From assembly GCF_026126405.1 (NCBI RefSeq), contig NZ_JAFMTQ010000013.1, positions 1-64,000 of the forward strand: a stretch of 64,000 nt of DNA, in the 5' to 3' direction. Below the pieces are notes generated by a model. The model did not search any database, had not been told where the DNA came from, and saw only the letters and a list, made by a program, of their open reading frames with translations. The translations under genes and the position numbers were made by a program. Shown here in pieces: positions 1 to 64,000 of this stretch. The DNA is from Aureitalea sp. L0-47 (lineage in GTDB: Bacteria > Bacteroidota > Bacteroidia > Flavobacteriales > Flavobacteriaceae). The stretch's first letter is position 1. Every line of letters starts with the position of its first letter.

Positions 1-64
1 ATCACTTCCGACAATGGTCTATTAATAAAGAATAACAATAAAGAATAATTAATCAACACCCGAC
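1..64. repeat. Direct repeat, left copy (at window edge)
   Basis: These 64 bases are repeated without mismatch at 1375-1438. The left copy begins at the first base of the window, so the full repeat may be longer. It is A+T-rich (AATAAAGAATAACAATAAAG core) and ends in a CCCGAC tract. The two copies bracket one secreted-protein gene (215-940). No transposase is seen. Confidence 0.9.
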
Positions 65-214
65 ATCCACATCTTCCGAAGCAAACGAAGTTTGCGAAGG
101 GAGACCGACACCCAACATCAATTCCACGATTCATCTCAAACTACAATACTAAATAACTGATATAAAGCACTTTGATGAATATTTTGTATATTTAAGTACA
201 AACAACCACTAATC

Positions 215-940
215 ATGAAAACAAAATACCTCCTGCTGCTACTCACATTATTTTTTGCAACCTCAAACATCTCATCACAGGATATCCTTGGCGGAATACA
301 ACAGGTCGCCGCGATGGAGAACGAGGAAAGCGGAGTAGAAAATTCGAATGAAGGTTCCGATGAAGTGCAACAACAGGCTGAAGACTGGTGGGACCAGGAA
401 GTAGATGAAAATGCAGCATTTCTTGCAGGTTTAGAAGACCCGGATGAAAAATGCATTGCTATGTTGATGATCTGGGCTCACGGATATCAGAAATTGAAAA
501 ACGAGACGCATGATACCGCAGATTGTAAAAGGAGATACGATCTCTATGGCATGCAGATTTTATCACTTACCGCTGGAAATACCATGATTTACTGCACGGA
601 AGACCTCTACAACTATGGGGAAGATGACTTAGGAGTCATAGCAGAAAAGTTCTTTGATAATTATTTCGAAAACATTGGAGAATATATTGCCAGTAGCACT
701 CCTGATGCCGAGTTGCGCTACGACGGTTATGGGAATAAGGCCTTCTTCGCTAAAAAGTTACACTGGGTATTGGACAATTTTAACGACCGTTCGGTTAAGA
801 ATAATAATCTCTCTCATTCAACTTCGCTTTACCTCGGAGCAACTCTTATGGATATCCTCAATTATCTCGAACCCTATAATTATATACATAACGTTGCTCT
901 TTTAGGACGCGCTATGGACGAATTAGGCTGCGGAGGGTAA
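215..940 (+). CDS. Secreted protein of unknown function
   Basis: I do not recognise this 241-residue protein. The N-terminus (MKTKYLLLLLTLFFATSNISSQ) is a clear Sec signal peptide, with cleavage likely near residue 22. It has no lipobox cysteine, so a periplasmic, outer-membrane-associated or secreted location is expected. Residues about 28-65 are strongly acidic and rich in E, Q and N. The rest is mixed helical-looking sequence with scattered cysteines (for example CIAML, DCKRRY, YCTED and LGCGG at the extreme C-terminus), some of which could form disulfides. There is no type IX sorting domain. The ATG at 215 is chosen because it starts the signal peptide. It stands alone between repeat-rich intergenic stretches. 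The coding call is firm; the function is unknown. Confidence 0.8.
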   Translation: MKTKYLLLLLTLFFATSNISSQDILGGIQQVAAMENEESGVENSNEGSDEVQQQAEDWWDQEVDENAAFLAGLEDPDEKCIAMLMIWAHGYQKLKNETHDTADCKRRYDLYGMQILSLTAGNTMIYCTEDLYNYGEDDLGVIAEKFFDNYFENIGEYIASSTPDAELRYDGYGNKAFFAKKLHWVLDNFNDRSVKNNNLSHSTSLYLGATLMDILNYLEPYNYIHNVALLGRAMDELGCGG

Positions 941-1374
941 AGCGACGCTAATCTCAAATTCCAAATCTCAAATAACGAATTCCAAAAATTCAGTTTTCAG
1001 TTGTGGGTTATCGGTTAGCGTGATAGGTATGTTCGTATGCCTGCACTGAGCATAGTCGAAGGGTGCGTATGTTCGTATGTTTAAAGGTATCAAAATACCA
1101 GTAGTGCAGCGACTCACAATTAAAGACTACATTAGATCGCTGCGCTGTTAGGTTTTTAGATATTAGATTTTAGACTAAAGCCTTCTAACTTCAATCTTCC
1201 GACTCACTACTCACCCTTCACCTCTCACTACTGGAAAGTAGCGCTTCGCTCTTAGTATTTTAAATTCTTGGATTCTTAGACTACTTACACCCGGACATCC
1301 GACAACTAAAAGTTGGTGAGTTTAAAAGTTTAGGTGTTTAAAAAGTAATGCTCACACTTTGATCATGCCAAGGT

Positions 1375-1438
1375 ATCACTTCCGACAATGGTCTATTAAT
1401 AAAGAATAACAATAAAGAATAATTAATCAACACCCGAC
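1375..1438. repeat. Direct repeat, right copy
   Basis: Identical over 64 bases to positions 1-64. After the shared CCCGAC the two copies diverge, which fixes the right boundary. On the left, this copy is preceded by AAGGT, and the corresponding flank of the other copy lies outside the window. Confidence 0.9.
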
Positions 1439-1463
1439 TCTCGACTTCGAACTCCCGACTCCC

Positions 1464-1487
1464 GACTTTAGACTTTAGACTTTAGAC
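1464..1487. repeat. Tandem GACTTTA repeat
   Basis: Three exact copies of the 7-mer GACTTTA followed by a partial copy (GAC). It is part of the low-complexity intergenic DNA and could vary by slippage. Confidence 0.85.
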
Positions 1488-1612
1488 CCTGGTATAATAG
1501 TATCGCTTCGCTGTTGGTATCTTAGAATGTTGGAAAAAGACATCGGTCATCCGACATCGGACACCCGACACCCGACACCTAACCCAAAAACTTATCAACA
1601 AAGCACATATAA

Positions 1613-1647
1613 TTTGGAATATTTCCATATATTTGGAATAATTCCAA
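1613..1647 (+). promoter_or_regulatory. Double palindromic operator and -7 box ahead of dnaE
   Basis: Two related palindromes lie in tandem: TGGAATATTTCCA (1615-1627) and TTGGAATAATTCCAA (1633-1647, 7-base arms around a central A). Their equivalent GG bases are 19 bp apart, close to two helical turns. Between them sits TATATTTG (1628-1635), a perfect match to the Bacteroidota -7 element TAnnTTTG. The start codon of the polymerase gene follows at 1649, so a protein on these sites would cover both promoter and start. Inference: this is the binding site of a repressor, possibly a LexA- or HdiR-like SOS regulator. No such regulator gene is in the window. Confidence 0.6.
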
Positions 1648-1648
1648 T

Positions 1649-4645
1649 ATGTTTATTAATACACACACATATTATAGTCTGCGATACGGTACCATAGCCG
1701 TGAAGGAACTGCTGCAACTGGCAAAGGATAAAGGCATTCGTACCCTCGCAGTCACCGATGTCAACAACACCTCGGCCTGCCTGGAGATGCTGCGGGTGGC
1801 GCCTGAGTTCGATATCCGGATCGTGATAGGCGTAGATTTCAGGAACGGTGCGCAGCAACAGTTCGTTATGCTGGCCAGGAACAACGAAGGTTTCCTGAAT
1901 ATCAATCGTTACCTCTCCGCTTTCCTGCACGATGATGGAACTATTCCAAACCGGGTCGAAACACTCCCCCACACCTTTGTGATCTATCCCTTCGGAAGTT
2001 TTGAAGGCGATGAACTACAGGAACACGAATTCATCGGCGTGCGAAAGGAAGAGCTCAACAAGCTGAAATTCTCTCCCTGGAACAAGCGTCGGGAGAAACT
2101 GGTCGTGCTGCAAACCGTCACACATATCAGCAAAAAAGGGTTCAATACCCACCGGCTGCTTCGGGCGATAGACAATAACACCCTGCTCAGCAAGCTCCCG
2201 GTTTCCGAACAAGGCAACGAATACGACAGGCTCTGTTCCGAAGAAGAACTCAAAGAGGCCTTCACCGAATTCCCAGAACTGATCAAGAATACAGAAAAGC
2301 TACTTCAGTCCTGCTCCATCGAATTCGATTTCTCCAAGGAAACCCCTAACAACCAAAGGTCGTACACAGATAATGAGGAACTGGACTACAGATTGCTAAA
2401 GAAACTCGTCTACGAAGGCCTGCCCTATCGTTACGAAACCTCTACCGATACCATCTTGGACCGTATTAAGAAGGAACTGGACATAATTCGGGAGAAGGGG
2501 TTTGTCTCCTACTTCCTCATCAACTGGAAGATCCTGAAATATGCCCGCAGCAAAGGTTATTTCTACGTGGGCCGTGGCAGCGGTGCCAATAGCATAGTCG
2601 CCTACCTGCTACGCATCACTGATGTGGATCCTATAGAGCTCGACCTCTATTTTGAGCGATTCATCAATCTCTACAGGAAGAACCCGCCGGATTTCGATAT
2701 CGACTTCTCCTGGTCAGACCGGGACGACATCACCGAGTTTATGTTCCGAAGGTTTAAGAATACTGCCCTGCTCACGGTGTACAACACTTTTAAATACAGG
2801 GCGTCCATTCGCGAGCTGGGGAAGGTTTTTGGACTCCCAAAAGAAGAACTGGACAGGCTTTCCAAAGGAGATTACGATTTCCGCAGGCTGGACAAGTTGT
2901 CTCAGCTGGTGATCATGTACAGCAGGCGCATACAGGGGTTCCCGAATTACCTGGGGATACATGCAGGCGGCATTCTTATTTCTGAAAAGCCCATCCACTA
3001 TTACACCGCCACCTTCATGCCCCCAAAGGGATTCCCCACCACTCAGTTCGACATGATCGTAGCCGAAGATATCGGGCTGTACAAGTTCGATATACTGAGT
3101 CAGCGAGGCCTCGGGAAGATCAAGGATGCCGTGGAAATAGTGAAATACAACCACCCGAACGATCCGCCTATCGACATACACGATATCAAGCGGTTCAAGG
3201 AGGATGAGCGTATCAAATACCTCCTTCGGAACGCAAAAGCAATTGGCTGTTTTTATGTGGAGTCACCAGCCATGAGGATGCTACTGAGAAAACTCCGGGT
3301 AGACAACTACCTGGGGTTGGTAGCAGCCAGTTCGGTAATACGGCCGGGGGTATCTCAATCGGGAATGATGCGGGAATACATCCTGCGATACCGCTTTCCC
3401 GAAAGACGTAAGGAAGCCCACCCTGTGATGATGGACATCATGCCCGAAACCTATGGGGTGATGGTCTACCAGGAAGATGTGATCAAAGTGGCCCACTACT
3501 TTGGCGGACTTACCCTGGGCGAAGCCGATATGCTGCGCAGGGGGATGTCCGGGAAGTTCCGGTCTCGGGACGAATTTGCCAAAGTGAAAGACCGGTTCTT
3601 CAGCAATTGTAAGGAAACGGGGAAATCGGAAGAGCTCACCAAGGAGATCTGGCGACAGATAGAGAGCTTTGCAGGCTACGCCTTTGCCAAGGGGCATTCG
3701 GCCTCTTATGCAGTGGAAAGCTACCAGAGCCTCTTCCTGAAAGCCTATTACCCTTTGGAATATATGGTCGCCACGGTAAACAATGGCGGCGGATTTTACA
3801 GACCTGAACTATACGTACACGAAGCCCGTATGCACGGTGCCAGGATACTGGCGCCCTGTGTGAATTACAGTCGGGCGGAAACGGTGATCTACGGAAAGGA
3901 TATTTACCTGGGATTTGTATTCCTCCACTCGCTGGAGCGTAAAGTGATCAAGACCATCCTGAAGAACAGGGAAGCTGAAGGGTTCTTTATGAGCCTGGAT
4001 GACTTCCTGGACCGGGTACCGATCTCCATGGAACAGATCTCCATACTCATTAAGATAAATGCCTTTCGGTTTACCAAGAGAAACAAACGCGAACTTTTAT
4101 GGGAAGCACATATGAAAATCAATAAAACAACATTCGACGAGAACATTCAGACACTTTTTCAGACTGAAAAAATAAGTTTTAAGACCCCTGAACTGCCCAG
4201 CACACCGCTGGAAGAAGCCTTTGACGAGATGGAACTCATTGGGTTCCCACTCTCTAATCCTTTCAAACTGTTACTGGCGCCATCGCGTAGTAAGATACGG
4301 GCCAGGCATTTGCCCGATTATGTTGGAAAAACCATCACTATCGAGGGTTACCTGGTAACCGTAAAGAATACGGCTACTTCGGGCGGGAAGCGCATGCATT
4401 TCGGGACCTTCGTGGACCGGGATGGTGATTTTTTAGACACGGTACATTTCCCCCCGGTGGCGGCGAGGTATCGTTTCCGGGGAAAAGGGATCTATGGGAT
4501 CACGGGCAAAGTAGTAGAGGAATTCGACTGCATCACTATCGAAGTAACCAAGATGGTGCGCTATCCTATCATTGAGGACCCGCGCTATTCAGCGAATGAT
4601 TCCACTGCGAAGTTGCATTCGAAGCGGTATAAGAATAGAGTGTGA
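1649..4645 (+). CDS. dnaE: DnaE-type DNA polymerase III alpha subunit, short damage-associated form
   Basis: A 998-residue C-family DNA polymerase. The N-terminus (HTYYSLRYG, then TDVNNTS) is the PHP domain. The polymerase active site carries the PDFDIDF motif (Asp348, 350 and 352). A helix-hairpin-helix region follows, and an OB-fold-like segment lies near residues 890-975. It is about 150 residues shorter than typical replicative DnaE, as seen in DnaE2/DnaE3-type accessory polymerases. The next gene in the same direction is a Y-family polymerase. This pairing is known from mutasome-type SOS loci in many bacteria, so an error-prone role in translesion synthesis is likely but inferred. The ATG at 1649 gives the expected PHP start and lies only 2 bases after a palindromic operator. 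By eye its codon use looks richer in G+C than much of the window. It could instead be a general second alpha subunit. Confidence 0.85.
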   Translation: MFINTHTYYSLRYGTIAVKELLQLAKDKGIRTLAVTDVNNTSACLEMLRVAPEFDIRIVIGVDFRNGAQQQFVMLARNNEGFLNINRYLSAFLHDDGTIPNRVETLPHTFVIYPFGSFEGDELQEHEFIGVRKEELNKLKFSPWNKRREKLVVLQTVTHISKKGFNTHRLLRAIDNNTLLSKLPVSEQGNEYDRLCSEEELKEAFTEFPELIKNTEKLLQSCSIEFDFSKETPNNQRSYTDNEELDYRLLKKLVYEGLPYRYETSTDTILDRIKKELDIIREKGFVSYFLINWKILKYARSKGYFYVGRGSGANSIVAYLLRITDVDPIELDLYFERFINLYRKNPPDFDIDFSWSDRDDITEFMFRRFKNTALLTVYNTFKYRASIRELGKVFGLPKEELDRLSKGDYDFRRLDKLSQLVIMYSRRIQGFPNYLGIHAGGILISEKPIHYYTATFMPPKGFPTTQFDMIVAEDIGLYKFDILSQRGLGKIKDAVEIVKYNHPNDPPIDIHDIKRFKEDERIKYLLRNAKAIGCFYVESPAMRMLLRKLRVDNYLGLVAASSVIRPGVSQSGMMREYILRYRFPERRKEAHPVMMDIMPETYGVMVYQEDVIKVAHYFGGLTLGEADMLRRGMSGKFRSRDEFAKVKDRFFSNCKETGKSEELTKEIWRQIESFAGYAFAKGHSASYAVESYQSLFLKAYYPLEYMVATVNNGGGFYRPELYVHEARMHGARILAPCVNYSRAETVIYGKDIYLGFVFLHSLERKVIKTILKNREAEGFFMSLDDFLDRVPISMEQISILIKINAFRFTKRNKRELLWEAHMKINKTTFDENIQTLFQTEKISFKTPELPSTPLEEAFDEMELIGFPLSNPFKLLLAPSRSKIRARHLPDYVGKTITIEGYLVTVKNTATSGGKRMHFGTFVDRDGDFLDTVHFPPVAARYRFRGKGIYGITGKVVEEFDCITIEVTKMVRYPIIEDPRYSANDSTAKLHSKRYKNRV

Positions 4646-4654
4646 ATTAATCAA

Positions 4655-5040
4655 TTTCTTTTTGTTTCTCTTCTTTTTTGCATTGCCCAAAAAAGAAGCA
4701 AAAAACTCTAGCGCTGCAGAGCACTTGTTCACCCGCCATGTCTTTACCTCGCAACTAAAGGAACTCACCACCTTCGGTGGTTCAAACAGCCTTTAGTTGT
4801 CCTCTCGGTTGCATCCGGCGGGTCCCGAAGTCGTCTCTGAGGCGCAGTTTTTAGCTCTGGCCATAGTTAAAACCCTTTTCGTCAGTATAGATGAGTAATT
4901 TCCGTGAAGAAATCGCGAAGCCTTGTAGTGATTTTAGGAAATTATGAATGGTTTTGGACCGAAGGACCAAAAATACCTACGAAAAGGCGCCGTTTTCTTT
5001 GGTTCGTTTCTTTTGGGCGAGCAAAAGAAATGAACGGAAA
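4655..5040. repeat. Structured repeat element with inverted end hairpins between dnaE and dinB
   Basis: This gene-free stretch is dense in secondary structure. The left end has a 10-bp hairpin (arms 4671-4680 and 4688-4697, loop CATTGCC). The right end has a 9-bp hairpin (arms 5007-5015 and 5022-5030, loop GGCGAG). The right hairpin resembles the left one in inverted orientation (TTTTGC..GCCCAAAA on opposite strands), so they act like terminal inverted repeats. Inside, ACCCGCC (4731-4737) pairs with GGCGGGT (4817-4823), CAACTAAAGG (4752-4761) with CCTTTAGTTG (4790-4799), and ACCACC (4767-4772) with GGTGGT (4776-4781). It looks like a REP- or MITE-like dispersed element, but no second copy lies in this window to prove it. 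Confidence 0.55.
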
Positions 5041-5062
5041 CTAATTACTGGAAAAAATAAGA

Positions 5063-6280
5063 ATGTTCAATACCCGCAACATAGTCCACATGGACCTCGA
5101 CACTTTCTTCGTATCCTGCGAGCGCTTGCTCGACAGCCGACTGGAAGGAAAACCCGTGCTTATTGGCGGCACCAGCGACCGTGGGGTCGTGGCGTCCTGC
5201 AGCTACGAGGCACGCTCTTTCGGAATACACTCTGCCATGCCCATGCGCCTGGCAAAACAACTATGTCCGGAAGCTATAGTGCTTAGGGGGAATTCAGGGA
5301 TATACAGTAAATTCTCCAATTCCGTTACCGACATCATCAAGGAAAGTGTTCCACTCTACGAAAAAACCTCGGTAGATGAATTTTACATCGACCTCACCGG
5401 GATGGATAAGTTCTTTGGCTGTCATAAACTGGCCAGTGAGATCCGCAAGCGTATCATCAAAGAAACCGGGCTTCCTATCTCCTTCGGATTGTCCATCAAT
5501 AAAACCGTTTCCAAGATCGCCACCGGAGAGGCCAAACCCAATAACCAGATACAGGTAGTGCACGGCCATGAAAAACCCTTCCTCTCCCCGCTTTCGGTGA
5601 GCAAGATCCCCATGGTGGGAAAAGTGACCTATCGCCAGCTGTGCGACCTGGGGATCAAGCGCATCAGGACCATACAGGAAATGCCAGTCGAAATGATGAC
5701 AAAGGTCTTCGGGAAGAATGGCCAGCTGATCTGGAAGAAGGCCAATGGCATCGACAACAGTCCGGTAGTTCAGTACAACGAACGCAAGTCCATCTCCACC
5801 GAACGCACTTTCGACCGTGACACTACCGACGTAAAAAAACTAGAGAGTATCATCATAGGCATGGCCGAAAACCTGATCTATCAGCTTAGGCGGGGCAACA
5901 AACTAACCGCTTGTGTTACTTTTAAAATTCGCTATTCCGATTTTCAGACCTACACCCAGCAAAGGCGTATTCCCTACAGTTCGGCAGATCATAAGATCAT
6001 GCCTGTTGTAATGGAGCTCTACAAGAACCTCTACCAGCGCAGACTATTGGTTCGATTGGTGGGTGTGCGGTTCAGTCATTTGGTAGAAGGAGGCCAGCAG
6101 ATCGACCTGTTTGAAGACAATGAAAAGATCATTAACCTCTACCAGGCTATGGACCGTATGCGGGAGCGCTACGGCGACCGGGCAGTGATAAAAGCAGCAG
6201 GCATGGGAGCCAAAAGTATAAGCAGGTGGAATCCCTTTACTGGTGAACCTCCCCCACTACTGGCGAACAGGCGGCGATAA
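5063..6280 (+). CDS. dinB: Y-family DNA polymerase (DNA polymerase IV)
   Basis: A 405-residue translesion polymerase. The palm metal ligands are visible as MDLDTFFVSCE (Asp11) and SVDEFYIDLTG (Asp105, Glu106). The finger motif YEARSFGIHSAMP follows the first ligand, and a helix-hairpin-helix region (VGKVTYRQLCDLGIKRIRTIQ) and little-finger domain come after. Length fits DinB. It copies across damaged bases with low fidelity. It lies downstream of the short DnaE on the same strand but 417 bases away, with a structured repeat in between, so it may have its own promoter. The ATG at 5063 is preceded by an A-rich stretch rather than a Shine-Dalgarno. An ImuB-type inactive role is unlikely because the catalytic carboxylates are present. 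Confidence 0.92.
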   Translation: MFNTRNIVHMDLDTFFVSCERLLDSRLEGKPVLIGGTSDRGVVASCSYEARSFGIHSAMPMRLAKQLCPEAIVLRGNSGIYSKFSNSVTDIIKESVPLYEKTSVDEFYIDLTGMDKFFGCHKLASEIRKRIIKETGLPISFGLSINKTVSKIATGEAKPNNQIQVVHGHEKPFLSPLSVSKIPMVGKVTYRQLCDLGIKRIRTIQEMPVEMMTKVFGKNGQLIWKKANGIDNSPVVQYNERKSISTERTFDRDTTDVKKLESIIIGMAENLIYQLRRGNKLTACVTFKIRYSDFQTYTQQRRIPYSSADHKIMPVVMELYKNLYQRRLLVRLVGVRFSHLVEGGQQIDLFEDNEKIINLYQAMDRMRERYGDRAVIKAAGMGAKSISRWNPFTGEPPPLLANRRR

Positions 6281-6284
6281 GACC

Positions 6285-6378
6285 GTCAGTTCGAGTGATC
6301 CGCCAAAGGCGGATTGTATCGAGAACCACCTCTCGATACGTTCTTTTACGCTTCGCTACAAAGAACACTCGAAGTGAC
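6285..6378. repeat. Cloverleaf-forming repeat-like element
   Basis: An outer stem (6285-6297 with 6366-6378, 12 of 13 pairs) encloses three adjacent hairpins: TCCGCC/GGCGGA (6299-6313), GTATCGAGA/TCTCGATAC (6316-6339) and TTCTTT/AAAGAA (6341-6365). The spacers between stems are 0-2 bases, giving a compact four-way junction. It is not a tRNA: there is no T-loop, anticodon stem or CCA context. Its position just after dinB suggests a dispersed palindromic element that may also act as a transcription barrier. Confidence 0.6.
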
Positions 6379-6391
6379 AAATTATTTCTAA

Positions 6392-6399
6392 TACGTTTG
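6392..6399 (+). promoter_or_regulatory. -7 promoter element for sdaA
   Basis: TACGTTTG matches the TAnnTTTG consensus and ends 35 bases before the sdaA start. A second near match, TACATTTA (6410-6417), is closer to the gene. No clear -33 TTG/TTTG is seen at the usual spacing, so the call is tentative. Confidence 0.4.
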
Positions 6400-6434
6400 C
6401 ATAAAATCTTACATTTACCCAGCAAAACAACCAT

Positions 6435-7859
6435 ATGGAAAGCATTAGCGTATTCGATATGCTCAAAATAGGTGTGGGTCCTTCCAGTTCCCATACCCTT
6501 GGTCCGTGGCGTGCGGCAAACCGCTGGGTTAAGGAACTAAAAAAAAGCGACCAACTAAAGAACATCAATTCTGTTCAGGTGCAGCTCTACGGTTCACTAT
6601 CTCTCACAGGAAAAGGACATGCTACCGATATCGCTTCCATCTTGGGCCTCATGGGAACAGATCCCGTAACCTACCCAATTGAGAACATCACTTCGGAAAT
6701 AGAACTTGTTCGACTCTATAAACGACTTAATCTAGGGGGTGAACACATGATAGAATTTAACCTCGAGGAAAACATTAGGTTCAACCGAAAGTTTCTACCC
6801 TTTCATCCCAATGGAATAACTTTCACCGCCATTTTAAAAGATGGTTCAAAAAGGTCCCAAACCTATTATTCAATAGGTGGTGGGTTTGTGGTTCAGAAAG
6901 AACGAAAACGCAAGAAAATAAAAATGGAGCAATTCAGTCATTTCCCATACCGCGTTGAATCGGCAACCGAACTGCTCCGTTTTTGTTCAGAAACCAACAA
7001 ACCAATTAGTGAAATTGTAATGGAAAACGAACTTTCCATGCGTTCAAAAGACGAGATCGAGGCCGGATTAAAATCCATTTGGGATGTGATGCTCAATTCC
7101 ATGTACACCGGCTGTCATACCGAAGGAACGCTGCCTGGCGGATTGAATGTAAAACGAAGAGCTTTCGAAATTCACAAAAACCTAATCGGTTCCACTCTAT
7201 ATAGCGACCCCTACGAATGGATTCCAGTAATTAGAAATACTGAAGTTAAGTTCAGACAGATACTCAAATGGGTAAGTTGTTTTGCCTTATCGGTTAACGA
7301 GGTAAACGCATCGCTGGGCCGAGTTGTTACCGCCCCTACCAATGGAAGTGCGGGAGTAATTCCAGCCGTGCTCATGTATTACCTGGTCATTGAAAATCAC
7401 GATGGAAACTTCGATGACATCTTCAGATTTCTTCTCGTAGCAAGCGAAATAGGCAGCCTGTTTAAGAAGGGGGCTACAATATCTGCTGCCATGGGAGGAT
7501 GCCAGGCCGAAATAGGAGTTTCTTCCGCCATGGCCGCAGGAGCACTTGCAGAAATTATGGGCGGCTCTCCGGAGCAAGTGTTGATGGCCGCCGAGATTGC
7601 TATGGAACATCACCTAGGACTAACCTGCGATCCGATCGCCGGACTCGTTCAGATCCCGTGTATTGAACGAAATGCCATGGGTGCTATAAAGGCTATCAAC
7701 GCCTGTGAAATGGCCCTGGATTCCGATCCTAGTCATGCCAAGATCCCACTGGACAAGGTAATCGCCACCATGTGGGCGACTGCTCAGGATATGGGTAAAA
7801 AATATAAAGAAACAAGTGAGGGAGGCCTGGCAGTACAGGTAAATATTTCCGACTGCTAA
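6435..7859 (+). CDS. sdaA: L-serine ammonia-lyase, iron-sulfur dependent, single chain
   Basis: This enzyme deaminates L-serine to pyruvate and ammonia in the cytoplasm. The 474-residue chain has both domains of the single-polypeptide type: an N-terminal beta domain with the serine-binding [10 protein letters not shown] motif, and a C-terminal alpha domain with [15 protein letters not shown]. Cysteines 356 (GGCQAE), 398 (LTCDPIAG) and 409 (QIPCIERN) match the three ligands of the 4Fe-4S cluster. The chain ends in Cys474. In the Legionella enzyme a C-terminal cysteine folds back onto the cluster (tail-in-mouth), and the same is likely here. It converges with the next gene, with a 3-base gap between stop codons. 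Confidence 0.95.
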
Positions 7860-7862
7860 ACC

Positions 7863-8327
7863 TTATTCAGTCTTGCAACTACTTCTTCTGCGAGAGTCGA
7901 TAAGATGTACGATCTTCCAGCCGTCGTTGGTTTTCGCAAGTGTAAATGCGTTCGCACCACAATGCCTAAAGGATCCGTTTAGCCAAAACTCATAAGGCGT
8001 CCATACATGCGCGAGGTTACCATCGATCTGTACTTTATAGTCAAGCAAACGCTCTTCCCATTTTTGTTCGGCTGGCCTATTCCCAATTGCTTTGATAAAA
8101 TCCTCACCATTGCTATCGTTCACCATATGCTCACCTTCTTTATTTGTAAAAACCGTTTGAGTGGGCAAATCTTTAACCATCACAGACCTCATTTTTACAG
8201 TATCTCCTTGGTGGAAGCCTTCAAAAAAGGTATCGATCACACCACGGGCATCGGCTTCAGTGAAATTGCTTTGAGCGCTAATAAATATTGAGGACAGGAA
8301 GATTGAAACGTAGACAAATATTTTCAT
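7863..8327 (-). CDS. Secreted NTF2/SnoaL-like protein
   Basis: A 154-residue protein with a signal peptide (residues 1-19, ending FISAQS). The mature part looks like a cone-shaped NTF2-like fold of the DUF4440/SnoaL type: an N-terminal helix (EADARGVIDTFFEGFHQGD), a middle strand segment, and C-terminal strands (HVWTPYEFWLNGSFRHCGAN, then DGWKIVHLIDSRRR). Members of this group bind small molecules or act as minor enzymes; the substrate here cannot be told. It starts with ATG just across from panB, leaving an 80-base divergent gap. No partner gene suggests a pathway. Confidence 0.7.
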   Translation of the reverse strand: MKIFVYVSIFLSSIFISAQSNFTEADARGVIDTFFEGFHQGDTVKMRSVMVKDLPTQTVFTNKEGEHMVNDSNGEDFIKAIGNRPAEQKWEERLLDYKVQIDGNLAHVWTPYEFWLNGSFRHCGANAFTLAKTNDGWKIVHLIDSRRRSSCKTE

Positions 8328-8407
8328 GTGGTGCTATATTATAGGTTGTTCAGTTAAAGAGTTTGAAAATTAGTACTTTTACCCGTCAAATTGTTACACC
8401 CTTCTAT

Positions 8408-9226
8408 ATGTCGATAGCAAAAAAAGAATACAAGCGGATCACTACCAAGACCCTGGTAGATATGAAACAGAATGGAGAGAAGATCTCCATGCTCACCGCT
8501 TACGATTATAGCATGGCAAAGATCGTTGACGGCGCAGGGATCGATGTGATCCTCGTTGGAGATTCTGCCTCGAATGTGATGGCGGGCCATGAAACCACCC
8601 TACCAATCACACTAGACCAGATGATCTATCATGCATCTTCCGTGATTCGTGCAGTAAAACGCAGCCTGGTTGTAGTGGATATTCCCTTCGGAAGTTACCA
8701 AAGTGACCCCAAAGAGGCCCTACGTTCCGCAATTCGAATTATGAAGGAAAGTGGAGCTCATGCGATAAAGATCGAGGGTGGGAAAGAGATAAAAGAATCG
8801 GCCAAGCGAATACTAAATGCGGGAATTCCTGTGATGGGTCATCTGGGCCTGACGCCTCAGTCCATTTATAAATTCGGAACATATACCGTACGTGCCAAGG
8901 AGGAAGAAGAAGCCGAAAAACTAAAGGAGGACGCAAGGATTCTCGAAAAGTGCGGTTGTTTTGCCATTGTATTAGAAAAAGTTCCGGCCAAATTAGCTGC
9001 TGAAGTAGCTGCAGAGCTAACCATTCCAATTATCGGTATTGGAGCCGGAGGTGGGGTCGACGGGCAGGTATTGGTAACTCATGACATGCTTGGTATGACC
9101 CACGAATTCAATCCACGATTCCTCAGGAGATATCTGGACCTTTATGCAGAAATGACCAATGCTTTCGAGCAGTATATCAAGGATGTGAAGAGTCGTGATT
9201 TCCCAAATGAGGAGGAACAGTACTAA
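8408..9226 (+). CDS. panB: 3-methyl-2-oxobutanoate hydroxymethyltransferase
   Basis: Ketopantoate hydroxymethyltransferase, the first committed enzyme of pantothenate (coenzyme A) synthesis. It adds a one-carbon unit from methylene-tetrahydrofolate to 2-oxoisovalerate. The 272-residue chain shows the TIM-barrel family signatures [33 protein letters not shown] and VVDIPFGSY, with the metal-binding Asp residues, and [15 protein letters not shown] near the C-terminus. The ATG at 8408 ([12 protein letters not shown]) was preferred to a TTG 45 bases upstream because it gives the usual family length. The pseudouridine synthase gene follows 14 bases later and is probably co-transcribed. Confidence 0.95.
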
Positions 9227-9240
9227 ACGTCTTCGAAGGT

Positions 9241-9927
9241 ATGCACAGTACCAGAAATAATCTTCAGGTTCTCTATGAGGATAACCATCTCATTGTCGTA
9301 AATAAGCGCCCAGGCGATATCGTCCAGGGAGATAAGACCGGCGACAAGCCGCTTTCAGAGGTGGTAAAAGAATATATCGCTGAAAAATACAATAAGCCGG
9401 GAGCTGTCTTTCTGGGTGTTGTCCATCGACTCGACAGGCCCACAAGTGGCGTGGTCTTATTTGCGCGTACTTCCAAAGCTTTGGGGCGTATGAACAAATT
9501 ATTTTCAGAAAGAGATACTAGAAAAATCTATTGGGCGGTCGTTGAAAACAGGCCACCCAAAAGGAAAGACACGCTGGTTCATTATATGAAACGCAATCCG
9601 AAGCAGAATAAATCTTATGCCCATAAGAATGAAGTTCCGGATAGTAAAAAGGCCATTCTAAATTACTCAATCGTCAAAGAACTGGATAACTACTATTTAC
9701 TGGAAATTGAACTGGAAACTGGCAGACATCATCAGATCCGGTCCCAACTTTCAGCTATTGGATGTGTTATAAAAGGCGATCTGAAATACGGTGCCAAGCG
9801 AAGTAATAAGGATGGAAGTATTCATCTACATTCAAGAGAACTTACATTTATTCATCCGGTAAAAAAAAAGGAAATTAAAATTGTGGCTAAACCGCCTTCA
9901 GATGCTATTTGGAATAGCTGCGTTTAG
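9241..9927 (+). CDS. RluA-family pseudouridine synthase
   Basis: A 228-residue enzyme that isomerises uridine to pseudouridine in RNA. It carries the strand motif VLYEDNHLIVVNKRPGDIVQ and the catalytic HRLDRPTSGVVLFAR motif with the active-site Asp. The later ETGRHHQIRSQLSAIG segment is a family hallmark. There is no N-terminal S4 domain, which fits short RluA-type members; the target site (rRNA or tRNA) cannot be read from sequence. It lies 14 bases after panB. Its stop overlaps the stop of the convergent response regulator by 4 bases. Confidence 0.9.
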   Translation: MHSTRNNLQVLYEDNHLIVVNKRPGDIVQGDKTGDKPLSEVVKEYIAEKYNKPGAVFLGVVHRLDRPTSGVVLFARTSKALGRMNKLFSERDTRKIYWAVVENRPPKRKDTLVHYMKRNPKQNKSYAHKNEVPDSKKAILNYSIVKELDNYYLLEIELETGRHHQIRSQLSAIGCVIKGDLKYGAKRSNKDGSIHLHSRELTFIHPVKKKEIKIVAKPPSDAIWNSCV

Positions 9928-10574
9928 ATCTCGATAATATTGTTCTTCAGAGCGTAGATCACCAATCCTACCCTATTCTTTATATGCAGTCGATTAAAGA
10001 GCTCTTGTCGGTAGCCATCGATGGTCTTAGGACTCAAATTCATCACGTCGGCGATCTCCTTGTAGGTCATCTCGGAACATGCCAATTGCATGAAAGTTAG
10101 CTCGTTCTCCTTGAATTTGACCTCCACCTCCTTATTGGACGGCTGTATGGAATGAAGCAATGTAGCTGCTACCTTTTCTGAATGATAATACCCTCTATCC
10201 ATTACCTCAGAGAGCGCTATCTTTAGTTTGTCCGGGTGGATATCTTTGAGCAAGTAGCCTTTCGCGCCATTCTGAAGCATCTTCAGAATAACTTTCTCAT
10301 CGTCCTCCATGGAAAGTGCAAGGAATTTTATTTGCGGGTAGTTTTCGTTTAACCAGGCAGCGGTTTCAAAACCATCCATTACGGGCATATTGATATCAAG
10401 GAGTACGATATCCGGTGCAACACCGTTCGCCTTTAGTTTATGCTGAAGTTCTTTTCCATTACTGGCGTGAAATAAAACCTTGAACCCATCAAATGAATTG
10501 ATCAGCTTTTCGAGAGAACCGGAAAGCAATAGATGATCATCAACAATGGCAACAGTATGCAGACGTTGCTTCAT
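9924..10574 (-). CDS. LuxR/NarL-type response regulator, module copy 1
   Basis: A 216-residue two-component regulator and the last gene of the first four-gene signalling module. The receiver domain has acidic pocket residues Asp12-Asp13, phospho-acceptor Asp60 (IVLLDINMP) and conserved Lys110 (GYLLKD). A GerE-type helix-turn-helix follows (ELTFMQLACSEMTYKEIADVMNLSPKTIDGYRQEL), so the output is DNA binding. The start ATG overlaps the kinase stop (ATGA), which points to translational coupling and a dedicated pair. Its targets are unknown. The paralogue at 28259-28927 occupies the same place in the second module. Confidence 0.93.
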   Translation of the reverse strand: MKQRLHTVAIVDDHLLLSGSLEKLINSFDGFKVLFHASNGKELQHKLKANGVAPDIVLLDINMPVMDGFETAAWLNENYPQIKFLALSMEDDEKVILKMLQNGAKGYLLKDIHPDKLKIALSEVMDRGYYHSEKVAATLLHSIQPSNKEVEVKFKENELTFMQLACSEMTYKEIADVMNLSPKTIDGYRQELFNRLHIKNRVGLVIYALKNNIIEI

Positions 10575-11347
10575 GACTTCAGAGGATATAATAAGTTAAG
10601 TTTTGTTCCTTTACCGGGATCAGAGGTTAATTCGTACTCCGCTCCAAGAAGATCTGCTCTACCGCGCATATTGTGCAGTCCGGAATTCCCGGCATTCACC
10701 GAAGTATCGAACCCAACTCCATCATCATCAACATTGATCTCCAACTCTTGTTCCCGATAACATAAATGTACAAATAATTTATCGGCTTTGGCGTGTTTTA
10801 TAACATTGGAGAAGAATTCCTGGAGAATTCGGAAAATAATGATCTCGTCTGCGCTTGGTATAGTAACTGGCTCTCCCTCAATTTTCAAGTCTGCATGAAG
10901 AAAATTGAGTCGGTTGAACCGTTCCAATTCTGTACGAACCGATTCGATAAGGCCGTTATTTTGGATCACGTCTGTATTCAAGGTCCTGGAAAGTGCTCTT
11001 ACCTCCTGTACTGTGGCAGCCACAACGTCCTTGGTCTCTTTGATCTGCGACTTCAATTCTTCTGGGACATGGTTTTGTACCATGTTCAGCTGAATGTTGG
11101 CAACAGAAAGTAACTGCCCTACATTGTCGTGTAATTCCCAGGCAATGTTCTTTAGAGTCTGTTCCTGAATCTCGAGTCGGGAGTTAGTGAGCTCTGTTTC
11201 GAACTTCTTTTCGGCTTCTAGGCGCTCTATAATCAGTTTATTCTTTCTTCGCTGAAAGGCGATTACAAATATTACCACGAATGCCACCAAAATAAATATG
11301 ATGACTACAAAGTAGAGTATTAGGAGGAAGTTTTCTTTCTGGAGCAT
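10571..11347 (-). CDS. NarX/DesK-type sensor histidine kinase, module copy 1
   Basis: A 258-residue kinase with one N-terminal membrane helix (residues about 8-31), a short coiled coil (about 35-65), a HisKA_3 dimerisation segment with His73 (NIAWELHDNVGQLL), and an HATPase_c domain with Asn181 (FFSNVIKHA) and the DDDGVGF box (207-213). It has essentially no extracytoplasmic sensor of its own. The preceding gene, a seven-helix membrane protein overlapping by 28 bases, is a natural candidate for the missing input domain. It should phosphorylate the regulator encoded next. The paralogue is at 28974-29774. Confidence 0.92.
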   Translation of the reverse strand: MLQKENFLLILYFVVIIFILVAFVVIFVIAFQRRKNKLIIERLEAEKKFETELTNSRLEIQEQTLKNIAWELHDNVGQLLSVANIQLNMVQNHVPEELKSQIKETKDVVAATVQEVRALSRTLNTDVIQNNGLIESVRTELERFNRLNFLHADLKIEGEPVTIPSADEIIIFRILQEFFSNVIKHAKADKLFVHLCYREQELEINVDDDGVGFDTSVNAGNSGLHNMRGRADLLGAEYELTSDPGKGTKLNLLYPLKS

Positions 11348-12033
11348 ACTATAAATCCGATTGTAAATAATGAGTACATAAAAATGTTCGTGTAAAGGTA
11401 GACAGCATTATGCAGCTTGATAAAAAATGTATTTTCCTCACTGAAATATTCCGAAAAAATGTCAACAGGAGTAACACACAAATTAAATACCATTAAGCCA
11501 ACAGAAATGTACATAGGGAGAAATTTTTTCAGTTTCAAGATTAAGTCGGTTTGTAAGAGTTCAAAATAGAATAGAATAATACACACAATTAATAGGAGCG
11601 TACCAACCATTATTGTGTATAAAGCATTAGATTCGAAATAAACACCACTTAAAACTAAATTTATAGCCGCGGAAATACCGAAAATCGACACTGCAGCTTT
11701 CAAAGCAAACCTCCATTTCTGATTTCTCAAGAAATGAATAAAATAAAGAGATAAGAAAATATAACTATATAAAACGTATGGATTGTATAACCATTTATGA
11801 TCCTCGAACACTGTATTTTCAACAAACGAAAAATATTTGAAATCAGAGAAGTGTGCAATTGGTGCGTACGCCCCAATAACTTCAACAAAAAAAGTGATCC
11901 ACAGAAAAATTACTAAATGCCGATTCATTCCACGTGCCTTTGTCCTAAAAAGAAAGAAACTACCTGCCAATGCGGCAAATAGTTCCATTATGGTAATAGG
12001 TAATGTGTTGGCAAGAAAATCGGAAAAACTCAA
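11320..12033 (-). CDS. Seven-helix membrane protein of unknown family, module copy 1
   Basis: A 237-residue integral membrane protein with seven hydrophobic segments, for example PITIMELFAALAGSFFLF, VLYSYIFLSLYFIHFL and YLYTNIFMYSLFTIGFIV. I do not recognise the family. The start is a TTG at 12033, two bases after the stop of the small-protein gene (TAG AA TTG), and the 3' end overlaps the kinase gene by 28 bases, so all are translationally linked. The protein at 29808-30434 has the same length class, helix count and a similar last helix (NAVYLY versus NANVVLY) and sits in the same gene order. Inference: it is the membrane receptor or input unit for the adjoining kinase. Confidence 0.75.
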   Translation of the reverse strand: MSFSDFLANTLPITIMELFAALAGSFFLFRTKARGMNRHLVIFLWITFFVEVIGAYAPIAHFSDFKYFSFVENTVFEDHKWLYNPYVLYSYIFLSLYFIHFLRNQKWRFALKAAVSIFGISAAINLVLSGVYFESNALYTIMVGTLLLIVCIILFYFELLQTDLILKLKKFLPMYISVGLMVFNLCVTPVDIFSEYFSEENTFFIKLHNAVYLYTNIFMYSLFTIGFIVCSRKKTSS

Positions 12034-12035
12034 TT

Positions 12036-12389
12036 CTAATAGACGTTAGGAGGCCATCCATTCGTGCCTCTGTTCAATGGTTCAAGATTGTAGTTGTTTG
12101 GGGAATTGGAATTTGCACCATAAGTAGGTGCTAAAAATACTGTCGCTGTACTCTTCGAATCTTCTCCTGTAGCCGCAAAGTAAATTCGAATCCCAGGGTT
12201 ATCAATATCTGCATCTGCCGATCCGTTCTTTACGTATTCTATAAATTCCTCCATTTCAGCCAAAGTAAAGACAACATCAGATATTTCGGGGTCTTGCCCT
12301 CTGACTAACTTGGGGGCTCTTGAATTTTGCCAATTCTGGTAAAGAGTCTTTGCTTCGTTAACAGTAATGCAATTTTGAGGTTTAGCCAT
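12036..12389 (-). CDS. Small soluble protein of unknown family, module copy 1
   Basis: A 117-residue protein with no signal peptide or membrane segment; it is the first gene of the signalling module. I know no family name. It aligns by eye with the 121-residue protein at 30438-30803: an N-terminal ITxxxAKxxxxNWxN motif, a central NPxxRxY segment, and a C-terminal run with LxPxxxxTxG followed by a proline pair (WPPNVY here, PCPPYCDD there). This copy has lost the two C-terminal cysteines. It starts with ATG at 12389 and ends two bases before the TTG of the membrane protein. Possible roles are an intracellular ligand-binding or modulator protein for the kinase, or the module's own output; neither is proven. 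Confidence 0.75.
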   Translation of the reverse strand: MAKPQNCITVNEAKTLYQNWQNSRAPKLVRGQDPEISDVVFTLAEMEEFIEYVKNGSADADIDNPGIRIYFAATGEDSKSTATVFLAPTYGANSNSPNNYNLEPLNRGTNGWPPNVY

Positions 12390-12500
12390 TATTGAAATTT
12401 TTAAGGATTAAGCTCTAAAAATAAACAATTCCCTGAGGAGGCAATGGATTTGATCACAAATACAGGAAAACTCCCGTAGTTGTATTCAGGTAAAACCCTC

Positions 12501-12531
12501 TTGAAATACTGGCTCAGATCAAATATATTTC
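12501..12531 (+). promoter_or_regulatory. Candidate promoter for the patatin gene, overlapping a minus-strand -7 box
   Basis: TTG (12501-12503), 20 bases, then TATATTTC (12524-12531, 7 of 8 to TAnnTTTG) precede the ATG at 12547. On the opposite strand 12520-12527 reads TATATTTG, a perfect -7 box pointing toward the first signalling module. The two promoters would compete for the same bases. Confidence 0.4.
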
Positions 12532-12546
12532 GTTAAATTTCAGATT

Positions 12547-15195
12547 ATGCCTGAAACTAACCAATCCCCAGGTCTATTGAAAAGATTCGATAACCTGATC
12601 TCTGCCTTTATTACCTGGGTTTCCAGTGTATTCTCTTCCGTAGTAAAATTTACGAAAGCATCCATATTAAGCTTACTGATCATCGTTTTTATCCTCTTGT
12701 TACTCACCAAGATGGATCAGGCATTTACAATGTTCGTAGACCTAATCGAAACGAACGGATTCCGCTGGAGTTTGCTTTTCTCATTCTTTATGATCAATGC
12801 ACTAGCGCTGGCACTTTCCCACTACCCTATTTACAATTATTACGCGGCCAACCTCAACAATAGCGCAGAATTCACAACATGGGAAGAAGTACACCCAATT
12901 AAAAAGTGGAAAATATTTAAGTTCTTTAAGCTGTTTATTTTCCACGAGAAACCAGGTGCCGGATACAAGAAAGACGACCGCGCCCATTATATGCGATATA
13001 CCATCGGCCTCCTTATTCACGCGGTTTGGATCTACTTTATCATTAAGACCTTCATGCCGAAATTTAACCTAACCGAAGGTCAGACCATTACGGCTATCTG
13101 GGTGTTCAGAGGATTGTGTCTTATTCCCCTACTCCATTACATCTACTTAAGAAGAGCTGTTAACAAAGCCAGACAGGACAATAATACCGATGGAATCTAT
13201 AAAAGACTGGCAAACCGATTTACCCTAATATTATTTGTCACCTTAATCCTTGTGATCACCTGTCTAACCTATGACAGGATGTTCAGCAGGGTTGGCTTCT
13301 TTATCCTGGTATTTACCTCCTATTTATTCATGTTCAATTACCTGTATTTCAGAATATTGAGAACCAAACTCAAAGCGGTGACGGAACTGTTTCAGACTAC
13401 CGGCACAAAACTGGTTCGATGGGTAATGAATTTATTCAGGAGTTTATTGTATAAATCCGAACATTATTTAACGCTCTTTAGCCTTAATTTCATCGTTTCG
13501 GTCATAATTATAATCTGGACTACCATAATGGCCATTAACATTGGCCATCTGCCAAATGGCACACCCATACTGTTGGCTTATTTTTACGCATACTATTTCG
13601 TAATTGCGGCTACAGGTAAATTCTTCTTTGCCTATCGGAAGATCAGGGAACAGATCAAGGATGAAACGGGAGAATTTCCCAAACACAACCTCAGGTTCAA
13701 ATTGGTTTCCTTCGGAATTTTTCTTTTGCTGGTCCTTTTTGCCATAGGGATGTCCACTGAAAGCAGTACACATGAACTAAGTCTTGTAGACAGGAATACT
13801 TCCGAAGAGATCACGGAAAGCGAATTCCTAAATGCGGTTAAATCCCGTCCGGGAAATACTGTATTTTTCGTGGCCTCGCACGGTGGAGGACTAAAATCGA
13901 ACGCCTGGACACTTCATGTACTGGAGAAACTACACAAAGAAACAAATGGGAAGCTGATGGATCAAACCGTTGCTTTTTCAGGTGCTTCCGGGGGATCACT
14001 GGGACTTGCCTTGTATACAGGACTCTCCAAGGAAACTTCGGGCGTTTTAAAACCCGATTTAAAGTTACTCAACCAACGTATTGATACGATCTCAAGAGGA
14101 AATTATACGTCTTCAGATCTTACCCTCACATTCGGTTTGGATTCCTTCAGGAAACTATGGCCTTTTAACCGCGAGTACACACTACAAGATCGCCCCTACT
14201 ATGCCATGATAAAATATCAGGGATATGTTGAGGGCAAAGGACTTCGAAGCTTATCTAAACAATCTTTTCGGGGATTCTGGAAGGACGTTTACCGAGAAAG
14301 GACGTATTTCCCATCGCTTATAATGAATACGGCCGCGACCACCGGACGACGCGGAGTGCTTTGGTCTGTTAAGTCGGAAGATTTTGGCGATATATTCCAT
14401 TTCTCTGAAGACCTGGCAGAATTGGTTGATTACAACGAGAATGATGGTAAGCAAATCCAAAAAACATTGAGCTTTTATGAAGCTGTCTCGACTACCAACC
14501 GATTTCCCGTCTTTAGTCCTGCCGCTAAAATTCCGGGATACGGACATTATATCGATGCCGGCGCCATAGACAACAGTGGTTTGTTGGGATGTCTTGATCT
14601 ATACCTATACCTGCAATCCAAAGGAAGCATCGGTGAAAAAAATGTAGTGTTCATCGAAATAATTAATAGCAAATCCCTTTACCTGGATTATTTACTGAAG
14701 AAATTAGAAACTAAGCACATTCAGAAAGAAGAGAACGAAACCGACAACATCATTGCCGATCTGCAAACAGCTCTGAATTTAGATAAGATCCCCGGTTATG
14801 TAAGTGATTTCGTGGATCACAGTGAGCAGTTGGAATTAATCAAGATCTTCATGCCTCACAAAGTGACCATAGTAGATGTTGAAGGGTATCTAAATGGTGA
14901 GATTGTTAGCAAAGATCAAAGGGAATCGATTATGGAAGCATTAGCTGAACACAATGCCTACATTGATAGTATAACTGAAAAAGGTCACGGCGCTGATGAC
15001 GACAATAAATTTTTCAGGAAGTGGAATACCTACGAACCTACTCTTTCCCGTCATCTAAGCGAGAGTAGTCTTCAGTTCATCGAGGATATTCTAGAACATC
15101 AGACCATTCAGGAAAAAATTGATATTATAAAGGAACGCCTTGAACAGAAAACCACAGTTTCTTCTGTTATTTCAGTACCGGATTCATTGCAATAA
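12547..15195 (+). CDS. Membrane-anchored patatin-like phospholipase
   Basis: An 882-residue protein in two halves. The first 420 or so residues hold many hydrophobic helices (about ten), with no domain I can name. The second half is a patatin domain: oxyanion-loop glycines in SHGGGLKSNAW (about residue 443), nucleophile Ser481 in SGASGGS, and catalytic Asp670 in YIDAGAIDNSG. All elements of the Ser-Asp dyad are present, so lipid acyl hydrolase activity is likely, with the active domain held at the membrane. The final 80 residues are charged. The gene converges with pxpC and overlaps its 3' end by 12 bases. Most bacterial patatins lack such a large membrane part. Confidence 0.85.
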   Translation: MPETNQSPGLLKRFDNLISAFITWVSSVFSSVVKFTKASILSLLIIVFILLLLTKMDQAFTMFVDLIETNGFRWSLLFSFFMINALALALSHYPIYNYYAANLNNSAEFTTWEEVHPIKKWKIFKFFKLFIFHEKPGAGYKKDDRAHYMRYTIGLLIHAVWIYFIIKTFMPKFNLTEGQTITAIWVFRGLCLIPLLHYIYLRRAVNKARQDNNTDGIYKRLANRFTLILFVTLILVITCLTYDRMFSRVGFFILVFTSYLFMFNYLYFRILRTKLKAVTELFQTTGTKLVRWVMNLFRSLLYKSEHYLTLFSLNFIVSVIIIIWTTIMAINIGHLPNGTPILLAYFYAYYFVIAATGKFFFAYRKIREQIKDETGEFPKHNLRFKLVSFGIFLLLVLFAIGMSTESSTHELSLVDRNTSEEITESEFLNAVKSRPGNTVFFVASHGGGLKSNAWTLHVLEKLHKETNGKLMDQTVAFSGASGGSLGLALYTGLSKETSGVLKPDLKLLNQRIDTISRGNYTSSDLTLTFGLDSFRKLWPFNREYTLQDRPYYAMIKYQGYVEGKGLRSLSKQSFRGFWKDVYRERTYFPSLIMNTAATTGRRGVLWSVKSEDFGDIFHFSEDLAELVDYNENDGKQIQKTLSFYEAVSTTNRFPVFSPAAKIPGYGHYIDAGAIDNSGLLGCLDLYLYLQSKGSIGEKNVVFIEIINSKSLYLDYLLKKLETKHIQKEENETDNIIADLQTALNLDKIPGYVSDFVDHSEQLELIKIFMPHKVTIVDVEGYLNGEIVSKDQRESIMEALAEHNAYIDSITEKGHGADDDNKFFRKWNTYEPTLSRHLSESSLQFIEDILEHQTIQEKIDIIKERLEQKTTVSSVISVPDSLQ

Positions 15196-16032
15196 TCCAA
15201 ATCTGAACTTCTTACCCGGGCTAATCCTCGTAATCTGAGAAAATCCAATATCGGACAATTGCAGTACCCTGGAATAACCACCTGTGGTTTGCGCATCGCG
15301 CATCAATACTACCATCTTACCCGAAGGTGTAACTTGTACGGTTCCAGGTTGAACAGGTCCTGTTGTTATTTCGGGAACTTTAACGATCCTACTGGTATGA
15401 ACCAATGTTGCCATCCGATTGCTCTGTGGTGAAACTTCGTATTCGGATTCCAGGATGGCGAGTTTCTGTATTTCGGAAAGCATTGAAAATTCGGGACCCG
15501 GGTACACCTGCACTTCAGCGTATATTTCAATTTGGGGTAATTTGTCGCCCCACGCTACCTCCTGGGTCGATAGCTCTGAAAGCGTGGCAACTTCCAGTAT
15601 ATCTCCTGCCTCTATGCGACCGGATTTTGTTACTCCCGGAAAAAAGCTCCTGCTACCAAGGACTTCCGGAGATAAAATTCCTCCTTTTACGGATAAGTAA
15701 CTCCAAACCCCTGCAGTGGCTCTTCCGAAGGATATTAATGAATTTGTTTCAACTAAAATCGGGCTTTCAGTATTTACCTCCTCACCGTTAACCCGAACTG
15801 TAGTCGCTGCTCCGGCAACCGCAATAATTGCAGGTTTTGAGAAGAACAAACGTGGTCCCGGGCTGGCAAATTCAAGAACAGCCGTAGAACCAGGGTTGCC
15901 CAGGATCAAGTTGGCAGCAATCGCCATTTCCTTATCCATTACTCCACTCAAAGGAACACCAAATCGGCGATTACCAAATCTACCCAAGTCCTGTACCGAT
16001 GAGTATATTCCCGGATGTTGAACTTCTATCAT
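15184..16032 (-). CDS. pxpC: 5-oxoprolinase subunit C
   Basis: A 282-residue member of the KipA/biotin-dependent carboxyltransferase-like family. With PxpB and PxpA it forms the prokaryotic ATP-dependent 5-oxoprolinase, opening 5-oxo-L-proline (pyroglutamate) to glutamate. The N-terminal IEVQHPGIYSSVQDLGRFG and the later GPVQPGTVQVTPSGKMVVLM and TTGGYSRV segments are diagnostic. The start ATG overlaps the pxpB stop by 4 bases. It is last in an operon of transporter, pxpA, pxpB and pxpC. An old annotation as allophanate hydrolase subunit 2 would be misleading here because no urea genes are nearby. Confidence 0.93.
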   Translation of the reverse strand: MIEVQHPGIYSSVQDLGRFGNRRFGVPLSGVMDKEMAIAANLILGNPGSTAVLEFASPGPRLFFSKPAIIAVAGAATTVRVNGEEVNTESPILVETNSLISFGRATAGVWSYLSVKGGILSPEVLGSRSFFPGVTKSGRIEAGDILEVATLSELSTQEVAWGDKLPQIEIYAEVQVYPGPEFSMLSEIQKLAILESEYEVSPQSNRMATLVHTSRIVKVPEITTGPVQPGTVQVTPSGKMVVLMRDAQTTGGYSRVLQLSDIGFSQITRISPGKKFRFGLLQ

Positions 16033-16739
16033 AATAGTTTTTTTATTTCGAAATTACCCCGATCAGCTAAGCTGCCAATTCGTTCGAACTCCTCCATTGA
16101 AATTGCCTTGAATACAAGCTTATCCCCTGGTCGAAATAAGGAAGGAGGGGAATTGTTTATATCAAATAAGTTCAGCGGACACTTCCCGATGATGTTCCAA
16201 CCTCCGGGGCTATTCATAGTGTAAATTCCGGTCTGCTTGCCCCCTATCCCTACCGATCCTTTTTCGATAAACTTTCGTGGTTCCTCGATCCTCGGAGTAT
16301 ACAAACGCCTGTCGAGTCCACTGAGATAAGGAAAACCGGGAAGAAAACCGATAAATCGAACATCGTAGGTAACGCTGGTATGCAATAGGATCACTTCCTC
16401 TTCCTTCATTCCACAATGCTCCGCCACTCGCGGCAGGTCCATAGCGAAATGGGGTTCGTAACAGACGGGAACAACATAAGTAACTGTTTCAAGATTTACT
16501 TCCACAGTATCGAGCTGAGGCCATTCGAAGTCATTGATAAATTCGTCTGTATCGAGGCTCTCTTTAAGAAAGGCCGCCAAAGAGGTATATGCAAGTACCG
16601 TCTCATTTATCGCATCACCGTATTTCTTCTGAAGAAATGCATCCAACGACAATATTTCATAGTGAGTCTCCTCATTGAAGGCTTCAGGCCACCTGAAGAG
16701 AATTCCATTATCCCCGAATTTTACTATAGTTGGTTGCAT
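16029..16739 (-). CDS. pxpB: 5-oxoprolinase subunit B
   Basis: A 236-residue KipI-family protein, partner of PxpC in the 5-oxoprolinase. Clear signatures are IGFLPGFPYLSGLDRRLYTP, GSVGIGGKQTGIYTMNSPGG and WNIIGKCPL, which line the subunit's conserved core. The N-terminal FGDNGILFRW also fits. Its start ATG overlaps the pxpA stop by one base and its end overlaps pxpC by four, so the three subunits are probably made together. In Bacillus the homologue was first described as an inhibitor of kinase KinA, but the complete pxpABC set here supports the enzymatic role. Confidence 0.93.
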   Translation of the reverse strand: MQPTIVKFGDNGILFRWPEAFNEETHYEILSLDAFLQKKYGDAINETVLAYTSLAAFLKESLDTDEFINDFEWPQLDTVEVNLETVTYVVPVCYEPHFAMDLPRVAEHCGMKEEEVILLHTSVTYDVRFIGFLPGFPYLSGLDRRLYTPRIEEPRKFIEKGSVGIGGKQTGIYTMNSPGGWNIIGKCPLNLFDINNSPPSLFRPGDKLVFKAISMEEFERIGSLADRGNFEIKKLL

Positions 16740-17473
16740 TACTCTACTTCCAGGTTTTTATCGGTTAACTGCTTATGAATGTGTTTTAATATCTTTTCTG
16801 AATTTGTTGTATCGCTATGGATGCAAAACGTATCCGCTTCAATGGGAATTTCTGTTCCCGAAATTGTAGTTAGCTGTCCTTTATCTACCATTTGCCATAA
16901 CTGATCCCATGCCTCATCTTCATTTTCGATCACGGCCCCTGGATGCGACCTTGGAACCAGGGCGCCGTCTTCAGAGTAACGACGGTCAATAAAGGCCTCG
17001 AATTTCAGGGGGAGCAAGTTCTCCGCCTTTCTATGAAGTACAGAATTAAACGGAACGAACATTTCAGGCCTCCACTTCAAGCGAATGACAGCCTCTAGTA
17101 CAGCATCCGAAGTTGGTGCGTCTATAGCCGCATAATTGTACAGGGCACCGTGAAGTTTTATATGATTGATCTCCGCCTCTTCCGTCTCGCAAACTGCCAG
17201 AAATTCCAGCAATTGGTGAAAAATTGAAGTGGTTAGCTCTTCTTTGGACATGCTCATTATTTTCCTTCCGAAGTTATCCTTGTCGGGAAAGGACGGATGA
17301 GCTCCTATTTTGACCTTATGTCTCTTCGCCAAGCGAACGGTTTCCCTCATTGTTTCCTCATTTCCAAAATGACCTCCACATGCAATATTACAGGAAGACA
17401 AATAGGGCATTAACACAGCATCCAGGCCAGTGCCCTCACCTAAATCGGCGTTTATATCGATTGTCCGTTTCAC
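16739..17473 (-). CDS. pxpA: 5-oxoprolinase subunit A (LamB/YcsF family)
   Basis: A 244-residue LamB/YcsF protein. IDINADLGEGTG at the N-terminus, SCNIACGGHFGN near residue 30 and IGAHPSFPDKDNFGR near residue 60 are family hallmarks, with Asp and His residues that fit a metal- or substrate-binding pocket. The later EAFIDRRYSEDGALVPR segment is also typical. It supplies part of the 5-oxoproline ring-opening activity. The start codon is GTG at 17473, overlapping the transporter stop as GTGA. Length is normal for the family. Confidence 0.93.
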   Translation of the reverse strand: MKRTIDINADLGEGTGLDAVLMPYLSSCNIACGGHFGNEETMRETVRLAKRHKVKIGAHPSFPDKDNFGRKIMSMSKEELTTSIFHQLLEFLAVCETEEAEINHIKLHGALYNYAAIDAPTSDAVLEAVIRLKWRPEMFVPFNSVLHRKAENLLPLKFEAFIDRRYSEDGALVPRSHPGAVIENEDEAWDQLWQMVDKGQLTTISGTEIPIEADTFCIHSDTTNSEKILKHIHKQLTDKNLEVE

Positions 17474-18693
17474 AAGCTATTATAGACTTTAACCAGGCTT
17501 AGAACCCCCAAACCAATAGTGGCAAGCATAATTATCGAACCCAGAATATTCTGAAAGGTGCTATTACTATAAGCACCCAGTATATTCTTCCTGTTCATGA
17601 TCCATAAGAGAAATCCAGCAATCACTGGTAGTAACAAACCGTTTGCAACCTGGGCAAGACGAATGACTTCTATCGGACTAAACCCCAATGATGAAAAAAC
17701 GACACCTATTATGAGAATACTGATCCACACACTTCTGAACCTACCGGATCGAAACCCGGCTTTCCAGCCAAAGCATTCATTGGCAACATAAGCTGCCGCA
17801 AGAGGAGCTGTAATGGCCGAGGTGATACCTGCTGCAAACAAGCCAATACCTAAAAGATAGGTGGCATAGTCGCCATACAGTGGCTGCAGGGCTTTGGCAA
17901 GATCGGCAGCATTTGAAATATTGTCCTGTTCAATTGCGGCTGCACAAATTATAATTGCCAGGGAAACAATACCACCGAGAACGATCGAAATGTACGTATC
18001 CGTTCTGGCGGCACCCAGGTCTTCTTTACTCTTCCACTTTTCTTTTACCAGGGAAGCATGAAGGAACAAATTATATGGCACTACCGTGGTTCCGATGAGC
18101 GCCACTACGGTGAGCCAACTCTCTTCCGGAAAACGTGGAATGAATAAACCTTTTATTACTTCTGAAATTTTCGGACCCGTTAAGACGGCAGTTACCAGGA
18201 ATGAGATACTCATTACTAATACAAGCCCAATGAGAAATCGCTCGATCAATTTATAGTTTCCGAAGAACAAAAGTACAAATGCCACAATGCCAATAACCGG
18301 GCTCAGAGTATTAAATTGAAACTCTCCAATTATAACTACAGCATTTGGAATCAAAGTTGCGAGTCCGAGCACCCCCCCGCTTATATTCCCTGCTTCGTAT
18401 GCAGCGTTTCCTATTATTATGGCCGTTAGAATTAACCCAACAGCGAGTATCTTAAGTAAGGGATTCCGGATCTCCTGTTTCACGGTGCCTGCGAGTCCTG
18501 TATGATGAACAATTCCAAGGCGGGCAGCCATTTCCTGAAGCACTATGGTTGCTATAATGGAGAGCACCATTGCCCAAAGCAAGGTAAATCCGAATTGTAC
18601 ACCCGCAAGACTGCAAACAGTAACTGTACCCGGACCTATAAAAGCGGCGGCAACCAATGTGCCGGGTCCGATATTTTTTAAAAAGCGCTTCAC
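17470..18693 (-). CDS. NRAMP-superfamily transporter with altered metal-site motifs (YcsG-like)
   Basis: A 407-residue membrane protein of about eleven helices with the overall NRAMP pattern. In classical Mn/Fe NRAMP proteins helix 1 carries DPGN and helix 6 carries MPHN. Here the matching places read GPGT (residues 20-23) and VPYN (205-208), so the metal-coordinating Asp, Asn and Met are gone. Divalent metal transport is therefore doubtful. The gene is the first of a four-gene unit with pxpABC, and Bacillus subtilis has the comparable ycsG-ycsF-kipI-kipA arrangement. A role in bringing 5-oxoproline or a related compound into the cell is a reasonable inference. The start is GTG at 18693; no in-frame ATG is nearby. 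Confidence 0.8.
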   Translation of the reverse strand: MKRFLKNIGPGTLVAAAFIGPGTVTVCSLAGVQFGFTLLWAMVLSIIATIVLQEMAARLGIVHHTGLAGTVKQEIRNPLLKILAVGLILTAIIIGNAAYEAGNISGGVLGLATLIPNAVVIIGEFQFNTLSPVIGIVAFVLLFFGNYKLIERFLIGLVLVMSISFLVTAVLTGPKISEVIKGLFIPRFPEESWLTVVALIGTTVVPYNLFLHASLVKEKWKSKEDLGAARTDTYISIVLGGIVSLAIIICAAAIEQDNISNAADLAKALQPLYGDYATYLLGIGLFAAGITSAITAPLAAAYVANECFGWKAGFRSGRFRSVWISILIIGVVFSSLGFSPIEVIRLAQVANGLLLPVIAGFLLWIMNRKNILGAYSNSTFQNILGSIIMLATIGLGVLSLVKVYNSL

Positions 18694-18717
18694 AGGATAA
18701 AATGAAACCTGAAGTTA

Positions 18718-18749
18718 AACAAAAAAGGGATACCGAAACGGTATCCCTT
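18718..18749 (-). terminator. Rho-independent terminator after the M16 peptidase gene
   Basis: A perfect 11-bp stem (AAGGGATACCG, 18725-18735, with CGGTATCCCTT, 18739-18749) and a 3-base loop. On the minus strand it is followed by TTTTTTG. It lies 26 bases beyond the stop of the upstream peptidase gene and 32 bases before the transporter start, separating the two units. Confidence 0.85.
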
Positions 18750-18774
18750 ACTGATTTATTAGAGTGGAAGAATC

Positions 18775-21633
18775 TTATTGTGCTACTTCTTCAAGCTTCA
18801 CTTCTTCTCCCTCTTTATCCATTAACATTACTTCGTCGAAATCCATATCCTTGAACTGCACATACTGTGTAGCAGCATCTCCAACAACCAGGTAAGCCAT
18901 TTTCGATTCATCAAGATATTTATTCGCGAGCATTTTATGCTGATCTAAGGTCATATCACGGATCACTTTTTCTTCGCCGGAAATGTAATCGGCAGGTAGA
19001 TCGTACATGCTCATCTCCTGAAGCATTCCAAGCAAGGATCCCTGTGTTTCAAAGCGACGGGCATTGGACTTGATCAAAGCATTCTTCGTGAAATCCAGGT
19101 CTTCCTGGCTAATACCTTCTTTGTATTTCATGATCTCTTCCTTGAAGATCTTTACAGACTCTCCTGTTGTATTCGTACGAACAGAAGAAGACGCTGTAAA
19201 TGTTCCCGGGATCTTAGAACCACTGAACTGGGTACGCGCACCATAGGTGTATCCTTTTTCTTCACGAAGGATAAGGTTCACATTTCCACTAAACGAACCA
19301 CCCAATTTGTAATTCATTACCTCAACCGGGTAGAAATCCGGATCTGTTCTTGAAAGACCAACATAACCAATATTAATCACCGATTGCTTTGCATTCGGTA
19401 TATCAACGAAATAAAGTGATGCTTTATCACGGTCATTCTCTGCCGGATATTCAGGAATACTTACGTCTTTCGAAGCCCAGCTTTCTTCCAGCGAAGCCAG
19501 GTTCTTTAGCGCATTGTCCTTATTTATCTTTCCAACTACATGAAAAGTAGAGATCGATGGTGAGAAGTTGTTCTCATAGAACGTTTTCAGATCCTCCATG
19601 GTGATCGCTTCAACAGATTCCACAGTACCTGACGTTGGATAGGCGAAGATATGATCTTCTCCATACAGCAGTTTATTGTAAACTCTGTTTGCAACGGCGT
19701 TAGGGTTCGATTCGGAACGCTTGATATCATTAACAGTTTTAGTCTTTATCCGTGCAAACTCCTCCGCATCCCAACGAGGCTGAAGTAAAATCTCTTCAAT
19801 AAGCGCCATGGTTTTATCGAAATTTCTTACCAGGGTGTTACCGCGAATTACAATAGATTCTCGAGTCGTGTACATATTTATGCTAGCACCCAGCATCTCG
19901 ATCTCTTCTTCAAGTTCCTCCGGAGTTTTGTTGGCAGTTCCTTCCATCATGATGTCGGTCATAAGGTTAGCAACACCATTTTTAGTCATGTCGTCCATTA
20001 GGTGGCCTCCTTCCATCACCAGGCTGAAGTTAACAGTTGGGATCTCGTTCTGCTCAATTCCATATACTTCCATTCCATTTGCTAATTCTGCCGTCCACGA
20101 AGTAGGAATATTCAATTGTGGAGCCGGACCTTGCGCCGGTTCTGCAGACCTATCAAAAGCTGAAGGTGTTTTGGCAACTTCTTCTTCGGAATCGGTCACC
20201 GTCTTTTCAACGTTTTCTTTGATCTCTTCCTCCACTACCGGAGCCACCATAGAGTTGGCCGCAATTAGATCGGTTTGCCCCTTCGGAACAAAACTGGTCA
20301 TTACAAATGGTTTGTCTTTGATATATTCGTTATAGACTCGCATCACATCTTCCTTAGTGACCGCCTTGATATTATTGATATCTTTTTCAATGAATCCGGG
20401 GTCTCCGGTAAACACGTTGTACTGTGCCAATTGGAATGATTTCCCCAGCACACTGCTTATTCCATTGTAAAATGAAGTTTCAAGACCTGCCTTAATACGC
20501 TCGATGTCACGATCTGTAACACCCTCGGTTTCAAACATAGCAAATGCCTCTTGAATTCCAGCTTCAACGTCGTTCAGGTTCACACCTTCATTCCCGGTAA
20601 TGATAATATGGAACTCCCCGGCAATCTCTTGTGAATTGTTATATGCTATTGTCCGAGAGGTAAGCTCTTTGTCTTTTACTAACACTTTGTAAAGAGGAGC
20701 TTTTTTACCTCTGGAAACGATCTCAGCAAGAAAATCAAGAGCGTATGCGTCATCAGTATACTGCTGAACTGTTGGCCATACCATGTTCAACTGTGGTGCC
20801 GTGGCGAAATTATCTTCGTGATATAGACGTTTTGTTTCAGAAATAGTAACCGGTTGAGCTTCTAATTTCGGAACCTCCTGGCGTCTTTTGATCTCACCAA
20901 AGTACTTCTCGATAAGTGCCTTGGCATCTACCTCTTCGAAATCACCAGCAAGCACTAAGGTTGCGTTATTCGGACCGTAAAATCTATCGTAGAATTCTCT
21001 CACGTCGTCTACCGTTGCGCTCTGAAGATCTACGAGCTCCCCTATCACCTGCCAGTTGTAAGGATGGCCGTCGGGGTAGATATTTTTATCAAGCACCCAG
21101 TTTGTATGTCCGTAAGGACGGTTGTCCACTCTTTGTCTTTTTTCATTCTGAACTACTTCCTGCTGATTGTAGAAAGCAGATTCCGTAACCGTGTTAATAA
21201 GGTATCCCATACGATCACTTTCGAGCCAGAGTACCATTTCCAGAGCGTTCTTCGGAACGATCTCATAATAGATGGTTCCGTCCTTCCAGGTTCCACCATT
21301 CAGTGTACCCCCGGCATCCTGGATCTTTTTGAAAAATTGGTCCTGACCAACGTTTTCAGATTCCTGGAACAACATGTGTTCGAAAAGGTGGGCAAATCCA
21401 GTACGTCCTGTTTTTTCCCGGTTGGAACCCACACCGTATTGAATGGCCACCGAAACGATCGGGTCACTCTTGTCCTGGTGCAGGACTACATCCAGTCCGT
21501 TTTCCAATTCGTACTTGGTAAATTCGATTGATAAGTTTGCGCTGTCCTCTTTCGATTCTCCACCACAGGACGTGATGAGAACCAAAGTGAAGATCATGAT
21601 TGATGAAAATCTTAATAGCTTTTTTATACTCAT
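18775..21633 (-). CDS. M16-family zinc metallopeptidase, two-domain lipoprotein
   Basis: A 952-residue peptidase of the pitrilysin/insulinase type. The N-terminus has a lipoprotein signal with Cys23 (LITSC), so it is anchored in an envelope membrane facing the periplasm. The first M16 half holds the inverted zinc motif HLFEH (His82, Glu85, His86). The second half, from about residue 510, repeats the fold without an intact motif and begins after an acidic linker (about 465-500), as expected for a single-chain pair of active and inactive halves. It likely degrades peptides in the periplasm. Transcription ends at the strong hairpin 26 bases downstream. Some homologues are called protease 3-like or PqqL-like. 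Confidence 0.92.
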   Translation of the reverse strand: MSIKKLLRFSSIMIFTLVLITSCGGESKEDSANLSIEFTKYELENGLDVVLHQDKSDPIVSVAIQYGVGSNREKTGRTGFAHLFEHMLFQESENVGQDQFFKKIQDAGGTLNGGTWKDGTIYYEIVPKNALEMVLWLESDRMGYLINTVTESAFYNQQEVVQNEKRQRVDNRPYGHTNWVLDKNIYPDGHPYNWQVIGELVDLQSATVDDVREFYDRFYGPNNATLVLAGDFEEVDAKALIEKYFGEIKRRQEVPKLEAQPVTISETKRLYHEDNFATAPQLNMVWPTVQQYTDDAYALDFLAEIVSRGKKAPLYKVLVKDKELTSRTIAYNNSQEIAGEFHIIITGNEGVNLNDVEAGIQEAFAMFETEGVTDRDIERIKAGLETSFYNGISSVLGKSFQLAQYNVFTGDPGFIEKDINNIKAVTKEDVMRVYNEYIKDKPFVMTSFVPKGQTDLIAANSMVAPVVEEEIKENVEKTVTDSEEEVAKTPSAFDRSAEPAQGPAPQLNIPTSWTAELANGMEVYGIEQNEIPTVNFSLVMEGGHLMDDMTKNGVANLMTDIMMEGTANKTPEELEEEIEMLGASINMYTTRESIVIRGNTLVRNFDKTMALIEEILLQPRWDAEEFARIKTKTVNDIKRSESNPNAVANRVYNKLLYGEDHIFAYPTSGTVESVEAITMEDLKTFYENNFSPSISTFHVVGKINKDNALKNLASLEESWASKDVSIPEYPAENDRDKASLYFVDIPNAKQSVINIGYVGLSRTDPDFYPVEVMNYKLGGSFSGNVNLILREEKGYTYGARTQFSGSKIPGTFTASSSVRTNTTGESVKIFKEEIMKYKEGISQEDLDFTKNALIKSNARRFETQGSLLGMLQEMSMYDLPADYISGEEKVIRDMTLDQHKMLANKYLDESKMAYLVVGDAATQYVQFKDMDFDEVMLMDKEGEEVKLEEVAQ

Positions 21634-21830
21634 TTTTCTGATTGTTTATACAATCCATAAAGATACGACCGGGGAATTTGTTCGTATCTAAAAAAGTGTT
21701 AAATCAATTCAATGGATGGAAACACCTGTAATGTAGGAATAATCTTAGCTGATGAAAATCATATTTTATTTCTTCTGAAATCTACAAATTGCTTAGTCAA
21801 ATTTCCTGACGTTCAGGAGAAAACTAAACT

Positions 21831-23696
21831 ATGGGCGAGCAAAAAGTTAATCGTTCGTTGACAGAAGAAAGGAAGGCCGTATTTATCAAACATCTTCTGG
21901 ACGATGTTAAGGCGCTCGAGATCATGCTCGAGAACGACCAAATTGAAAAAGGCATCACGCGAATTGGTGCCGAACAGGAATTTTGCCTGATTACCAAGGA
22001 CTGGCGCCCTGCGACCAATAACCAGGAGATCCTGGCCGCCATAAACGATCCTCACTTCACTACCGAATTGGCCCGGTATAACCTCGAAATCAATCTTGAT
22101 CCATTCGAACTCAAGGATGATTGCTTCAGCAAGGTGGAAAACCAGCTGCGTAGCTTGTTGAACAAGGCTACTGATGTTTCAGAAAAACACAACAGCAAAG
22201 TGGTTCTAACAGGGATCTTACCTACGATTTCAAAAACCCACCTGTCATTAGACTACATTACCCCTAACCCACGCTATTATGCGCTTAATGATATGCTGAT
22301 GGGTTTGAGACGATCGAATTTTCAACTTCACCTTCAAGGTGTGGATGAACTTAGTATAGCACATGACTCGGTTTTATTCGAGGCTTGTAATACCAGTTTC
22401 CAGTTGCACCTGCAAATTGATCCCGAAGATTTTATTTCGAGTTTTAACTGGTCTCAGGCTATTGCAGGACCGGTGCTCAGTATATGTTGTAATTCACCGC
22501 TTCTAATGGGTAGAGAACTCTGGAATGAAACACGCGTTGCACTCTTCCGTCAAAGTATAGACACAAGGCACATATCGGAAGCGTTGAAGGATCAGGAACC
22601 ACGCGTTGCCTTCGGAAGTAACTGGGCTACAGGAACCGCAGCCAGTATTTACAAGGAGAATATTTCAAAATACAAGATCATACTTTCCAGAGAACTTGAT
22701 GAGAATTCGCTGGATATCCTAGAAAAGGGAGAAATACCCAAGCTCAAGGCGTTGAATCTTCACAGCGGAACTATTTATCCCTGGAACCGCGCTTGTTACG
22801 GCGTGGGCAACGGCAAACCTCATTTAAGAATTGAAAACAGATACATCCCATCTGGCCCGTCATTAATTGATGAGCTGGCGAATTTTGCATTCTGGGTAGG
22901 CATTATGCGCGGTAGGCCGAAGCATTTCGACGACATGGCTAAGATCATGGACTTCAGGGAAGCTAAGTCTAATTTTGTTAAGGCAGCGAGAAACGGAAGG
23001 GATGCGGTAATGTGTTGGGAAGGAAAAAAGTATTCAGCAAAAAAACTGATCAGAAAAGTATTTCTACCCATTGCCTATGACGGACTTCGTAAGGAAGGAG
23101 TTGCCGAAGAAGATATTAAACGATTGCTGAATGTGATAGAGACACGGCTGAAAGGGAACACCGGGGCATCCTGGATGATCTCTAATTACCGCGATCTCAT
23201 CAAGGTTGTAAAGAAAGATAAAGCACTTCGTATTATCACAAAATATACCTACCTTAACCAGATCAAAGGAATCCCTATTCACGAGTGGGAAGATGCTGAT
23301 AAGACCGATGCTCTTTCCGAATCATCATTCTGGGTAGGTCATATTATGTCCACCGCCTTATTCACGGTTAAACGCACCGATCTGGCTAGCCTTGCTACCA
23401 GCATTATGGAATGGAACAACATTCATCATGTTCCCGTTGAAGACGATGAAGGCAAACTGTGCGGATTGTTAACATGGACACATGCGAACAAATACAGTAA
23501 GGAAACAGATGAGAAAGGGTATATGGTTCAGGATATAATGGAAGAAAATGTGATCACGGCAGAATCCACAACCACTATAAAAGAGGCAATCAACATTATG
23601 AAAGAAAAGGAAATCGGTTGTCTGCCGGTACTTCAGAACGACGAACTAATCGGAATCGTAACTGCTTATGATGTGAAACCATATGACCGCGATTAG
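21831..23696 (+). CDS. Glutamate-cysteine ligase-like (GCS2-type) protein fused to CBS domains
   Basis: A 621-residue fusion. Residues about 1-470 look like a carboxylate-amine ligase of the GCS2 type: GAEQEFCLI near residue 46, NLEINLDPF near 86, and QLHLQIDPEDF with PRVAFGSNWATG further on. The C-terminal 118 residues form a CBS pair (from HIMSTALFTV at 504, second repeat from MVQDIMEENVITAEST), which commonly binds adenine nucleotides. Known GCS2 enzymes ligate a carboxylate to an amine, but the substrate here is unknown and it should not be called gshA. The next gene, an aspartoacylase-like amidohydrolase, overlaps by 14 bases, hinting at making and breaking the same amide bond. Confidence 0.8.
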   Translation: MGEQKVNRSLTEERKAVFIKHLLDDVKALEIMLENDQIEKGITRIGAEQEFCLITKDWRPATNNQEILAAINDPHFTTELARYNLEINLDPFELKDDCFSKVENQLRSLLNKATDVSEKHNSKVVLTGILPTISKTHLSLDYITPNPRYYALNDMLMGLRRSNFQLHLQGVDELSIAHDSVLFEACNTSFQLHLQIDPEDFISSFNWSQAIAGPVLSICCNSPLLMGRELWNETRVALFRQSIDTRHISEALKDQEPRVAFGSNWATGTAASIYKENISKYKIILSRELDENSLDILEKGEIPKLKALNLHSGTIYPWNRACYGVGNGKPHLRIENRYIPSGPSLIDELANFAFWVGIMRGRPKHFDDMAKIMDFREAKSNFVKAARNGRDAVMCWEGKKYSAKKLIRKVFLPIAYDGLRKEGVAEEDIKRLLNVIETRLKGNTGASWMISNYRDLIKVVKKDKALRIITKYTYLNQIKGIPIHEWEDADKTDALSESSFWVGHIMSTALFTVKRTDLASLATSIMEWNNIHHVPVEDDEGKLCGLLTWTHANKYSKETDEKGYMVQDIMEENVITAESTTTIKEAINIMKEKEIGCLPVLQNDELIGIVTAYDVKPYDRD

Positions 23697-24891
23697 AATA
23701 CACAGTAAACCTCTTAATAAAACCATAGAAGTGAACCGACTGATCGGTTCTCACAAAGGAAATCCTAACGGCCCCACCCTCATCTTTACAGGAGGAATTC
23801 ATGGTAACGAACCTGCGGGAGTGTTTGCTTTGAAGTCGGTACTGGAGGAACTAAAACAACTAAACCCCGAATTTAACGGTAATCTTTACGCAATTAGCGG
23901 AAATCTCAGTGCACTGGAAAAAGGGGTTCGCTACAACAAAGCGGATCTCAACAGGATGTGGACCAAAGAAAAGCTGGCTGGCCTGGAAGATGATAAGGTG
24001 ATTTCATTTAATGATGAATTGGTTCAACAGAAGGAGATCTTCGATATTATGCAGGATATCCTCTCAAAGGAAAAAGGGCCGTATTACTTCTTCGACCTGC
24101 ACACCACAAGTGGGGAAACGGCTCCTTTTATTACGGTAAACGACAGTTTGATAAACCGCAAGTTTACCAGCTTGTATCCCGTTCCTCTCATCCTAGGTAT
24201 AGAAGAATTCCTGGACGGTCCCTTACTAAGTTATATTAACGAATTGGGTTATGTGGCCTTTGGCTTTGAAGGCGGACAGCACGATTCACCAAAATCGATA
24301 GAGTATTGCAGGTCATTTATCTATCTCACACTTTCATTCACAGGTTGTCTCTCCCCGGAAGACGCCAATGAGGCCGAGCATTTAATAAGCCTGAAGAAGG
24401 TGATGAATTTCAGAAATAAATTCTTCGAGATTATTTATCGTGAAGAAATAGAGCCGGACGATAAATTTATCATCTGTGACGGCTACCTGAACTTTCAAAA
24501 AGTACCCAAGGGAACTATAATCGCTATTAATAATGGTAAACAACTGGAAACTCCTTACCGAGGTTACATTTTCATGCCTTTGTACCAGGGTAAAGGGAAT
24601 GATGGGTTTTTTATCATTCGCAAAACACCAGTGTTTTTCCTGAAGTTATCTGCCTTTCTGCGCAAGATCTCATTTGATCGCTTATTGGTCGCACTTCCCG
24701 GGGTTAACTGGCGCTCAGAAACCAGGGAAGAACTGGTAGTCGACTTAAAAATTGCACGATTCTTTACCCGGAAGTTCTTCCACCTTATGGGTTATCGCAG
24801 CAAACAAAAGGATTCCACTCATTTGAAACTTAAGAACCGTGAGGCTGTTTCAAAGGGAGAAGACTATAAAAATGCGCCCTGGAACAAATAA
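23683..24891 (+). CDS. Succinylglutamate desuccinylase/aspartoacylase-family zinc hydrolase
   Basis: A 402-residue M14-like metallohydrolase. Zinc ligands are visible in GGIHGNEPAG (His40, Glu43) and in FFDLHTTSG (His140), and FGFEGGQHD near residue 199 fits the catalytic glutamate region. The C-terminal extension after about residue 260 is typical of the longer AstE-like proteins. It should cleave an N-acyl amide, but the substrate is not arginine-pathway succinylglutamate by context, since no other ast gene is near. The start ATG lies inside the 3' end of the GCS2-CBS gene, so both are made from one transcript. Confidence 0.85.
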   Translation: MTAIRIHSKPLNKTIEVNRLIGSHKGNPNGPTLIFTGGIHGNEPAGVFALKSVLEELKQLNPEFNGNLYAISGNLSALEKGVRYNKADLNRMWTKEKLAGLEDDKVISFNDELVQQKEIFDIMQDILSKEKGPYYFFDLHTTSGETAPFITVNDSLINRKFTSLYPVPLILGIEEFLDGPLLSYINELGYVAFGFEGGQHDSPKSIEYCRSFIYLTLSFTGCLSPEDANEAEHLISLKKVMNFRNKFFEIIYREEIEPDDKFIICDGYLNFQKVPKGTIIAINNGKQLETPYRGYIFMPLYQGKGNDGFFIIRKTPVFFLKLSAFLRKISFDRLLVALPGVNWRSETREELVVDLKIARFFTRKFFHLMGYRSKQKDSTHLKLKNREAVSKGEDYKNAPWNK

Positions 24892-24940
24892 GATTTTGTC
24901 CAAGACGCAAAATAATTTCAACCTGGTTTAAAGGCAAATA

Positions 24941-25744
24941 CTATTTAACGATGATAGGCTTACTAGTTGTCCCGTAAGTCGTTTCAAGTTTTACGATATA
25001 GGTTCCGGCATCCATAATCACCGGAACCGAAATACGATCACTGTCAAAAGAGTTCTCATAAACACGTTTTCCTAAAATATCGAAGATAGTAAGTGAAGCA
25101 GGAACAGCTTCAGGAAGCGCAATGGAGAGGATGCCTTGTGAGGATACAGGATTTGGAGCTATAACAATAGAGTCCATAAATATTGCCTCTTCAATAGCCA
25201 AAACACTACACTCCATAGGCGTTGGATCTACACCAGTGGGTAGCGCATTCTCAAAAGTTGAAACTCCGGCAATAGGCCAAATATCCAAAACGATGATCTC
25301 GTTGTCGGGATTAATAACGCAATACGTAGGGTAGGCAACAATTCCGAAATCATCATCAACGGCTCCCGCACCTCCATCGGCCGAAACGGCAGGCGCATGG
25401 TTAAATGGTCCGCCATAGGTTTGCTCAAAGAGAATTACCTGCTGATCGTTGTCGGTCCCATTATTTACGGACAAACAATATATATCCCCTTCGTTACAGC
25501 CGTATTTATCATGAAATTCGTTGAAGATGGGGGTTGTAGTCTGACACGGAGGGCAGGTATCAAAAAAGAAATCTAAAAAAACGTATTTACCTTCCGCGGT
25601 AATACTGTAAAGATTATGAATGTTCCCATCAGTATCAGTAAGTGTGAAATCGTTCACAACATCTCCAACATTGTAGTTGTTTACCTGGGAAAAGCTAAGC
25701 GAACTTATTATCAAAGCTGCAATCAGTAATGTAATTTTCTTCAT
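24941..25744 (-). CDS. Secreted thioredoxin-like protein with type IX sorting domain
   Basis: A 267-residue protein in three parts. Residues 1-20 are a signal peptide. Residues about 25-180 are a TlpA/AhpC-like thioredoxin fold with the redox pair CPPC (Cys64, Cys67) in FFDTCPPCQTTTP. Residues about 190-267 are a C-terminal domain of the type IX secretion kind, with APNPVSSQG, FDILGKRVY and the final GTYIVKLETTYGTTSKPIIV pattern. The protein should therefore cross the outer membrane and stay at the cell surface or be released. Redox-active thioredoxins sent to the outside are unusual; the target may be exported cysteine-rich proteins. It converges with the aspartoacylase-like gene, 49 bases apart. 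Confidence 0.88.
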   Translation of the reverse strand: MKKITLLIAALIISSLSFSQVNNYNVGDVVNDFTLTDTDGNIHNLYSITAEGKYVFLDFFFDTCPPCQTTTPIFNEFHDKYGCNEGDIYCLSVNNGTDNDQQVILFEQTYGGPFNHAPAVSADGGAGAVDDDFGIVAYPTYCVINPDNEIIVLDIWPIAGVSTFENALPTGVDPTPMECSVLAIEEAIFMDSIVIAPNPVSSQGILSIALPEAVPASLTIFDILGKRVYENSFDSDRISVPVIMDAGTYIVKLETTYGTTSKPIIVK

Positions 25745-25866
25745 ATTTAACTCTTATAATCGATTAGAAATGTAAAAGAACAGTTTTTTGGTCTAAAACT
25801 CAAATTACCAATAGGGTGTTTAAATAAACGGCGATGATAAAGACGCGTTTTGCAATCAAAAAATTA

Positions 25867-25922
25867 CCCCTTCCGACTTCAATACTATTGAAGTCACCTT
25901 CCCCTTTCATGGGAAGGAACCA
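25867..25922. repeat. Hairpin-bearing repeat, copy A, flanking the DUF559 gene
   Basis: About 56 bases closely matching 26421-26480 in the same orientation. It contains two hairpins: GACTTCAATA/TATTGAAGTC (25875-25895) and CCTTCCC/GGGAAGG (25897-25917). The other copy has a 6-base insertion in the first loop and one base fewer in the second. Confidence 0.75.
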
Positions 25923-25987
25923 CCTGTTCTTATAAATTGATATTCGCTTCATAATTCATGAATTGCAGATCGTTCTTAAATCCAATG

Positions 25988-26344
25988 CTATTCGCCAAAC
26001 TCAGCTTGAATTTGTGCCAGAACAGATGGCAAAAGATCAAATACTATTTTATTTTCGAATCGAATTACTTTGAATCCCTTATCCTCGAGAATTTTAGTTC
26101 GCCATTTATCATATTCCTCACCATTTGGAGTAAAATGACCTTGACCATCCAATTCAATTATTAGTTTTTCACTGGCGCAGTAGAAGTCTACAATGAAATT
26201 AAGTATACTATGTTGTCTGCGAAACTTCCTACCACAAAGCTGTTTACTTTTTAAGTAGTGCCACAAATATGCCTCAGCAGGTGTGAGATTACTTCTTATT
26301 TCCTTTCTTCTAGACCTTAAATATCTTCTGTTATGCGTTTTCAT
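25988..26344 (-). CDS. DUF559 protein, probable PD-(D/E)XK-type nuclease
   Basis: A 118-residue protein of the DUF559 family, related to very short patch repair (Vsr-like) endonucleases. The N-terminus RRKEIRSNLTPAEAYLWHYL is typical, and FIVDFYCASEKLIIELDGQG holds the likely catalytic Asp and Glu of the nuclease core. The helical C-terminus ends QIQAEFGE. Function is not established for the family. The gene sits between two near-identical direct repeats and next to a further hairpin element, with no other gene in the interval, so it looks like a small self-contained cassette. It is not part of the comM or thioredoxin units. Confidence 0.85.
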   Translation of the reverse strand: MKTHNRRYLRSRRKEIRSNLTPAEAYLWHYLKSKQLCGRKFRRQHSILNFIVDFYCASEKLIIELDGQGHFTPNGEEYDKWRTKILEDKGFKVIRFENKIVFDLLPSVLAQIQAEFGE

Positions 26345-26362
26345 TATTTTTTATAATCTGCT

Positions 26363-26406
26363 CCTCTCCTTTCAAGGGAGAGGTGTCAGAATCAAAAGAT
26401 TCTGAC
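26363..26406. repeat. Twin-hairpin element upstream of the DUF559 gene
   Basis: Two adjacent stem-loops: CCTCTCC/GGAGAGG (26363-26383) and GTCAGAATC/GATTCTGAC around AAAA (26385-26406). It lies between the DUF559 start codon and repeat copy B. It may be part of the same dispersed element. Confidence 0.65.
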
Positions 26407-26420
26407 GGAGAGGGTTCCAA

Positions 26421-26480
26421 CCCCTTCCGACTTCAATAGCTTTACTATTGAAGCAACCTTCCCCTTGATGGGAAGGAGCC
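26421..26480. repeat. Hairpin-bearing repeat, copy B, flanking the DUF559 gene
   Basis: Direct-orientation match to 25867-25922, starting CCCCTTCCGACTTCAATA and ending GGGAAGGAGCC. With copy A it encloses a segment of roughly 500 bp that contains only the DUF559 gene and the twin-hairpin element. Confidence 0.75.
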
Positions 26481-26493
26481 TTTGTTAAACATA

Positions 26494-28035
26494 TTACCCC
26501 AACCACCCATCCCGATCCAGACTTCTATACTGGATGGCTTCGGAAATATGCTCTCCTTTAATTTCTTCTGAAAGGGCCAGGTCGGCGATCGTCCTGGCCA
26601 CTTTCAGTATACGATCGTAAGCTCGGGCCGAAAGATTCAGTCGTTCCATGGCATTCTTCAACAATTCCAACGAAGCTTCCTCCAATTTACAATACTTCCT
26701 GATATGCTTCACTCCCATCTGAGCATTATAGTGCAGGTTTTCATTTTTCCTGAATCGAACTTCCTGGATCTTTCGTGCTTTCGTTACTCGTTTTCGTATC
26801 TCTATGCTCGCTTCTCCTTTGCGTTCTTCGCTAAGTTTCTCAAAAGGCACGGGAGTTACCTCGATGTGTATATCGATCCTATCCAGTAACGGCCCAGATA
26901 TCTTGCTGAGATAGCGTTGCATTTCAGCCGGAGAATTCACCACCGGCGCATCGGGATCGTTGAAATAGCCGCCCGGACTCGGGTTCATACTGGCTACCAG
27001 CATAAAACTGGCAGGATAGGTTACCGTAAAGCGCGCTCTTGAAATAGTGACATCCCTGTCTTCGAGGGGCTGCCGCATAACCTCCAGTACAGATCGTTTG
27101 AATTCCGGCAGCTCATCCAGGAAGAGCACCCCGTTATGTGCTAAAGAAATCTCGCCCGGTTGGGGAAACGTACCACCTCCTACCAATGCAACATCACTGA
27201 TGGTGTGGTGCGGACTACGGAACGGGCGAGATGTTATAATACCACCGTTCCCAAGCGTGCGACCGGCTACGCTGTGGATCTTGGTGGTTTCCAGTGCTTC
27301 AGAAAGTGATAATGGTGGAAGGATGCTGGGAAGTCTCTTGGCGAGCATGGTCTTGCCCGAACCCGGAGGGCCGATGAGAATGATATTATGCCCACCTGCC
27401 GCCGCAATTTCCATACAGCGCTTGATGGACTCCTGTCCTTTCACATCGGAGAAGTCGAATTCAGGGTGCTGAAGGTGTTCATAGAACTCAGCTTCCATGT
27501 CGACCACAACTTCGGTTAAGGCAGTTTCCTGGTCGAAAAAATCAATTACCTCCCTGATATTTTTCACACCGTACACACAAATACCATCAACGATGGCTGC
27601 TTCTTTGGCGTTTTGCTCGGGAAGGATGAAATACTTGAAGCCCTCTTCTTTGGCCTTAATGGCAATGGGCAAAGCTCCCCGAATGGGCTGAAGATTACCA
27701 TCCAGGGACAATTCGCCCATAATGATACATTCGGATAGAGGTTGTTTCTCCTGTATTTGTCCGGAAGCAATCAGGATTCCCATGGCCAGGGTGAGGTCGT
27801 AAGCAGAGCCTTCCTTTCGCATATCGGCCGGGGCCATATTCAGGGTGATCTTTTTACCCGGAATCTTATAGCCGTTGTTCTGCAAGGCAGCTGCGATGCG
27901 GTAGTTACTTTCTTTTATGGCATTATCGGGTAATCCAACTAAGTGATACCCCACTCCCTGGTCCACATTCACTTCTACGGTGATAGTGGCCGCGTCCACG
28001 CCAAATACGGCGCTTCCATACACTTTTGTAAGCAT
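26494..28035 (-). CDS. comM: YifB-family Mg-chelatase-like AAA+ ATPase
   Basis: A 513-residue protein of the ComM/YifB family. The N-terminal chlI-type fold has MLTKVYGSAVFGVDAATITV and LPDNAIKES. The AAA+ core has Walker A GPPGSGKTMLAKRLPS, the IHSVAGRTLG region and Walker B VLFLDELPEF. The C-terminal LSARAYDRILKVARTIADL is conserved. ComM homologues act as hexameric helicases that help branch migration during natural transformation; many Bacteroidota carry it without proven competence. It starts with ATG at 28035 and stands alone; 223 bases of gene-free DNA separate it from the next gene upstream. Confidence 0.95.
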   Translation of the reverse strand: MLTKVYGSAVFGVDAATITVEVNVDQGVGYHLVGLPDNAIKESNYRIAAALQNNGYKIPGKKITLNMAPADMRKEGSAYDLTLAMGILIASGQIQEKQPLSECIIMGELSLDGNLQPIRGALPIAIKAKEEGFKYFILPEQNAKEAAIVDGICVYGVKNIREVIDFFDQETALTEVVVDMEAEFYEHLQHPEFDFSDVKGQESIKRCMEIAAAGGHNIILIGPPGSGKTMLAKRLPSILPPLSLSEALETTKIHSVAGRTLGNGGIITSRPFRSPHHTISDVALVGGGTFPQPGEISLAHNGVLFLDELPEFKRSVLEVMRQPLEDRDVTISRARFTVTYPASFMLVASMNPSPGGYFNDPDAPVVNSPAEMQRYLSKISGPLLDRIDIHIEVTPVPFEKLSEERKGEASIEIRKRVTKARKIQEVRFRKNENLHYNAQMGVKHIRKYCKLEEASLELLKNAMERLNLSARAYDRILKVARTIADLALSEEIKGEHISEAIQYRSLDRDGWLG

Positions 28036-28258
28036 GGTCTATTTCAGAAATAAAAGGAGGGGAATTAGAAGTGAAGTAAAGCTACGAAATTCTATTTAAT
28101 ATCCGGATAAAGGATGGTATCTCGAAAATTGATTTACATCAAATAGCAAAATACATTTGCCAACCCAATCCCAAAACTCAACAATCAAAAAATAGAGTTT
28201 GGCTATTGTGATTTATTTGAAATTTGAATAATTGTGATTTGAGATTTATCCCAAGCTT

Positions 28259-28927
28259 TTATTCAATAATGATAGGAGGCACAAGGTCGTTCTGAATGGC
28301 AAATATCACTAGGCCGGCGATGTTCTTAACACCTGTCTTGATGAGTAAGTTCTTTCGGTGTACTTCAACGGTTCTCGGACTAATAAAAAGCTTCTCTCCA
28401 ATTTCGGAAGTCTTGTATTGTTTGCAGATGAGTTCCAGTACTTCGCCTTCTCTTTCCGTAAGAAATTCATCGTCGAAAGGGGTTTTCCCCCCTTCATTGG
28501 TAGTTGCGTAACGGCAGTTCAGTATATCCATCACGTACTTGTCATAATGAAAACCATTGTAGAACACCTGTTTGATTGTGTGTATCACCTTATTCGGAGG
28601 GGAATTCTTCACCAGGTAGGCAGATGCCCCTACATCAATCATATTTCGTATAAATGGTTTGGAATTATAGGTAGTTAATGCAATAACTCCTATTTCGGGA
28701 TATTGCTGATGAATCACTTTGGTAGTTTCCACCCCATTAAGCAGCGGCATTTTAATATCGGTAAGTACGATATCCGGTAATGGATCCGATCGCTTCAACA
28801 GCTCCAACAGTTCCTGACCATTTCCAGCTTCAAAACTAATCTGGATCTCCGAATCCTTCGATAAAATATGAGCGAGCCCGACGCGAAACAATTCTTCGTC
28901 ATCTGCAATGGCAAGATTGATGTTCAA
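28259..28927 (-). CDS. LuxR/NarL-type response regulator, module copy 2
   Basis: A 222-residue regulator and the last gene of the second signalling module. Receiver residues are Asp9-Asp10, phospho-acceptor Asp57 (IVLTDIKMP) and Lys107 (AYLVKN). The output helix-turn-helix is LTEREGEVLELICKQYKTSE followed by ISPRTVEVHRKNL, a standard GerE domain. The start is a TTG at 28927; no ATG or GTG in frame gives a better N-terminus. Three tandem copies of a 9-mer directly precede the start. It matches the copy-1 regulator in architecture but is clearly diverged in sequence, so the two probably control different genes. Confidence 0.92.
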   Translation of the reverse strand: MNINLAIADDEELFRVGLAHILSKDSEIQISFEAGNGQELLELLKRSDPLPDIVLTDIKMPLLNGVETTKVIHQQYPEIGVIALTTYNSKPFIRNMIDVGASAYLVKNSPPNKVIHTIKQVFYNGFHYDKYVMDILNCRYATTNEGGKTPFDDEFLTEREGEVLELICKQYKTSEIGEKLFISPRTVEVHRKNLLIKTGVKNIAGLVIFAIQNDLVPPIIIE

Positions 28928-28954
28928 GGTTTGTTTGGTTTGTTTGGTTTGTTT
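28928..28954. repeat. Tandem 9-mer (GGTTTGTTT) x3 at the regulator start
   Basis: Three exact copies read GGTTTGTTT on the plus strand, so the transcript carries AAACAAACC three times immediately before the TTG start. In the reading frame it would add Lys-Gln-Thr units without frameshift. A change in copy number would alter spacing between the kinase stop and the regulator start. Confidence 0.85.
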
Positions 28955-28973
28955 GCTCCCTAAAGTATAAAAT

Positions 28974-29774
28974 TTAGCTTAAATCTATCTGAATTTGAAC
29001 GAATAATCCTTTACCGGGACTACTCTCCATACTCAGTTCACCTTTTAGTATTTCTGTTCTGTTCTCCATACCGCTTAGACCGAGACTACGGGCCATTTTC
29101 GCCTCCTCCAAATTAAAACCTTTCCCATCGTCCCGATAAGTGAGAAATATGGTTTCGTTCTCCTTAGCCAGACTAAGGTTAATTTTATTTGCTTCGGAAT
29201 ATTTAATAGCATTGTTAAAAAGTTCCTGGGCTATTCGAAACAAATGAAGTTCTTCATCTTTACCCAATATGTCCGATGGATAGCTATAATTTTCGACTAT
29301 TTCGAACCTGCCGGTTTCGCTGAGTTCGTCACAAAGCTCCTCCAGCGCTGCCTCTAGCCCAAACTTTTCTAAGGTTGGTGGTAAAAGGTCGTGGGCTATC
29401 TTTCTCGAATTTTCAAGCACCGTAGATGTAACGTTACGAATGCTCTCAGCTATCTTTTCGGCCTCCTCCAGAGTGTTTGTGGTATCCGAAAGCATATTGG
29501 CATTCAAGGAAATCACGTTGAGTTTTGAGCTAATGGCGTCGTGCATATCCTGGGCAATACGCATCCGCTCTTCTTCCTGGGTGATGATTATAGATTGTAG
29601 GATCTCCTTCTGATGCTCGATCTCCCGATTGGCTTTTTCGAGTTCGGTCTTAATGATCCGCCGACGAGAAAAGTAGAAAAAAAGCACAATGGCAAAGGCC
29701 ATTAGAACCAGCAATCCTATTGCATAAAACAATACATTAACTATCTGCAACGCTTCCGTTCCATTCTCTTCCAT
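28974..29774 (-). CDS. NarX/DesK-type sensor histidine kinase, module copy 2
   Basis: A 266-residue kinase with a single N-terminal membrane helix (about 13-35), a coiled coil (about 40-70), the phospho-acceptor His78 in RIAQDMHDAISSKLN, and an HATPase_c domain with FNNAIKYSEAN and YRDDGKGFNL. As in copy 1 it lacks an outer sensor domain and is preceded by a seven-helix membrane protein gene (33 bases upstream). It should signal to the regulator 46 bases downstream. The matching architecture and gene order show that the two modules share an origin, although sequence identity by eye is moderate. Confidence 0.92.
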   Translation of the reverse strand: MEENGTEALQIVNVLFYAIGLLVLMAFAIVLFFYFSRRRIIKTELEKANREIEHQKEILQSIIITQEEERMRIAQDMHDAISSKLNVISLNANMLSDTTNTLEEAEKIAESIRNVTSTVLENSRKIAHDLLPPTLEKFGLEAALEELCDELSETGRFEIVENYSYPSDILGKDEELHLFRIAQELFNNAIKYSEANKINLSLAKENETIFLTYRDDGKGFNLEEAKMARSLGLSGMENRTEILKGELSMESSPGKGLFVQIQIDLS

Positions 29775-29807
29775 ATGCTTACGAAGTTAGTAATTTGAAG
29801 AAACAAT

Positions 29808-30434
29808 CTAGTTTCTAATTGATTTCCTGTAATTGCGAAGCCATTCAATCAAGATCAAGATTTGAAAGATTAGGTAAAGAACAACATTAGCATTGGTTAA
29901 TAAGGTTGTAATTTCTGATGATAACTGGGGATCAAAGACCATATTCCCGGAGGCGAATATCAAAGAGCTTGATAAAAAATATACTAGAATTCCCACGTTC
30001 ACAATAGTAAATTCCAATTTGCGGGTAAGTGCTTTGTACAAAAATACAATAGAGTAGACGATGATGATCGTATGAGTAACGAACATGCCCAGTTCGTTGT
30101 ACTTGCTGTACAATTGCGGGGAAGAAAAATATTGATAGGCTAAAAAAGTGAGTACTAAACCCAAAATCCAATAAATGATCTTGTGTTTTATAAATTCATA
30201 GAAGAAAAAGGATAGTAATATGAATTGCCCGATAAAATAGTAATGCGATAAAAACAGATTTGAGAGATCCGTTGTTTTTATAATTACCAGCGACAGAATT
30301 TGAATTACTGAAATTAAAAATAAATAGGCAGTAAAAAACCTATAGGCTTTACTATTTCTAGTAAAACCTATAAGATATATGATAAATAAAACCGCTGAAA
30401 AATAGAGCGTGAAGTTTATTATGTCTATGAACAT
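29808..30434 (-). CDS. Seven-helix membrane protein of unknown family, module copy 2
   Basis: A 208-residue membrane protein with seven hydrophobic segments, including INFTLYFSAVLFIIYLIG, YFIGQFILLSFFFYEFI, MFVTHTIIIVYSIVFLY and NVVLYLIFQILILIEWL. The family is not recognised. The start ATG is three bases after the stop of the small-protein gene. It corresponds in place, helix count and several spaced residues to the protein at 11320-12033. It is most simply read as the sensory or ligand-binding unit working with the kinase, but transport or scaffold roles are open. The loops are short, so any signal is probably sensed within the membrane or by the small cytoplasmic partner. Confidence 0.75.
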   Translation of the reverse strand: MFIDIINFTLYFSAVLFIIYLIGFTRNSKAYRFFTAYLFLISVIQILSLVIIKTTDLSNLFLSHYYFIGQFILLSFFFYEFIKHKIIYWILGLVLTFLAYQYFSSPQLYSKYNELGMFVTHTIIIVYSIVFLYKALTRKLEFTIVNVGILVYFLSSSLIFASGNMVFDPQLSSEITTLLTNANVVLYLIFQILILIEWLRNYRKSIRN

Positions 30435-30437
30435 AAA

Positions 30438-30803
30438 TTACGATAAAGCACTATTATCGTCGCAGTATGGCGGACAAGGCCTAGTGAAATCCCAAATACT
30501 ATTTCCACCATCGGTGGTATTTTCGTCTGCCGGAAGAAGGTCGCGGTAGACAGTATTTCCGGCCTTATCAGTTTCCTGGTTTGTACCCACAATAATCAAT
30601 TTTTCAGTATTATCGGAAGGATCTATCCCCAGGTAAGCACGTGCCATTGGATTACCACCTTGGTTCTGAATCTCAGAAATAGCTCCCTGGAGATCCTGTA
30701 TGGGTATCAAAAATGCCTTCGCACTGGTTGAAGGGGCATTCCTCCAATTCGCGGTCCATGATTTGGCCGTAGCCAGTGTAATTTTTTTGTCAGCTTGACT
30801 CAT
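30438..30803 (-). CDS. Small soluble protein of unknown family, module copy 2
   Basis: A 121-residue soluble protein that opens the second signalling module. It has no signal peptide. Conserved with the copy-1 protein are KITLATAKSWTANWRNA (ITxxxAKxxxxNWxN), GNPMARAYLG (NPxxRxY) and LLPADENTTDGG near residue 90. The C-terminus reads RPCPPYCDDNSALS, with two cysteines flanking a proline pair that could bind metal or form a disulfide. No named family comes to mind. The gene begins with ATG about 38 bases past the terminator of the pgi operon, so the module has its own promoter. Confidence 0.75.
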   Translation of the reverse strand: MSQADKKITLATAKSWTANWRNAPSTSAKAFLIPIQDLQGAISEIQNQGGNPMARAYLGIDPSDNTEKLIIVGTNQETDKAGNTVYRDLLPADENTTDGGNSIWDFTRPCPPYCDDNSALS

Positions 30804-30841
30804 AATTGGTTTGTTTTATTGTTTAACTTTTTAAAAATAAG

Positions 30842-30870
30842 AAAACCTTCACTAGAAAGCGAAGGTTTTT
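30842..30870 (-). terminator. Terminator of the pfkA-gap-kinase-pgi operon
   Basis: A 9-bp stem AAAACCTTC/GAAGGTTTT (30842-30850 and 30861-30869) with a 10-base loop lies just beyond the pgi stop on the minus strand. It is followed there by a T-rich run. A/T tracts on both sides mean it could work in both directions. Confidence 0.75.
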
Positions 30871-30890
30871 AATTTTAATAAACAACTGAA

Positions 30891-32453
30891 TTAAATAGTC
30901 TTTTTTATAAGGGAGCGAGTCGATGAATTGTTAGCCATGTCAGGGCTTCCGGACTCAATAGCACCTAAGGTGTTCTTAGCCAGTTTCTTGCCTAGTTCAA
31001 CACCCCATTGATCGTAGCTAAATATATTCCAAACTACGCCTTGCACAAACAGTTTATGCTCGTACATAGCAATTAACGATCCCAGGTTTTCCGGTGAAAG
31101 CTTCTCAATTAAAAGGGTATTGGTTGGCTTATTCCCCTCGAACACTTTATAGGAATTCTCCGCCTCGGAACCGTAAGTTCCTTGCAGCAAAGCTTCTGTT
31201 TGAGCGAAACAATTGGCCATTAATTTGTTCTGATGATCTGTTTGCTTGTGAAGCGCTTCAGAAAAACATATAAAATCGGTAGGAATCAATTTTGTACCCT
31301 GGTGAATGAGCTGGAAAAAGGCATGTTGTGCATTGGTACCTGTACTACCCCATACGATGGTGCCCGTCTGGTAATTTACCGCATTCCCATTTCGATCGGT
31401 GCTTTTACCATTACTCTCCATGATCCCCTGCTGAAGATAGGCAACCAGTTTATTCAGGTATTGGGAATAAGGTACTATACATTCGCTTTCAGCACCAAAG
31501 AAGTTATTGTACCAAATGGATAACATGGCCAGGATTACCGGTATGTTTTCAGAAACGGCGCTTTCCCGAAAATGCAGATCCATTTCGTGTGCGCCTCTGA
31601 GTAATTTCTCGAAATTTTCATATCCTACAGCACAAGCTATTGAAAGTCCAACGGCACTCCACAAGGAGAACCTGCCCCCTACCCAATTCCACATGGGAAA
31701 TATGTTTTCCGAAGCAATACCGAATGCGGCTACATCTTCAAGGTTTGTAGATACTGCTACAAAATGACGGGCAATGTCTGTTTCGTCTCGCTCTTCAAGG
31801 AACCATCGACGAATGGTCTGAGCGTTTGTAAGTGTCTCCTGCGTGGTAAAAGTCTTGGACACGACGACGAACAGCGTAGTTTCTCTATCCAGGTCTTTTA
31901 TGGTCTCCATTACATGGTCGCCATCTACATTGGATATAAAATGAACATTCAAATGATTCTTATAGAACTTAAGGGCTTCGCATACCATATCCGGTCCCAG
32001 GTCACTACCTCCAATTCCTACATTCACCACATCTGTGATCGACTTACCTGTTGCGCCTTTCCATTCTCCGCTGATAAGGCGATTGGAGAAGGATCTTATT
32101 TTCTGAAGGCTCGCATTTACCTCAGGTTTCATATTCCTGAAATCCCTGAGTGCGGTGTGAAGCACGGCTCTTCCCTCCGTTTCATTGATCTCCTTTCCTG
32201 TGAATTGTGCTTCGATCGCATCCTTCAAACCCACTTCATCTGCCAGATTTAGCAGCAGGTTCAGGGTCTCTTCGGAAACTCTATTCTTCGAATAGTCCAG
32301 GTAGAATTCGTTCCAGGAAACGGCCATTTTCTCTGCCCTTTTTGGATCAGAAACAAACCAATCCTGCATTTTCTGGTTTTTAATCGAATCGAAATGGCGT
32401 GACAAATCACTCCAGGACTTAGTAGAAGTTGGATCAATTTTCGGTAGGCTCAT
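30891..32453 (-). CDS. pgi: Glucose-6-phosphate isomerase
   Basis: A 520-residue phosphoglucose isomerase that interconverts glucose-6-phosphate and fructose-6-phosphate. Family motifs are VNVGIGGSDLGPDM, VVSKTFTTQETLTNA, GGRFSLWSAVGLS (signature 1) and DQWGVELGKKLAKN (signature 2, with the catalytic Lys region). It is the last gene of a four-gene unit with pfkA, gap and a BadF-type kinase, 5 bases after the kinase stop. A clear terminator follows. The product accepts glucose-6-phosphate made from glucose-1-phosphate by the neighbouring beta-phosphoglucomutase, linking the two sugar operons. Confidence 0.96.
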   Translation of the reverse strand: MSLPKIDPTSTKSWSDLSRHFDSIKNQKMQDWFVSDPKRAEKMAVSWNEFYLDYSKNRVSEETLNLLLNLADEVGLKDAIEAQFTGKEINETEGRAVLHTALRDFRNMKPEVNASLQKIRSFSNRLISGEWKGATGKSITDVVNVGIGGSDLGPDMVCEALKFYKNHLNVHFISNVDGDHVMETIKDLDRETTLFVVVSKTFTTQETLTNAQTIRRWFLEERDETDIARHFVAVSTNLEDVAAFGIASENIFPMWNWVGGRFSLWSAVGLSIACAVGYENFEKLLRGAHEMDLHFRESAVSENIPVILAMLSIWYNNFFGAESECIVPYSQYLNKLVAYLQQGIMESNGKSTDRNGNAVNYQTGTIVWGSTGTNAQHAFFQLIHQGTKLIPTDFICFSEALHKQTDHQNKLMANCFAQTEALLQGTYGSEAENSYKVFEGNKPTNTLLIEKLSPENLGSLIAMYEHKLFVQGVVWNIFSYDQWGVELGKKLAKNTLGAIESGSPDMANNSSTRSLIKKTI

Positions 32454-32458
32454 GATAA

Positions 32459-33340
32459 TTAATTTTGAGAATTGGATTCAGCTACATCCAGGACATTGTT
32501 CCGGTAATATTCAAGGAGACCATCAATAGGACGCCGAATCACATTTCCGAGGTCCAGGTGATAACGCTTCATACAATCCCGAATGATATCCACAGAGAAA
32601 TGAGCTATAGACCCGATAAAGTGAATTGGGACAGACTGTGCCTCTTTGTAACACATGATGCGATAATCAATGAAGCGGATCATCCCTTCACTAATTAATT
32701 TGTAGAAGTAGCCATTCACTTCGTGGCCAGTAAAAATGAATTCCGCAAATGATGCCAGGTAGGTATTTGGATTGGGTCTTCGATATAGATTCTGTTTTAT
32801 CACGTCTGCATCCAGGTCGAAACGTTCTTCAAACTCTTTCGCCAACTGTTCCGGCATCCGCTGGTAATAGTAATCCCTAATGAGTCGTTTTCCGAAGTAA
32901 TTTCCACTGGCCTCATCCATCAAAGTATAGCCAAGTGAAGGTATGGACCTGTAGATCTTTTCACCGTCGTAATAACAACTGTTCGAACCTGTACCGAGAA
33001 TACATACAATACCTGGTTCGGTTGTAGCTGCATATACTGCAGCCATCAGGTCCTCTTTTACGGTTACACTTGTTGCATTAACAAATAGTGATTTTAATAT
33101 CTTGGTCAATAAGGCTTTGGGTGTGTCTGTACCACAGCCTGCTCCATAAAAATCAACACGTTCTGCAGTTTCGAAAAGGGTGGGCAGTTCGCTATTCTCC
33201 CGAATCCGAATATACAATTCCTCTTCGGACACCACGGCAGGATTGAGTCCCCTTGTCCGGGTCTTTAGCACCTGTTCACCCTTGCTGTCCAGAAGTATCC
33301 AGTCACATTTGGTGGAACCACCATCCGCAATAATCGTCAT
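32459..33340 (-). CDS. BadF/BadG/BcrA/BcrD-type sugar kinase (N-acetylglucosamine kinase-like)
   Basis: A 293-residue member of the ASKHA ATPase fold. The N-terminal IADGGSTKCDWILLD is the phosphate-1 motif, and GIVCILGTGSNSCYYDG is the adenosine/phosphate-2 motif. These features match N-acetylglucosamine kinases of the BadF group, which phosphorylate amino sugars or glucose. In this operon, between gap and pgi, glucose or glucosamine phosphorylation for glycolysis is plausible, and this may be the cell's glucokinase-like activity. It starts 3 bases after gap. The exact substrate cannot be settled from sequence. Confidence 0.85.
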   Translation of the reverse strand: MTIIADGGSTKCDWILLDSKGEQVLKTRTRGLNPAVVSEEELYIRIRENSELPTLFETAERVDFYGAGCGTDTPKALLTKILKSLFVNATSVTVKEDLMAAVYAATTEPGIVCILGTGSNSCYYDGEKIYRSIPSLGYTLMDEASGNYFGKRLIRDYYYQRMPEQLAKEFEERFDLDADVIKQNLYRRPNPNTYLASFAEFIFTGHEVNGYFYKLISEGMIRFIDYRIMCYKEAQSVPIHFIGSIAHFSVDIIRDCMKRYHLDLGNVIRRPIDGLLEYYRNNVLDVAESNSQN

Positions 33341-33343
33341 ATC

Positions 33344-35337
<1,994 letters not shown>

Positions 35338-35384
35338 TACTGTAAATCTATGTCATTAATTTCACAATACAAACCCGAAAAGAA

Positions 35385-35411
35385 ACTATAACGTTTTCGG
35401 TTGATATGTTT
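35385..35411. promoter_or_regulatory. Putative sugar-regulator operator upstream of pfkA
   Basis: ACTATAACGTTTTCG (35385-35399) followed by GTTGATATGTTT (35400-35411). Both blocks also occur at 44410-44436 upstream of lacI, but with the relative orientation of the 15-mer inverted. The ACG-N4-CGT-like core with a CG step resembles LacI-family sites. No other copy was noticed in the window. Confidence 0.5.
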
Positions 35412-35503
35412 CTGAAAGGTTGAAGGAATATTCCTCGTAATTGTTACTAAAAGCACACAAAAAGTATCGGTTTTCATGTTCTTGTATCGGGCTATCCCCA
35501 GTC

Positions 35504-36943
35504 TTAATTTGTTTTACGAAGTATCATAAACTGCCAGGGGCCCAACTCCATGGATTTTCCGGGTGCCATCGACAATGTAACTTCAGATAGCAACTCCTTG
35601 TAATCGCCTTCGACTTGCAGAGTAAATGTGGCGTCTTTTCCTGAGAGATTCGCAACAAACACTAAAGCATTGTCGTTCTTCTCCCTTTTAAAGGCAAATA
35701 CCATTTCCGAATTTGTGGATAGCCGCGTATAACTACCCGGCTCTTTCGCCCCGGATAAGGCCGGCTCGTTATTCTTGATACTTCCCAGTTTCTCCATCAA
35801 TGGCCACATAGTTCCTTTTTCCTTCGGAATGCTATCCTTCTCGAAGAACTTCAAACGGTGATCTAGATCGTATTCCTGTCCGCTGTAGACCAAGGGCATG
35901 CCCGGCAGACAATAGGTCAATGCAAGCATGGCTTCAGATGCATCCCCCATACGCTCCCGAACGGTTCCAGCCCAGGAATTCTCATCGTGGTTGGTAAGGA
36001 AGTTCATAAGAAATCCTCCACCACGCCATTTCTCCGCCAGATGATTCATATGATTGTCCAAATCCTGAACATTTTTCTCGCCTTTTGCGATGGCGTTCAG
36101 CAAGTGATGAGTTTCCCAACCGTAGGCCATCTCGAACAAATTATTCTGAGTGAGTTCCGGGTTGTCCCATTCTGCTAACATAAAAATGTCCTTCTCGGCC
36201 CGCAGTTCCGGGATGGCTTTAGACCAAAATTCAGTGGGAACCATTCCCGCCATATCGCAACGGAATCCGTCAATCCCTTCTTCTTTTACCCAGTATTTCA
36301 TATCGTCTATCATGGCTCGATGCAACGCCTGGTTGGAATAATCAAGGTCCGCCACATCGTTCCATCCTACAGGGGTTCCATCGTCATTGAGAGGATCGGT
36401 GATCTCTCCCTGGGCGTTTTTAGTATAGAAATCCGGGTGTTCAGTGATCCACACATGATCCCAACCGGTATGGTTTGGAACCCAGTCGAGGATCACATAA
36501 ATATCGTTATCATGTGCCGTTTGCAGTAACGCTCTAAAATCATCGATTGTCCCAAATTCAGGATTGATCTCCCTGAAATTCGCCACGGCGTAGTAACTAC
36601 CCAGGTATTTCTCGCGTTCCTTGGGATCCTGAATATCTTCCACCATTAATTCCTGTGTCGCTTTGCGCTTTGCCTCAGAGATTGGGAAAATTGGCATAAG
36701 CCAGATCACTTTCACGCCAAGCTCCTTTAACTTCGGAATGTCACGGGTGAACGCCTCGAAGGTCCCCTCCGGCGAGTATTGACGAATATTGGCTTCGTAG
36801 ATGATTGCCGACTCTAATACGGCATCGGTAATTGGTGCGATTTCAGTTGAATTTTCTATTTCCACAGTTTCAGTTTTTGTCTCTTCCTTGCATGCAAAAA
36901 CGCAAAGAATACAAAGGATTAGTATTATTTTTTTTGGTAACAT
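35504..36943 (-). CDS. GH13 alpha-amylase-type lipoprotein
   Basis: A 479-residue glycoside hydrolase family 13 enzyme. The signal peptide ends in a lipobox cysteine (CVFAC, Cys18). The catalytic triad is visible as DGFRCDMAG (nucleophile Asp), FMLAEWDNP (acid/base Glu) and FLTNHDENSW (Asp). The YIVLDWVPNHTGW segment is conserved region I. A C-terminal beta-sandwich follows the barrel. It should cut alpha-1,4 glucan chains at the envelope. The ATG directly follows the stop of the upstream GH13 gene (TAG ATG), so both are one translational unit. Confidence 0.92.
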   Translation of the reverse strand: MLPKKIILILCILCVFACKEETKTETVEIENSTEIAPITDAVLESAIIYEANIRQYSPEGTFEAFTRDIPKLKELGVKVIWLMPIFPISEAKRKATQELMVEDIQDPKEREKYLGSYYAVANFREINPEFGTIDDFRALLQTAHDNDIYVILDWVPNHTGWDHVWITEHPDFYTKNAQGEITDPLNDDGTPVGWNDVADLDYSNQALHRAMIDDMKYWVKEEGIDGFRCDMAGMVPTEFWSKAIPELRAEKDIFMLAEWDNPELTQNNLFEMAYGWETHHLLNAIAKGEKNVQDLDNHMNHLAEKWRGGGFLMNFLTNHDENSWAGTVRERMGDASEAMLALTYCLPGMPLVYSGQEYDLDHRLKFFEKDSIPKEKGTMWPLMEKLGSIKNNEPALSGAKEPGSYTRLSTNSEMVFAFKREKNDNALVFVANLSGKDATFTLQVEGDYKELLSEVTLSMAPGKSMELGPWQFMILRKTN

Positions 36944-38629
36944 CTAGTCTTCAGATTTTTCCAGCAGTACAATATCGTATTCAGAATTTATAAACACACT
37001 TCCATTTTTTACTTCGGAAGTGATTCCGCTGTAAGCATCGCGAATCGTTGTACCATCGGTAAAAGCCTCTCCTACTTCAACCATCTTTTCACCGGCTGCA
37101 AGCCCGAGTCCTACTACTACGGCATCCTCTGGCATGTCATCCGCGGTCTTTCTCATAAACGTATAGGGAGTTTCTGTAAACATCTTATGAACTCCGGCAC
37201 CCACAGCAATATGATCTCTTCGGAATCTACCCAACTTCTGCCAGTGCTCCAATATCTTCTTCGTTTCCGGGTTGTTCTCAATGTCTTCCCAATTCATAAA
37301 AGATCGTAAGGTAGCATCTCCATTCGTTCCTTCAATGATCAATGGACGCGCCAACTCATCGCCGTAGTACACTTGTGAAGCTCCGGGTGCCAACAACAGC
37401 CTGTTTGCCGTTTCAAATGGTTTCTCTCGTTCCTTATCGAAAGGACTACCGTCGTCGTGTGAAGTGAGATAACTCAATGTGCTGAATCCTTTCAATTCGT
37501 TCTGTAAGATCGAATTGTAATTACTGAATACTTCTTCGTAGGTCTTGTCACCACTCGATCGAAGGTTGAAGTTGATAAGTGCATCGAAACTATCCACGAA
37601 ATAATCCACTTTCCTATCCCCGAAATCATAATATCGGCCACTCAATACGTCGTAGAAGTAGATCTCACCTACCATATAAAAAGGAGTGTTGTCCAGCACT
37701 TTATCAGGATTGGCTTGTTTCCATTCAGCAAAAGCATCAACACACACCTTCTTAAATTCCTGCCAGACATATTCTTCGGTATGCTTCACAGTATCCACCC
37801 TGTAACCGTCAATTCCGAAGTCGGTAATATAATCACTCAACCACTTCATGATATAGAACCTGGGAGCTCTTGGATGACCGGTCTTTTCGAAGAAGGCGTC
37901 CAATTCTGCCATCTCTTCCTCATACCGCCCTTCCGCTTTCCATTTTTCAACAAGCTGTGGTGGAAGTTCTACCGCTTCGTTACTTTCTGTTTTGATATCG
38001 GGGAGATTCTCCACTAGTGTACAGGTAACGGTCGACTCATAGTCCTGGAATTCGCATTTGGGCGAGGTTCTCACCCACTCCTCGGGCCAAACCGTATCCA
38101 TTTCTGTTACCGGCCCAGTGTGATTGATCACAGCATCGAGCAATATTCTTATGCCTTTGGAATGGGCTGCTTCAACCAATTCGGCCAGGTCTTCCCTGGT
38201 GCCAAAATTAGGATCCAGGGCTGTCCAGTCTTTGGTCCAGTAACCGTGATAGCCGTAGGTGTAACCCGTACCTTCATCGGTACCATCGTGAACCTGTTCC
38301 ACAACCGGTGTCATCCAGATAGCATTGATTCCGAGGTCTGTAAAATACCCCTCATTGATCTTCTGAGTAATTCCTTTCAGATCGCCTCCTTCAAACCCAC
38401 GGAGCACGGCTGAATCATTGGTTCTTTCGTAATTCACATCATTAGACGGATCCCCGTTATTGAACCGGTCTGTTAGTAAAAAATACAGGTTGGCAGCCTT
38501 CCAGCTAAATGGGGCCACTTCTTCAGTATTTTCCGCTATAGGATCAGGGTCTTTTTTAGTACTCTCTCCACAACCTGCCAGAAGTAAGGTAGCAAGCGCG
38601 CAGATCATTAGCTTCGTCATATCTTTCAT
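36944..38629 (-). CDS. GH13 alpha-amylase/neopullulanase-type lipoprotein
   Basis: A 561-residue GH13 lipoprotein with lipobox LLLAGC (Cys20). The motifs are ILLDAVINHTGP (region I), DGYRVDTVKHTEEYVW (nucleophile Asp), FYMVGEIYFYD (acid/base Glu) and YLTSHDDGSPF (third acid). An insert between regions I and II carries a Cys pair (KCEF and VTCTLVE). It resembles the SusA/SusG-type periplasmic or surface amylases of Bacteroidota. Together with the following GH13 it would supply maltose or short maltodextrins to the importer and GH65 phosphorylase of the same operon. An alternative start ATG lies 9 bases downstream. Confidence 0.92.
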   Translation of the reverse strand: MKDMTKLMICALATLLLAGCGESTKKDPDPIAENTEEVAPFSWKAANLYFLLTDRFNNGDPSNDVNYERTNDSAVLRGFEGGDLKGITQKINEGYFTDLGINAIWMTPVVEQVHDGTDEGTGYTYGYHGYWTKDWTALDPNFGTREDLAELVEAAHSKGIRILLDAVINHTGPVTEMDTVWPEEWVRTSPKCEFQDYESTVTCTLVENLPDIKTESNEAVELPPQLVEKWKAEGRYEEEMAELDAFFEKTGHPRAPRFYIMKWLSDYITDFGIDGYRVDTVKHTEEYVWQEFKKVCVDAFAEWKQANPDKVLDNTPFYMVGEIYFYDVLSGRYYDFGDRKVDYFVDSFDALINFNLRSSGDKTYEEVFSNYNSILQNELKGFSTLSYLTSHDDGSPFDKEREKPFETANRLLLAPGASQVYYGDELARPLIIEGTNGDATLRSFMNWEDIENNPETKKILEHWQKLGRFRRDHIAVGAGVHKMFTETPYTFMRKTADDMPEDAVVVGLGLAAGEKMVEVGEAFTDGTTIRDAYSGITSEVKNGSVFINSEYDIVLLEKSED

Positions 38630-38660
38630 TGGTCCTTCTGTTTGTTTATTTCTGAAGTAA

Positions 38661-40949
38661 TTATGCCGATACGGTCATTTCCTCACCATTTACAACTATG
38701 GTAAGTGGTTCACCACCGGATAATTCAAATTGATTTCCATTCCGACTCACCTTTACCTTGAGTGTTTGACCTCTGAAATTCACCTTGAAGGCAAACGCAT
38801 CCCAGTGATCAGGTATCCTTGGGTGGAACTCGAGCCTGTCGTTTCGCACACGCATTCCTCCGAAACCTTCAACAATACTCAACCAGGTTCCGGCCATACT
38901 GGTGATATGACACCCTTCTTCAACCTCTTTGTTGTAGTCGTCAAGGTCCAAACGGGAAGTTCGTAAATAGAACTCATACGCCTTTTCCATTCTCCCTAGC
39001 TTGGCGGCCTGTATACTGTGCACACAGGGAGAAAGAGACGATTCGTGAACTGTGAAAGGTTCGTAGAAATCGAAATGGCGCTCCAATTCTTCTTCGGAAA
39101 AGTGATCCTCGAAGAAATAGAATCCCTGAAGTGTATCGGCTTGTTTTATGTATGGTGATCTAAGAATACGATCCCAGGACCATTTTTGGTTAATTGGGCG
39201 TTGAGAACGATCCAGATTGGCCACAGTGATCAGTTCTTTGTCCAGGAAACCATCCTGTTGGAGGTATATATTGTGCTCTTCAGAAACCGGGAAGTACATA
39301 TTATCGGCTACTTTCTTCCATTCGGCAACCTCATCTTCTGAAAGTTTCGTCTTCTTCATGATGCGATCGTAATCGGAAGAGCTTTCCTCTTTCGCCCTGG
39401 CAATTTCTGAAGCTGCATAATTGATACACCAGCGTGCTGAAAAATTAGTATACCAGTTGTTATTTACGTTATTCTCGTATTCATTCGGACCGGTAACACC
39501 CAGGATGACGAATTTATTCTTCTGTGTGCTGAAATTCGCCCGCTGATGCCAGAATCTTGCAATACCAATAAGGACTTCCAGTCCTTTTTCAATAACGTAA
39601 TCGTGATCACCCGTATACCGAACGTAGTTGTAGATCGCGAAGGCAATAGCACCGTTTCTGTGAATCTCTTCGAAAGTGATCTCCCATTCGTTGTGGCATT
39701 CCTCCCCGTTCATGGTTACCATAGGATAAAGGGCCGCACCATTTGAAAATCCAAGCTTTTCGGCGTTCTCTATAGCCTTCTGTAAATGGTTGTATCTGTA
39801 CACCAGCAGGTTTCTTGCTACGTCGTGATCCTTAGTTGCCATATAGAACGGCAGACAGTAAGCTTCAGTGTCCCAATAGGTACTTCCCCCGTATTTCTCA
39901 CCGGTGAATCCTTTCGGACCTATATTCAGTCGGGCGTCCTTCCCAAGATAGGTCTGATTGAGTTGGAAGATATTAAAACGGATACCTTGCTGCGCTTTCA
40001 CATCTCCTGCTATAGCGATATCCGCCATATCCCAAATGGTGGCCCAGGCTTTTGCCTGACTCGCTTTCAACGCATCATATCCTTGATCTATACCTGTTTC
40101 CAGGGCTTTTTTTGCAGCATCCACCAAGGCATCGGGTTTGTGCTGAAGTGAAACTGTATATCCTGCAAACTTTCTCAAAGTAGCAGTTTCGCCAGAATTC
40201 ACAGAAACCGCATAGTTCAATTGCACATATTGTTCTTTGGTTTCTGAAGTACTGCTAACCGATTGCTCAGCGCCGTTCACCAATACCTGGGATTGCATGT
40301 AGGTACAGATATGAAATTCGGTTTTCATTGTCATAGAACGAATGAACGCCTGGTCATTTTCTTCTGAAACACTAATGGTATCCCAAAATTTATCATCCCA
40401 GTTACTGTCTTCGTTGGTAATGCCACCGTCCAGGTACGGACTGAAAACAATATCTGCCGACTGGTTAAGGGGAGTCACTTCATAATTAATGATACCTAGT
40501 TCGTCAGTATCGAGGTGCAGAATCCTCGTGCTTCTTACTGAAATTTCTATTCCGTTCGCCATAGTCGCTTCAAAGGATCTTTGGTAGTACCCTTCTTTCA
40601 TGTTCAGTTCCCTTCGGAAATTTCGCACGTCGGTACAGTTGTTCAGATCCAGGTTTTCACCGTTAACCGAAACCTTAATCCCGATCCAGTTTGGTGCATT
40701 CAGCACTTTGGCGAAATACTCCGGATAACCGTTCTTCCACCATCCTACCCTGGTTTTATCAGGGTAATAGACTCCTGCCACATAACTTCCCTGGAAGGTA
40801 GGACCGCTGTAATCTTCTTCGAAATTCGCACGTTGCCCCATGGCACCATTTCCAATACTGAATAAACTTTCCGAAGATTTAACTGTTTCCTTATCAAATC
40901 CCTCTTCAACGATGGACCATGGGTCCGCTTTGATATAATCCTGATTCAT
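38661..40949 (-). CDS. GH65 disaccharide phosphorylase (maltose-phosphorylase type)
   Basis: A 762-residue family 65 phosphorylase. The general-acid region is GEECHNEWEITFEEIHRN and the barrel motif GGSTYWDTEAYCLPFY is clear. Such enzymes split maltose, trehalose or kojibiose with phosphate to give beta-glucose-1-phosphate plus glucose. The neighbouring beta-phosphoglucomutase, specific for that beta anomer, supports this strongly. No signal peptide, so it is cytoplasmic. The start codon overlaps the mutase stop by one base. Maltose is the likeliest substrate because two amylases sit in the same operon, but trehalose cannot be excluded. Confidence 0.92.
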   Translation of the reverse strand: MNQDYIKADPWSIVEEGFDKETVKSSESLFSIGNGAMGQRANFEEDYSGPTFQGSYVAGVYYPDKTRVGWWKNGYPEYFAKVLNAPNWIGIKVSVNGENLDLNNCTDVRNFRRELNMKEGYYQRSFEATMANGIEISVRSTRILHLDTDELGIINYEVTPLNQSADIVFSPYLDGGITNEDSNWDDKFWDTISVSEENDQAFIRSMTMKTEFHICTYMQSQVLVNGAEQSVSSTSETKEQYVQLNYAVSVNSGETATLRKFAGYTVSLQHKPDALVDAAKKALETGIDQGYDALKASQAKAWATIWDMADIAIAGDVKAQQGIRFNIFQLNQTYLGKDARLNIGPKGFTGEKYGGSTYWDTEAYCLPFYMATKDHDVARNLLVYRYNHLQKAIENAEKLGFSNGAALYPMVTMNGEECHNEWEITFEEIHRNGAIAFAIYNYVRYTGDHDYVIEKGLEVLIGIARFWHQRANFSTQKNKFVILGVTGPNEYENNVNNNWYTNFSARWCINYAASEIARAKEESSSDYDRIMKKTKLSEDEVAEWKKVADNMYFPVSEEHNIYLQQDGFLDKELITVANLDRSQRPINQKWSWDRILRSPYIKQADTLQGFYFFEDHFSEEELERHFDFYEPFTVHESSLSPCVHSIQAAKLGRMEKAYEFYLRTSRLDLDDYNKEVEEGCHITSMAGTWLSIVEGFGGMRVRNDRLEFHPRIPDHWDAFAFKVNFRGQTLKVKVSRNGNQFELSGGEPLTIVVNGEEMTVSA

Positions 40950-41605
40950 TATTCTGAAATTAATTTTGCAAAAAATTCTGTTGGTATTTCGGTAAAATCT
41001 TTAAAAACATACATCGCCTCGCTCAAAACGGAAGGATCTCCTATCCCGATACTGGTCATCCCTGCTGTATTGGCTGCTTTTATCCCTGCAACTGCGTCTT
41101 CAAATACGATGCAGTCCTCAGGCCTAACATTTAGCTGCCTTGCTGCTATTAGAAAGACCTCCGGATTCGGCTTTGCTTTGGTTACATTGGTTCCATCAAC
41201 TATGGTATCAAACACATTCAGCAAACCAACTTCTTTCAGTATGGTCTTTGCATTTTTGCTGGCAGATCCCAGCGCGATGGGCTGTTTGTTCTGTTTCAAG
41301 TAGGAAAGTACTCTTGGAACATCGGGAAGTATTTCTTCCTCGTCCATATTTGCTATATAGCTGAGGTAATCGTTGTTCTTTTTATTAAGTAATTCGTCGA
41401 ATCTTTCCTGGGTAAGGCTAACGTTTCCCCAGTCTAAGATCTTTTCCAGGGACCGTACCCGACTCACACCTTTTAGATGTTCGTTGTCAGTCTCATTAAA
41501 CGAAATACCTAAGGTGTCGGCCAGTTTTCTCCAGGCCTGATAGTGGTATCGGGCCGTATCTACAATAACCCCGTCCAAATCAAAAATAAATCCTTTTCTA
41601 CTCAT
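40949..41605 (-). CDS. pgmB: Beta-phosphoglucomutase
   Basis: A 218-residue HAD-superfamily mutase converting beta-glucose-1-phosphate to glucose-6-phosphate. The motif FIFDLDGVIVDTARYHYQAW carries the two catalytic Asp residues (DLD), ALGSASKNA is HAD motif II, and VFEDAVAGIKAANTAGM is motif IV. The cap domain has the LKGVSRVRSLEKIL segment of the beta-PGM group. It works directly after the GH65 phosphorylase. It overlaps the importer gene by 8 bases at its start. Confidence 0.95.
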   Translation of the reverse strand: MSRKGFIFDLDGVIVDTARYHYQAWRKLADTLGISFNETDNEHLKGVSRVRSLEKILDWGNVSLTQERFDELLNKKNNDYLSYIANMDEEEILPDVPRVLSYLKQNKQPIALGSASKNAKTILKEVGLLNVFDTIVDGTNVTKAKPNPEVFLIAARQLNVRPEDCIVFEDAVAGIKAANTAGMTSIGIGDPSVLSEAMYVFKDFTEIPTEFFAKLISE

Positions 41606-43112
41606 GTAGTTTAATTTCTTTTTTGGAAGTTACTCTTAATGTTAGTAGTCCCGCGACTATCATCCCGATACCTCCAACGATAAGCGCGTACACAGGTTCG
41701 TTATTGAAAAATTCCTTTACCAGAAAACCCAATATTGTCGCGGCGATGATCTGTGGGATCACGATAAAGAAGTTAAAGACCCCCATGAAGTATCCCATTT
41801 TGGAAGCCGGTAGAGAGCCGGACAACATAGCGTAGGGAATCGATAGTATGCTGGCCCAGGCTATCCCTACACCAATCATAGTCAATAGCAGGCCTACCTT
41901 GGAGCTTACAAAAAAGATGGCAATAAGACCTAAACCACCCAGGGTAAGAGCAAACATGTGTGTGACCTTATTACTGGTTTTTTTAGCCAGTACAGGTAGC
42001 AAGAAAGCTACGGCAGCCGCTACACCGTTGTATACGGTAAACATCACGGTTACCCAATCTGCTGCGTCGTTGTAAGCTTTTGATGTTGGATCTGTAGTGT
42101 TGAAAACATGACCTGTAACCGCTTGAGTGGTGTATATCCACATGGAGAACAGAGCAAACCAGGAGAAAAACTGCACCCAGGCCAACTGTCGCATGGTCTT
42201 AGGCATGTTCACCATATCGGTTAAGATTATGGTAAAGGCATTTTTTTGGTTGGCACTTCTCAGGAAGGAATTCAGAATAAATAATAAGCCTACTACAATT
42301 AGTCCGATGAAAAGTATATACAACTCTTTCGAAAGCCCTTTTGAGTAAACAAAATAGGTAACCACAGCTCCAATTATCAGCATAAATATCCCGATCATCA
42401 TCTGTGATCTTACATTCTTTGCATCATAGAAGTAACTGCTGTCTTCTTCGGAAACGCCCGTTTTGGCTTTCTCGAACTCGGCCAGTTCCTCAGGAGAATA
42501 TTCTTTCGATTTCATTACAGTCCAGAGGACAGCCAGGAAAAAGACAGCACCGCCAACATAGAACGACCACTTCACCGACGGTGGTATTACACCTTCCGGA
42601 GCCGTATTATCCATTCCAATTACATTGGTGAACAGGTAAGGTAATAAAGACCCAACCACCGCTCCTATCCCGATGAAAAAACTCTGCATGGCAAAACCCA
42701 GAGTTCGTTGTTTGTCGGATAAGTTATCTCCAACAAAAGCTCTGAAAGGTTCCATAGAGATATTGATGGAAGCATCCATAATCCATAACATCCCTGCTGC
42801 CACCCATAAGGTTGGCGAATTCGGCATTATGAAGAGTGCAATCGATGCGAGTATAGCCCCTACCAGGAAGTAAGGACGTCGTCTACCTAATCTATTCCAT
42901 GTTCGATCGCTGAAATAACCTACGATAGGTTGAACGATGAGTCCCGATACCGGAGCCGCGATCCAGAGAATGGGGATCGACTCAATATCGGCACCTAATT
43001 TTTCGAAGATGCGAGAGGTATTGGCATTTTGAAGAGCAAAACCGAACTGAATGCCCAGAAATCCGAAACTCATGTTCCAGATCTGCCAAAAACTTAACTT
43101 TGGTTTTTCCAT
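41598..43112 (-). CDS. SLC45-like MFS sugar importer
   Basis: A 504-residue major facilitator protein with about twelve helices. The loop motif RTWNRLGRRRPYFLVG after helix 2 and the N-terminal WNMSFGFLGIQFGFALQNANTSRIFE match the SLC45/GPH-like disaccharide transporters that import sucrose or maltose with protons. It heads the alpha-glucan operon. The ATG at 43112 (MEKPKLSF) is chosen over a TTG 21 bases upstream. A -7 element TAGTTTTG lies at 43169-43176. Substrate is inferred from the adjoining GH65 and GH13 genes. Confidence 0.9.
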   Translation of the reverse strand: MEKPKLSFWQIWNMSFGFLGIQFGFALQNANTSRIFEKLGADIESIPILWIAAPVSGLIVQPIVGYFSDRTWNRLGRRRPYFLVGAILASIALFIMPNSPTLWVAAGMLWIMDASINISMEPFRAFVGDNLSDKQRTLGFAMQSFFIGIGAVVGSLLPYLFTNVIGMDNTAPEGVIPPSVKWSFYVGGAVFFLAVLWTVMKSKEYSPEELAEFEKAKTGVSEEDSSYFYDAKNVRSQMMIGIFMLIIGAVVTYFVYSKGLSKELYILFIGLIVVGLLFILNSFLRSANQKNAFTIILTDMVNMPKTMRQLAWVQFFSWFALFSMWIYTTQAVTGHVFNTTDPTSKAYNDAADWVTVMFTVYNGVAAAVAFLLPVLAKKTSNKVTHMFALTLGGLGLIAIFFVSSKVGLLLTMIGVGIAWASILSIPYAMLSGSLPASKMGYFMGVFNFFIVIPQIIAATILGFLVKEFFNNEPVYALIVGGIGMIVAGLLTLRVTSKKEIKLHE

Positions 43113-43168
43113 ATTGACAGCCTTTCGCCTCAATACTTACTACTTCCAGAAAGAAAGTAACAGCATAT

Positions 43169-43176
43169 CAAAACTA
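43169..43176 (-). promoter_or_regulatory. -7 promoter element for the alpha-glucan operon
   Basis: On the minus strand the sequence reads TAGTTTTG, a perfect TAnnTTTG, 56 bases before the importer ATG. No -33 element is clear. An 18-base repeat shared with the 44495-44512 region (GGAAGTAAAAATTGRGTC, 43187-43204) sits just upstream, where an activator could bind. Confidence 0.45.
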
Positions 43177-43245
43177 AATTATAGAAGGAAGTAAAAATTG
43201 AGTCTTGATGCGCGACGGTAAATATAGGGTATTTTTTACTAAAGA

Positions 43246-44289
43246 TCAGTGGCTGGAAGTGGATTCGCGCTCTACTAATCGAGTGGTCACGACCACGGTC
43301 TGGTAAGGTGGATCGAAATTATTCTCTTCCAGTCGTTTGATAAGGATTTCAGCGGCCTTTTCGCCCAATTGAATACCGTGCTGACTCACCGTGGTTAGAC
43401 TGGGAGTAGCGAATTTAGACAGGTCGCCATCAGTAAATCCGATGACCTTAAGTTGATCGGGAATATCGCGGTCAAGTTTTCTTGCCGCTTTCATCGCGGT
43501 GAGTGCATATTTCTCATTTACTGCGAATATTCCGTCAACGCCCGGGTTGTTTCGCAAGAAGAGTTCAATCTCCGTCATAAGTCGTTCCTCCTGCCCTTCA
43601 TCATTAAATTCATCTCGTAATTTCACAACAAGGTTCTCACGATAGGCAATCCCCGATTCTTCCAGTGCTTCTTTGTACCCCTGGGTCCTCAGTTTACCCA
43701 CGTTCACATGATCTTCAGTGGTGAGTAGGGCTATGTGTTCACATCCCTGAGTAAGTAACTTCAGAACGGCATTGCGAGCTCCTTCCCTGTCATCTACAAC
43801 TACTTTATCACACTCGATCTCCGGAACATTTCTGTCGAAAAGAACAATCGGCATTCCGTGATCTATGGTTTCGGTAAGGTGATGGTAGTCGTTCTTGAGT
43901 TGGGTTTCCCGGGAAACCGAGAGAATAAATCCATCAATACTGCCATTCGCTAATTTCTGCATATTGGTGACTTCCTTCTCGAAAGATTCGTTGCTTAAAC
44001 CAATAATCACAGTGTATCCTTTCTCATTGGCTACCTTCTCTATGCCACTGACAACGGTAGTAAAGAAGTGATGTACAATTTCAGGAATAATCACCCCAAG
44101 TGTTTTCGTCTTCCTGTTCTTTAGGCTAAGTGCGATGGTATTGGGCCGGTAATTGTAAAGTTTGGCAAATGCCTTCACCTTTTCCCGGGTATCTTCACTG
44201 ATCTCGGGACTGTCCTTGAGAGATTTTGATACGGTGGATATGGAAACATCTAGTTCCCTGGCGATTTTTTTTAGTGTTAGTTTTTGCAT
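43246..44289 (-). CDS. LacI-family transcriptional regulator
   Basis: A 347-residue repressor/activator. The N-terminal helix-turn-helix is LTLKKIARELDVSISTVSKSL with the hinge helix RPNTIALSLKNRKT. The rest is a periplasmic-binding-protein-like effector domain (LGVIIPEIVHHFF, DGFILSVSRET). It lies directly upstream of the alpha-glucan operon on the same strand, 134 bases before the importer ATG. It most likely senses a sugar or sugar phosphate and controls this operon. A candidate operator occurs upstream of itself and upstream of pfkA. Confidence 0.95.
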   Translation of the reverse strand: MQKLTLKKIARELDVSISTVSKSLKDSPEISEDTREKVKAFAKLYNYRPNTIALSLKNRKTKTLGVIIPEIVHHFFTTVVSGIEKVANEKGYTVIIGLSNESFEKEVTNMQKLANGSIDGFILSVSRETQLKNDYHHLTETIDHGMPIVLFDRNVPEIECDKVVVDDREGARNAVLKLLTQGCEHIALLTTEDHVNVGKLRTQGYKEALEESGIAYRENLVVKLRDEFNDEGQEERLMTEIELFLRNNPGVDGIFAVNEKYALTAMKAARKLDRDIPDQLKVIGFTDGDLSKFATPSLTTVSQHGIQLGEKAAEILIKRLEENNFDPPYQTVVVTTRLVERESTSSH

Positions 44290-44409
44290 GTTCCTTCGGA
44301 AATGAATAATTCTACAACGTACAGAATTCAGAAATAAACAAAATAAAGGTCAATCGATTGTGAAATTTAAAATTTCATCAGCTTATTTTGATAAAATGTT
44401 AAAGTTAAT

Positions 44410-44436
44410 AAACATATCAACACTATAACGTTTTCG
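44410..44436. promoter_or_regulatory. Putative sugar-regulator operator upstream of lacI
   Basis: AAACATATCAAC (44410-44421) followed by ACTATAACGTTTTCG (44422-44436), extended by TAAC. It is 121 bases upstream of the lacI start on one side and 47 bases upstream of the small-RNA -7 box on the other, so it could serve either direction. The same 15-mer is found upstream of pfkA. Confidence 0.5.
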
Positions 44437-44482
44437 TAACCAAAATTGAAAGCACCGGTTTAGAATGCCGTCATTTTTATTC

Positions 44483-44490
44483 TACATTTG
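44483..44490 (+). promoter_or_regulatory. -7 promoter element of candidate small RNA 1
   Basis: TACATTTG, a perfect TAnnTTTG, with a weak -33 (GTTTAG, 44458-44463) about 20 bases upstream. No open reading frame of note follows before a strong terminator. Confidence 0.5.
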
Positions 44491-44495
44491 AATAG

Positions 44496-44578
44496 GAAGT
44501 AAAAATTGGGTCACGCCAGCGTGAACTCATCATAAGAAAGCCATCGATGATTACAGTGTAATGCGTCGATGGTTTTTT
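44496..44578 (+). ncRNA. Candidate small RNA 1
   Basis: A predicted transcript of about 80 nt, from about 6 bases after the -7 box to the T-run of a terminator. It begins with GGAAGTAAAAATTGGGTC, 17 of 18 bases of which recur ahead of the sugar importer. It forms a small hairpin (TCACG/CGTGA, 44511-44524) and a long terminator hairpin. The longest reading frame is about 9 codons. It is divergent from lacI. Known RNA families were considered (6S, RNase P, SRP, tmRNA) and none fits. No match to a named family can be claimed. Confidence 0.45.
44541..44578 (+). terminator. Rho-independent terminator of candidate small RNA 1
   Basis: CCATCGA (44541-44547) pairs with TCGATGG (44566-44572), and ATTAC (44550-44554) pairs with GTAAT (44558-44562) inside it. 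Six T residues follow at 44573-44578. It acts on plus-strand transcription, yet no plus-strand protein gene lies upstream. Confidence 0.8.
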
Positions 44579-44628
44579 ATTATCATCCAGCCAATACGAC
44601 TTTAATCGGAAATCCTAAAGTTATCAAA

Positions 44629-44646
44629 ATACGTGTATGCACGTAT
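44629..44646. promoter_or_regulatory. Palindrome at the -33 position of the second unit
   Basis: ATACGTGTATGCACGTAT: 7-base arms ATACGTG/CACGTAT around TATG. It ends 22 bases before the -7 box TACCTTTG (44669-44676), where an operator could replace or cover a -33 element. Confidence 0.45.
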
Positions 44647-44668
44647 GGACTGATTTAGGTACGAACTT

Positions 44669-44676
44669 TACCTTTG
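44669..44676 (+). promoter_or_regulatory. -7 promoter element of candidate small transcript 2
   Basis: TACCTTTG, a perfect TAnnTTTG. A GTG-initiated 36-codon frame begins 11 bases after it and a strong terminator ends the unit. Confidence 0.45.
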
Positions 44677-44686
44677 AATAGAATTA

Positions 44687-44797
44687 GTGAAAATTTTGCC
44701 AACGTCAATTTTTTGTGGGGATAGAAAATTCATTTGGCAAGATATTTTAAAAGTACTTCTAAGACTTTTAGAATTTACTAAGTTAGGTTTGTTATAG
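44687..44797 (+). CDS. Candidate 36-residue peptide (or small RNA 2)
   Basis: A GTG-started frame of 36 codons fills the space between a perfect -7 box and a terminator; its TAG stop lies at the foot of the terminator stem. The predicted peptide begins MKILPTSIFCGDRK and its second half (FIWQDILKVLLRLLEF) is an amphipathic, hydrophobic helix. Small toxins and leader peptides often look like this, but so can chance frames. The RNA could also act directly: TTGCCAA (44696-44702) can pair with TTGGCAA further on. I do not recognise a family, there is no ATG, and codon evidence is too short to judge. Confidence 0.3.
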   Translation: MKILPTSIFCGDRKFIWQDILKVLLRLLEFTKLGLL

Positions 44798-44825
44798 CAT
44801 CCCGTGAAGACGGGATGCTTTTTTT
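44796..44825 (+). terminator. Rho-independent terminator of candidate small transcript 2
   Basis: AGCATCCCG (44796-44804) pairs with CGGGATGCT (44811-44819) around TGAAGA, followed by a seven-T run (44819-44825). The T-run is on the plus strand only, so it serves the plus-strand unit rather than the convergent hydrolase gene, whose stop codon it touches. Confidence 0.8.
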
Positions 44826-46671
44826 ATTGCTTCAATATAGTAAATTCTATGGACGAGTCGTTGTAAACGGTATGCGTCTGCTTCTGAAAATCCGTCTCCT
44901 TCGCTTTAAATATATTTGGTACATAGGTCTGAGGATTTCTATCGATTAGCGGGAACCACGTACTTTGAACCTGCACCTGGATCTTGTGACCTTTCTTGAA
45001 GGTGTGATGCACATCCTGCAATTTAATAGCTACTTCAGTTTTTTCACCCGGAACAAAAGGTTCTGGTTTTGCGAAGTCATTTCGGTAACGGCCACGCATC
45101 ACTTCGCTGCGCACCATCATGTGGTAGTTGCTCATTTTCAGGTGGTCCTGCGTTTCTTCGGTATCGTCGGTATCGCCGGGAAAAACATCGATCACTTTTA
45201 CAATCCAGTCGGCATCCGTTCCTGTAGTGGCCACTCTTAGCTTTGCCAGTATGTCCCCGGCCGTGGTGACGTCCTCGGTGAGAATTGGTGTTTCAAATAC
45301 CAGAACATCCGGACGCCTCGCTGCAAACCGTTGATCATCCGTCATATACTTTCGGGGAGTAAAAACCATCTTTACATCTTCGGAATAAGGCACAGGCTTG
45401 GCGGGGTCACTCACAAATGTTTCGAAAGTATAGCTCTTTTCCATCAAGGGGTTAAGTCGTTGTCTGCTTTGAAGCCAATAGGTCTTACTTTCGGTGTTTT
45501 TTGGTGGCCATTCAGAAAAAGTATTCCATTCTTTCGCGCCCGAATCGAATACATAAGCTTCAGGTAAGCCTGTATCGCCTGATCCTTCGCCTTTCAGGAA
45601 ATGATGAAAGAATTTAGTTTCAACGTCGCGTTGATAGTTTTCAGAAATATCATCACCGAAATACACATTCCCTATGGCCTGGCGTTTCCTGGCTCTTGCC
45701 CAGTCGCCGTGACTCCAAGGGCCAAAAACCATAGTGTTATAATTGTCACTGTTCTCTTCTATCTTTTCGTAGGTCTCGAAAGGCCCGTACAGATCTTCGG
45801 CATCAAAAAGCCCACCAACAACCATTACAGCGGGTTTGATATCCCTTAAATGCTGAATAATACCCCTGGATCGCCAGAATTCGTCGTAATCGGGGTGTTC
45901 CTTCAATTGTTGCCAAAAGACATTGTCTTCTTTGTAATACTCATCAAGATTGGACAAGGGACCTACGTCGATGAAGAACTGATACTGATCCTTGGTTCCC
46001 AGGCTGGGAAACTTATACCAGGATTTCTTAGATGGTTCACTCTTCATATATCCGAAAACAGCCGTGGCCCTCCAATAACTCAGCAGGTAGGCCCCGTTGT
46101 GATGGAAGTCGTCGAAGTAAAAGTCACCAATACATGCTTGTGGCGACGATGCTTTTAACGCCGGATGAGCATCAAGCAAGGAGTAGGTGGCGTAAAAGCC
46201 GGGATAGGAAATCCCCCAGGTTCCTACTTTTCCGTTGTTGTTCGGGACGTTCTTTACGAGCCAGTCAATAGTATCATAAGTATCGCTCGCTTCGTCCGTT
46301 TGTTTTCCTTTTTTATTCGGAATGTATGCCCGCATATTGTCGTAAACACCTTCGCTCATCCATCTTCCCCGCACATCCTGGTAGACAACGATGTACCCAT
46401 CTTTCATCAGGAATTCGTTGGGTCCGATCTTAGACCTGAATTGATCTTCGCCATACGGTCTGCAACTATACGGCGTCCGCTGAAATAAGATCGGGTATTT
46501 CTTCGAAGTATCCTTTGGTGCATAAATAGTGGTAAACAATCTGGTACCATCACGCATGGTAATATACTTCTCAGTCTTATTGTAGTTATCCTTAACGTAG
46601 TTCTCATCAACTTGCGCCTGGACATAGAGACAAGACAGAAAAACCCAGAGGGCAATAATTAAACGATTCAT
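44824..46671 (-). CDS. CocE/NonD-family hydrolase (S15 peptidase type), secreted
   Basis: A 615-residue alpha/beta hydrolase of the CocE/X-Pro dipeptidyl-peptidase group. The signal peptide is MNRLIIALWVFLSCLYVQAQ. Catalytic residues are the Ser in GTWGISYPGFYATY, the Asp in VVGGLFDAEDLYG and the His in GPWSHGDWARARK. The C-terminal jelly-roll (VTTAGDILAKLRVATTGTDADW) is the X-Pro peptidase C-terminal domain. It may be a glutaryl-7-ACA-acylase- or acyl-peptidase-like enzyme working outside the cytoplasm; the substrate is unknown. The ATG at 46671 is chosen over a TTG two codons upstream. It follows dsbD by 13 bases. Confidence 0.9.
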   Translation of the reverse strand: MNRLIIALWVFLSCLYVQAQVDENYVKDNYNKTEKYITMRDGTRLFTTIYAPKDTSKKYPILFQRTPYSCRPYGEDQFRSKIGPNEFLMKDGYIVVYQDVRGRWMSEGVYDNMRAYIPNKKGKQTDEASDTYDTIDWLVKNVPNNNGKVGTWGISYPGFYATYSLLDAHPALKASSPQACIGDFYFDDFHHNGAYLLSYWRATAVFGYMKSEPSKKSWYKFPSLGTKDQYQFFIDVGPLSNLDEYYKEDNVFWQQLKEHPDYDEFWRSRGIIQHLRDIKPAVMVVGGLFDAEDLYGPFETYEKIEENSDNYNTMVFGPWSHGDWARARKRQAIGNVYFGDDISENYQRDVETKFFHHFLKGEGSGDTGLPEAYVFDSGAKEWNTFSEWPPKNTESKTYWLQSRQRLNPLMEKSYTFETFVSDPAKPVPYSEDVKMVFTPRKYMTDDQRFAARRPDVLVFETPILTEDVTTAGDILAKLRVATTGTDADWIVKVIDVFPGDTDDTEETQDHLKMSNYHMMVRSEVMRGRYRNDFAKPEPFVPGEKTEVAIKLQDVHHTFKKGHKIQVQVQSTWFPLIDRNPQTYVPNIFKAKETDFQKQTHTVYNDSSIEFTILKQ

Positions 46672-46684
46672 TAACAATTATTTT

Positions 46685-48631
46685 TTATTTGAAGGCATCG
46701 ATACCCTTGCGTAGCCATTTCAGGTAGTCGTCCACATCCGGTGTATAGCCCACCGGGGGTATGAGGTTCTCTTCGTTGTGATCCATGAGCACGTAGTAGG
46801 GTTGTGCATTTGCTTTGTAGCGCACAATTTGAAAATCACTCCATTTGTTTCCTATGGTTTTGATCTTCTTACCGGTTGTCTCACTGACATATTTTTCACT
46901 TTCAGGTAATTCTCGTTTGTCATCAACGTAGAGTGAAATGAGAACGATCTCATTTTTCAGAATCTGAAGCACACGGTCTTTTACCCAAACGTTTTGTTCC
47001 ATTTTTCTACAGTTAACACAAGCCCAGCCTGTAAAATCAATCATTACCGGTTTGTTTACTTCCTTGGCGTAGGCCAGCCCTTTTTCATAGTCATTAAAGG
47101 CTAGAATATCATGTGGTGCTAATAAATGAGCCCCGTCAGGTAAGCTGGAATGATCACCTCCGCCTCCACCATCTCCTAACTTGGAATAACCTACACCGTA
47201 TGGAGATTCACTGTACTCCAATGGCGGCGGAAAGGCGCTTATAAGGTTTAAAGGCGCTCCCCATAGTCCTGGGATCATATAGATCACAAAAGACAACGTA
47301 AGCAGAGCCAGCAATAATCTTCCTACTGAAATATGCGTAAGCGGACCGTCATGTGGCAGTCGTATCTTTCCGAAGAGATATAAGGCCAATGCACCAAATA
47401 CCGCGATCCAGATAGCAATAAATACTTCCCGTTCCAGCAGATGCGTTTGCAAAACAAGATCAGCTTGTGACAGAAATTTAAACGCCAGAGCCAGTTCCAG
47501 GAATCCAAGAACCACCTTTACCGTGTTCATCCATCCGCCACTCTTGGGCAGCGAATTGAGCCAACCCGGGAACATGGCGAAGAGTGCAAATGGCAATGCA
47601 ATTGCAATTGAGAACCCAAGCATTCCTACTATGGGAGCAATACCACCTATAGACGCAGCTTCCACCAGTAAATAACCAACTATTGGGCCGGTACAACTGA
47701 AAGAAACAATCGCAAGCGCAAGTGCCATAAAGAAGATACCGATTATTCCTCCCCTGGTTGATTTGGAATCCACCTTGTTCGCCCAACTTTGTGGCAACAC
47801 GATCTCAAAGGCTCCCAGGAATGATATGGCGAAAACAACAAGTAGTAAAAAGAAAATGATATTAAACCAGACGCTCGTAGATAGTGCGTTCAATGCATCT
47901 GCCCCGAATATACCGGTTACCAGGGAACCCAGTACCACATAAATCACAATAATAAAAATACCATAGAGAATAGCATTCTTGATCCCTTTGGCCCTATTCT
48001 CACTTTGTTTGGTAAAAAAGCTTACCGTAAGCGGAATCATAGGAAAAACGCAGGGCGTGAGCAAAGCCGCAAAGCCGGATAGAAAAGCAATAATGAAAAT
48101 AGCCCACAATCCACGATTCGAATCATCACCACCTGTAACCAAGTCTTCGTCTTCCGCTTCAAGGGTAGCACTGCCTCCCTCGGAAACCTCAAAGACAAAC
48201 TCGGCCAAATCGAAAATACACTTCTCGTCATCGCAGGATTGAAAATCCACCGACCCATTGATCACATTTAAGTCAGGGTTGAGGATCTTCACCTTTTGTA
48301 CAAAGGTCGCCTCTCCACTGAAATACGCCAGATCCATTTCGAAGATCTTGTCAAACTTTCGGTCCGGATTGCTTTCTTCCACATCACCAATCAACTCAAA
48401 GTCGTTGTTTTCGTTTTCAAAAGTAAAACTTGTTGGGATCGGACCTCCATCCGGTATGTCCTGTGAATAAAGGTACCAGCCCATTTCAATGGTGGCAGTC
48501 ATTATCAATTCCAGGGTATCGTCACCGGTCTTTTTTACGTCATTCGACCATTTTACTGGTTGCAATACCTGTGCAAAACTTGTCGTAGTGAGTACGAGTA
48601 GCAATATTGAAATGTGGAGGAACTTTTTCAT
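46685..48631 (-). CDS. dsbD: Thiol:disulfide interchange protein DsbD
   Basis: A 648-residue three-domain reductase that carries electrons from cytoplasmic thioredoxin to the periplasm. Order: signal peptide (1-20, ending SFAQ), an alpha domain with the Cys pair SCDDEKC, a central eight-helix DsbD domain with LLTPCVFPMIPLTVSFF and SFSCTGPIVGYLL, and a C-terminal thioredoxin domain with GWACVNCRKM (Cys538, Cys541). All redox cysteines are present. It overlaps the tilS stop by 4 bases. It could keep cytochrome c maturation or secreted thioredoxin-like proteins, such as the one at 24941-25744, reduced. Confidence 0.94.
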   Translation of the reverse strand: MKKFLHISILLLVLTTTSFAQVLQPVKWSNDVKKTGDDTLELIMTATIEMGWYLYSQDIPDGGPIPTSFTFENENNDFELIGDVEESNPDRKFDKIFEMDLAYFSGEATFVQKVKILNPDLNVINGSVDFQSCDDEKCIFDLAEFVFEVSEGGSATLEAEDEDLVTGGDDSNRGLWAIFIIAFLSGFAALLTPCVFPMIPLTVSFFTKQSENRAKGIKNAILYGIFIIVIYVVLGSLVTGIFGADALNALSTSVWFNIIFFLLLVVFAISFLGAFEIVLPQSWANKVDSKSTRGGIIGIFFMALALAIVSFSCTGPIVGYLLVEAASIGGIAPIVGMLGFSIAIALPFALFAMFPGWLNSLPKSGGWMNTVKVVLGFLELALAFKFLSQADLVLQTHLLEREVFIAIWIAVFGALALYLFGKIRLPHDGPLTHISVGRLLLALLTLSFVIYMIPGLWGAPLNLISAFPPPLEYSESPYGVGYSKLGDGGGGGDHSSLPDGAHLLAPHDILAFNDYEKGLAYAKEVNKPVMIDFTGWACVNCRKMEQNVWVKDRVLQILKNEIVLISLYVDDKRELPESEKYVSETTGKKIKTIGNKWSDFQIVRYKANAQPYYVLMDHNEENLIPPVGYTPDVDDYLKWLRKGIDAFK

Positions 48632-49944
48632 CTATTTCGGTTAAGTGTAATTTGCAAAATTCGGTCTGTATCCCCATCTACTTTGAAACGATCGTCCGAA
48701 CGATATCCAATAATCCAAACGATTTGACCATCGCTTTCGAGCAGCCAAATTTTTTCTTTAGCCACCAAAGATAACTTTTCGTCTTTAAAATATTTACTCA
48801 GCTTCTTCTTTCCTTTCATTCCGAAGGGAAAAAAATAGTCACCGTCCTCCCATTTTCTAACAATCAGTGGATATTTAAGTTTTGCGGCATCTACGAAGAT
48901 TTTATCGGTAGTACCTGTTCCAAGCTCACTAACCTCACGAAAGATGATGGGAAGCGGTTGGTCTATCCGGGTAGTCCGATTGTCAATTTCGAAGGCTTGT
49001 TCGTTCTGTTCTGCAGGAATTTCGGTGATCAATAGCCTATTGCGATCTTTTATAATTCGATGAGTAGGCGAAGTAATGGTTTTACCACTCTGGGCTTCAG
49101 GTAACGCTGTTATATCCTTCCAGGCAGTGAATCCGAAAGGATTCAGCAATTCGTATAACAGTGCATCGGGATTCGGAAGCTCACTAAGTTTTTCGATATC
49201 AAGGGCATAGCCATCTTCAGTTTCAGAAATAACCAACTGTTGGACCAAGGCCATATAATCTTTTACCAAAGCTTCACTCTCTCTTAGATGAGCCTGGGCA
49301 GTCGCAACTTGATCGAGCAAGCCCTTCACCAGATTCTTCATGGGTGGAATCACCTCATGGCGCAATGCATTTCGGAGGTAGTCTGATTTTGCATTGCTAC
49401 TATCTTCTCTCCAGAAATAACCTTTTTCCTTTGCATAAGTAAGGATCTCTTCCCTGCTGAATGGCAACAAAGGCCTCACAATGTAGTCTGTTATAGCAGG
49501 AATTCCTGTTAAACCCCTAATACCAGAGCCCCTGGAGAGGTTGATGAGAAAAGTTTCCAAACTATCATCGGCATGGTGGGCGGTAAGAATATGATCATAG
49601 TCGAAATCCTCACGGATCTCTTCGAACCAGGCATATCGAAGTTCCCTCGCGGCCATTTGAATTGAAAGTTTCTCTTTTTTTGCGTAAGACTCGGTTTGAA
49701 ATAGTTCTTCATAGAAAGGAATAGTAAGCATTTCTGCCAGTTCAGAGACAAATTCAGCATCACCATCACTCTCTTTTCCACGTAGTCCGAAATTACAGTG
49801 AGCCAGTCCCAGCTCATAGCCGAGTTCGTGAAACGACCTTGCCAGGAAAACACTATCCAATCCCCCACTGCAGGCAACCAGCAATTTCTTACCCTCAAGG
49901 AAGGCCATGTTTTTAGCAATATGTTCTCTTAGTTTTTCCAGCAT
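48628..49944 (-). CDS. tilS: tRNA(Ile)-lysidine synthetase
   Basis: A 438-residue enzyme that adds lysine to cytidine 34 of the CAU-anticodon isoleucine tRNA. The PP-loop ATP-binding motif ACSGGLDS is at residues 25-31. LTAHHADDSLETFLINLSRG follows. The C-terminal TilS substrate-binding domain includes RKWEDGDYFFPFGMKGKKKL. Length is normal for Bacteroidota. It is essential in most bacteria. It lies between pabB (35 bases) and dsbD (4-base overlap). Confidence 0.95.
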   Translation of the reverse strand: MLEKLREHIAKNMAFLEGKKLLVACSGGLDSVFLARSFHELGYELGLAHCNFGLRGKESDGDAEFVSELAEMLTIPFYEELFQTESYAKKEKLSIQMAARELRYAWFEEIREDFDYDHILTAHHADDSLETFLINLSRGSGIRGLTGIPAITDYIVRPLLPFSREEILTYAKEKGYFWREDSSNAKSDYLRNALRHEVIPPMKNLVKGLLDQVATAQAHLRESEALVKDYMALVQQLVISETEDGYALDIEKLSELPNPDALLYELLNPFGFTAWKDITALPEAQSGKTITSPTHRIIKDRNRLLITEIPAEQNEQAFEIDNRTTRIDQPLPIIFREVSELGTGTTDKIFVDAAKLKYPLIVRKWEDGDYFFPFGMKGKKKLSKYFKDEKLSLVAKEKIWLLESDGQIVWIIGYRSDDRFKVDGDTDRILQITLNRNR

Positions 49945-49979
49945 CTACAATAGTGAGAGTTCACAAAGATAGGAATCGG

Positions 49980-51284
49980 CTAAATATGTCTCTCCAGTGC
50001 CTCACGCATCGCTTTAGCTTTCAGCAGGCATTCTTCGTATTCGTTTTCCGGAACCGACTTCGCCGTAATGGCTCCGCCTACGGAATAGCTAATGTATTTC
50101 AATTTCGAATTGTAAAGAATACTTCGGATGACCACGTTGAAATCGAAGTCATTATTTGGTGAAAAGTAGCCGATAGCACCACTATACAGACCGCGACGGG
50201 CATCTTCCAATTCTTCTATGATCTTCATGGCAGAGACTTTCGGTGCGCCAGTCATACTACCCATTGGGAAGGTATCTCGCAATAATTCGGCGGGTTTGGC
50301 TTCTTCAGAAACCGTACAACGAACGGTGGAAATGAGCTGGTGGACTTGTTCGAAAGTATAGACTGCACACAGTTCTTCAACCACCACGCTGCCCTTTTCG
50401 GCAAAACGTGAAAGATCGTTGCGTACGAGATCGGTGATCATAATGTTCTCACTTCGCTCCTTAGGATCGTTCTTTAATTTGGAAATAATCTCCTTATCCA
50501 GGACTTCATTGTGAAATCGCTTGGCGGTTCCTTTAATGGGTTGGGATATTACTTCCCTCCCATTTTTTCTTAAGTAGCGTTCCGGTGATGCCGACATAGC
50601 GTAGTGTTCACCGCGTTTCATGTAAGTGGCAAAAGGCGGACGAGAAATGTCGTTAAGGTGTTTGAAAGTACCAATGGGATCGATCTCAACATCTTCGGAA
50701 TAGAACTCCTGGCAGAAATTAGCTTCGTAAATATCTCCGCGCTCAATATGTGCCAGCATACGATTCACCTTTTCGAAATAACTGTCTTTCGATGTACGCA
50801 GTCTTATTTTGATAGGTTGAGCTGATGGTTGTTCAGCATCCGGCAATTTAAAATCAAGGATCTGCTTCCAATCGCTTTCCAGCTCATCGGAGATCATATT
50901 CAAATATTTGATTTCAACCGAGGTTTCAGAAAAAAGGAACAACCGCTTCGGTTGAAAAAAGAAAAGATCCGGAAATCCCAAACCATCGTGATTGTTGGAA
51001 CTAAGCCTCTCGACATCATTCTTCAGATCGTAGGTAAGGTAACCAAACAGCCAGTCATTTATGCCGCTCTGATATTCATCCAGATCCTGAAAGGCATTTT
51101 CGCAATCGGTTTTTATTGAAGTAAGCGCATCAACAGCCAGGATTGCATGGTAACTGCTGTGATCTTGAGCATACTCATTAGAATCGAGCCAGGCGACTTC
51201 GTAAAACTGTTCAGCCCAGTGAAGCAATTTTCGCTTCAACATTTCGTCCAGTTCGACAGTATATGTAACCGAGGTTCGGGTCAT
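49980..51284 (-). CDS. pabB: Aminodeoxychorismate synthase component I
   Basis: A 434-residue chorismate-using enzyme of folate synthesis. The sequence PIKGTAKR carries the lysine that distinguishes PabB from anthranilate synthase (PIAGT). Other chorismate-binding motifs are GDIYEANFCQEF, ITDLVRNDLSRFA and PMGSMTGAPKVSAMKIIEELE. It needs a glutamine amidotransferase (PabA), which is not in this window. Its ATG overlaps the stop of the FMN reductase gene by one base. Confidence 0.92.
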   Translation of the reverse strand: MTRTSVTYTVELDEMLKRKLLHWAEQFYEVAWLDSNEYAQDHSSYHAILAVDALTSIKTDCENAFQDLDEYQSGINDWLFGYLTYDLKNDVERLSSNNHDGLGFPDLFFFQPKRLFLFSETSVEIKYLNMISDELESDWKQILDFKLPDAEQPSAQPIKIRLRTSKDSYFEKVNRMLAHIERGDIYEANFCQEFYSEDVEIDPIGTFKHLNDISRPPFATYMKRGEHYAMSASPERYLRKNGREVISQPIKGTAKRFHNEVLDKEIISKLKNDPKERSENIMITDLVRNDLSRFAEKGSVVVEELCAVYTFEQVHQLISTVRCTVSEEAKPAELLRDTFPMGSMTGAPKVSAMKIIEELEDARRGLYSGAIGYFSPNNDFDFNVVIRSILYNSKLKYISYSVGGAITAKSVPENEYEECLLKAKAMREALERHI

Positions 51285-51814
51285 TAAAGTGATTCGAGCA
51301 GCGTTTTGATAGCATTATTGAGCTCGTTAGAAAGTTCGTCGTTTGTGATCCTTCCTTCTGAAAAGTTCTCTCCAAAAGACGGAAATGGCATAGAGGCCAC
51401 TACCTCGCCATTGTATCTTGGAAGAACTCCTGTCGTATACTCAAGTGCCGTTAAGGCGCCTCTTCCGCCCGGAGAGCTGCTAAGGCACAGAACTTTCTTT
51501 CCGTCAAGGAATTTGTACTCTATACGTGAGAGCCAATCGAGAATATTTTTAAAGAAGGCCGAAATCCCCCCGTTGTGTTCATTGACTGAAATTATAAGCC
51601 CATCGTGCGACCTAATTATATCGAGCAATTCGGCCAATTTATCCGGATAACCTGATTCTTTCTCCAGGTCCTCGCTAAAAATAGGGAGCGGATAATCCGT
51701 AAGTTTTATGAGTTTTACCTCTGCCCTCTCGACCAGGGAAGAAGCATAAGTAACCAGTTGGTGATTTATGGAAGTACTGCTGTTACTTCCGGCAAAAGCA
51801 ATGATTTTTTTCAT
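51284..51814 (-). CDS. NADPH-dependent FMN reductase-family flavoprotein
   Basis: A 176-residue flavodoxin-like oxidoreductase. The phosphate-binding loop is FAGSNSSTSINHQLV, and ISVNEHNGGISAFFKNILDW is the conserved flavin-site segment. Such proteins reduce FMN, quinones or azo compounds with NADPH. The ATG at 51814 (MKKIIAFAG) is chosen; a longer frame adds only a non-conserved stretch. On the minus strand TATCTTTG, a perfect -7 box, is centred about 8 bases upstream, implying a very short leader. pabB follows directly. Confidence 0.88.
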   Translation of the reverse strand: MKKIIAFAGSNSSTSINHQLVTYASSLVERAEVKLIKLTDYPLPIFSEDLEKESGYPDKLAELLDIIRSHDGLIISVNEHNGGISAFFKNILDWLSRIEYKFLDGKKVLCLSSSPGGRGALTALEYTTGVLPRYNGEVVASMPFPSFGENFSEGRITNDELSNELNNAIKTLLESL

Positions 51815-51839
51815 GTGACAAAGATACCCTTTTTGATAG

Positions 51840-51955
51840 TACATTTGGAAGTGAAAAACAGCTGAATCGCATTAAAAACATTCAAAAGATCATCGACGCC
51901 CGGTCTATTTGGGTCGATGACAAAACAAAAACCATCCGCTCTGCCGGATGGTTTT
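51840..51955 (+). ncRNA. Possible small RNA 3
   Basis: On the plus strand a perfect -7 box TACATTTG (51840-51847) is followed by a hairpin (TCATCGAC/GTCGATGA, 51890-51920) and a terminator hairpin with a T-run. The predicted RNA is about 100 nt without a reading frame. It could equally be just the two-hairpin terminator of lpdA, read from the other strand. I favour the terminator explanation. Confidence 0.25.
51928..51955. terminator. Bidirectional terminator after lpdA
   Basis: An 11-bp stem AAAACCATCCG/CGGATGGTTTT (51928-51938 and 51945-51955) with a 6-base loop and T-rich tracts on both strands. It lies 24 bases beyond the lpdA stop on the minus strand, and a second hairpin (51890-51920) backs it up. 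Confidence 0.8.
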
Positions 51956-51978
51956 ATATTTATAATAAAAGTTCTGTT

Positions 51979-53382
51979 TTAAACGTGAAGTGGCCTGTTT
52001 TCTGTAGCAGCAAGCGCAGCTTCCTTAACCGCCTCAGCGTAGGTTGGGTGTGCATGGCTCATTCGTGCAATGTCTTCAGCACTCGCCCTGAATTCCATCG
52101 CGGTTACCGCTTCAGTAATTAGGTCGGCTACCCGGGCACCTACCATGTGGACACCCAGCACCTCATCGGTTGAGGCGTCAGAAAGTATCTTTACGAATCC
52201 GTCAATATCGCCACTGGCACGTGCACGTCCTAGCGCACGCATTGGAAACTGTCCGGTTTTGTAATCAACGCCTTCCTCTTTAAGTTCTTCTTCAGTTTTT
52301 CCAACTGAAGCCACTTCCGGCCATGTATAAACGACACCCGGTATTAGATTGTAATCGATATGTGGTTTTTGTCCTGCAAGTATTTCGGCTACGAGCACAC
52401 CTTCTTCTTCGGCTTTGTGTGCCAGCATTGCGCCGCGAATCACATCGCCAATTGCGTAAATATTAGAAACATTTGTTTGAAGGTGATCGTTCACTTCCAC
52501 TTGCCCGCGTTCATTTACTTTAACCCCTGCATTTTCGAGCTTTAAGCCGTCTGTATATGGTCTTCGTCCAACAGATACCAGGCAATAGTCCCCTTTGAAT
52601 GTAACTTCTTTGTCCTTCTTATCGGTTGCTGTGATAACTACCTCGTTCTTCTTTCTTTCTACTGCGGAAACTTTATGTGAGAGATGGAATTTTACTCCTT
52701 GCTTCTTCATCACCTTCATAAGTTCCTTGCTCTGGGCCGAATCCATGGTAGGTATGATACGATCCATATATTCCACAACAGAAACTTCGGCTCCCAGACG
52801 GCGGTATACCTGTCCGAGTTCTAATCCGATAACTCCTCCTCCGATTACGATCATGTGTTTCGGGATCTCCTTCAGACTTAATGCTTCTGTTGAAGTTATG
52901 ATTCGTTCTTTATCGACAGTTATAAATGGTAATGTAGCCGGTTTACTGCCTGTTGCGATAATCACATTCTTTGTCTCAATTTCTTTAGTTTCCTTTTCTG
53001 AAGTGATCTCGATATGGGTAGCATCTTTAAACGATCCCAGTCCCTCGTAGACATCGATCTTGTTCTTATTCATTAAAAAATCGATCCCTTTCGTAGTTTG
53101 GTCCACTACAGCCTGCTTGCGTTCGATCATCTTCTTGAAGTTCAATTTAACCTCACCAGGAATTTCAATCCCGTGATCTGCAAAGTGTTTCATGGCATCT
53201 TCGTAGTGATGAGAGGAATCCAGTAAGGCTTTACTGGGTATGCAGCCAACGTTAAGGCAGGTACCACCAAGTGTACTGTATTTCTCAATTATCGCGGTTT
53301 TCATTCCCAACTGGGCACATCGAATGGCCGCAACATAGCCTCCCGGCCCCGAACCGATTACAGCAACGTCATATGTATTCAT
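51979..53382 (-). CDS. lpdA: Dihydrolipoyl dehydrogenase
   Basis: A 467-residue E3 flavoprotein that re-oxidises dihydrolipoamide in pyruvate and 2-oxoglutarate dehydrogenase complexes. FAD-binding VAVIGSGPGGYVAAIRCAQ opens the chain, the redox disulfide is Cys42-Cys47 (GGTCLNVGCIPSK), the NAD-binding VIGGGVIGLELGQVYRRLG follows, and the catalytic HAHPTYAEAVKEAAL segment closes it. No E1/E2 gene is adjacent, as is usual in Flavobacteriaceae. A bidirectional hairpin terminates it. Confidence 0.96.
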   Translation of the reverse strand: MNTYDVAVIGSGPGGYVAAIRCAQLGMKTAIIEKYSTLGGTCLNVGCIPSKALLDSSHHYEDAMKHFADHGIEIPGEVKLNFKKMIERKQAVVDQTTKGIDFLMNKNKIDVYEGLGSFKDATHIEITSEKETKEIETKNVIIATGSKPATLPFITVDKERIITSTEALSLKEIPKHMIVIGGGVIGLELGQVYRRLGAEVSVVEYMDRIIPTMDSAQSKELMKVMKKQGVKFHLSHKVSAVERKKNEVVITATDKKDKEVTFKGDYCLVSVGRRPYTDGLKLENAGVKVNERGQVEVNDHLQTNVSNIYAIGDVIRGAMLAHKAEEEGVLVAEILAGQKPHIDYNLIPGVVYTWPEVASVGKTEEELKEEGVDYKTGQFPMRALGRARASGDIDGFVKILSDASTDEVLGVHMVGARVADLITEAVTAMEFRASAEDIARMSHAHPTYAEAVKEAALAATENRPLHV

Positions 53383-53453
53383 AGAAAGAGATTTGAATTT
53401 TTAGAAGTACAAAGGTACAATACTCCTATACAACAGCCAACGAATTCAGAATC

Positions 53454-53912
53454 CTAAAAAGAGAGCGCCGTAGTGTTCTTTACTTCGTTTATGGTGAACG
53501 AACTTTGAGTGCTTCCGATATGATCCAACTTGGTAAGTTTTTTCACCATGAAATCACGAAAATGATCCATGTCTTTAACCAAAACCTTCAAAAGGTAGTC
53601 GTATTCACCACTAACGTGATAGCATTCCATTACTTCACTAAGTTTAACGATTTCCCTTTCGAATTCCACCACCGATTTGTGGACGTGTTGCACCAGTTTA
53701 ATGTGACAAAATACGGTAAAACCGAGGTCAACTTTAGCGCGATCTATAAGGGCAACATACTTACGAATAATTCCTGCCCGCTCTAATTTTTTAATTCGTT
53801 CATAAATAGCAGTAACCGAAAGACTCAGTTTCAGTGAAAGCTGCTTATTCGTTTGTTTGGCATCTTCCTGGAGATTTTCCAATAAAGCGATATCTATCCT
53901 ATCCAAAACCAT
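53454..53912 (-). CDS. Lrp/AsnC-family transcriptional regulator
   Basis: A 152-residue regulator with an N-terminal helix-turn-helix (LDRIDIALLENLQEDAKQTN, then LKLSLSVTAIYERIKKLERAGII) and a C-terminal RAM ligand-binding domain (VMECYHVSGEYDYLLKVLVKD). It senses amino acids. It is divergent from the trans-sulfuration enzyme gene across a 157-base A+T-rich gap with runs such as ACATATTTTAC, which is where Lrp proteins usually bind. Control of that enzyme, in response to methionine or branched-chain amino acids, is the simplest reading. Confidence 0.93.
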   Translation of the reverse strand: MVLDRIDIALLENLQEDAKQTNKQLSLKLSLSVTAIYERIKKLERAGIIRKYVALIDRAKVDLGFTVFCHIKLVQHVHKSVVEFEREIVKLSEVMECYHVSGEYDYLLKVLVKDMDHFRDFMVKKLTKLDHIGSTQSSFTINEVKNTTALSF

Positions 53913-54017
53913 CGCAGAATAATTTTCTTAAAGATACGGTATTTCAGGTAGATCGTAAACATATTTTCTACATATTTTACAATAGTTTGTATAATATTCT
54001 AATTATGATAAACATCA

Positions 54018-54048
54018 TTGATTAATATATTGTATAAGTCTAGATTTG
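54018..54048 (+). promoter_or_regulatory. Promoter of the trans-sulfuration enzyme gene
   Basis: TTG (54018-54020), a 20-base spacer and TAGATTTG (54041-54048) form a good match to the Bacteroidota -33/-7 promoter. The ATG at 54070 leaves a leader of about 15 bases. This is the clearest full promoter in the window. Confidence 0.65.
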
Positions 54049-54069
54049 AGTAAATTAAAACTATACGCT

Positions 54070-55299
54070 ATGTCTTTCAAGCCTGCTAATAAGATCCAGG
54101 ATCTTCAGTATTTCGGGGAATTTGGTGGTGTAAACCCTTCTATCTCTGATTCTTCCACTTATACGTTTATTTCAGCAAAGACCATGTTCGATACCTTCGA
54201 GGGCAACGCTGAAGGATGCTATTTGTATTCACGGCATAGTTCTCCTTCCAATTTGTACCTGGGTGAAGCACTCGCGGCCATGGAAGACACGGAAACTGCA
54301 ACGGTAACTGCAACGGGAATGGGAGCCATAGTTCCGGCCATCCTTCAAATATGCAACGCGGGCGACCACATCGTAGCAAGCAGGACCATTTACGGTGGTA
54401 CCTATGCCTTCCTCAAGAACCTGGCACCTAAATTTGGAATTAAGACGACCTTCGTTAATATCACCAAACTCGAAGAGGTGGAAGCTTCGATCACTTCAGA
54501 CACTAAGATCATTTTCTGTGAAAGCGTGAGCAATCCATTGCTTGAGATAGCTGATATCCGGGGCATTTCAGAAATAACAAAGCGACACAACCTGAAACTT
54601 TTGGTAGATAATACCTTCTCGCCTATGTCTATCTCACCTGCCAAATTAGGAGCGGATGTGGTACTGCACAGCCTAACAAAATTCATAAACGGTGCCAGTG
54701 ACACTATGGGTGGTGTGATATGCGGAACCCAGGAATTTATAGACCAGCTAAGAAATGTAAACGATGGCACCTGCATGCTAATGGGAGCCTCCATGGATAG
54801 TATGAGGGCCGCATCCATACTTAAGAACCTTCGCACCCTTCATATTAGAATGAAACAGCACAGCGAGAATGCTATGTACCTGGCGAAGAAATTCCAGGAC
54901 GACGGTTTCAGAACGGTATATCCCGGGTTGAAGTCGCATCCCGGGCATAAGCTGATGACCTCAACAATGAACCCAGACTATGGATATGGCGGTATGATGA
55001 CCATAGACGTAGGTAGTCTTGAGAAGGCCAACGAACTCATGGAACTCATGCAGGAGCGAAATCTTGGGTACCTGGCAGTGAGCCTCGGATTCTACAAAAC
55101 CTTGTTCAGTGCTCCGGGAACCTCAACTTCAAGTGAAATTCCCGAGGAAGAACAAAAGGAAATGGGGCTTTCAGACGGACTTATTCGATTCTCAATCGGA
55201 CTCGACAACGACATCGAACGCACCTATCGCAGTATGCGACAGTGTATGTATCATGTAGGCATTCTTAACCCGGAGACCAATAAGTCGCTGGTTGTTTAG
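54070..55299 (+). CDS. Trans-sulfuration PLP enzyme (methionine gamma-lyase / cystathionine synthase type)
   Basis: A 409-residue Cys/Met-metabolism PLP enzyme. The aldimine lysine is Lys204 in LHSLTKFINGASDTMGG, and YSRHSSPSNLYLGEALAAME and ATGMGAIVPAILQI are conserved. Members cleave or form carbon-sulfur bonds in cysteine, homocysteine or methionine. The neighbours, an Lrp regulator and an NhaC-type carrier, point to methionine degradation or amino-acid homeostasis. The ATG at 54070 is chosen over an upstream TTG that lies inside the -7 box. Substrate choice among the subfamily is not resolved. Confidence 0.88.
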   Translation: MSFKPANKIQDLQYFGEFGGVNPSISDSSTYTFISAKTMFDTFEGNAEGCYLYSRHSSPSNLYLGEALAAMEDTETATVTATGMGAIVPAILQICNAGDHIVASRTIYGGTYAFLKNLAPKFGIKTTFVNITKLEEVEASITSDTKIIFCESVSNPLLEIADIRGISEITKRHNLKLLVDNTFSPMSISPAKLGADVVLHSLTKFINGASDTMGGVICGTQEFIDQLRNVNDGTCMLMGASMDSMRAASILKNLRTLHIRMKQHSENAMYLAKKFQDDGFRTVYPGLKSHPGHKLMTSTMNPDYGYGGMMTIDVGSLEKANELMELMQERNLGYLAVSLGFYKTLFSAPGTSTSSEIPEEEQKEMGLSDGLIRFSIGLDNDIERTYRSMRQCMYHVGILNPETNKSLVV

Positions 55300-55497
55300 G
55301 ACTAATTGTTTTTTATCATTTGTTTGATCTGTTCGATTTATACTTCGGAACAGCAACAATGTTTTCTATTTAACATACTGAAATTAAATGCTAACACTAA
55401 TTCGAGTATGGATTGAATGTTTGCATTCGGATTTCTTTGGTCATTTGCATAGCCAAATTCAAAATCGTAACATTACAAGGCAAAAATCAAAAGCTGC

Positions 55498-56991
55498 ATG
55501 GAGGACAAAGACAATATTTCAGAATATAAGATCCAGGACCAAAAAATTGTTGAAAATATTGAGCTTAACATATGGGAAGCCTTAATTCCCGTAGTCGCAT
55601 TGGTCGGAATGCTATTCTACAATGTTTATGTCTTTGGAGATGATGCCTTAAGCGGAAGTAACCAATTCATCCTGCTTATGGGAGCGGCCGTAGCTGCCAT
55701 CGTAGGCACCTTCAATAAAGTAGGCTATAAACGAATGGTGGAAGAGGTTGCCGAAAATGTGAAGTCGACCACCGGTGCCCTTCTCATCCTTCTCATGGTG
55801 GGTGCCCTGGCAGGTACATGGCTTGTAAGCGGTATAATACCTACCATGATCTATTACGGACTTCAAATTTTAAATCCTACCATTTTCCTCGCTTCCTGTG
55901 TGATCATTTGCGCTATTATTTCGATTGCCACCGGTAGTAGCTGGACCACATCGGCAACCGTAGGTATTGCGCTTATCGGCATTGCAGAAGCTTTGGGTAT
56001 CTCCCTGGGTATGACGGCCGGTGCCGTGCTTTCGGGTGCGTATTTTGGAGATAAGATGTCACCTCTTAGTGACACTACCAACCTCGCCCCGGCCATGGCA
56101 GGAACGGATCTGTTTACCCACATAAAATACATGTCCTATACCACGGTCCCTACCATTTTGATCACACTTATTGTATTTATCATAATAGGTTTCGGACTAG
56201 ATCCGGAAGGGGCTGCGGACACAGCCTCTATCTTAGCATCGATAGACTCCGCCTTCAATATTAACCCATGGCTTTTCGTAGTACCTGTCCTGGTGATCGT
56301 GATGATCATTAAAAAAACACCGCCACTTATCGCCTTACTCGCTGGTACTCTTTTGGGCGCCATTGCGGCCTTGATATTTCAACCGAACATAGTAACCACT
56401 CTTGGTGGAGGAACTTCTCTGGATTTCGTAACGGGATACAAGGGAGTTTTAAATGCAATTACTATAGATTCGGCCATCCCAACGGATAACGAAGCCCTGA
56501 ACGACCTGTTCTCTTCGGGGGGAATGGCGGGGATGTTGGGTACTATCTGGCTAATCGTTTGCGCCATGGTGTTTGGTGGAGTAATGGACGCTATTGGAGC
56601 ACTCGCGCGCATCAGCAGGGCGCTTCTGTCTCTATTCCACACAACCTTCGGATTATTCGCAAGTACTGTTTTCAGCTGTCTTGCGCTCAACGTAACCGCT
56701 TCAGATCAATACCTGGCCATTGTGGTACCCGGAAAAATGTACAGTAAGGCCTTTGCCGATAAAGGCCTGGCACCGGAAAACCTTTCGAGAACCCTTGAGG
56801 ATGCAGGAACGGTTACTTCGGTACTGATCCCATGGAACACTTGCGGGGCTTATCAGAGCGGGGTTTTAGGAGTACCTGTACTGGATTATTTCGCTTTTGC
56901 GATATTCAACTGGTTAAGCCCATTCACAACCCTGGTCTATGCAGCCTTCAGAATTAAGATCCGGGAATTGACGACATCAGCTTCAGCATAA
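55498..56991 (+). CDS. nhaC: NhaC-family Na+/H+ antiporter-type transporter
   Basis: A 497-residue membrane carrier of the NhaC/IT superfamily with about twelve helices. IATGSSWTTSATVGIALIGI, SGAYFGDKMSPLSDTTNLAP and VLIPWNTCGAYQSGVLGV are family motifs. The group exchanges sodium or amino-acid-like anions for protons. It follows the trans-sulfuration gene by 198 bases and may act with it. The first 30 residues are charged and cytoplasmic. The precise substrate is unknown. Confidence 0.88.
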   Translation: MEDKDNISEYKIQDQKIVENIELNIWEALIPVVALVGMLFYNVYVFGDDALSGSNQFILLMGAAVAAIVGTFNKVGYKRMVEEVAENVKSTTGALLILLMVGALAGTWLVSGIIPTMIYYGLQILNPTIFLASCVIICAIISIATGSSWTTSATVGIALIGIAEALGISLGMTAGAVLSGAYFGDKMSPLSDTTNLAPAMAGTDLFTHIKYMSYTTVPTILITLIVFIIIGFGLDPEGAADTASILASIDSAFNINPWLFVVPVLVIVMIIKKTPPLIALLAGTLLGAIAALIFQPNIVTTLGGGTSLDFVTGYKGVLNAITIDSAIPTDNEALNDLFSSGGMAGMLGTIWLIVCAMVFGGVMDAIGALARISRALLSLFHTTFGLFASTVFSCLALNVTASDQYLAIVVPGKMYSKAFADKGLAPENLSRTLEDAGTVTSVLIPWNTCGAYQSGVLGVPVLDYFAFAIFNWLSPFTTLVYAAFRIKIRELTTSASA

Positions 56992-57052
56992 ATAAATAGA
57001 ATATACTTGTTAACAATGCGTAAAAAGCAGTGTTTCTTCCCCAAAGCTTTGC

Positions 57053-57060
57053 TAATTTTG
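57053..57060 (+). promoter_or_regulatory. -7 promoter element for tpx
   Basis: TAATTTTG, a perfect TAnnTTTG, ends 20 bases before the tpx ATG. No clear -33 is seen. Confidence 0.5.
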
Positions 57061-57080
57061 CAGTTCTAAAAAAGGAAACT

Positions 57081-57578
57081 ATGGCAAAAATAACTTTAGG
57101 TGGAAATCCCGCCGAAACAATGGGTGAACTACCCGCCGTTGGGTCTAAAGCACCCGATTTCAAATTGACTGCAACCGACATGAGCACTAAAACCATGAAC
57201 GATTTTGCGGGTCATACACTGTTGCTGAATATCTTCCCTAGCGTGAATACCGGCATTTGTGCCGCTTCCGTGAGAAAGTTCAACGAAGACGCTGCCAAAG
57301 CAGACAATGTAAAGGTACTTTGCATCTCCAAAGACCTTCCTTTCGCGCAACAACAGTTCTGCGCAGCTGAAGGAATTGAAGATGTAGTTATGCTATCCGA
57401 TTTCAAAACCGGGCAGTTCGGAAAGGATTACCAGGTAACGGTAGTTGGAAGTGCTTTTGAGGGGCTGCATTCGAGAGCGGTGGTCGTTGTAGATCCTAAC
57501 GGTATGGTTACCTATACCGAACAAGTTCCTGAAATTGGTCAGGAGCCCGATTATGAAGCCGCTTTAAGCGTACTATAA
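57081..57578 (+). CDS. tpx: Lipid hydroperoxide peroxidase (thiol peroxidase)
   Basis: A 165-residue atypical 2-Cys peroxiredoxin. The peroxidatic Cys60 is in SVNTGICAASVRKF and the resolving Cys94 in QQQFCAAEG, matching positions 61 and 95 of the Escherichia coli enzyme. It reduces organic peroxides with thioredoxin. The ATG at 57081 gives the conserved MAKITLGGNP N-terminus and is preceded by a purine-rich AAAAGGAAA. dgkA starts one base after the stop. Confidence 0.95.
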   Translation: MAKITLGGNPAETMGELPAVGSKAPDFKLTATDMSTKTMNDFAGHTLLLNIFPSVNTGICAASVRKFNEDAAKADNVKVLCISKDLPFAQQQFCAAEGIEDVVMLSDFKTGQFGKDYQVTVVGSAFEGLHSRAVVVVDPNGMVTYTEQVPEIGQEPDYEAALSVL

Positions 57579-57579
57579 A

Positions 57580-57939
57580 ATGTGGAATACATATCTGGGA
57601 AAACGCCTTCTCGGCTTTAAATACGCTACCAAAGGAGCCTGGATGTTGCTTAAAAACGAAGCCAGCATCCAGGTTCAGGCGGTAGTAGCCGTTGGAGTCA
57701 CTATCGCCGGATTCTATTTCAACATTTCTTCTACGGAATGGATCGCCCAGACCCTGGCCATAGGATTGGTAATGAGTATAGAAGGGCTGAATACAGCCGC
57801 CGAGGAAATTGCCAATTTCGTCCATCCCGACTTCCATGATAAGATAGGTTACATCAAAGATGTGGCCGCGGGCGCTGTTTTCTTTGCAGCAATTGCCGCC
57901 CTGGTCATCGCCTGCATAATCTATATCCCGAAATTTTAA
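57580..57939 (+). CDS. dgkA: Diacylglycerol/undecaprenol kinase
   Basis: A 119-residue three-helix membrane kinase. The family motif is IEGLNTAAEEIANFVHPDFH, with catalytic Glu and Asn, followed by IGYIKDVAAGAVFF. It phosphorylates diacylglycerol or undecaprenol for envelope lipid recycling. Length is typical. It shares a transcript with tpx (one-base gap). Confidence 0.92.
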   Translation: MWNTYLGKRLLGFKYATKGAWMLLKNEASIQVQAVVAVGVTIAGFYFNISSTEWIAQTLAIGLVMSIEGLNTAAEEIANFVHPDFHDKIGYIKDVAAGAVFFAAIAALVIACIIYIPKF

Positions 57940-58108
57940 AAATCTCCGATTCGTTGGTTTAAAAAATATAGAGTTACTGGTAGATTTTTCTTACGTGTTA
58001 GAAAAAATGGGATTCAATGGGAAAAGAACGATCAATCACTTATTACTTATAATTTACTGAGCTAGTATATTCTTCAGGAGAAAAAATTTTAATTAGTTTG
58101 GGACGTTG

Positions 58109-58116
58109 TATATTTG
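58109..58116 (+). promoter_or_regulatory. -7 promoter element for ftsK
   Basis: TATATTTG, a perfect TAnnTTTG, ends 22 bases before the ftsK ATG. The -33 is unclear. The 199-base gap from dgkA is otherwise A+T-rich and carries nothing else that I recognise. Confidence 0.5.
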
Positions 58117-58138
58117 CTGAACGACAACCCAAAGCTTC

Positions 58139-60541
58139 ATGGCGAAGAGAAGAACTTCCAAAACCAAAAAAAAGAAAACCTCACGCAAAAAAGTATCCTT
58201 TGCCCTCTCCAAGCAGCAGAAGATTTTGCTGGGGAGTTTTTTGTTTTTCCTGGGCCTCGCGCTATTATTTTCATTCATTTCCTACTTCTTTTCGTGGCAG
58301 GCAGACCAAAGTGCCGTTGGTGTGCTGAATGAACGGGAATTGCAAGCAGAGAACTGGCTGAATAAATTTGGAAATAACGTAGCCCATTTCTTTGTCTACA
58401 ACGGTTTTGGGATCGCTGCCTTTATCATCGGTTTCCTGGTAACACTTACAGGTGTCTATTTCTTTTTCGATTACGCCAAAAAACAGCTACTCCGATTCTG
58501 GTTCTGGGGTCTGCTGGTTATGCTCTGGCTCTCAGTTTTCTTCGGATTCTTCGACAAGACCCGAAACCTCTTCAGCGGTGTGATGGGATACGAGATCAAT
58601 GATTTCCTTCAGGATTATCTCGGACTTATCGGGTCCATTCTCCTTATGGCTTTCCTGGCGATCGTTTACCTGGTTATCCGACTTAAAATGACTCCTGAAA
58701 AAGTGGGAGACGCTTTAAAAAGGACTAAGGCAGATATCGCCTCAGATTTCGCCAATGAGACCGATTCCGAAGGACAAGAAGTTGAACAAACCGATTATGA
58801 AAAGGCGGTAGTTGAAGAAGTGATCAATACTTCTCCGGAATCAACCATTCAATTGGAAACTGTTGCCGAAGAAGAAGTTATTGAAGAACCCTATCTGAAA
58901 ACTTCAACCGAAGATAAGCCTCAAACCAAACCTGAAGTGGAAGTTGCCATGGAGGTTGAAGAAGCAGTTGAAGAGGAAACAATGGAGGAAAACCTAAGCA
59001 AGAAACTGGTGGAGGATTTTGGGGAGTTCGATCCTACCCTGGAGCTGAGCAATTACAAATACCCAACCATCGAATTACTCAAAGACTACACGGGTGGAAA
59101 AGGTATCACCATCAACCAGGAAGAACTGGAAGAGAACAAAAACAGGATCGTCAATACACTTAGTAACTATAAGATCGGCATCGCCAACATAAAAGCCACG
59201 GTGGGACCTACAGTTACGCTATACGAGATCGTACCGGAAGCGGGTGTTCGAATATCAAAAATAAAAAACCTCGAGGACGATATCGCCCTTTCACTATCTG
59301 CATTAGGTATTCGTATCATTGCCCCCATACCGGGACGAGGTACCATTGGAATCGAAGTTCCGAATAAAAAACCACGCATCGTATCCATGCGCTCCGTGAT
59401 CGCTTCGCCGAAATTCCAGAACGCCGAAATGGAACTTCCCCTATCCCTGGGTAAGACCATCAGTAACGAAACTTTTGTGGTAGATCTGGCGAAAATGCCT
59501 CACTTGCTTATGGCAGGGGCTACAGGACAGGGTAAGTCGGTTGGACTCAACGCCATCCTCACTTCCCTACTCTACAAAAAACACCCGGCCGAAGTAAAAT
59601 TCGTGCTGGTCGATCCGAAAAAAGTAGAGCTTACGCTCTTCAACAAGATCGAACGACATTATCTCGCCAAGCTCCCCGACTCGGAAGAAGCTATCATCAC
59701 AGACACTCACAAGGTGATCAACACCCTGAACTCTTTATGTATCGAAATGGACGAGCGATACGATCTGCTTAAAGATGCCCTGTGCCGAAACTTAAAAGAG
59801 TACAACGTCAAGTTCAAGCAGCGCAAGCTCAATCCTAACGACGGACATCGTTTCCTTCCCTATATTGTATTGGTGATCGATGAATTTGCCGACCTCATTA
59901 TGACGGCCGGAAAGGAAGTAGAAACCCCTATCGCCCGACTGGCGCAATTGGCACGTGCCATTGGTATCCACCTTATCATTGCTACCCAAAGGCCTTCTGT
60001 AAATGTAATCACAGGATTGATCAAGGCGAATTTCCCCGCCAGGGTCGCTTTCAGGGTAACGAGTAAGATCGATTCGCGAACTATACTGGATAGCGCCGGT
60101 GCAGATCAGCTCATCGGACGAGGAGACATGCTGTACACACAAGGAAATGATCTTACACGTTTGCAGTGTGCCTTTGTAGATACACCGGAAGTAGCTGATA
60201 TTGTAGACTACATTGGATCCCAGAAGGCGTATGCAAGTGCTCATATGTTACCTGAGTACGTTGGTGAAGAGGGTGGCACAAATCTTGATATTGATATAGA
60301 AGAACGGGACAAGTTATTCCGTGAAGCTGCCGAAGTTTTGGTCATCGCACAGCAGGGATCTGCATCCTTGTTACAACGAAAACTAAAATTAGGCTATAAC
60401 CGTGCCGGCCGAATTATCGATCAGTTAGAAGCTGCTGGCATCGTTGGTCCTTTTGAAGGAAGCAAAGCACGGCAGGTACTTGTACCAACCATAGACGCAT
60501 TGAATCAATTACTCGATAACGAAAGTAACGAACCTATATGA
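58139..60541 (+). CDS. ftsK: DNA translocase FtsK
   Basis: An 800-residue septal DNA pump that clears chromosome dimers at division. It has four N-terminal helices (about residues 25-190), an acidic E/V-rich linker (about 200-290), a motor domain with Walker A AGATGQGKSVGLNA (Lys466), Walker B LPYIVLVIDEFADL, and a C-terminal winged-helix gamma domain (ASLLQRKLKLGYNRAGRIID) that reads KOPS-like sites. It is shorter than the E. coli protein because the linker is reduced. It heads a unit with lolA and a LptF/G-type permease. Confidence 0.95.
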   Translation: MAKRRTSKTKKKKTSRKKVSFALSKQQKILLGSFLFFLGLALLFSFISYFFSWQADQSAVGVLNERELQAENWLNKFGNNVAHFFVYNGFGIAAFIIGFLVTLTGVYFFFDYAKKQLLRFWFWGLLVMLWLSVFFGFFDKTRNLFSGVMGYEINDFLQDYLGLIGSILLMAFLAIVYLVIRLKMTPEKVGDALKRTKADIASDFANETDSEGQEVEQTDYEKAVVEEVINTSPESTIQLETVAEEEVIEEPYLKTSTEDKPQTKPEVEVAMEVEEAVEEETMEENLSKKLVEDFGEFDPTLELSNYKYPTIELLKDYTGGKGITINQEELEENKNRIVNTLSNYKIGIANIKATVGPTVTLYEIVPEAGVRISKIKNLEDDIALSLSALGIRIIAPIPGRGTIGIEVPNKKPRIVSMRSVIASPKFQNAEMELPLSLGKTISNETFVVDLAKMPHLLMAGATGQGKSVGLNAILTSLLYKKHPAEVKFVLVDPKKVELTLFNKIERHYLAKLPDSEEAIITDTHKVINTLNSLCIEMDERYDLLKDALCRNLKEYNVKFKQRKLNPNDGHRFLPYIVLVIDEFADLIMTAGKEVETPIARLAQLARAIGIHLIIATQRPSVNVITGLIKANFPARVAFRVTSKIDSRTILDSAGADQLIGRGDMLYTQGNDLTRLQCAFVDTPEVADIVDYIGSQKAYASAHMLPEYVGEEGGTNLDIDIEERDKLFREAAEVLVIAQQGSASLLQRKLKLGYNRAGRIIDQLEAAGIVGPFEGSKARQVLVPTIDALNQLLDNESNEPI

Positions 60542-61182
60542 TGAAAAAGCTGGCTTTAATATTTGTAATGGCACTTGGCGTATACACAGTGCAGGCGCAG
60601 AGCGCGAAAAGTTTGCTGAACGAAGTTTCTTCCAAGGTGAAGAGCTATAACAATATCTCGATCGACTTCAAGTATAACTTGAACAATACAAAAGAGAATG
60701 TGAACCAGGATACTCGAGGAGATGTGATCCTCCAGGGTGATAGGTACTTGTTGAATATGATGGGAACCACCCGCATGTTTGATGGCAAGACTATTTATTC
60801 AATAATTCCGGAAGACGAAGAAGTCACTATTTCTTCCTATGATGCCGGGGATGATAAAGAGATCACACCTTCAAAAATGCTCACCTTTTACGAAAAGGGA
60901 TATACCTACAAAATGGATATCACGCAAAATGTGAAAGGGCGAAAGGTCCAGTATGTGCGACTCATCCCTATCGACAGCCGTGCGGAGATCAAGGATATAC
61001 TTTTGGGGATCGACGTTCAGACTAAGCATATATACAAACTGATCCAGACGGATTCGAATGGCACCAAGTACACCATCACTGTTAATTCTTTTAAAACCAA
61101 TCAGCCGTTATCCAAAACTCTTTTTACCTTTGATGAGGCTAAGTACAAAAGGGACGGCTACTACATCAATAAGTTGGACTAA
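60541..61182 (+). CDS. lolA: Outer-membrane lipoprotein carrier protein LolA-like
   Basis: A 213-residue periplasmic chaperone that ferries lipoproteins to the outer membrane. A signal peptide (MKKLALIFVMALGVYTVQAQ) precedes the beta-rich LolA half-barrel (SYNNISIDFKYNLNNTKENV, YSIIPEDEEVTIS). An ATG three bases upstream, overlapping the ftsK stop, is an equal choice. The permease gene follows by 6 bases, so envelope assembly is grouped here. Confidence 0.9.
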   Translation: MKKLALIFVMALGVYTVQAQSAKSLLNEVSSKVKSYNNISIDFKYNLNNTKENVNQDTRGDVILQGDRYLLNMMGTTRMFDGKTIYSIIPEDEEVTISSYDAGDDKEITPSKMLTFYEKGYTYKMDITQNVKGRKVQYVRLIPIDSRAEIKDILLGIDVQTKHIYKLIQTDSNGTKYTITVNSFKTNQPLSKTLFTFDEAKYKRDGYYINKLD

Positions 61183-61188
61183 CAACGA

Positions 61189-63177
61189 TTGAAAATACTG
61201 GATCGCTACATATTGATCTCCTTTTTGAAGACGTTTTTTAGCGTCTTCATTATTTTAATGTTCATTTTCGTTCTACAGACCATTTGGCTGTACATTTCAG
61301 AACTGGCAGGGAAAGACCTTGATGTATGGGTGGTTCTGAAATTTCTCTGGTATGTCTCACCAAGACTTATACCCCTGGTACTTCCTCTAACCATCCTGGT
61401 TGCATCCTTGATGGTTTTCGGGAACCTTTCTGAAAAATACGAGTTCGCAGCCATGAAATCCACAGGGATCTCATTGCAGCGAGCCATGCGAAGCCTCACC
61501 ATATTCATCCTACTATTGGCTGTAACCGCTTTTTTCTTCGCCAACAATGTAATTCCCTATTCTGAATACAAATGGCAGAACCTGCGAAGAAACATCGCAC
61601 AGGTTAGCCCGTCCATGGTGATCGCCGAAGGACAGTTTAGTCAGATAGGTGATGACTACAGCATCAAGGTAGCCGAAAAAAGTGGAGACCGGGATCAATA
61701 CCTGAAAGACATCATCATTCACAAGAAAACCCCATCACGTCCCAATGGGAATTATACTGTAATGATCGCCGATAACGGAGAACTTGCGAGCTCTTTGAAC
61801 AGCAACACGCTTTCACTTATTCTGAATGATGGCTACTACTACGAGGAGATCCAATCCAAGGATCCCAAGAAACAGCGTACAGAACCTTTTGTGAAGAGTT
61901 ATTTCGAACAGTTTACCATCAATATCGACCTCACCGAATTCAACAACACCGACGTTGACAAAGAGAACGAACTGAGCAATCACAATATGTACAAGATGAG
62001 CGAACTCTTTGTGGAGATCGACTCCTTGTCGGTAAGTTATACAGAAGACGTAAGTACTTTTGCCGATAATATGTACTACCGGAGTGGTATTTCGAATTTC
62101 AGTGATGAAAAGGTACGCCAGGTTGAAGGCTCAGATACCCTGGATAAGATCATTGATGCTTATCAGCCACAGCTTCAGATCAATATTGTGAACATGGCGC
62201 TGAACAATGTTCGAGGAACAATCCAGTCTACTCGGTCTAAAAAGATCGAGTTCCAGATCAAGACCAAACGACTCAACAAGCACGAGATCGCCTTGCATGA
62301 AAAATACGTTTTAGCTTTTGCCTGTATCATTCTATTTTTTGTGGGAGCACCCCTTGGAGCAATTATTCGCAAAGGAGGAATGGGGCTGCCCATGGTAGTG
62401 GCAATCCTTTTGTTCCTGACCTATCACTTTATTGGAATATTCGCTAAGAATAGTGCGGAAGATGGAACTATGCATCCCTTTATCGCTTCGTGGTTAAGTA
62501 CTGCTATTATGCTGCCTCTGGGTGTCTGGCTCACATACAGGGCCACGACAGACCAGGGAATTTTCGACATCGACTCCTTCCTTCAGCGATTCAGAAAATC
62601 TCCTGCGTCGGAAGCAGAGATCATTTACGAAAATCTCAACCAGGATATTAGCATTTCAGCAGAAGAAAAAGCACAGCTCGAAAAACTCTCGATAGACCAG
62701 CTTAAGGATTCAGTAAAGAACCACAAACAATACGGTTACTCTCATGACTACCGTATCGCAGCATTGAGGTGTTTAGATGCACAAGGCATTAGCCAGGAAC
62801 ATATGCACGTCGCCGGTGATCTTTTCAATAAAAAATATCAAATGGCCGAAAAACTGGTGAAGAAATTCAAAAAGCTTTCCACTTATACTTTCATCTTCTA
62901 TGCTCTCGTTATAATACTACCAATCATCGTCGCAGTAGCCTTAGTGAATACGAAGGATGAAACTGCAACGGTTATTGTTTCAGGCGTGTCCCTTATCAGT
63001 CTGATCTTGTTCTATGTGCTTCTGTTTCGTACTCAAAACACCGTAACACAGCTATCAAAACTTACAAAAGATGAAACTGTATTTGCCGCTGCATGGCTCA
63101 TAGGAATGCCTTTCTATATTTTCCTTTACTTCTATTACCGTAAGCATATACAACGCAGTATGAAGAACGTCTTTTAA
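61189..63177 (+). CDS. LptF/LptG-family permease
   Basis: A 662-residue YjgP/YjgQ-type membrane protein, part of the ABC machine that moves lipopolysaccharide from the inner to the outer membrane. Conserved MKILDRYILISFLKTFFSVF opens the chain, and VLPLTILVASLMVFGNLSEKYE is the coupling-helix region. It is far longer than the 360 residues of E. coli LptG: an extended periplasmic part and about 200 extra C-terminal residues with three more helices. The start codon is TTG at 61189; no ATG keeps the conserved N-terminus. Confidence 0.92.
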   Translation: MKILDRYILISFLKTFFSVFIILMFIFVLQTIWLYISELAGKDLDVWVVLKFLWYVSPRLIPLVLPLTILVASLMVFGNLSEKYEFAAMKSTGISLQRAMRSLTIFILLLAVTAFFFANNVIPYSEYKWQNLRRNIAQVSPSMVIAEGQFSQIGDDYSIKVAEKSGDRDQYLKDIIIHKKTPSRPNGNYTVMIADNGELASSLNSNTLSLILNDGYYYEEIQSKDPKKQRTEPFVKSYFEQFTINIDLTEFNNTDVDKENELSNHNMYKMSELFVEIDSLSVSYTEDVSTFADNMYYRSGISNFSDEKVRQVEGSDTLDKIIDAYQPQLQINIVNMALNNVRGTIQSTRSKKIEFQIKTKRLNKHEIALHEKYVLAFACIILFFVGAPLGAIIRKGGMGLPMVVAILLFLTYHFIGIFAKNSAEDGTMHPFIASWLSTAIMLPLGVWLTYRATTDQGIFDIDSFLQRFRKSPASEAEIIYENLNQDISISAEEKAQLEKLSIDQLKDSVKNHKQYGYSHDYRIAALRCLDAQGISQEHMHVAGDLFNKKYQMAEKLVKKFKKLSTYTFIFYALVIILPIIVAVALVNTKDETATVIVSGVSLISLILFYVLLFRTQNTVTQLSKLTKDETVFAAAWLIGMPFYIFLYFYYRKHIQRSMKNVF

Positions 63178-63232
63178 TAGCAGCATAAGAAAGTCTGATG
63201 CGATGTTCATCTTCAATTAATATGCCTTTCAG

Positions 63233-63240
63233 TATCTTTG
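63233..63240 (+). promoter_or_regulatory. -7 promoter element for ribBA
   Basis: TATCTTTG, a perfect TAnnTTTG, ends 19 bases before the ribBA ATG. The -33 is unclear. The short leader leaves no room for an FMN riboswitch. Confidence 0.45.
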
Positions 63241-63259
63241 TACCACAAAACGCTCAACA

Positions 63260-64000
63260 ATGATCACTTCGGAAAAACCCGCCCACATTCAGCTCAATAC
63301 CATAGAGGAAGCCATTGAAGATATCAAGAAGGGTAAGATAATTATCGTAGTGGATGATGAGAACCGAGAGAATGAAGGTGACTTTATCGCGGCGGCCGAA
63401 ATGGTGACTCCCGAAATGATCAATTTCATGGCACGTCACGGTCGCGGACTCATTTGTGCCCCACTTACCGAAGAGCGCTGCAAGGAACTGGACCTTACCA
63501 TGATGGTGGAAAACAATACAGTGTTGCACCACACTCAGTTTACGGTTTCTGTAGACCTTATCGGACATGGGTGTACAACGGGTATTTCCGTTCACGATCG
63601 GGCCAAAACCATGAAGGCCCTCGTTAGTGAAGACACCAAACCCAGTGACCTGGGTCGTCCGGGACATATTTTCCCACTACGTGCTAAAAAAGGCGGCGTA
63701 CTGAGAAGAACCGGGCATACGGAAGCTGCTATTGACTTCGCACGACTGGCTGGTTTAAATCCGGCTGGAATTCTCGTAGAGATACTGAACGAAGATGGTA
63801 CTATGGCGAGGTTACCTCAATTGGCCGAAGTTGCTAAGAAATTCGACCTGAAACTGGTTTCCATAGAAGATTTGGTCGCTTATAGGATGGAGCACGATTC
63901 CCTGATTGAAAAAATGGAGGATTTTGCCATTAATACCAAATTTGGAAGCTACCGTTTGCGAGCCTATAAACAAACCACCAACGATCAGGTGCATATCGCA
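63260..64000 (+). CDS. ribBA: Bifunctional RibB/RibA riboflavin synthesis enzyme, 5' part
   Basis: The open frame runs off the right edge; 247 codons are visible. Residues 1 to about 210 are 3,4-dihydroxy-2-butanone-4-phosphate synthase: [13 protein letters not shown] holds the acidic metal ligands, and [11 protein letters not shown] and [15 protein letters not shown] are conserved. From [17 protein letters not shown] the GTP cyclohydrolase II domain starts, so the whole protein should be the fused RibBA. These enzymes make the two riboflavin precursors from ribulose-5-phosphate and GTP. Confidence 0.93.

Follow-up and report, generated by a model that had tools for sequence, protein, structure and literature searches.

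Within the window, as we call the whole 64,000-nucleotide stretch of Aureitalea sp. L0-47 DNA that was analysed, two four-gene sets lie 16 kb apart, both on the minus strand, and all eight genes were found at the places and in the identical order that an earlier note on this DNA had described (Table 1). Each set comprises a small protein (SM1, SM2), a membrane protein (TM1, TM2), a histidine kinase (HK1, HK2) and a response regulator (RR1, RR2). The 117-121 residue small protein does stand as close to its membrane protein as had been claimed, with gaps of 2 bases in set 1 and 3 bases in set 2; in set 1, TM1 and HK1 overlap by 28 bases and HK1 and RR1 by 4 bases.

Table 1. Features of the two sets and the candidate upstream site (positions in the window).
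Feature	Position	Strand	Description
SM1	12036..12389	-	117 aa in a 123 aa open frame; GWPPNVY at the end (type 1 tail)
TM1	11320..12033	-	237 aa; TTG start; membrane protein
HK1	10571..11347	-	258 aa; HisKA_3 histidine kinase; His73
RR1	9924..10574	-	NarL-type response regulator, Response_reg + GerE; Asp60
SM2	30438..30803	-	121 aa in a 125 aa open frame; CPPYC in the type 2 tail
TM2	29808..30434	-	208 aa; seven-helix membrane protein
HK2	28974..29774	-	266 aa; HisKA_3 histidine kinase; His78
RR2	28259..28927	-	NarL-type response regulator, Response_reg + GerE; Asp57; longest frame has TTG start
Paired site GGGTTTTACC-N14-GGAGTTTTCC	12465..12498	-	candidate site for binding of a regulator, upstream of SM1

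The kinases and regulators are readily classified. Pfam identified HisKA_3 and HATPase_c in HK1 and HK2 and Response_reg and GerE in RR1 and RR2, all above curated cut-offs, which bears out the NarL-type assignment, and both histidines attributed to these one-helix kinases without a sensor domain were checked and are present. The aspartates of the regulators are present as well, and phosphotransfer from HK to RR is inferred. The genome has eight HisKA_3 kinases, of which only HK1 and HK2 lack a long N-terminal region (the remaining six have open frames of 621-1017 aa).

The membrane and small proteins, which the earlier note could not name, are indeed without a Pfam family in both copies. Searched against Pfam, TM1 and TM2 matched nothing at E≤1, and among TM members there are only isolated weak family matches; one member of 30, for instance, matched MnhB with E 0.0008 in Pfam and E 0.0021 in NCBIfam. 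The seven helices that had been assigned to both proteins rest for TM2 on an AlphaFold2 model with seven long helices (pLDDT 91.9, pTM 0.88) and for TM1 only on homology to TM2 and on inspection of its sequence by eye. A rough hydropathy scan gave six segments in each. The topology of TM2 is predicted from loop charge bias to be N-out/C-in. Foldseek returned no PDB match to the TM2 model at E≤0.001 (best E 0.096; rhodopsins and zinc transporters were also in the list). VIA, which examined only Foldseek's top 1000, gave 50 rows with Z from 11.7 to 13.6, which are GPCR-fold receptors, GPCR-like proteins or a GPCR-like fold made by design; the top row superposed 201 residues at an rmsd of 4.2. 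Its own note cautions that such Z may reflect no more than a common arrangement of helices. Conservation of the outer face of TM2, which would have been a sign of an outside partner, was not found: the inner half scored 0.533 versus 0.481 for the outer half (p = 0.02).

Neither SM1 nor SM2 matched a Pfam family at E≤1, and SM1 had no NCBIfam match. The AlphaFold2 model of SM2 (pLDDT 86.3, pTM 0.78) found no PDB match at E≤0.001 in Foldseek (best E 0.026) and at best Z 2.9 in VIA, but the lack of a fold match for a predicted model does not prove a new fold. Searches of PDB sequences with SM and TM profiles gave nothing better than E-values of 0.042, 0.058 and 0.43. The C-terminal tail of SM2 is among its best-conserved parts (block means 0.66 for residues 101-110 and 0.62 for 111-120, with 0.64 for 31-40), and the very C terminus of SM carries PPxxY in type 1 and CPPxC in type 2.

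The module had been called duplicated, and this holds only in part. Small and membrane proteins that proved unrelated between the two copies had been named beforehand as a refutation, and profile comparison did not bear this out: the SM pair scored 50.7 and the TM pair 73.9, as against 12-21 for controls (14-17 for reversed profiles, no more than 21 for 40 column-shuffled profiles each, and 12-16 for other membrane families), and chance likeness of membrane proteins is rejected accordingly. A circular-shift run scored 70 and 51 and is not counted as a control, since most of the homologous stretch survives the shift. Since pairwise BLASTP gave only E = 0.009 for SM1/SM2 and E = 0.30 for TM1/TM2, the homology of SM and of TM is visible at the profile level only. 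In a quick tree of 52 rows, type 1 and type 2 kinases form separate groups (SH-aLRT 99 and 79, respectively). A recent tandem or segmental duplication is rejected, given that the TM pair lacks BLASTP similarity and type 1 kinases lie apart from type 2 kinases, and we regard the sets as two ancient paralogous lineages. A single clade of cassette kinases, as opposed to the genome's six others, was absent from the best tree and was not rejected (p 0.334).

In a sample of 149 Flavobacteriaceae genomes, one per genus, SM was found in 99 and TM in 104, and TM was present in all 99 genomes with SM. Contig ends cut 4 of the 30 named loci; the other 26 all showed the order SM-TM(-TM)-kinase-regulator, which is therefore more than chance. 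Among the TM matches listed, 139 of 150 had a same-strand SM no more than 3.5 kb away, SM lay upstream of TM in 118 of 125 adjacent pairs, and no TM-kinase fusion occurred (open frames ≤304 aa). The kinase behind TM is usually of the HisKA_3 family; among 40 hand-picked regions, such a kinase stood beside TM in 33, another kinase in 2 and none in 5 (L220 and L223-L226, the last four being SM-TM sets without a kinase). Homologues that usually did not adjoin such kinases would have counted as the other refutation, and these figures, together with the 26 uncut loci, show that they usually do. Two loci (L127, L130) have SM and TM followed by a His_kinase/LytS kinase with LytTR, and a third (L208) has SM and three TM genes followed by a PAS-HisKA kinase, so that SM and TM together look like an exchangeable input. 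A TM without a recognised SM precedes a HisKA_2 kinase with LytTR in L218, and more than one TM per kinase was seen in L101, L128, L133, L213 and L214. The names rluA, panB, pgi and GAPDH used here for neighbouring genes are presumptive ones, given from their sequences alone. A gene of the presumed pgi cluster was absent from the fetched flank in 11 of the 30 named loci (some flanks were short), and the cassette is therefore placed in other settings as well. At the rluA/panB-like locus, the fetched stretch contained no NarL-type regulator in 17 of 19 relatives.

For 18 type 2 sets, distances corrected for two neighbouring genes correlated at 0.30 between SM and TM (7 of 999 permutations as high) and at 0.51 between HK and RR (0 of 999). 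The remaining pairs gave 0.18 for TM-HK (53), 0.22 for TM-RR (4), 0.19 for SM-RR (24) and −0.07 for SM-HK (702), and these four values do not resolve the proteins into two clean modules.

The paired site upstream of SM1 is a candidate for regulator binding on weak evidence. Of the 17 regions upstream of close type 1 sets, 9 contained such a pair, where shuffles led one to expect 0.005, whereas none of 40 other upstream regions did. This comparison is partly circular because the pattern was derived from those same sequences, and the genera behind the count are related. Four of the 40 regions overlap regions of the 17, 19 have a NarL-type regulator, and of the 21 labelled as lacking one, L127 and L130 have a LytTR regulator and L150 has a lower-scoring regulator; we therefore do not connect the occurrence of the site with whether a regulator is present. 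Type 2 sets have, instead of the paired site, a hairpin after the pgi-like gene, which we read as a putative terminator.

We consider it probable that both sets encode two-component systems in which the receptor is a unit of two proteins apart from the kinase, although the function is inferred from sequences and models without wet-lab evidence. The split receptor suggested in the earlier note is supported, in that neither refutation materialised and other kinase families can fill the kinase slot; contact, ligand and function have not been shown. TM would be the membrane receptor, with its N terminus predicted outside, and SM its dedicated partner, the conserved C-terminal tail of which, we infer, most likely docks on TM. 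SM would carry or modulate the stimulus, TM may relay a change to the kinase via the single membrane helix of the latter, and the sensorless kinase would phosphorylate the NarL-type regulator, as is established for both families. In type 1, the regulator may act on its own operon through the paired site, a step that is weakly supported. Points that weigh against this reading are the lack of TM-kinase fusions among the matches listed, distance correlations other than SM-TM and HK-RR, the five hand-picked regions in which no kinase adjoins TM, the 17 relatives whose rluA/panB-like stretch shows no NarL-type regulator, the slightly better conserved inner half of TM2, the missing Foldseek matches, and the leaderless SM of this genome beside lipoprotein-like or anchor N termini in some relatives.

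SM might instead be a cytoplasmic inhibitor or adaptor of the kinase or of the inner face of TM, which would leave TM as the sole receptor and make lipoprotein SM a derived change of side. SM1 and SM2 are leaderless, their open frames leaving no space for a signal peptide, 93 of 122 distinct SM-like domains fell into the leader class "none", and the slightly better conservation of the inner half of TM2 also suits a partner inside. However, lipoprotein-like N termini were read by eye in SM both inside SM-TM-kinase-regulator sets (L072, L205, L219, L222) and outside them (L134, L159, L216), and SM-HK distances are uncorrelated; we rate this possibility as rather unlikely. The leader counting rule is crude, and its "lipo" class is doubtful for rows L053, L110 and L112 and for FCPR anchors; we therefore relied on reading the sequences by eye.

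Two other explanations give TM or SM a different job altogether. Transporter-coupled sensing has a layout of a sensorless kinase with a multi-helix partner, which the sets match, and TM could act as a transporter or an enzyme, the activity state of which the kinase reads, with SM as a substrate-binding or accessory subunit; tandem TM genes and the kinase-free SM-TM sets would suit a membrane protein that has a function of its own. Nevertheless, TM1 and TM2 have no Pfam family, TM members have only isolated weak matches such as that to MnhB, and the seven-helix N-out/C-in layout is a further point against this explanation, which seems to us distinctly improbable. We give very little credence to quorum-type peptide signalling, in which SM would be a precursor whose C-terminal tail is released and sensed. 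The tail is well conserved and lies at the very C terminus, but it is nearly constant within a type, unlike the specificity regions of pheromones, which vary; moreover, the remainder of SM is also conserved and well modelled, and no recurrent peptidase- or exporter-like extra gene was seen inside the cassettes.

Returning to the two-protein receptor, many bacterial kinases bear their own sensor, whereas in these sets the sensor seems to form a unit of its own, made up of two proteins, that serves several kinase families, occurs in about two thirds of the sampled Flavobacteriaceae genera and has no Pfam or NCBIfam name. No paper describing an SM-TM cassette was found, judged by titles and abstract openings, and the existence of one is not excluded. 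It is a tentative proposal, about which we remain somewhat doubtful, that SM and TM constitute a widespread, undescribed class of stand-alone seven-helix receptors of GPCR-like layout with a dedicated small co-receptor, serving at least three distinct kinase families (four if L218 is counted) across Bacteroidota. If the two-protein receptor is right, the "sensorless" kinase class gains an input, bacteria gain a stand-alone seven-helix receptor design, and receptor-to-kinase coupling becomes open to part-swapping tests.

Several known systems share parts of this design. 7TMR-DISM proteins are bacterial seven-helix receptors that feed signalling domains, usually fused to their output and to an N-terminal sensor domain, whereas TM stands alone; TM1 and TM2 had no PF07695 match at E≤1, 4 of 39 TM members had a weak one (best E 0.0034), and hhalign gave TM a weak similarity to 7TMR-DISM, with scores of 26-28 (E 0.002-0.004), with 17-18 for reversed and 12-16 for unrelated membrane families. 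TM2 resembles GPCRs in its modelled seven helices and predicted N-out/C-in topology; a likeness in helix arrangement rests on the VIA scores alone, with the caution given above. TM has no sequence match, Foldseek was not significant, and the output is a histidine kinase. Microbial rhodopsins bind retinal through a lysine in helix 7, whereas TM2 residues 173-201 (helix 7) contain none. Agr-type peptide signalling uses an AgrB-type peptidase as membrane partner; TM1 and TM2 had no Pfam match at E≤1 and thus no match to such a peptidase. LiaFSR is an envelope-stress system of Firmicutes in which LiaS is HisKA_3-type and LiaR NarL-type, and both sets share its pairing of a HisKA_3 kinase without a large sensor with a NarL-type regulator; LiaF is not known to be a seven-helix protein. 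As in the SM-TM sets, the membrane protein of LiaFSR is distinct from its kinase and regulator, and in enterococci a separate surface protein, LiaX, is proposed to act on it (LiaF being PF09922 and LiaX PF13349; PMC10269926). Those two families, as given there, are not in the Pfam lists of SM and TM, and neither TM1, TM2 nor any of the 39 TM members matched PF09922 at E≤1. BtsS is described as a pyruvate-binding 7TM kinase of the LytS type that works with LytS/LytTR parts (PMC10653868), and it thus resembles L127 and L130, in which SM and TM are paired with LytS and LytTR; however, a single BtsS polypeptide is both receptor and kinase, whereas in the SM-TM sets they are separate proteins accompanied by the additional SM.

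The two four-gene sets, described earlier as lying on one strand in equal gene order, are both present (see table), each encoding, in this order, a small protein (SM), a membrane protein (TM), a histidine kinase (HK), and a response regulator (RR). By Pfam, HK1 and HK2 carry HisKA_3+HATPase_c and RR1 and RR2 carry Response_reg+GerE; no Pfam family was found for SM1, SM2, TM1, or TM2 at E<=1, and nothing in NCBIfam exceeded the cut-off for these four proteins. Of eight HisKA_3 kinases in the genome, only HK1 and HK2 lack a long N-terminal part.

Features of the two sets and of other genes in the window
Feature	Position	Strand	Remark
Set 1 (four genes: SM1, TM1, HK1, RR1)	9924-12389	minus	
Set 2 (four genes: SM2, TM2, HK2, RR2)	28259-30803	minus	
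Paired GG-N6-CC-like site upstream of SM1	12465-12498		candidate RR1 site, weakly supported
Thioredoxin-like protein	24941-25744		C terminus that by eye resembles a type IX secretion sorting domain
Stand-alone 118-aa protein	25988-26344		taken by us to resemble a DUF559-type endonuclease

Pairwise similarity between the sets is weak (SM1 and SM2, E=0.009; TM1 and TM2, E=0.30). Profiles of aligned relatives (alignments A1-A4) matched at E=1.8e-8 for SM (score 50.7) and at E=1.4e-10 across 203 columns for TM (score 73.9), as compared to at most 21 for reversed or column-shuffled profiles and 12-16 for unrelated multi-helix families. Both TM profiles matched a protein of L081 (L-numbers denote homologous regions in other genomes; TM1 4.5e-7, TM2 1.4e-13), and L006 is an example of a protein matched by the profiles of both types (SM2 profile, 4.5e-7). 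In a quick kinase tree of 52 rows, the lineages represented by set 1 (type 1, support 99) and set 2 (type 2, support 79) were separate. Because pairwise similarity is weak, profile similarity strong, and type 1 kinases cluster separately from type 2 kinases, the relation, as judged from sequence comparison, is one of old paralogy. The earlier note's "duplicated" module thus stands insofar as SM and TM are each related between the copies, but only as an old paralogy.

Scanning genome contigs with an alignment of type 2 SM yielded 30 named loci, four of them cut; the order SM-TM(-TM)-HK-RR on a single strand was found in all 26 whose contig extends to the regulator, some of which are close kin. 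The window's family (Flavobacteriaceae, as inferred from named relatives) was sampled with 149 genomes, a single one for each genus: 104 contained TM and 99 contained SM, the 99 lying wholly within the 104. Of the 150 TM matches listed, 139 have a same-strand SM within 3.5 kb, and for 127 of the 150 SM matches listed the TM list holds an entry no more than 1 kb away. Phylum-wide, at least 81 of 395 genomes have TM (a lower bound, with only a few candidates scored per genome), including 7 from other classes (best E among these seven 1.8e-22). We also hand-picked 40 regions, 20 from beyond the family and 20 from within it; the within-family regions include seven with TM but without a listed SM nearby. 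The kinase beside TM was HisKA_3 in 33, another kinase in two (L208 and L218), and absent in five (L220 and L223-L226). A kinase therefore usually adjoins SM/TM homologs, as the earlier note had required. Among the seven regions, a looser threshold revealed an adjacent SM in three (L219, L221, L222), L216 has an SM-like gene on the opposite strand, and no SM was found even at that threshold in L217 (contig end), L218, and L220.

Type 1 adjoins homologs of the window's presumed rluA-like and panB-like genes in 19 of the longer regions examined, and type 2 lies near a presumed pgi-like gene in 19 of the 30 named loci, these gene names being putative. In 17 of the 19 rluA/panB-like regions the retrieved stretch (short for L217) showed no NarL-type regulator, and the partner regulator of these sets may be located elsewhere. 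All 17 do have SM or TM together with a kinase; examples of this locus are L136-L140, L158, and L160-L162. Kinase motifs, printed for 13 of the 17, included the N box in every case and the G box in 12; ELHD was seen in 10, the pattern having matched another place first in the remaining three. The paired site upstream of SM1 belongs to a pattern present in 9 of the 17 regions that precede closely related type 1 sets (spacer 12-15 bases, 107-133 bases before SM) and in none of 40 other regions, though 19 of these have a NarL-type regulator. Because the pattern was drawn from the same data, and from related genera, this is weak evidence for a putative RR1 site, and we do not count it as a link to regulator presence.

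The SM/TM input part looks exchangeable between kinases, because LytS-type, PAS-HisKA, and HisKA_2 kinases are also found behind TM: in L127 and L130, SM and TM are joined by a LytS-type kinase with a single helix and by a LytTR regulator, a PAS-HisKA kinase accompanies SM and three TM in L208, and HisKA_2 and LytTR accompany TM without a recognized SM in L218. Some sets combine a single SM and a single kinase with two to four TM, and tandem TM with one kinase suggests mixed receptor complexes or several inputs per kinase. Such tandem TM genes beside a single kinase gene occur in L213 (four), L214 (three), and L128 and L133 (four TM and two SM each). Four genomes (L223-L226) have SM and one or two TM with no adjacent kinase, the SM N terminus reading by eye as lipoprotein-like in L223, L224, and L226; these are possibly a third lineage or orphan receptors. 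Across 18 type 2 sets, corrected for PGI-like and GAPDH-like neighbors, correlations of evolutionary distance (permutations as high, of 999) were 0.51 for HK-RR (0), 0.30 for SM-TM (7), 0.22 for TM-RR (4), 0.19 for SM-RR (24), 0.18 for TM-HK (53), and -0.07 for SM-HK (702). The two strongest fit an output pair and an input pair; the others show no clean division, and 18 sets are few.

The TM2 model is confident and has seven long helices (pLDDT 91.9, pTM 0.88). Loops 1, 3, and 5 and the C terminus are K/R-rich and the remaining loops are not; an N-out/C-in orientation is therefore predicted. All 50 rows of a VIA comparison were GPCR-fold receptors, GPCR-like proteins, or a designed protein of this kind, with Z of 11.7-13.6 and an rmsd near 4. 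VIA was, however, limited to Foldseek's top 1000, and by the tool's own caution unrelated helical bundles can score this high; the best Foldseek E was only 0.096. The TM profile scored 26-28 against 7TMR-DISM (controls 12-18), so that distant kinship is possible from profiles alone, not established. The model of SM2 is fair (pLDDT 86.3, pTM 0.78) and shows two helices and a beta sheet, its tail with moderate to good confidence, and comparison with the PDB gave no clear match. The conserved tail at the C-terminal end of SM is PCPPxCD..S.LN in type 2, with CPxxC or CPP retained in the majority of distant type 2 relatives, and GWPPxxY in type 1. The window's SM have no leader, their open frames being just 123 and 125 aa. 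Read by eye, the SM N terminus is lipoprotein-like in seven regions (L072, L134, L159, L205, L216, L219, L222), and four others have a membrane anchor with an FCPR end (L030, L031, L138, L157); SM of one module thus apparently occupies differing compartments among genomes.

We retain the earlier proposal of a split receptor as the most economical account of the cassette, its ligand and targets being unknown: TM would be the membrane receptor, SM its dedicated partner, the sensorless kinase would be coupled to TM, and the NarL-type regulator would complete the set. Although SM and TM match none of the families of LiaX and LiaF, the closest working likeness is LiaFSR-LiaX, for which control of the kinase by a surface protein together with a membrane protein has been proposed (PMC10269926).
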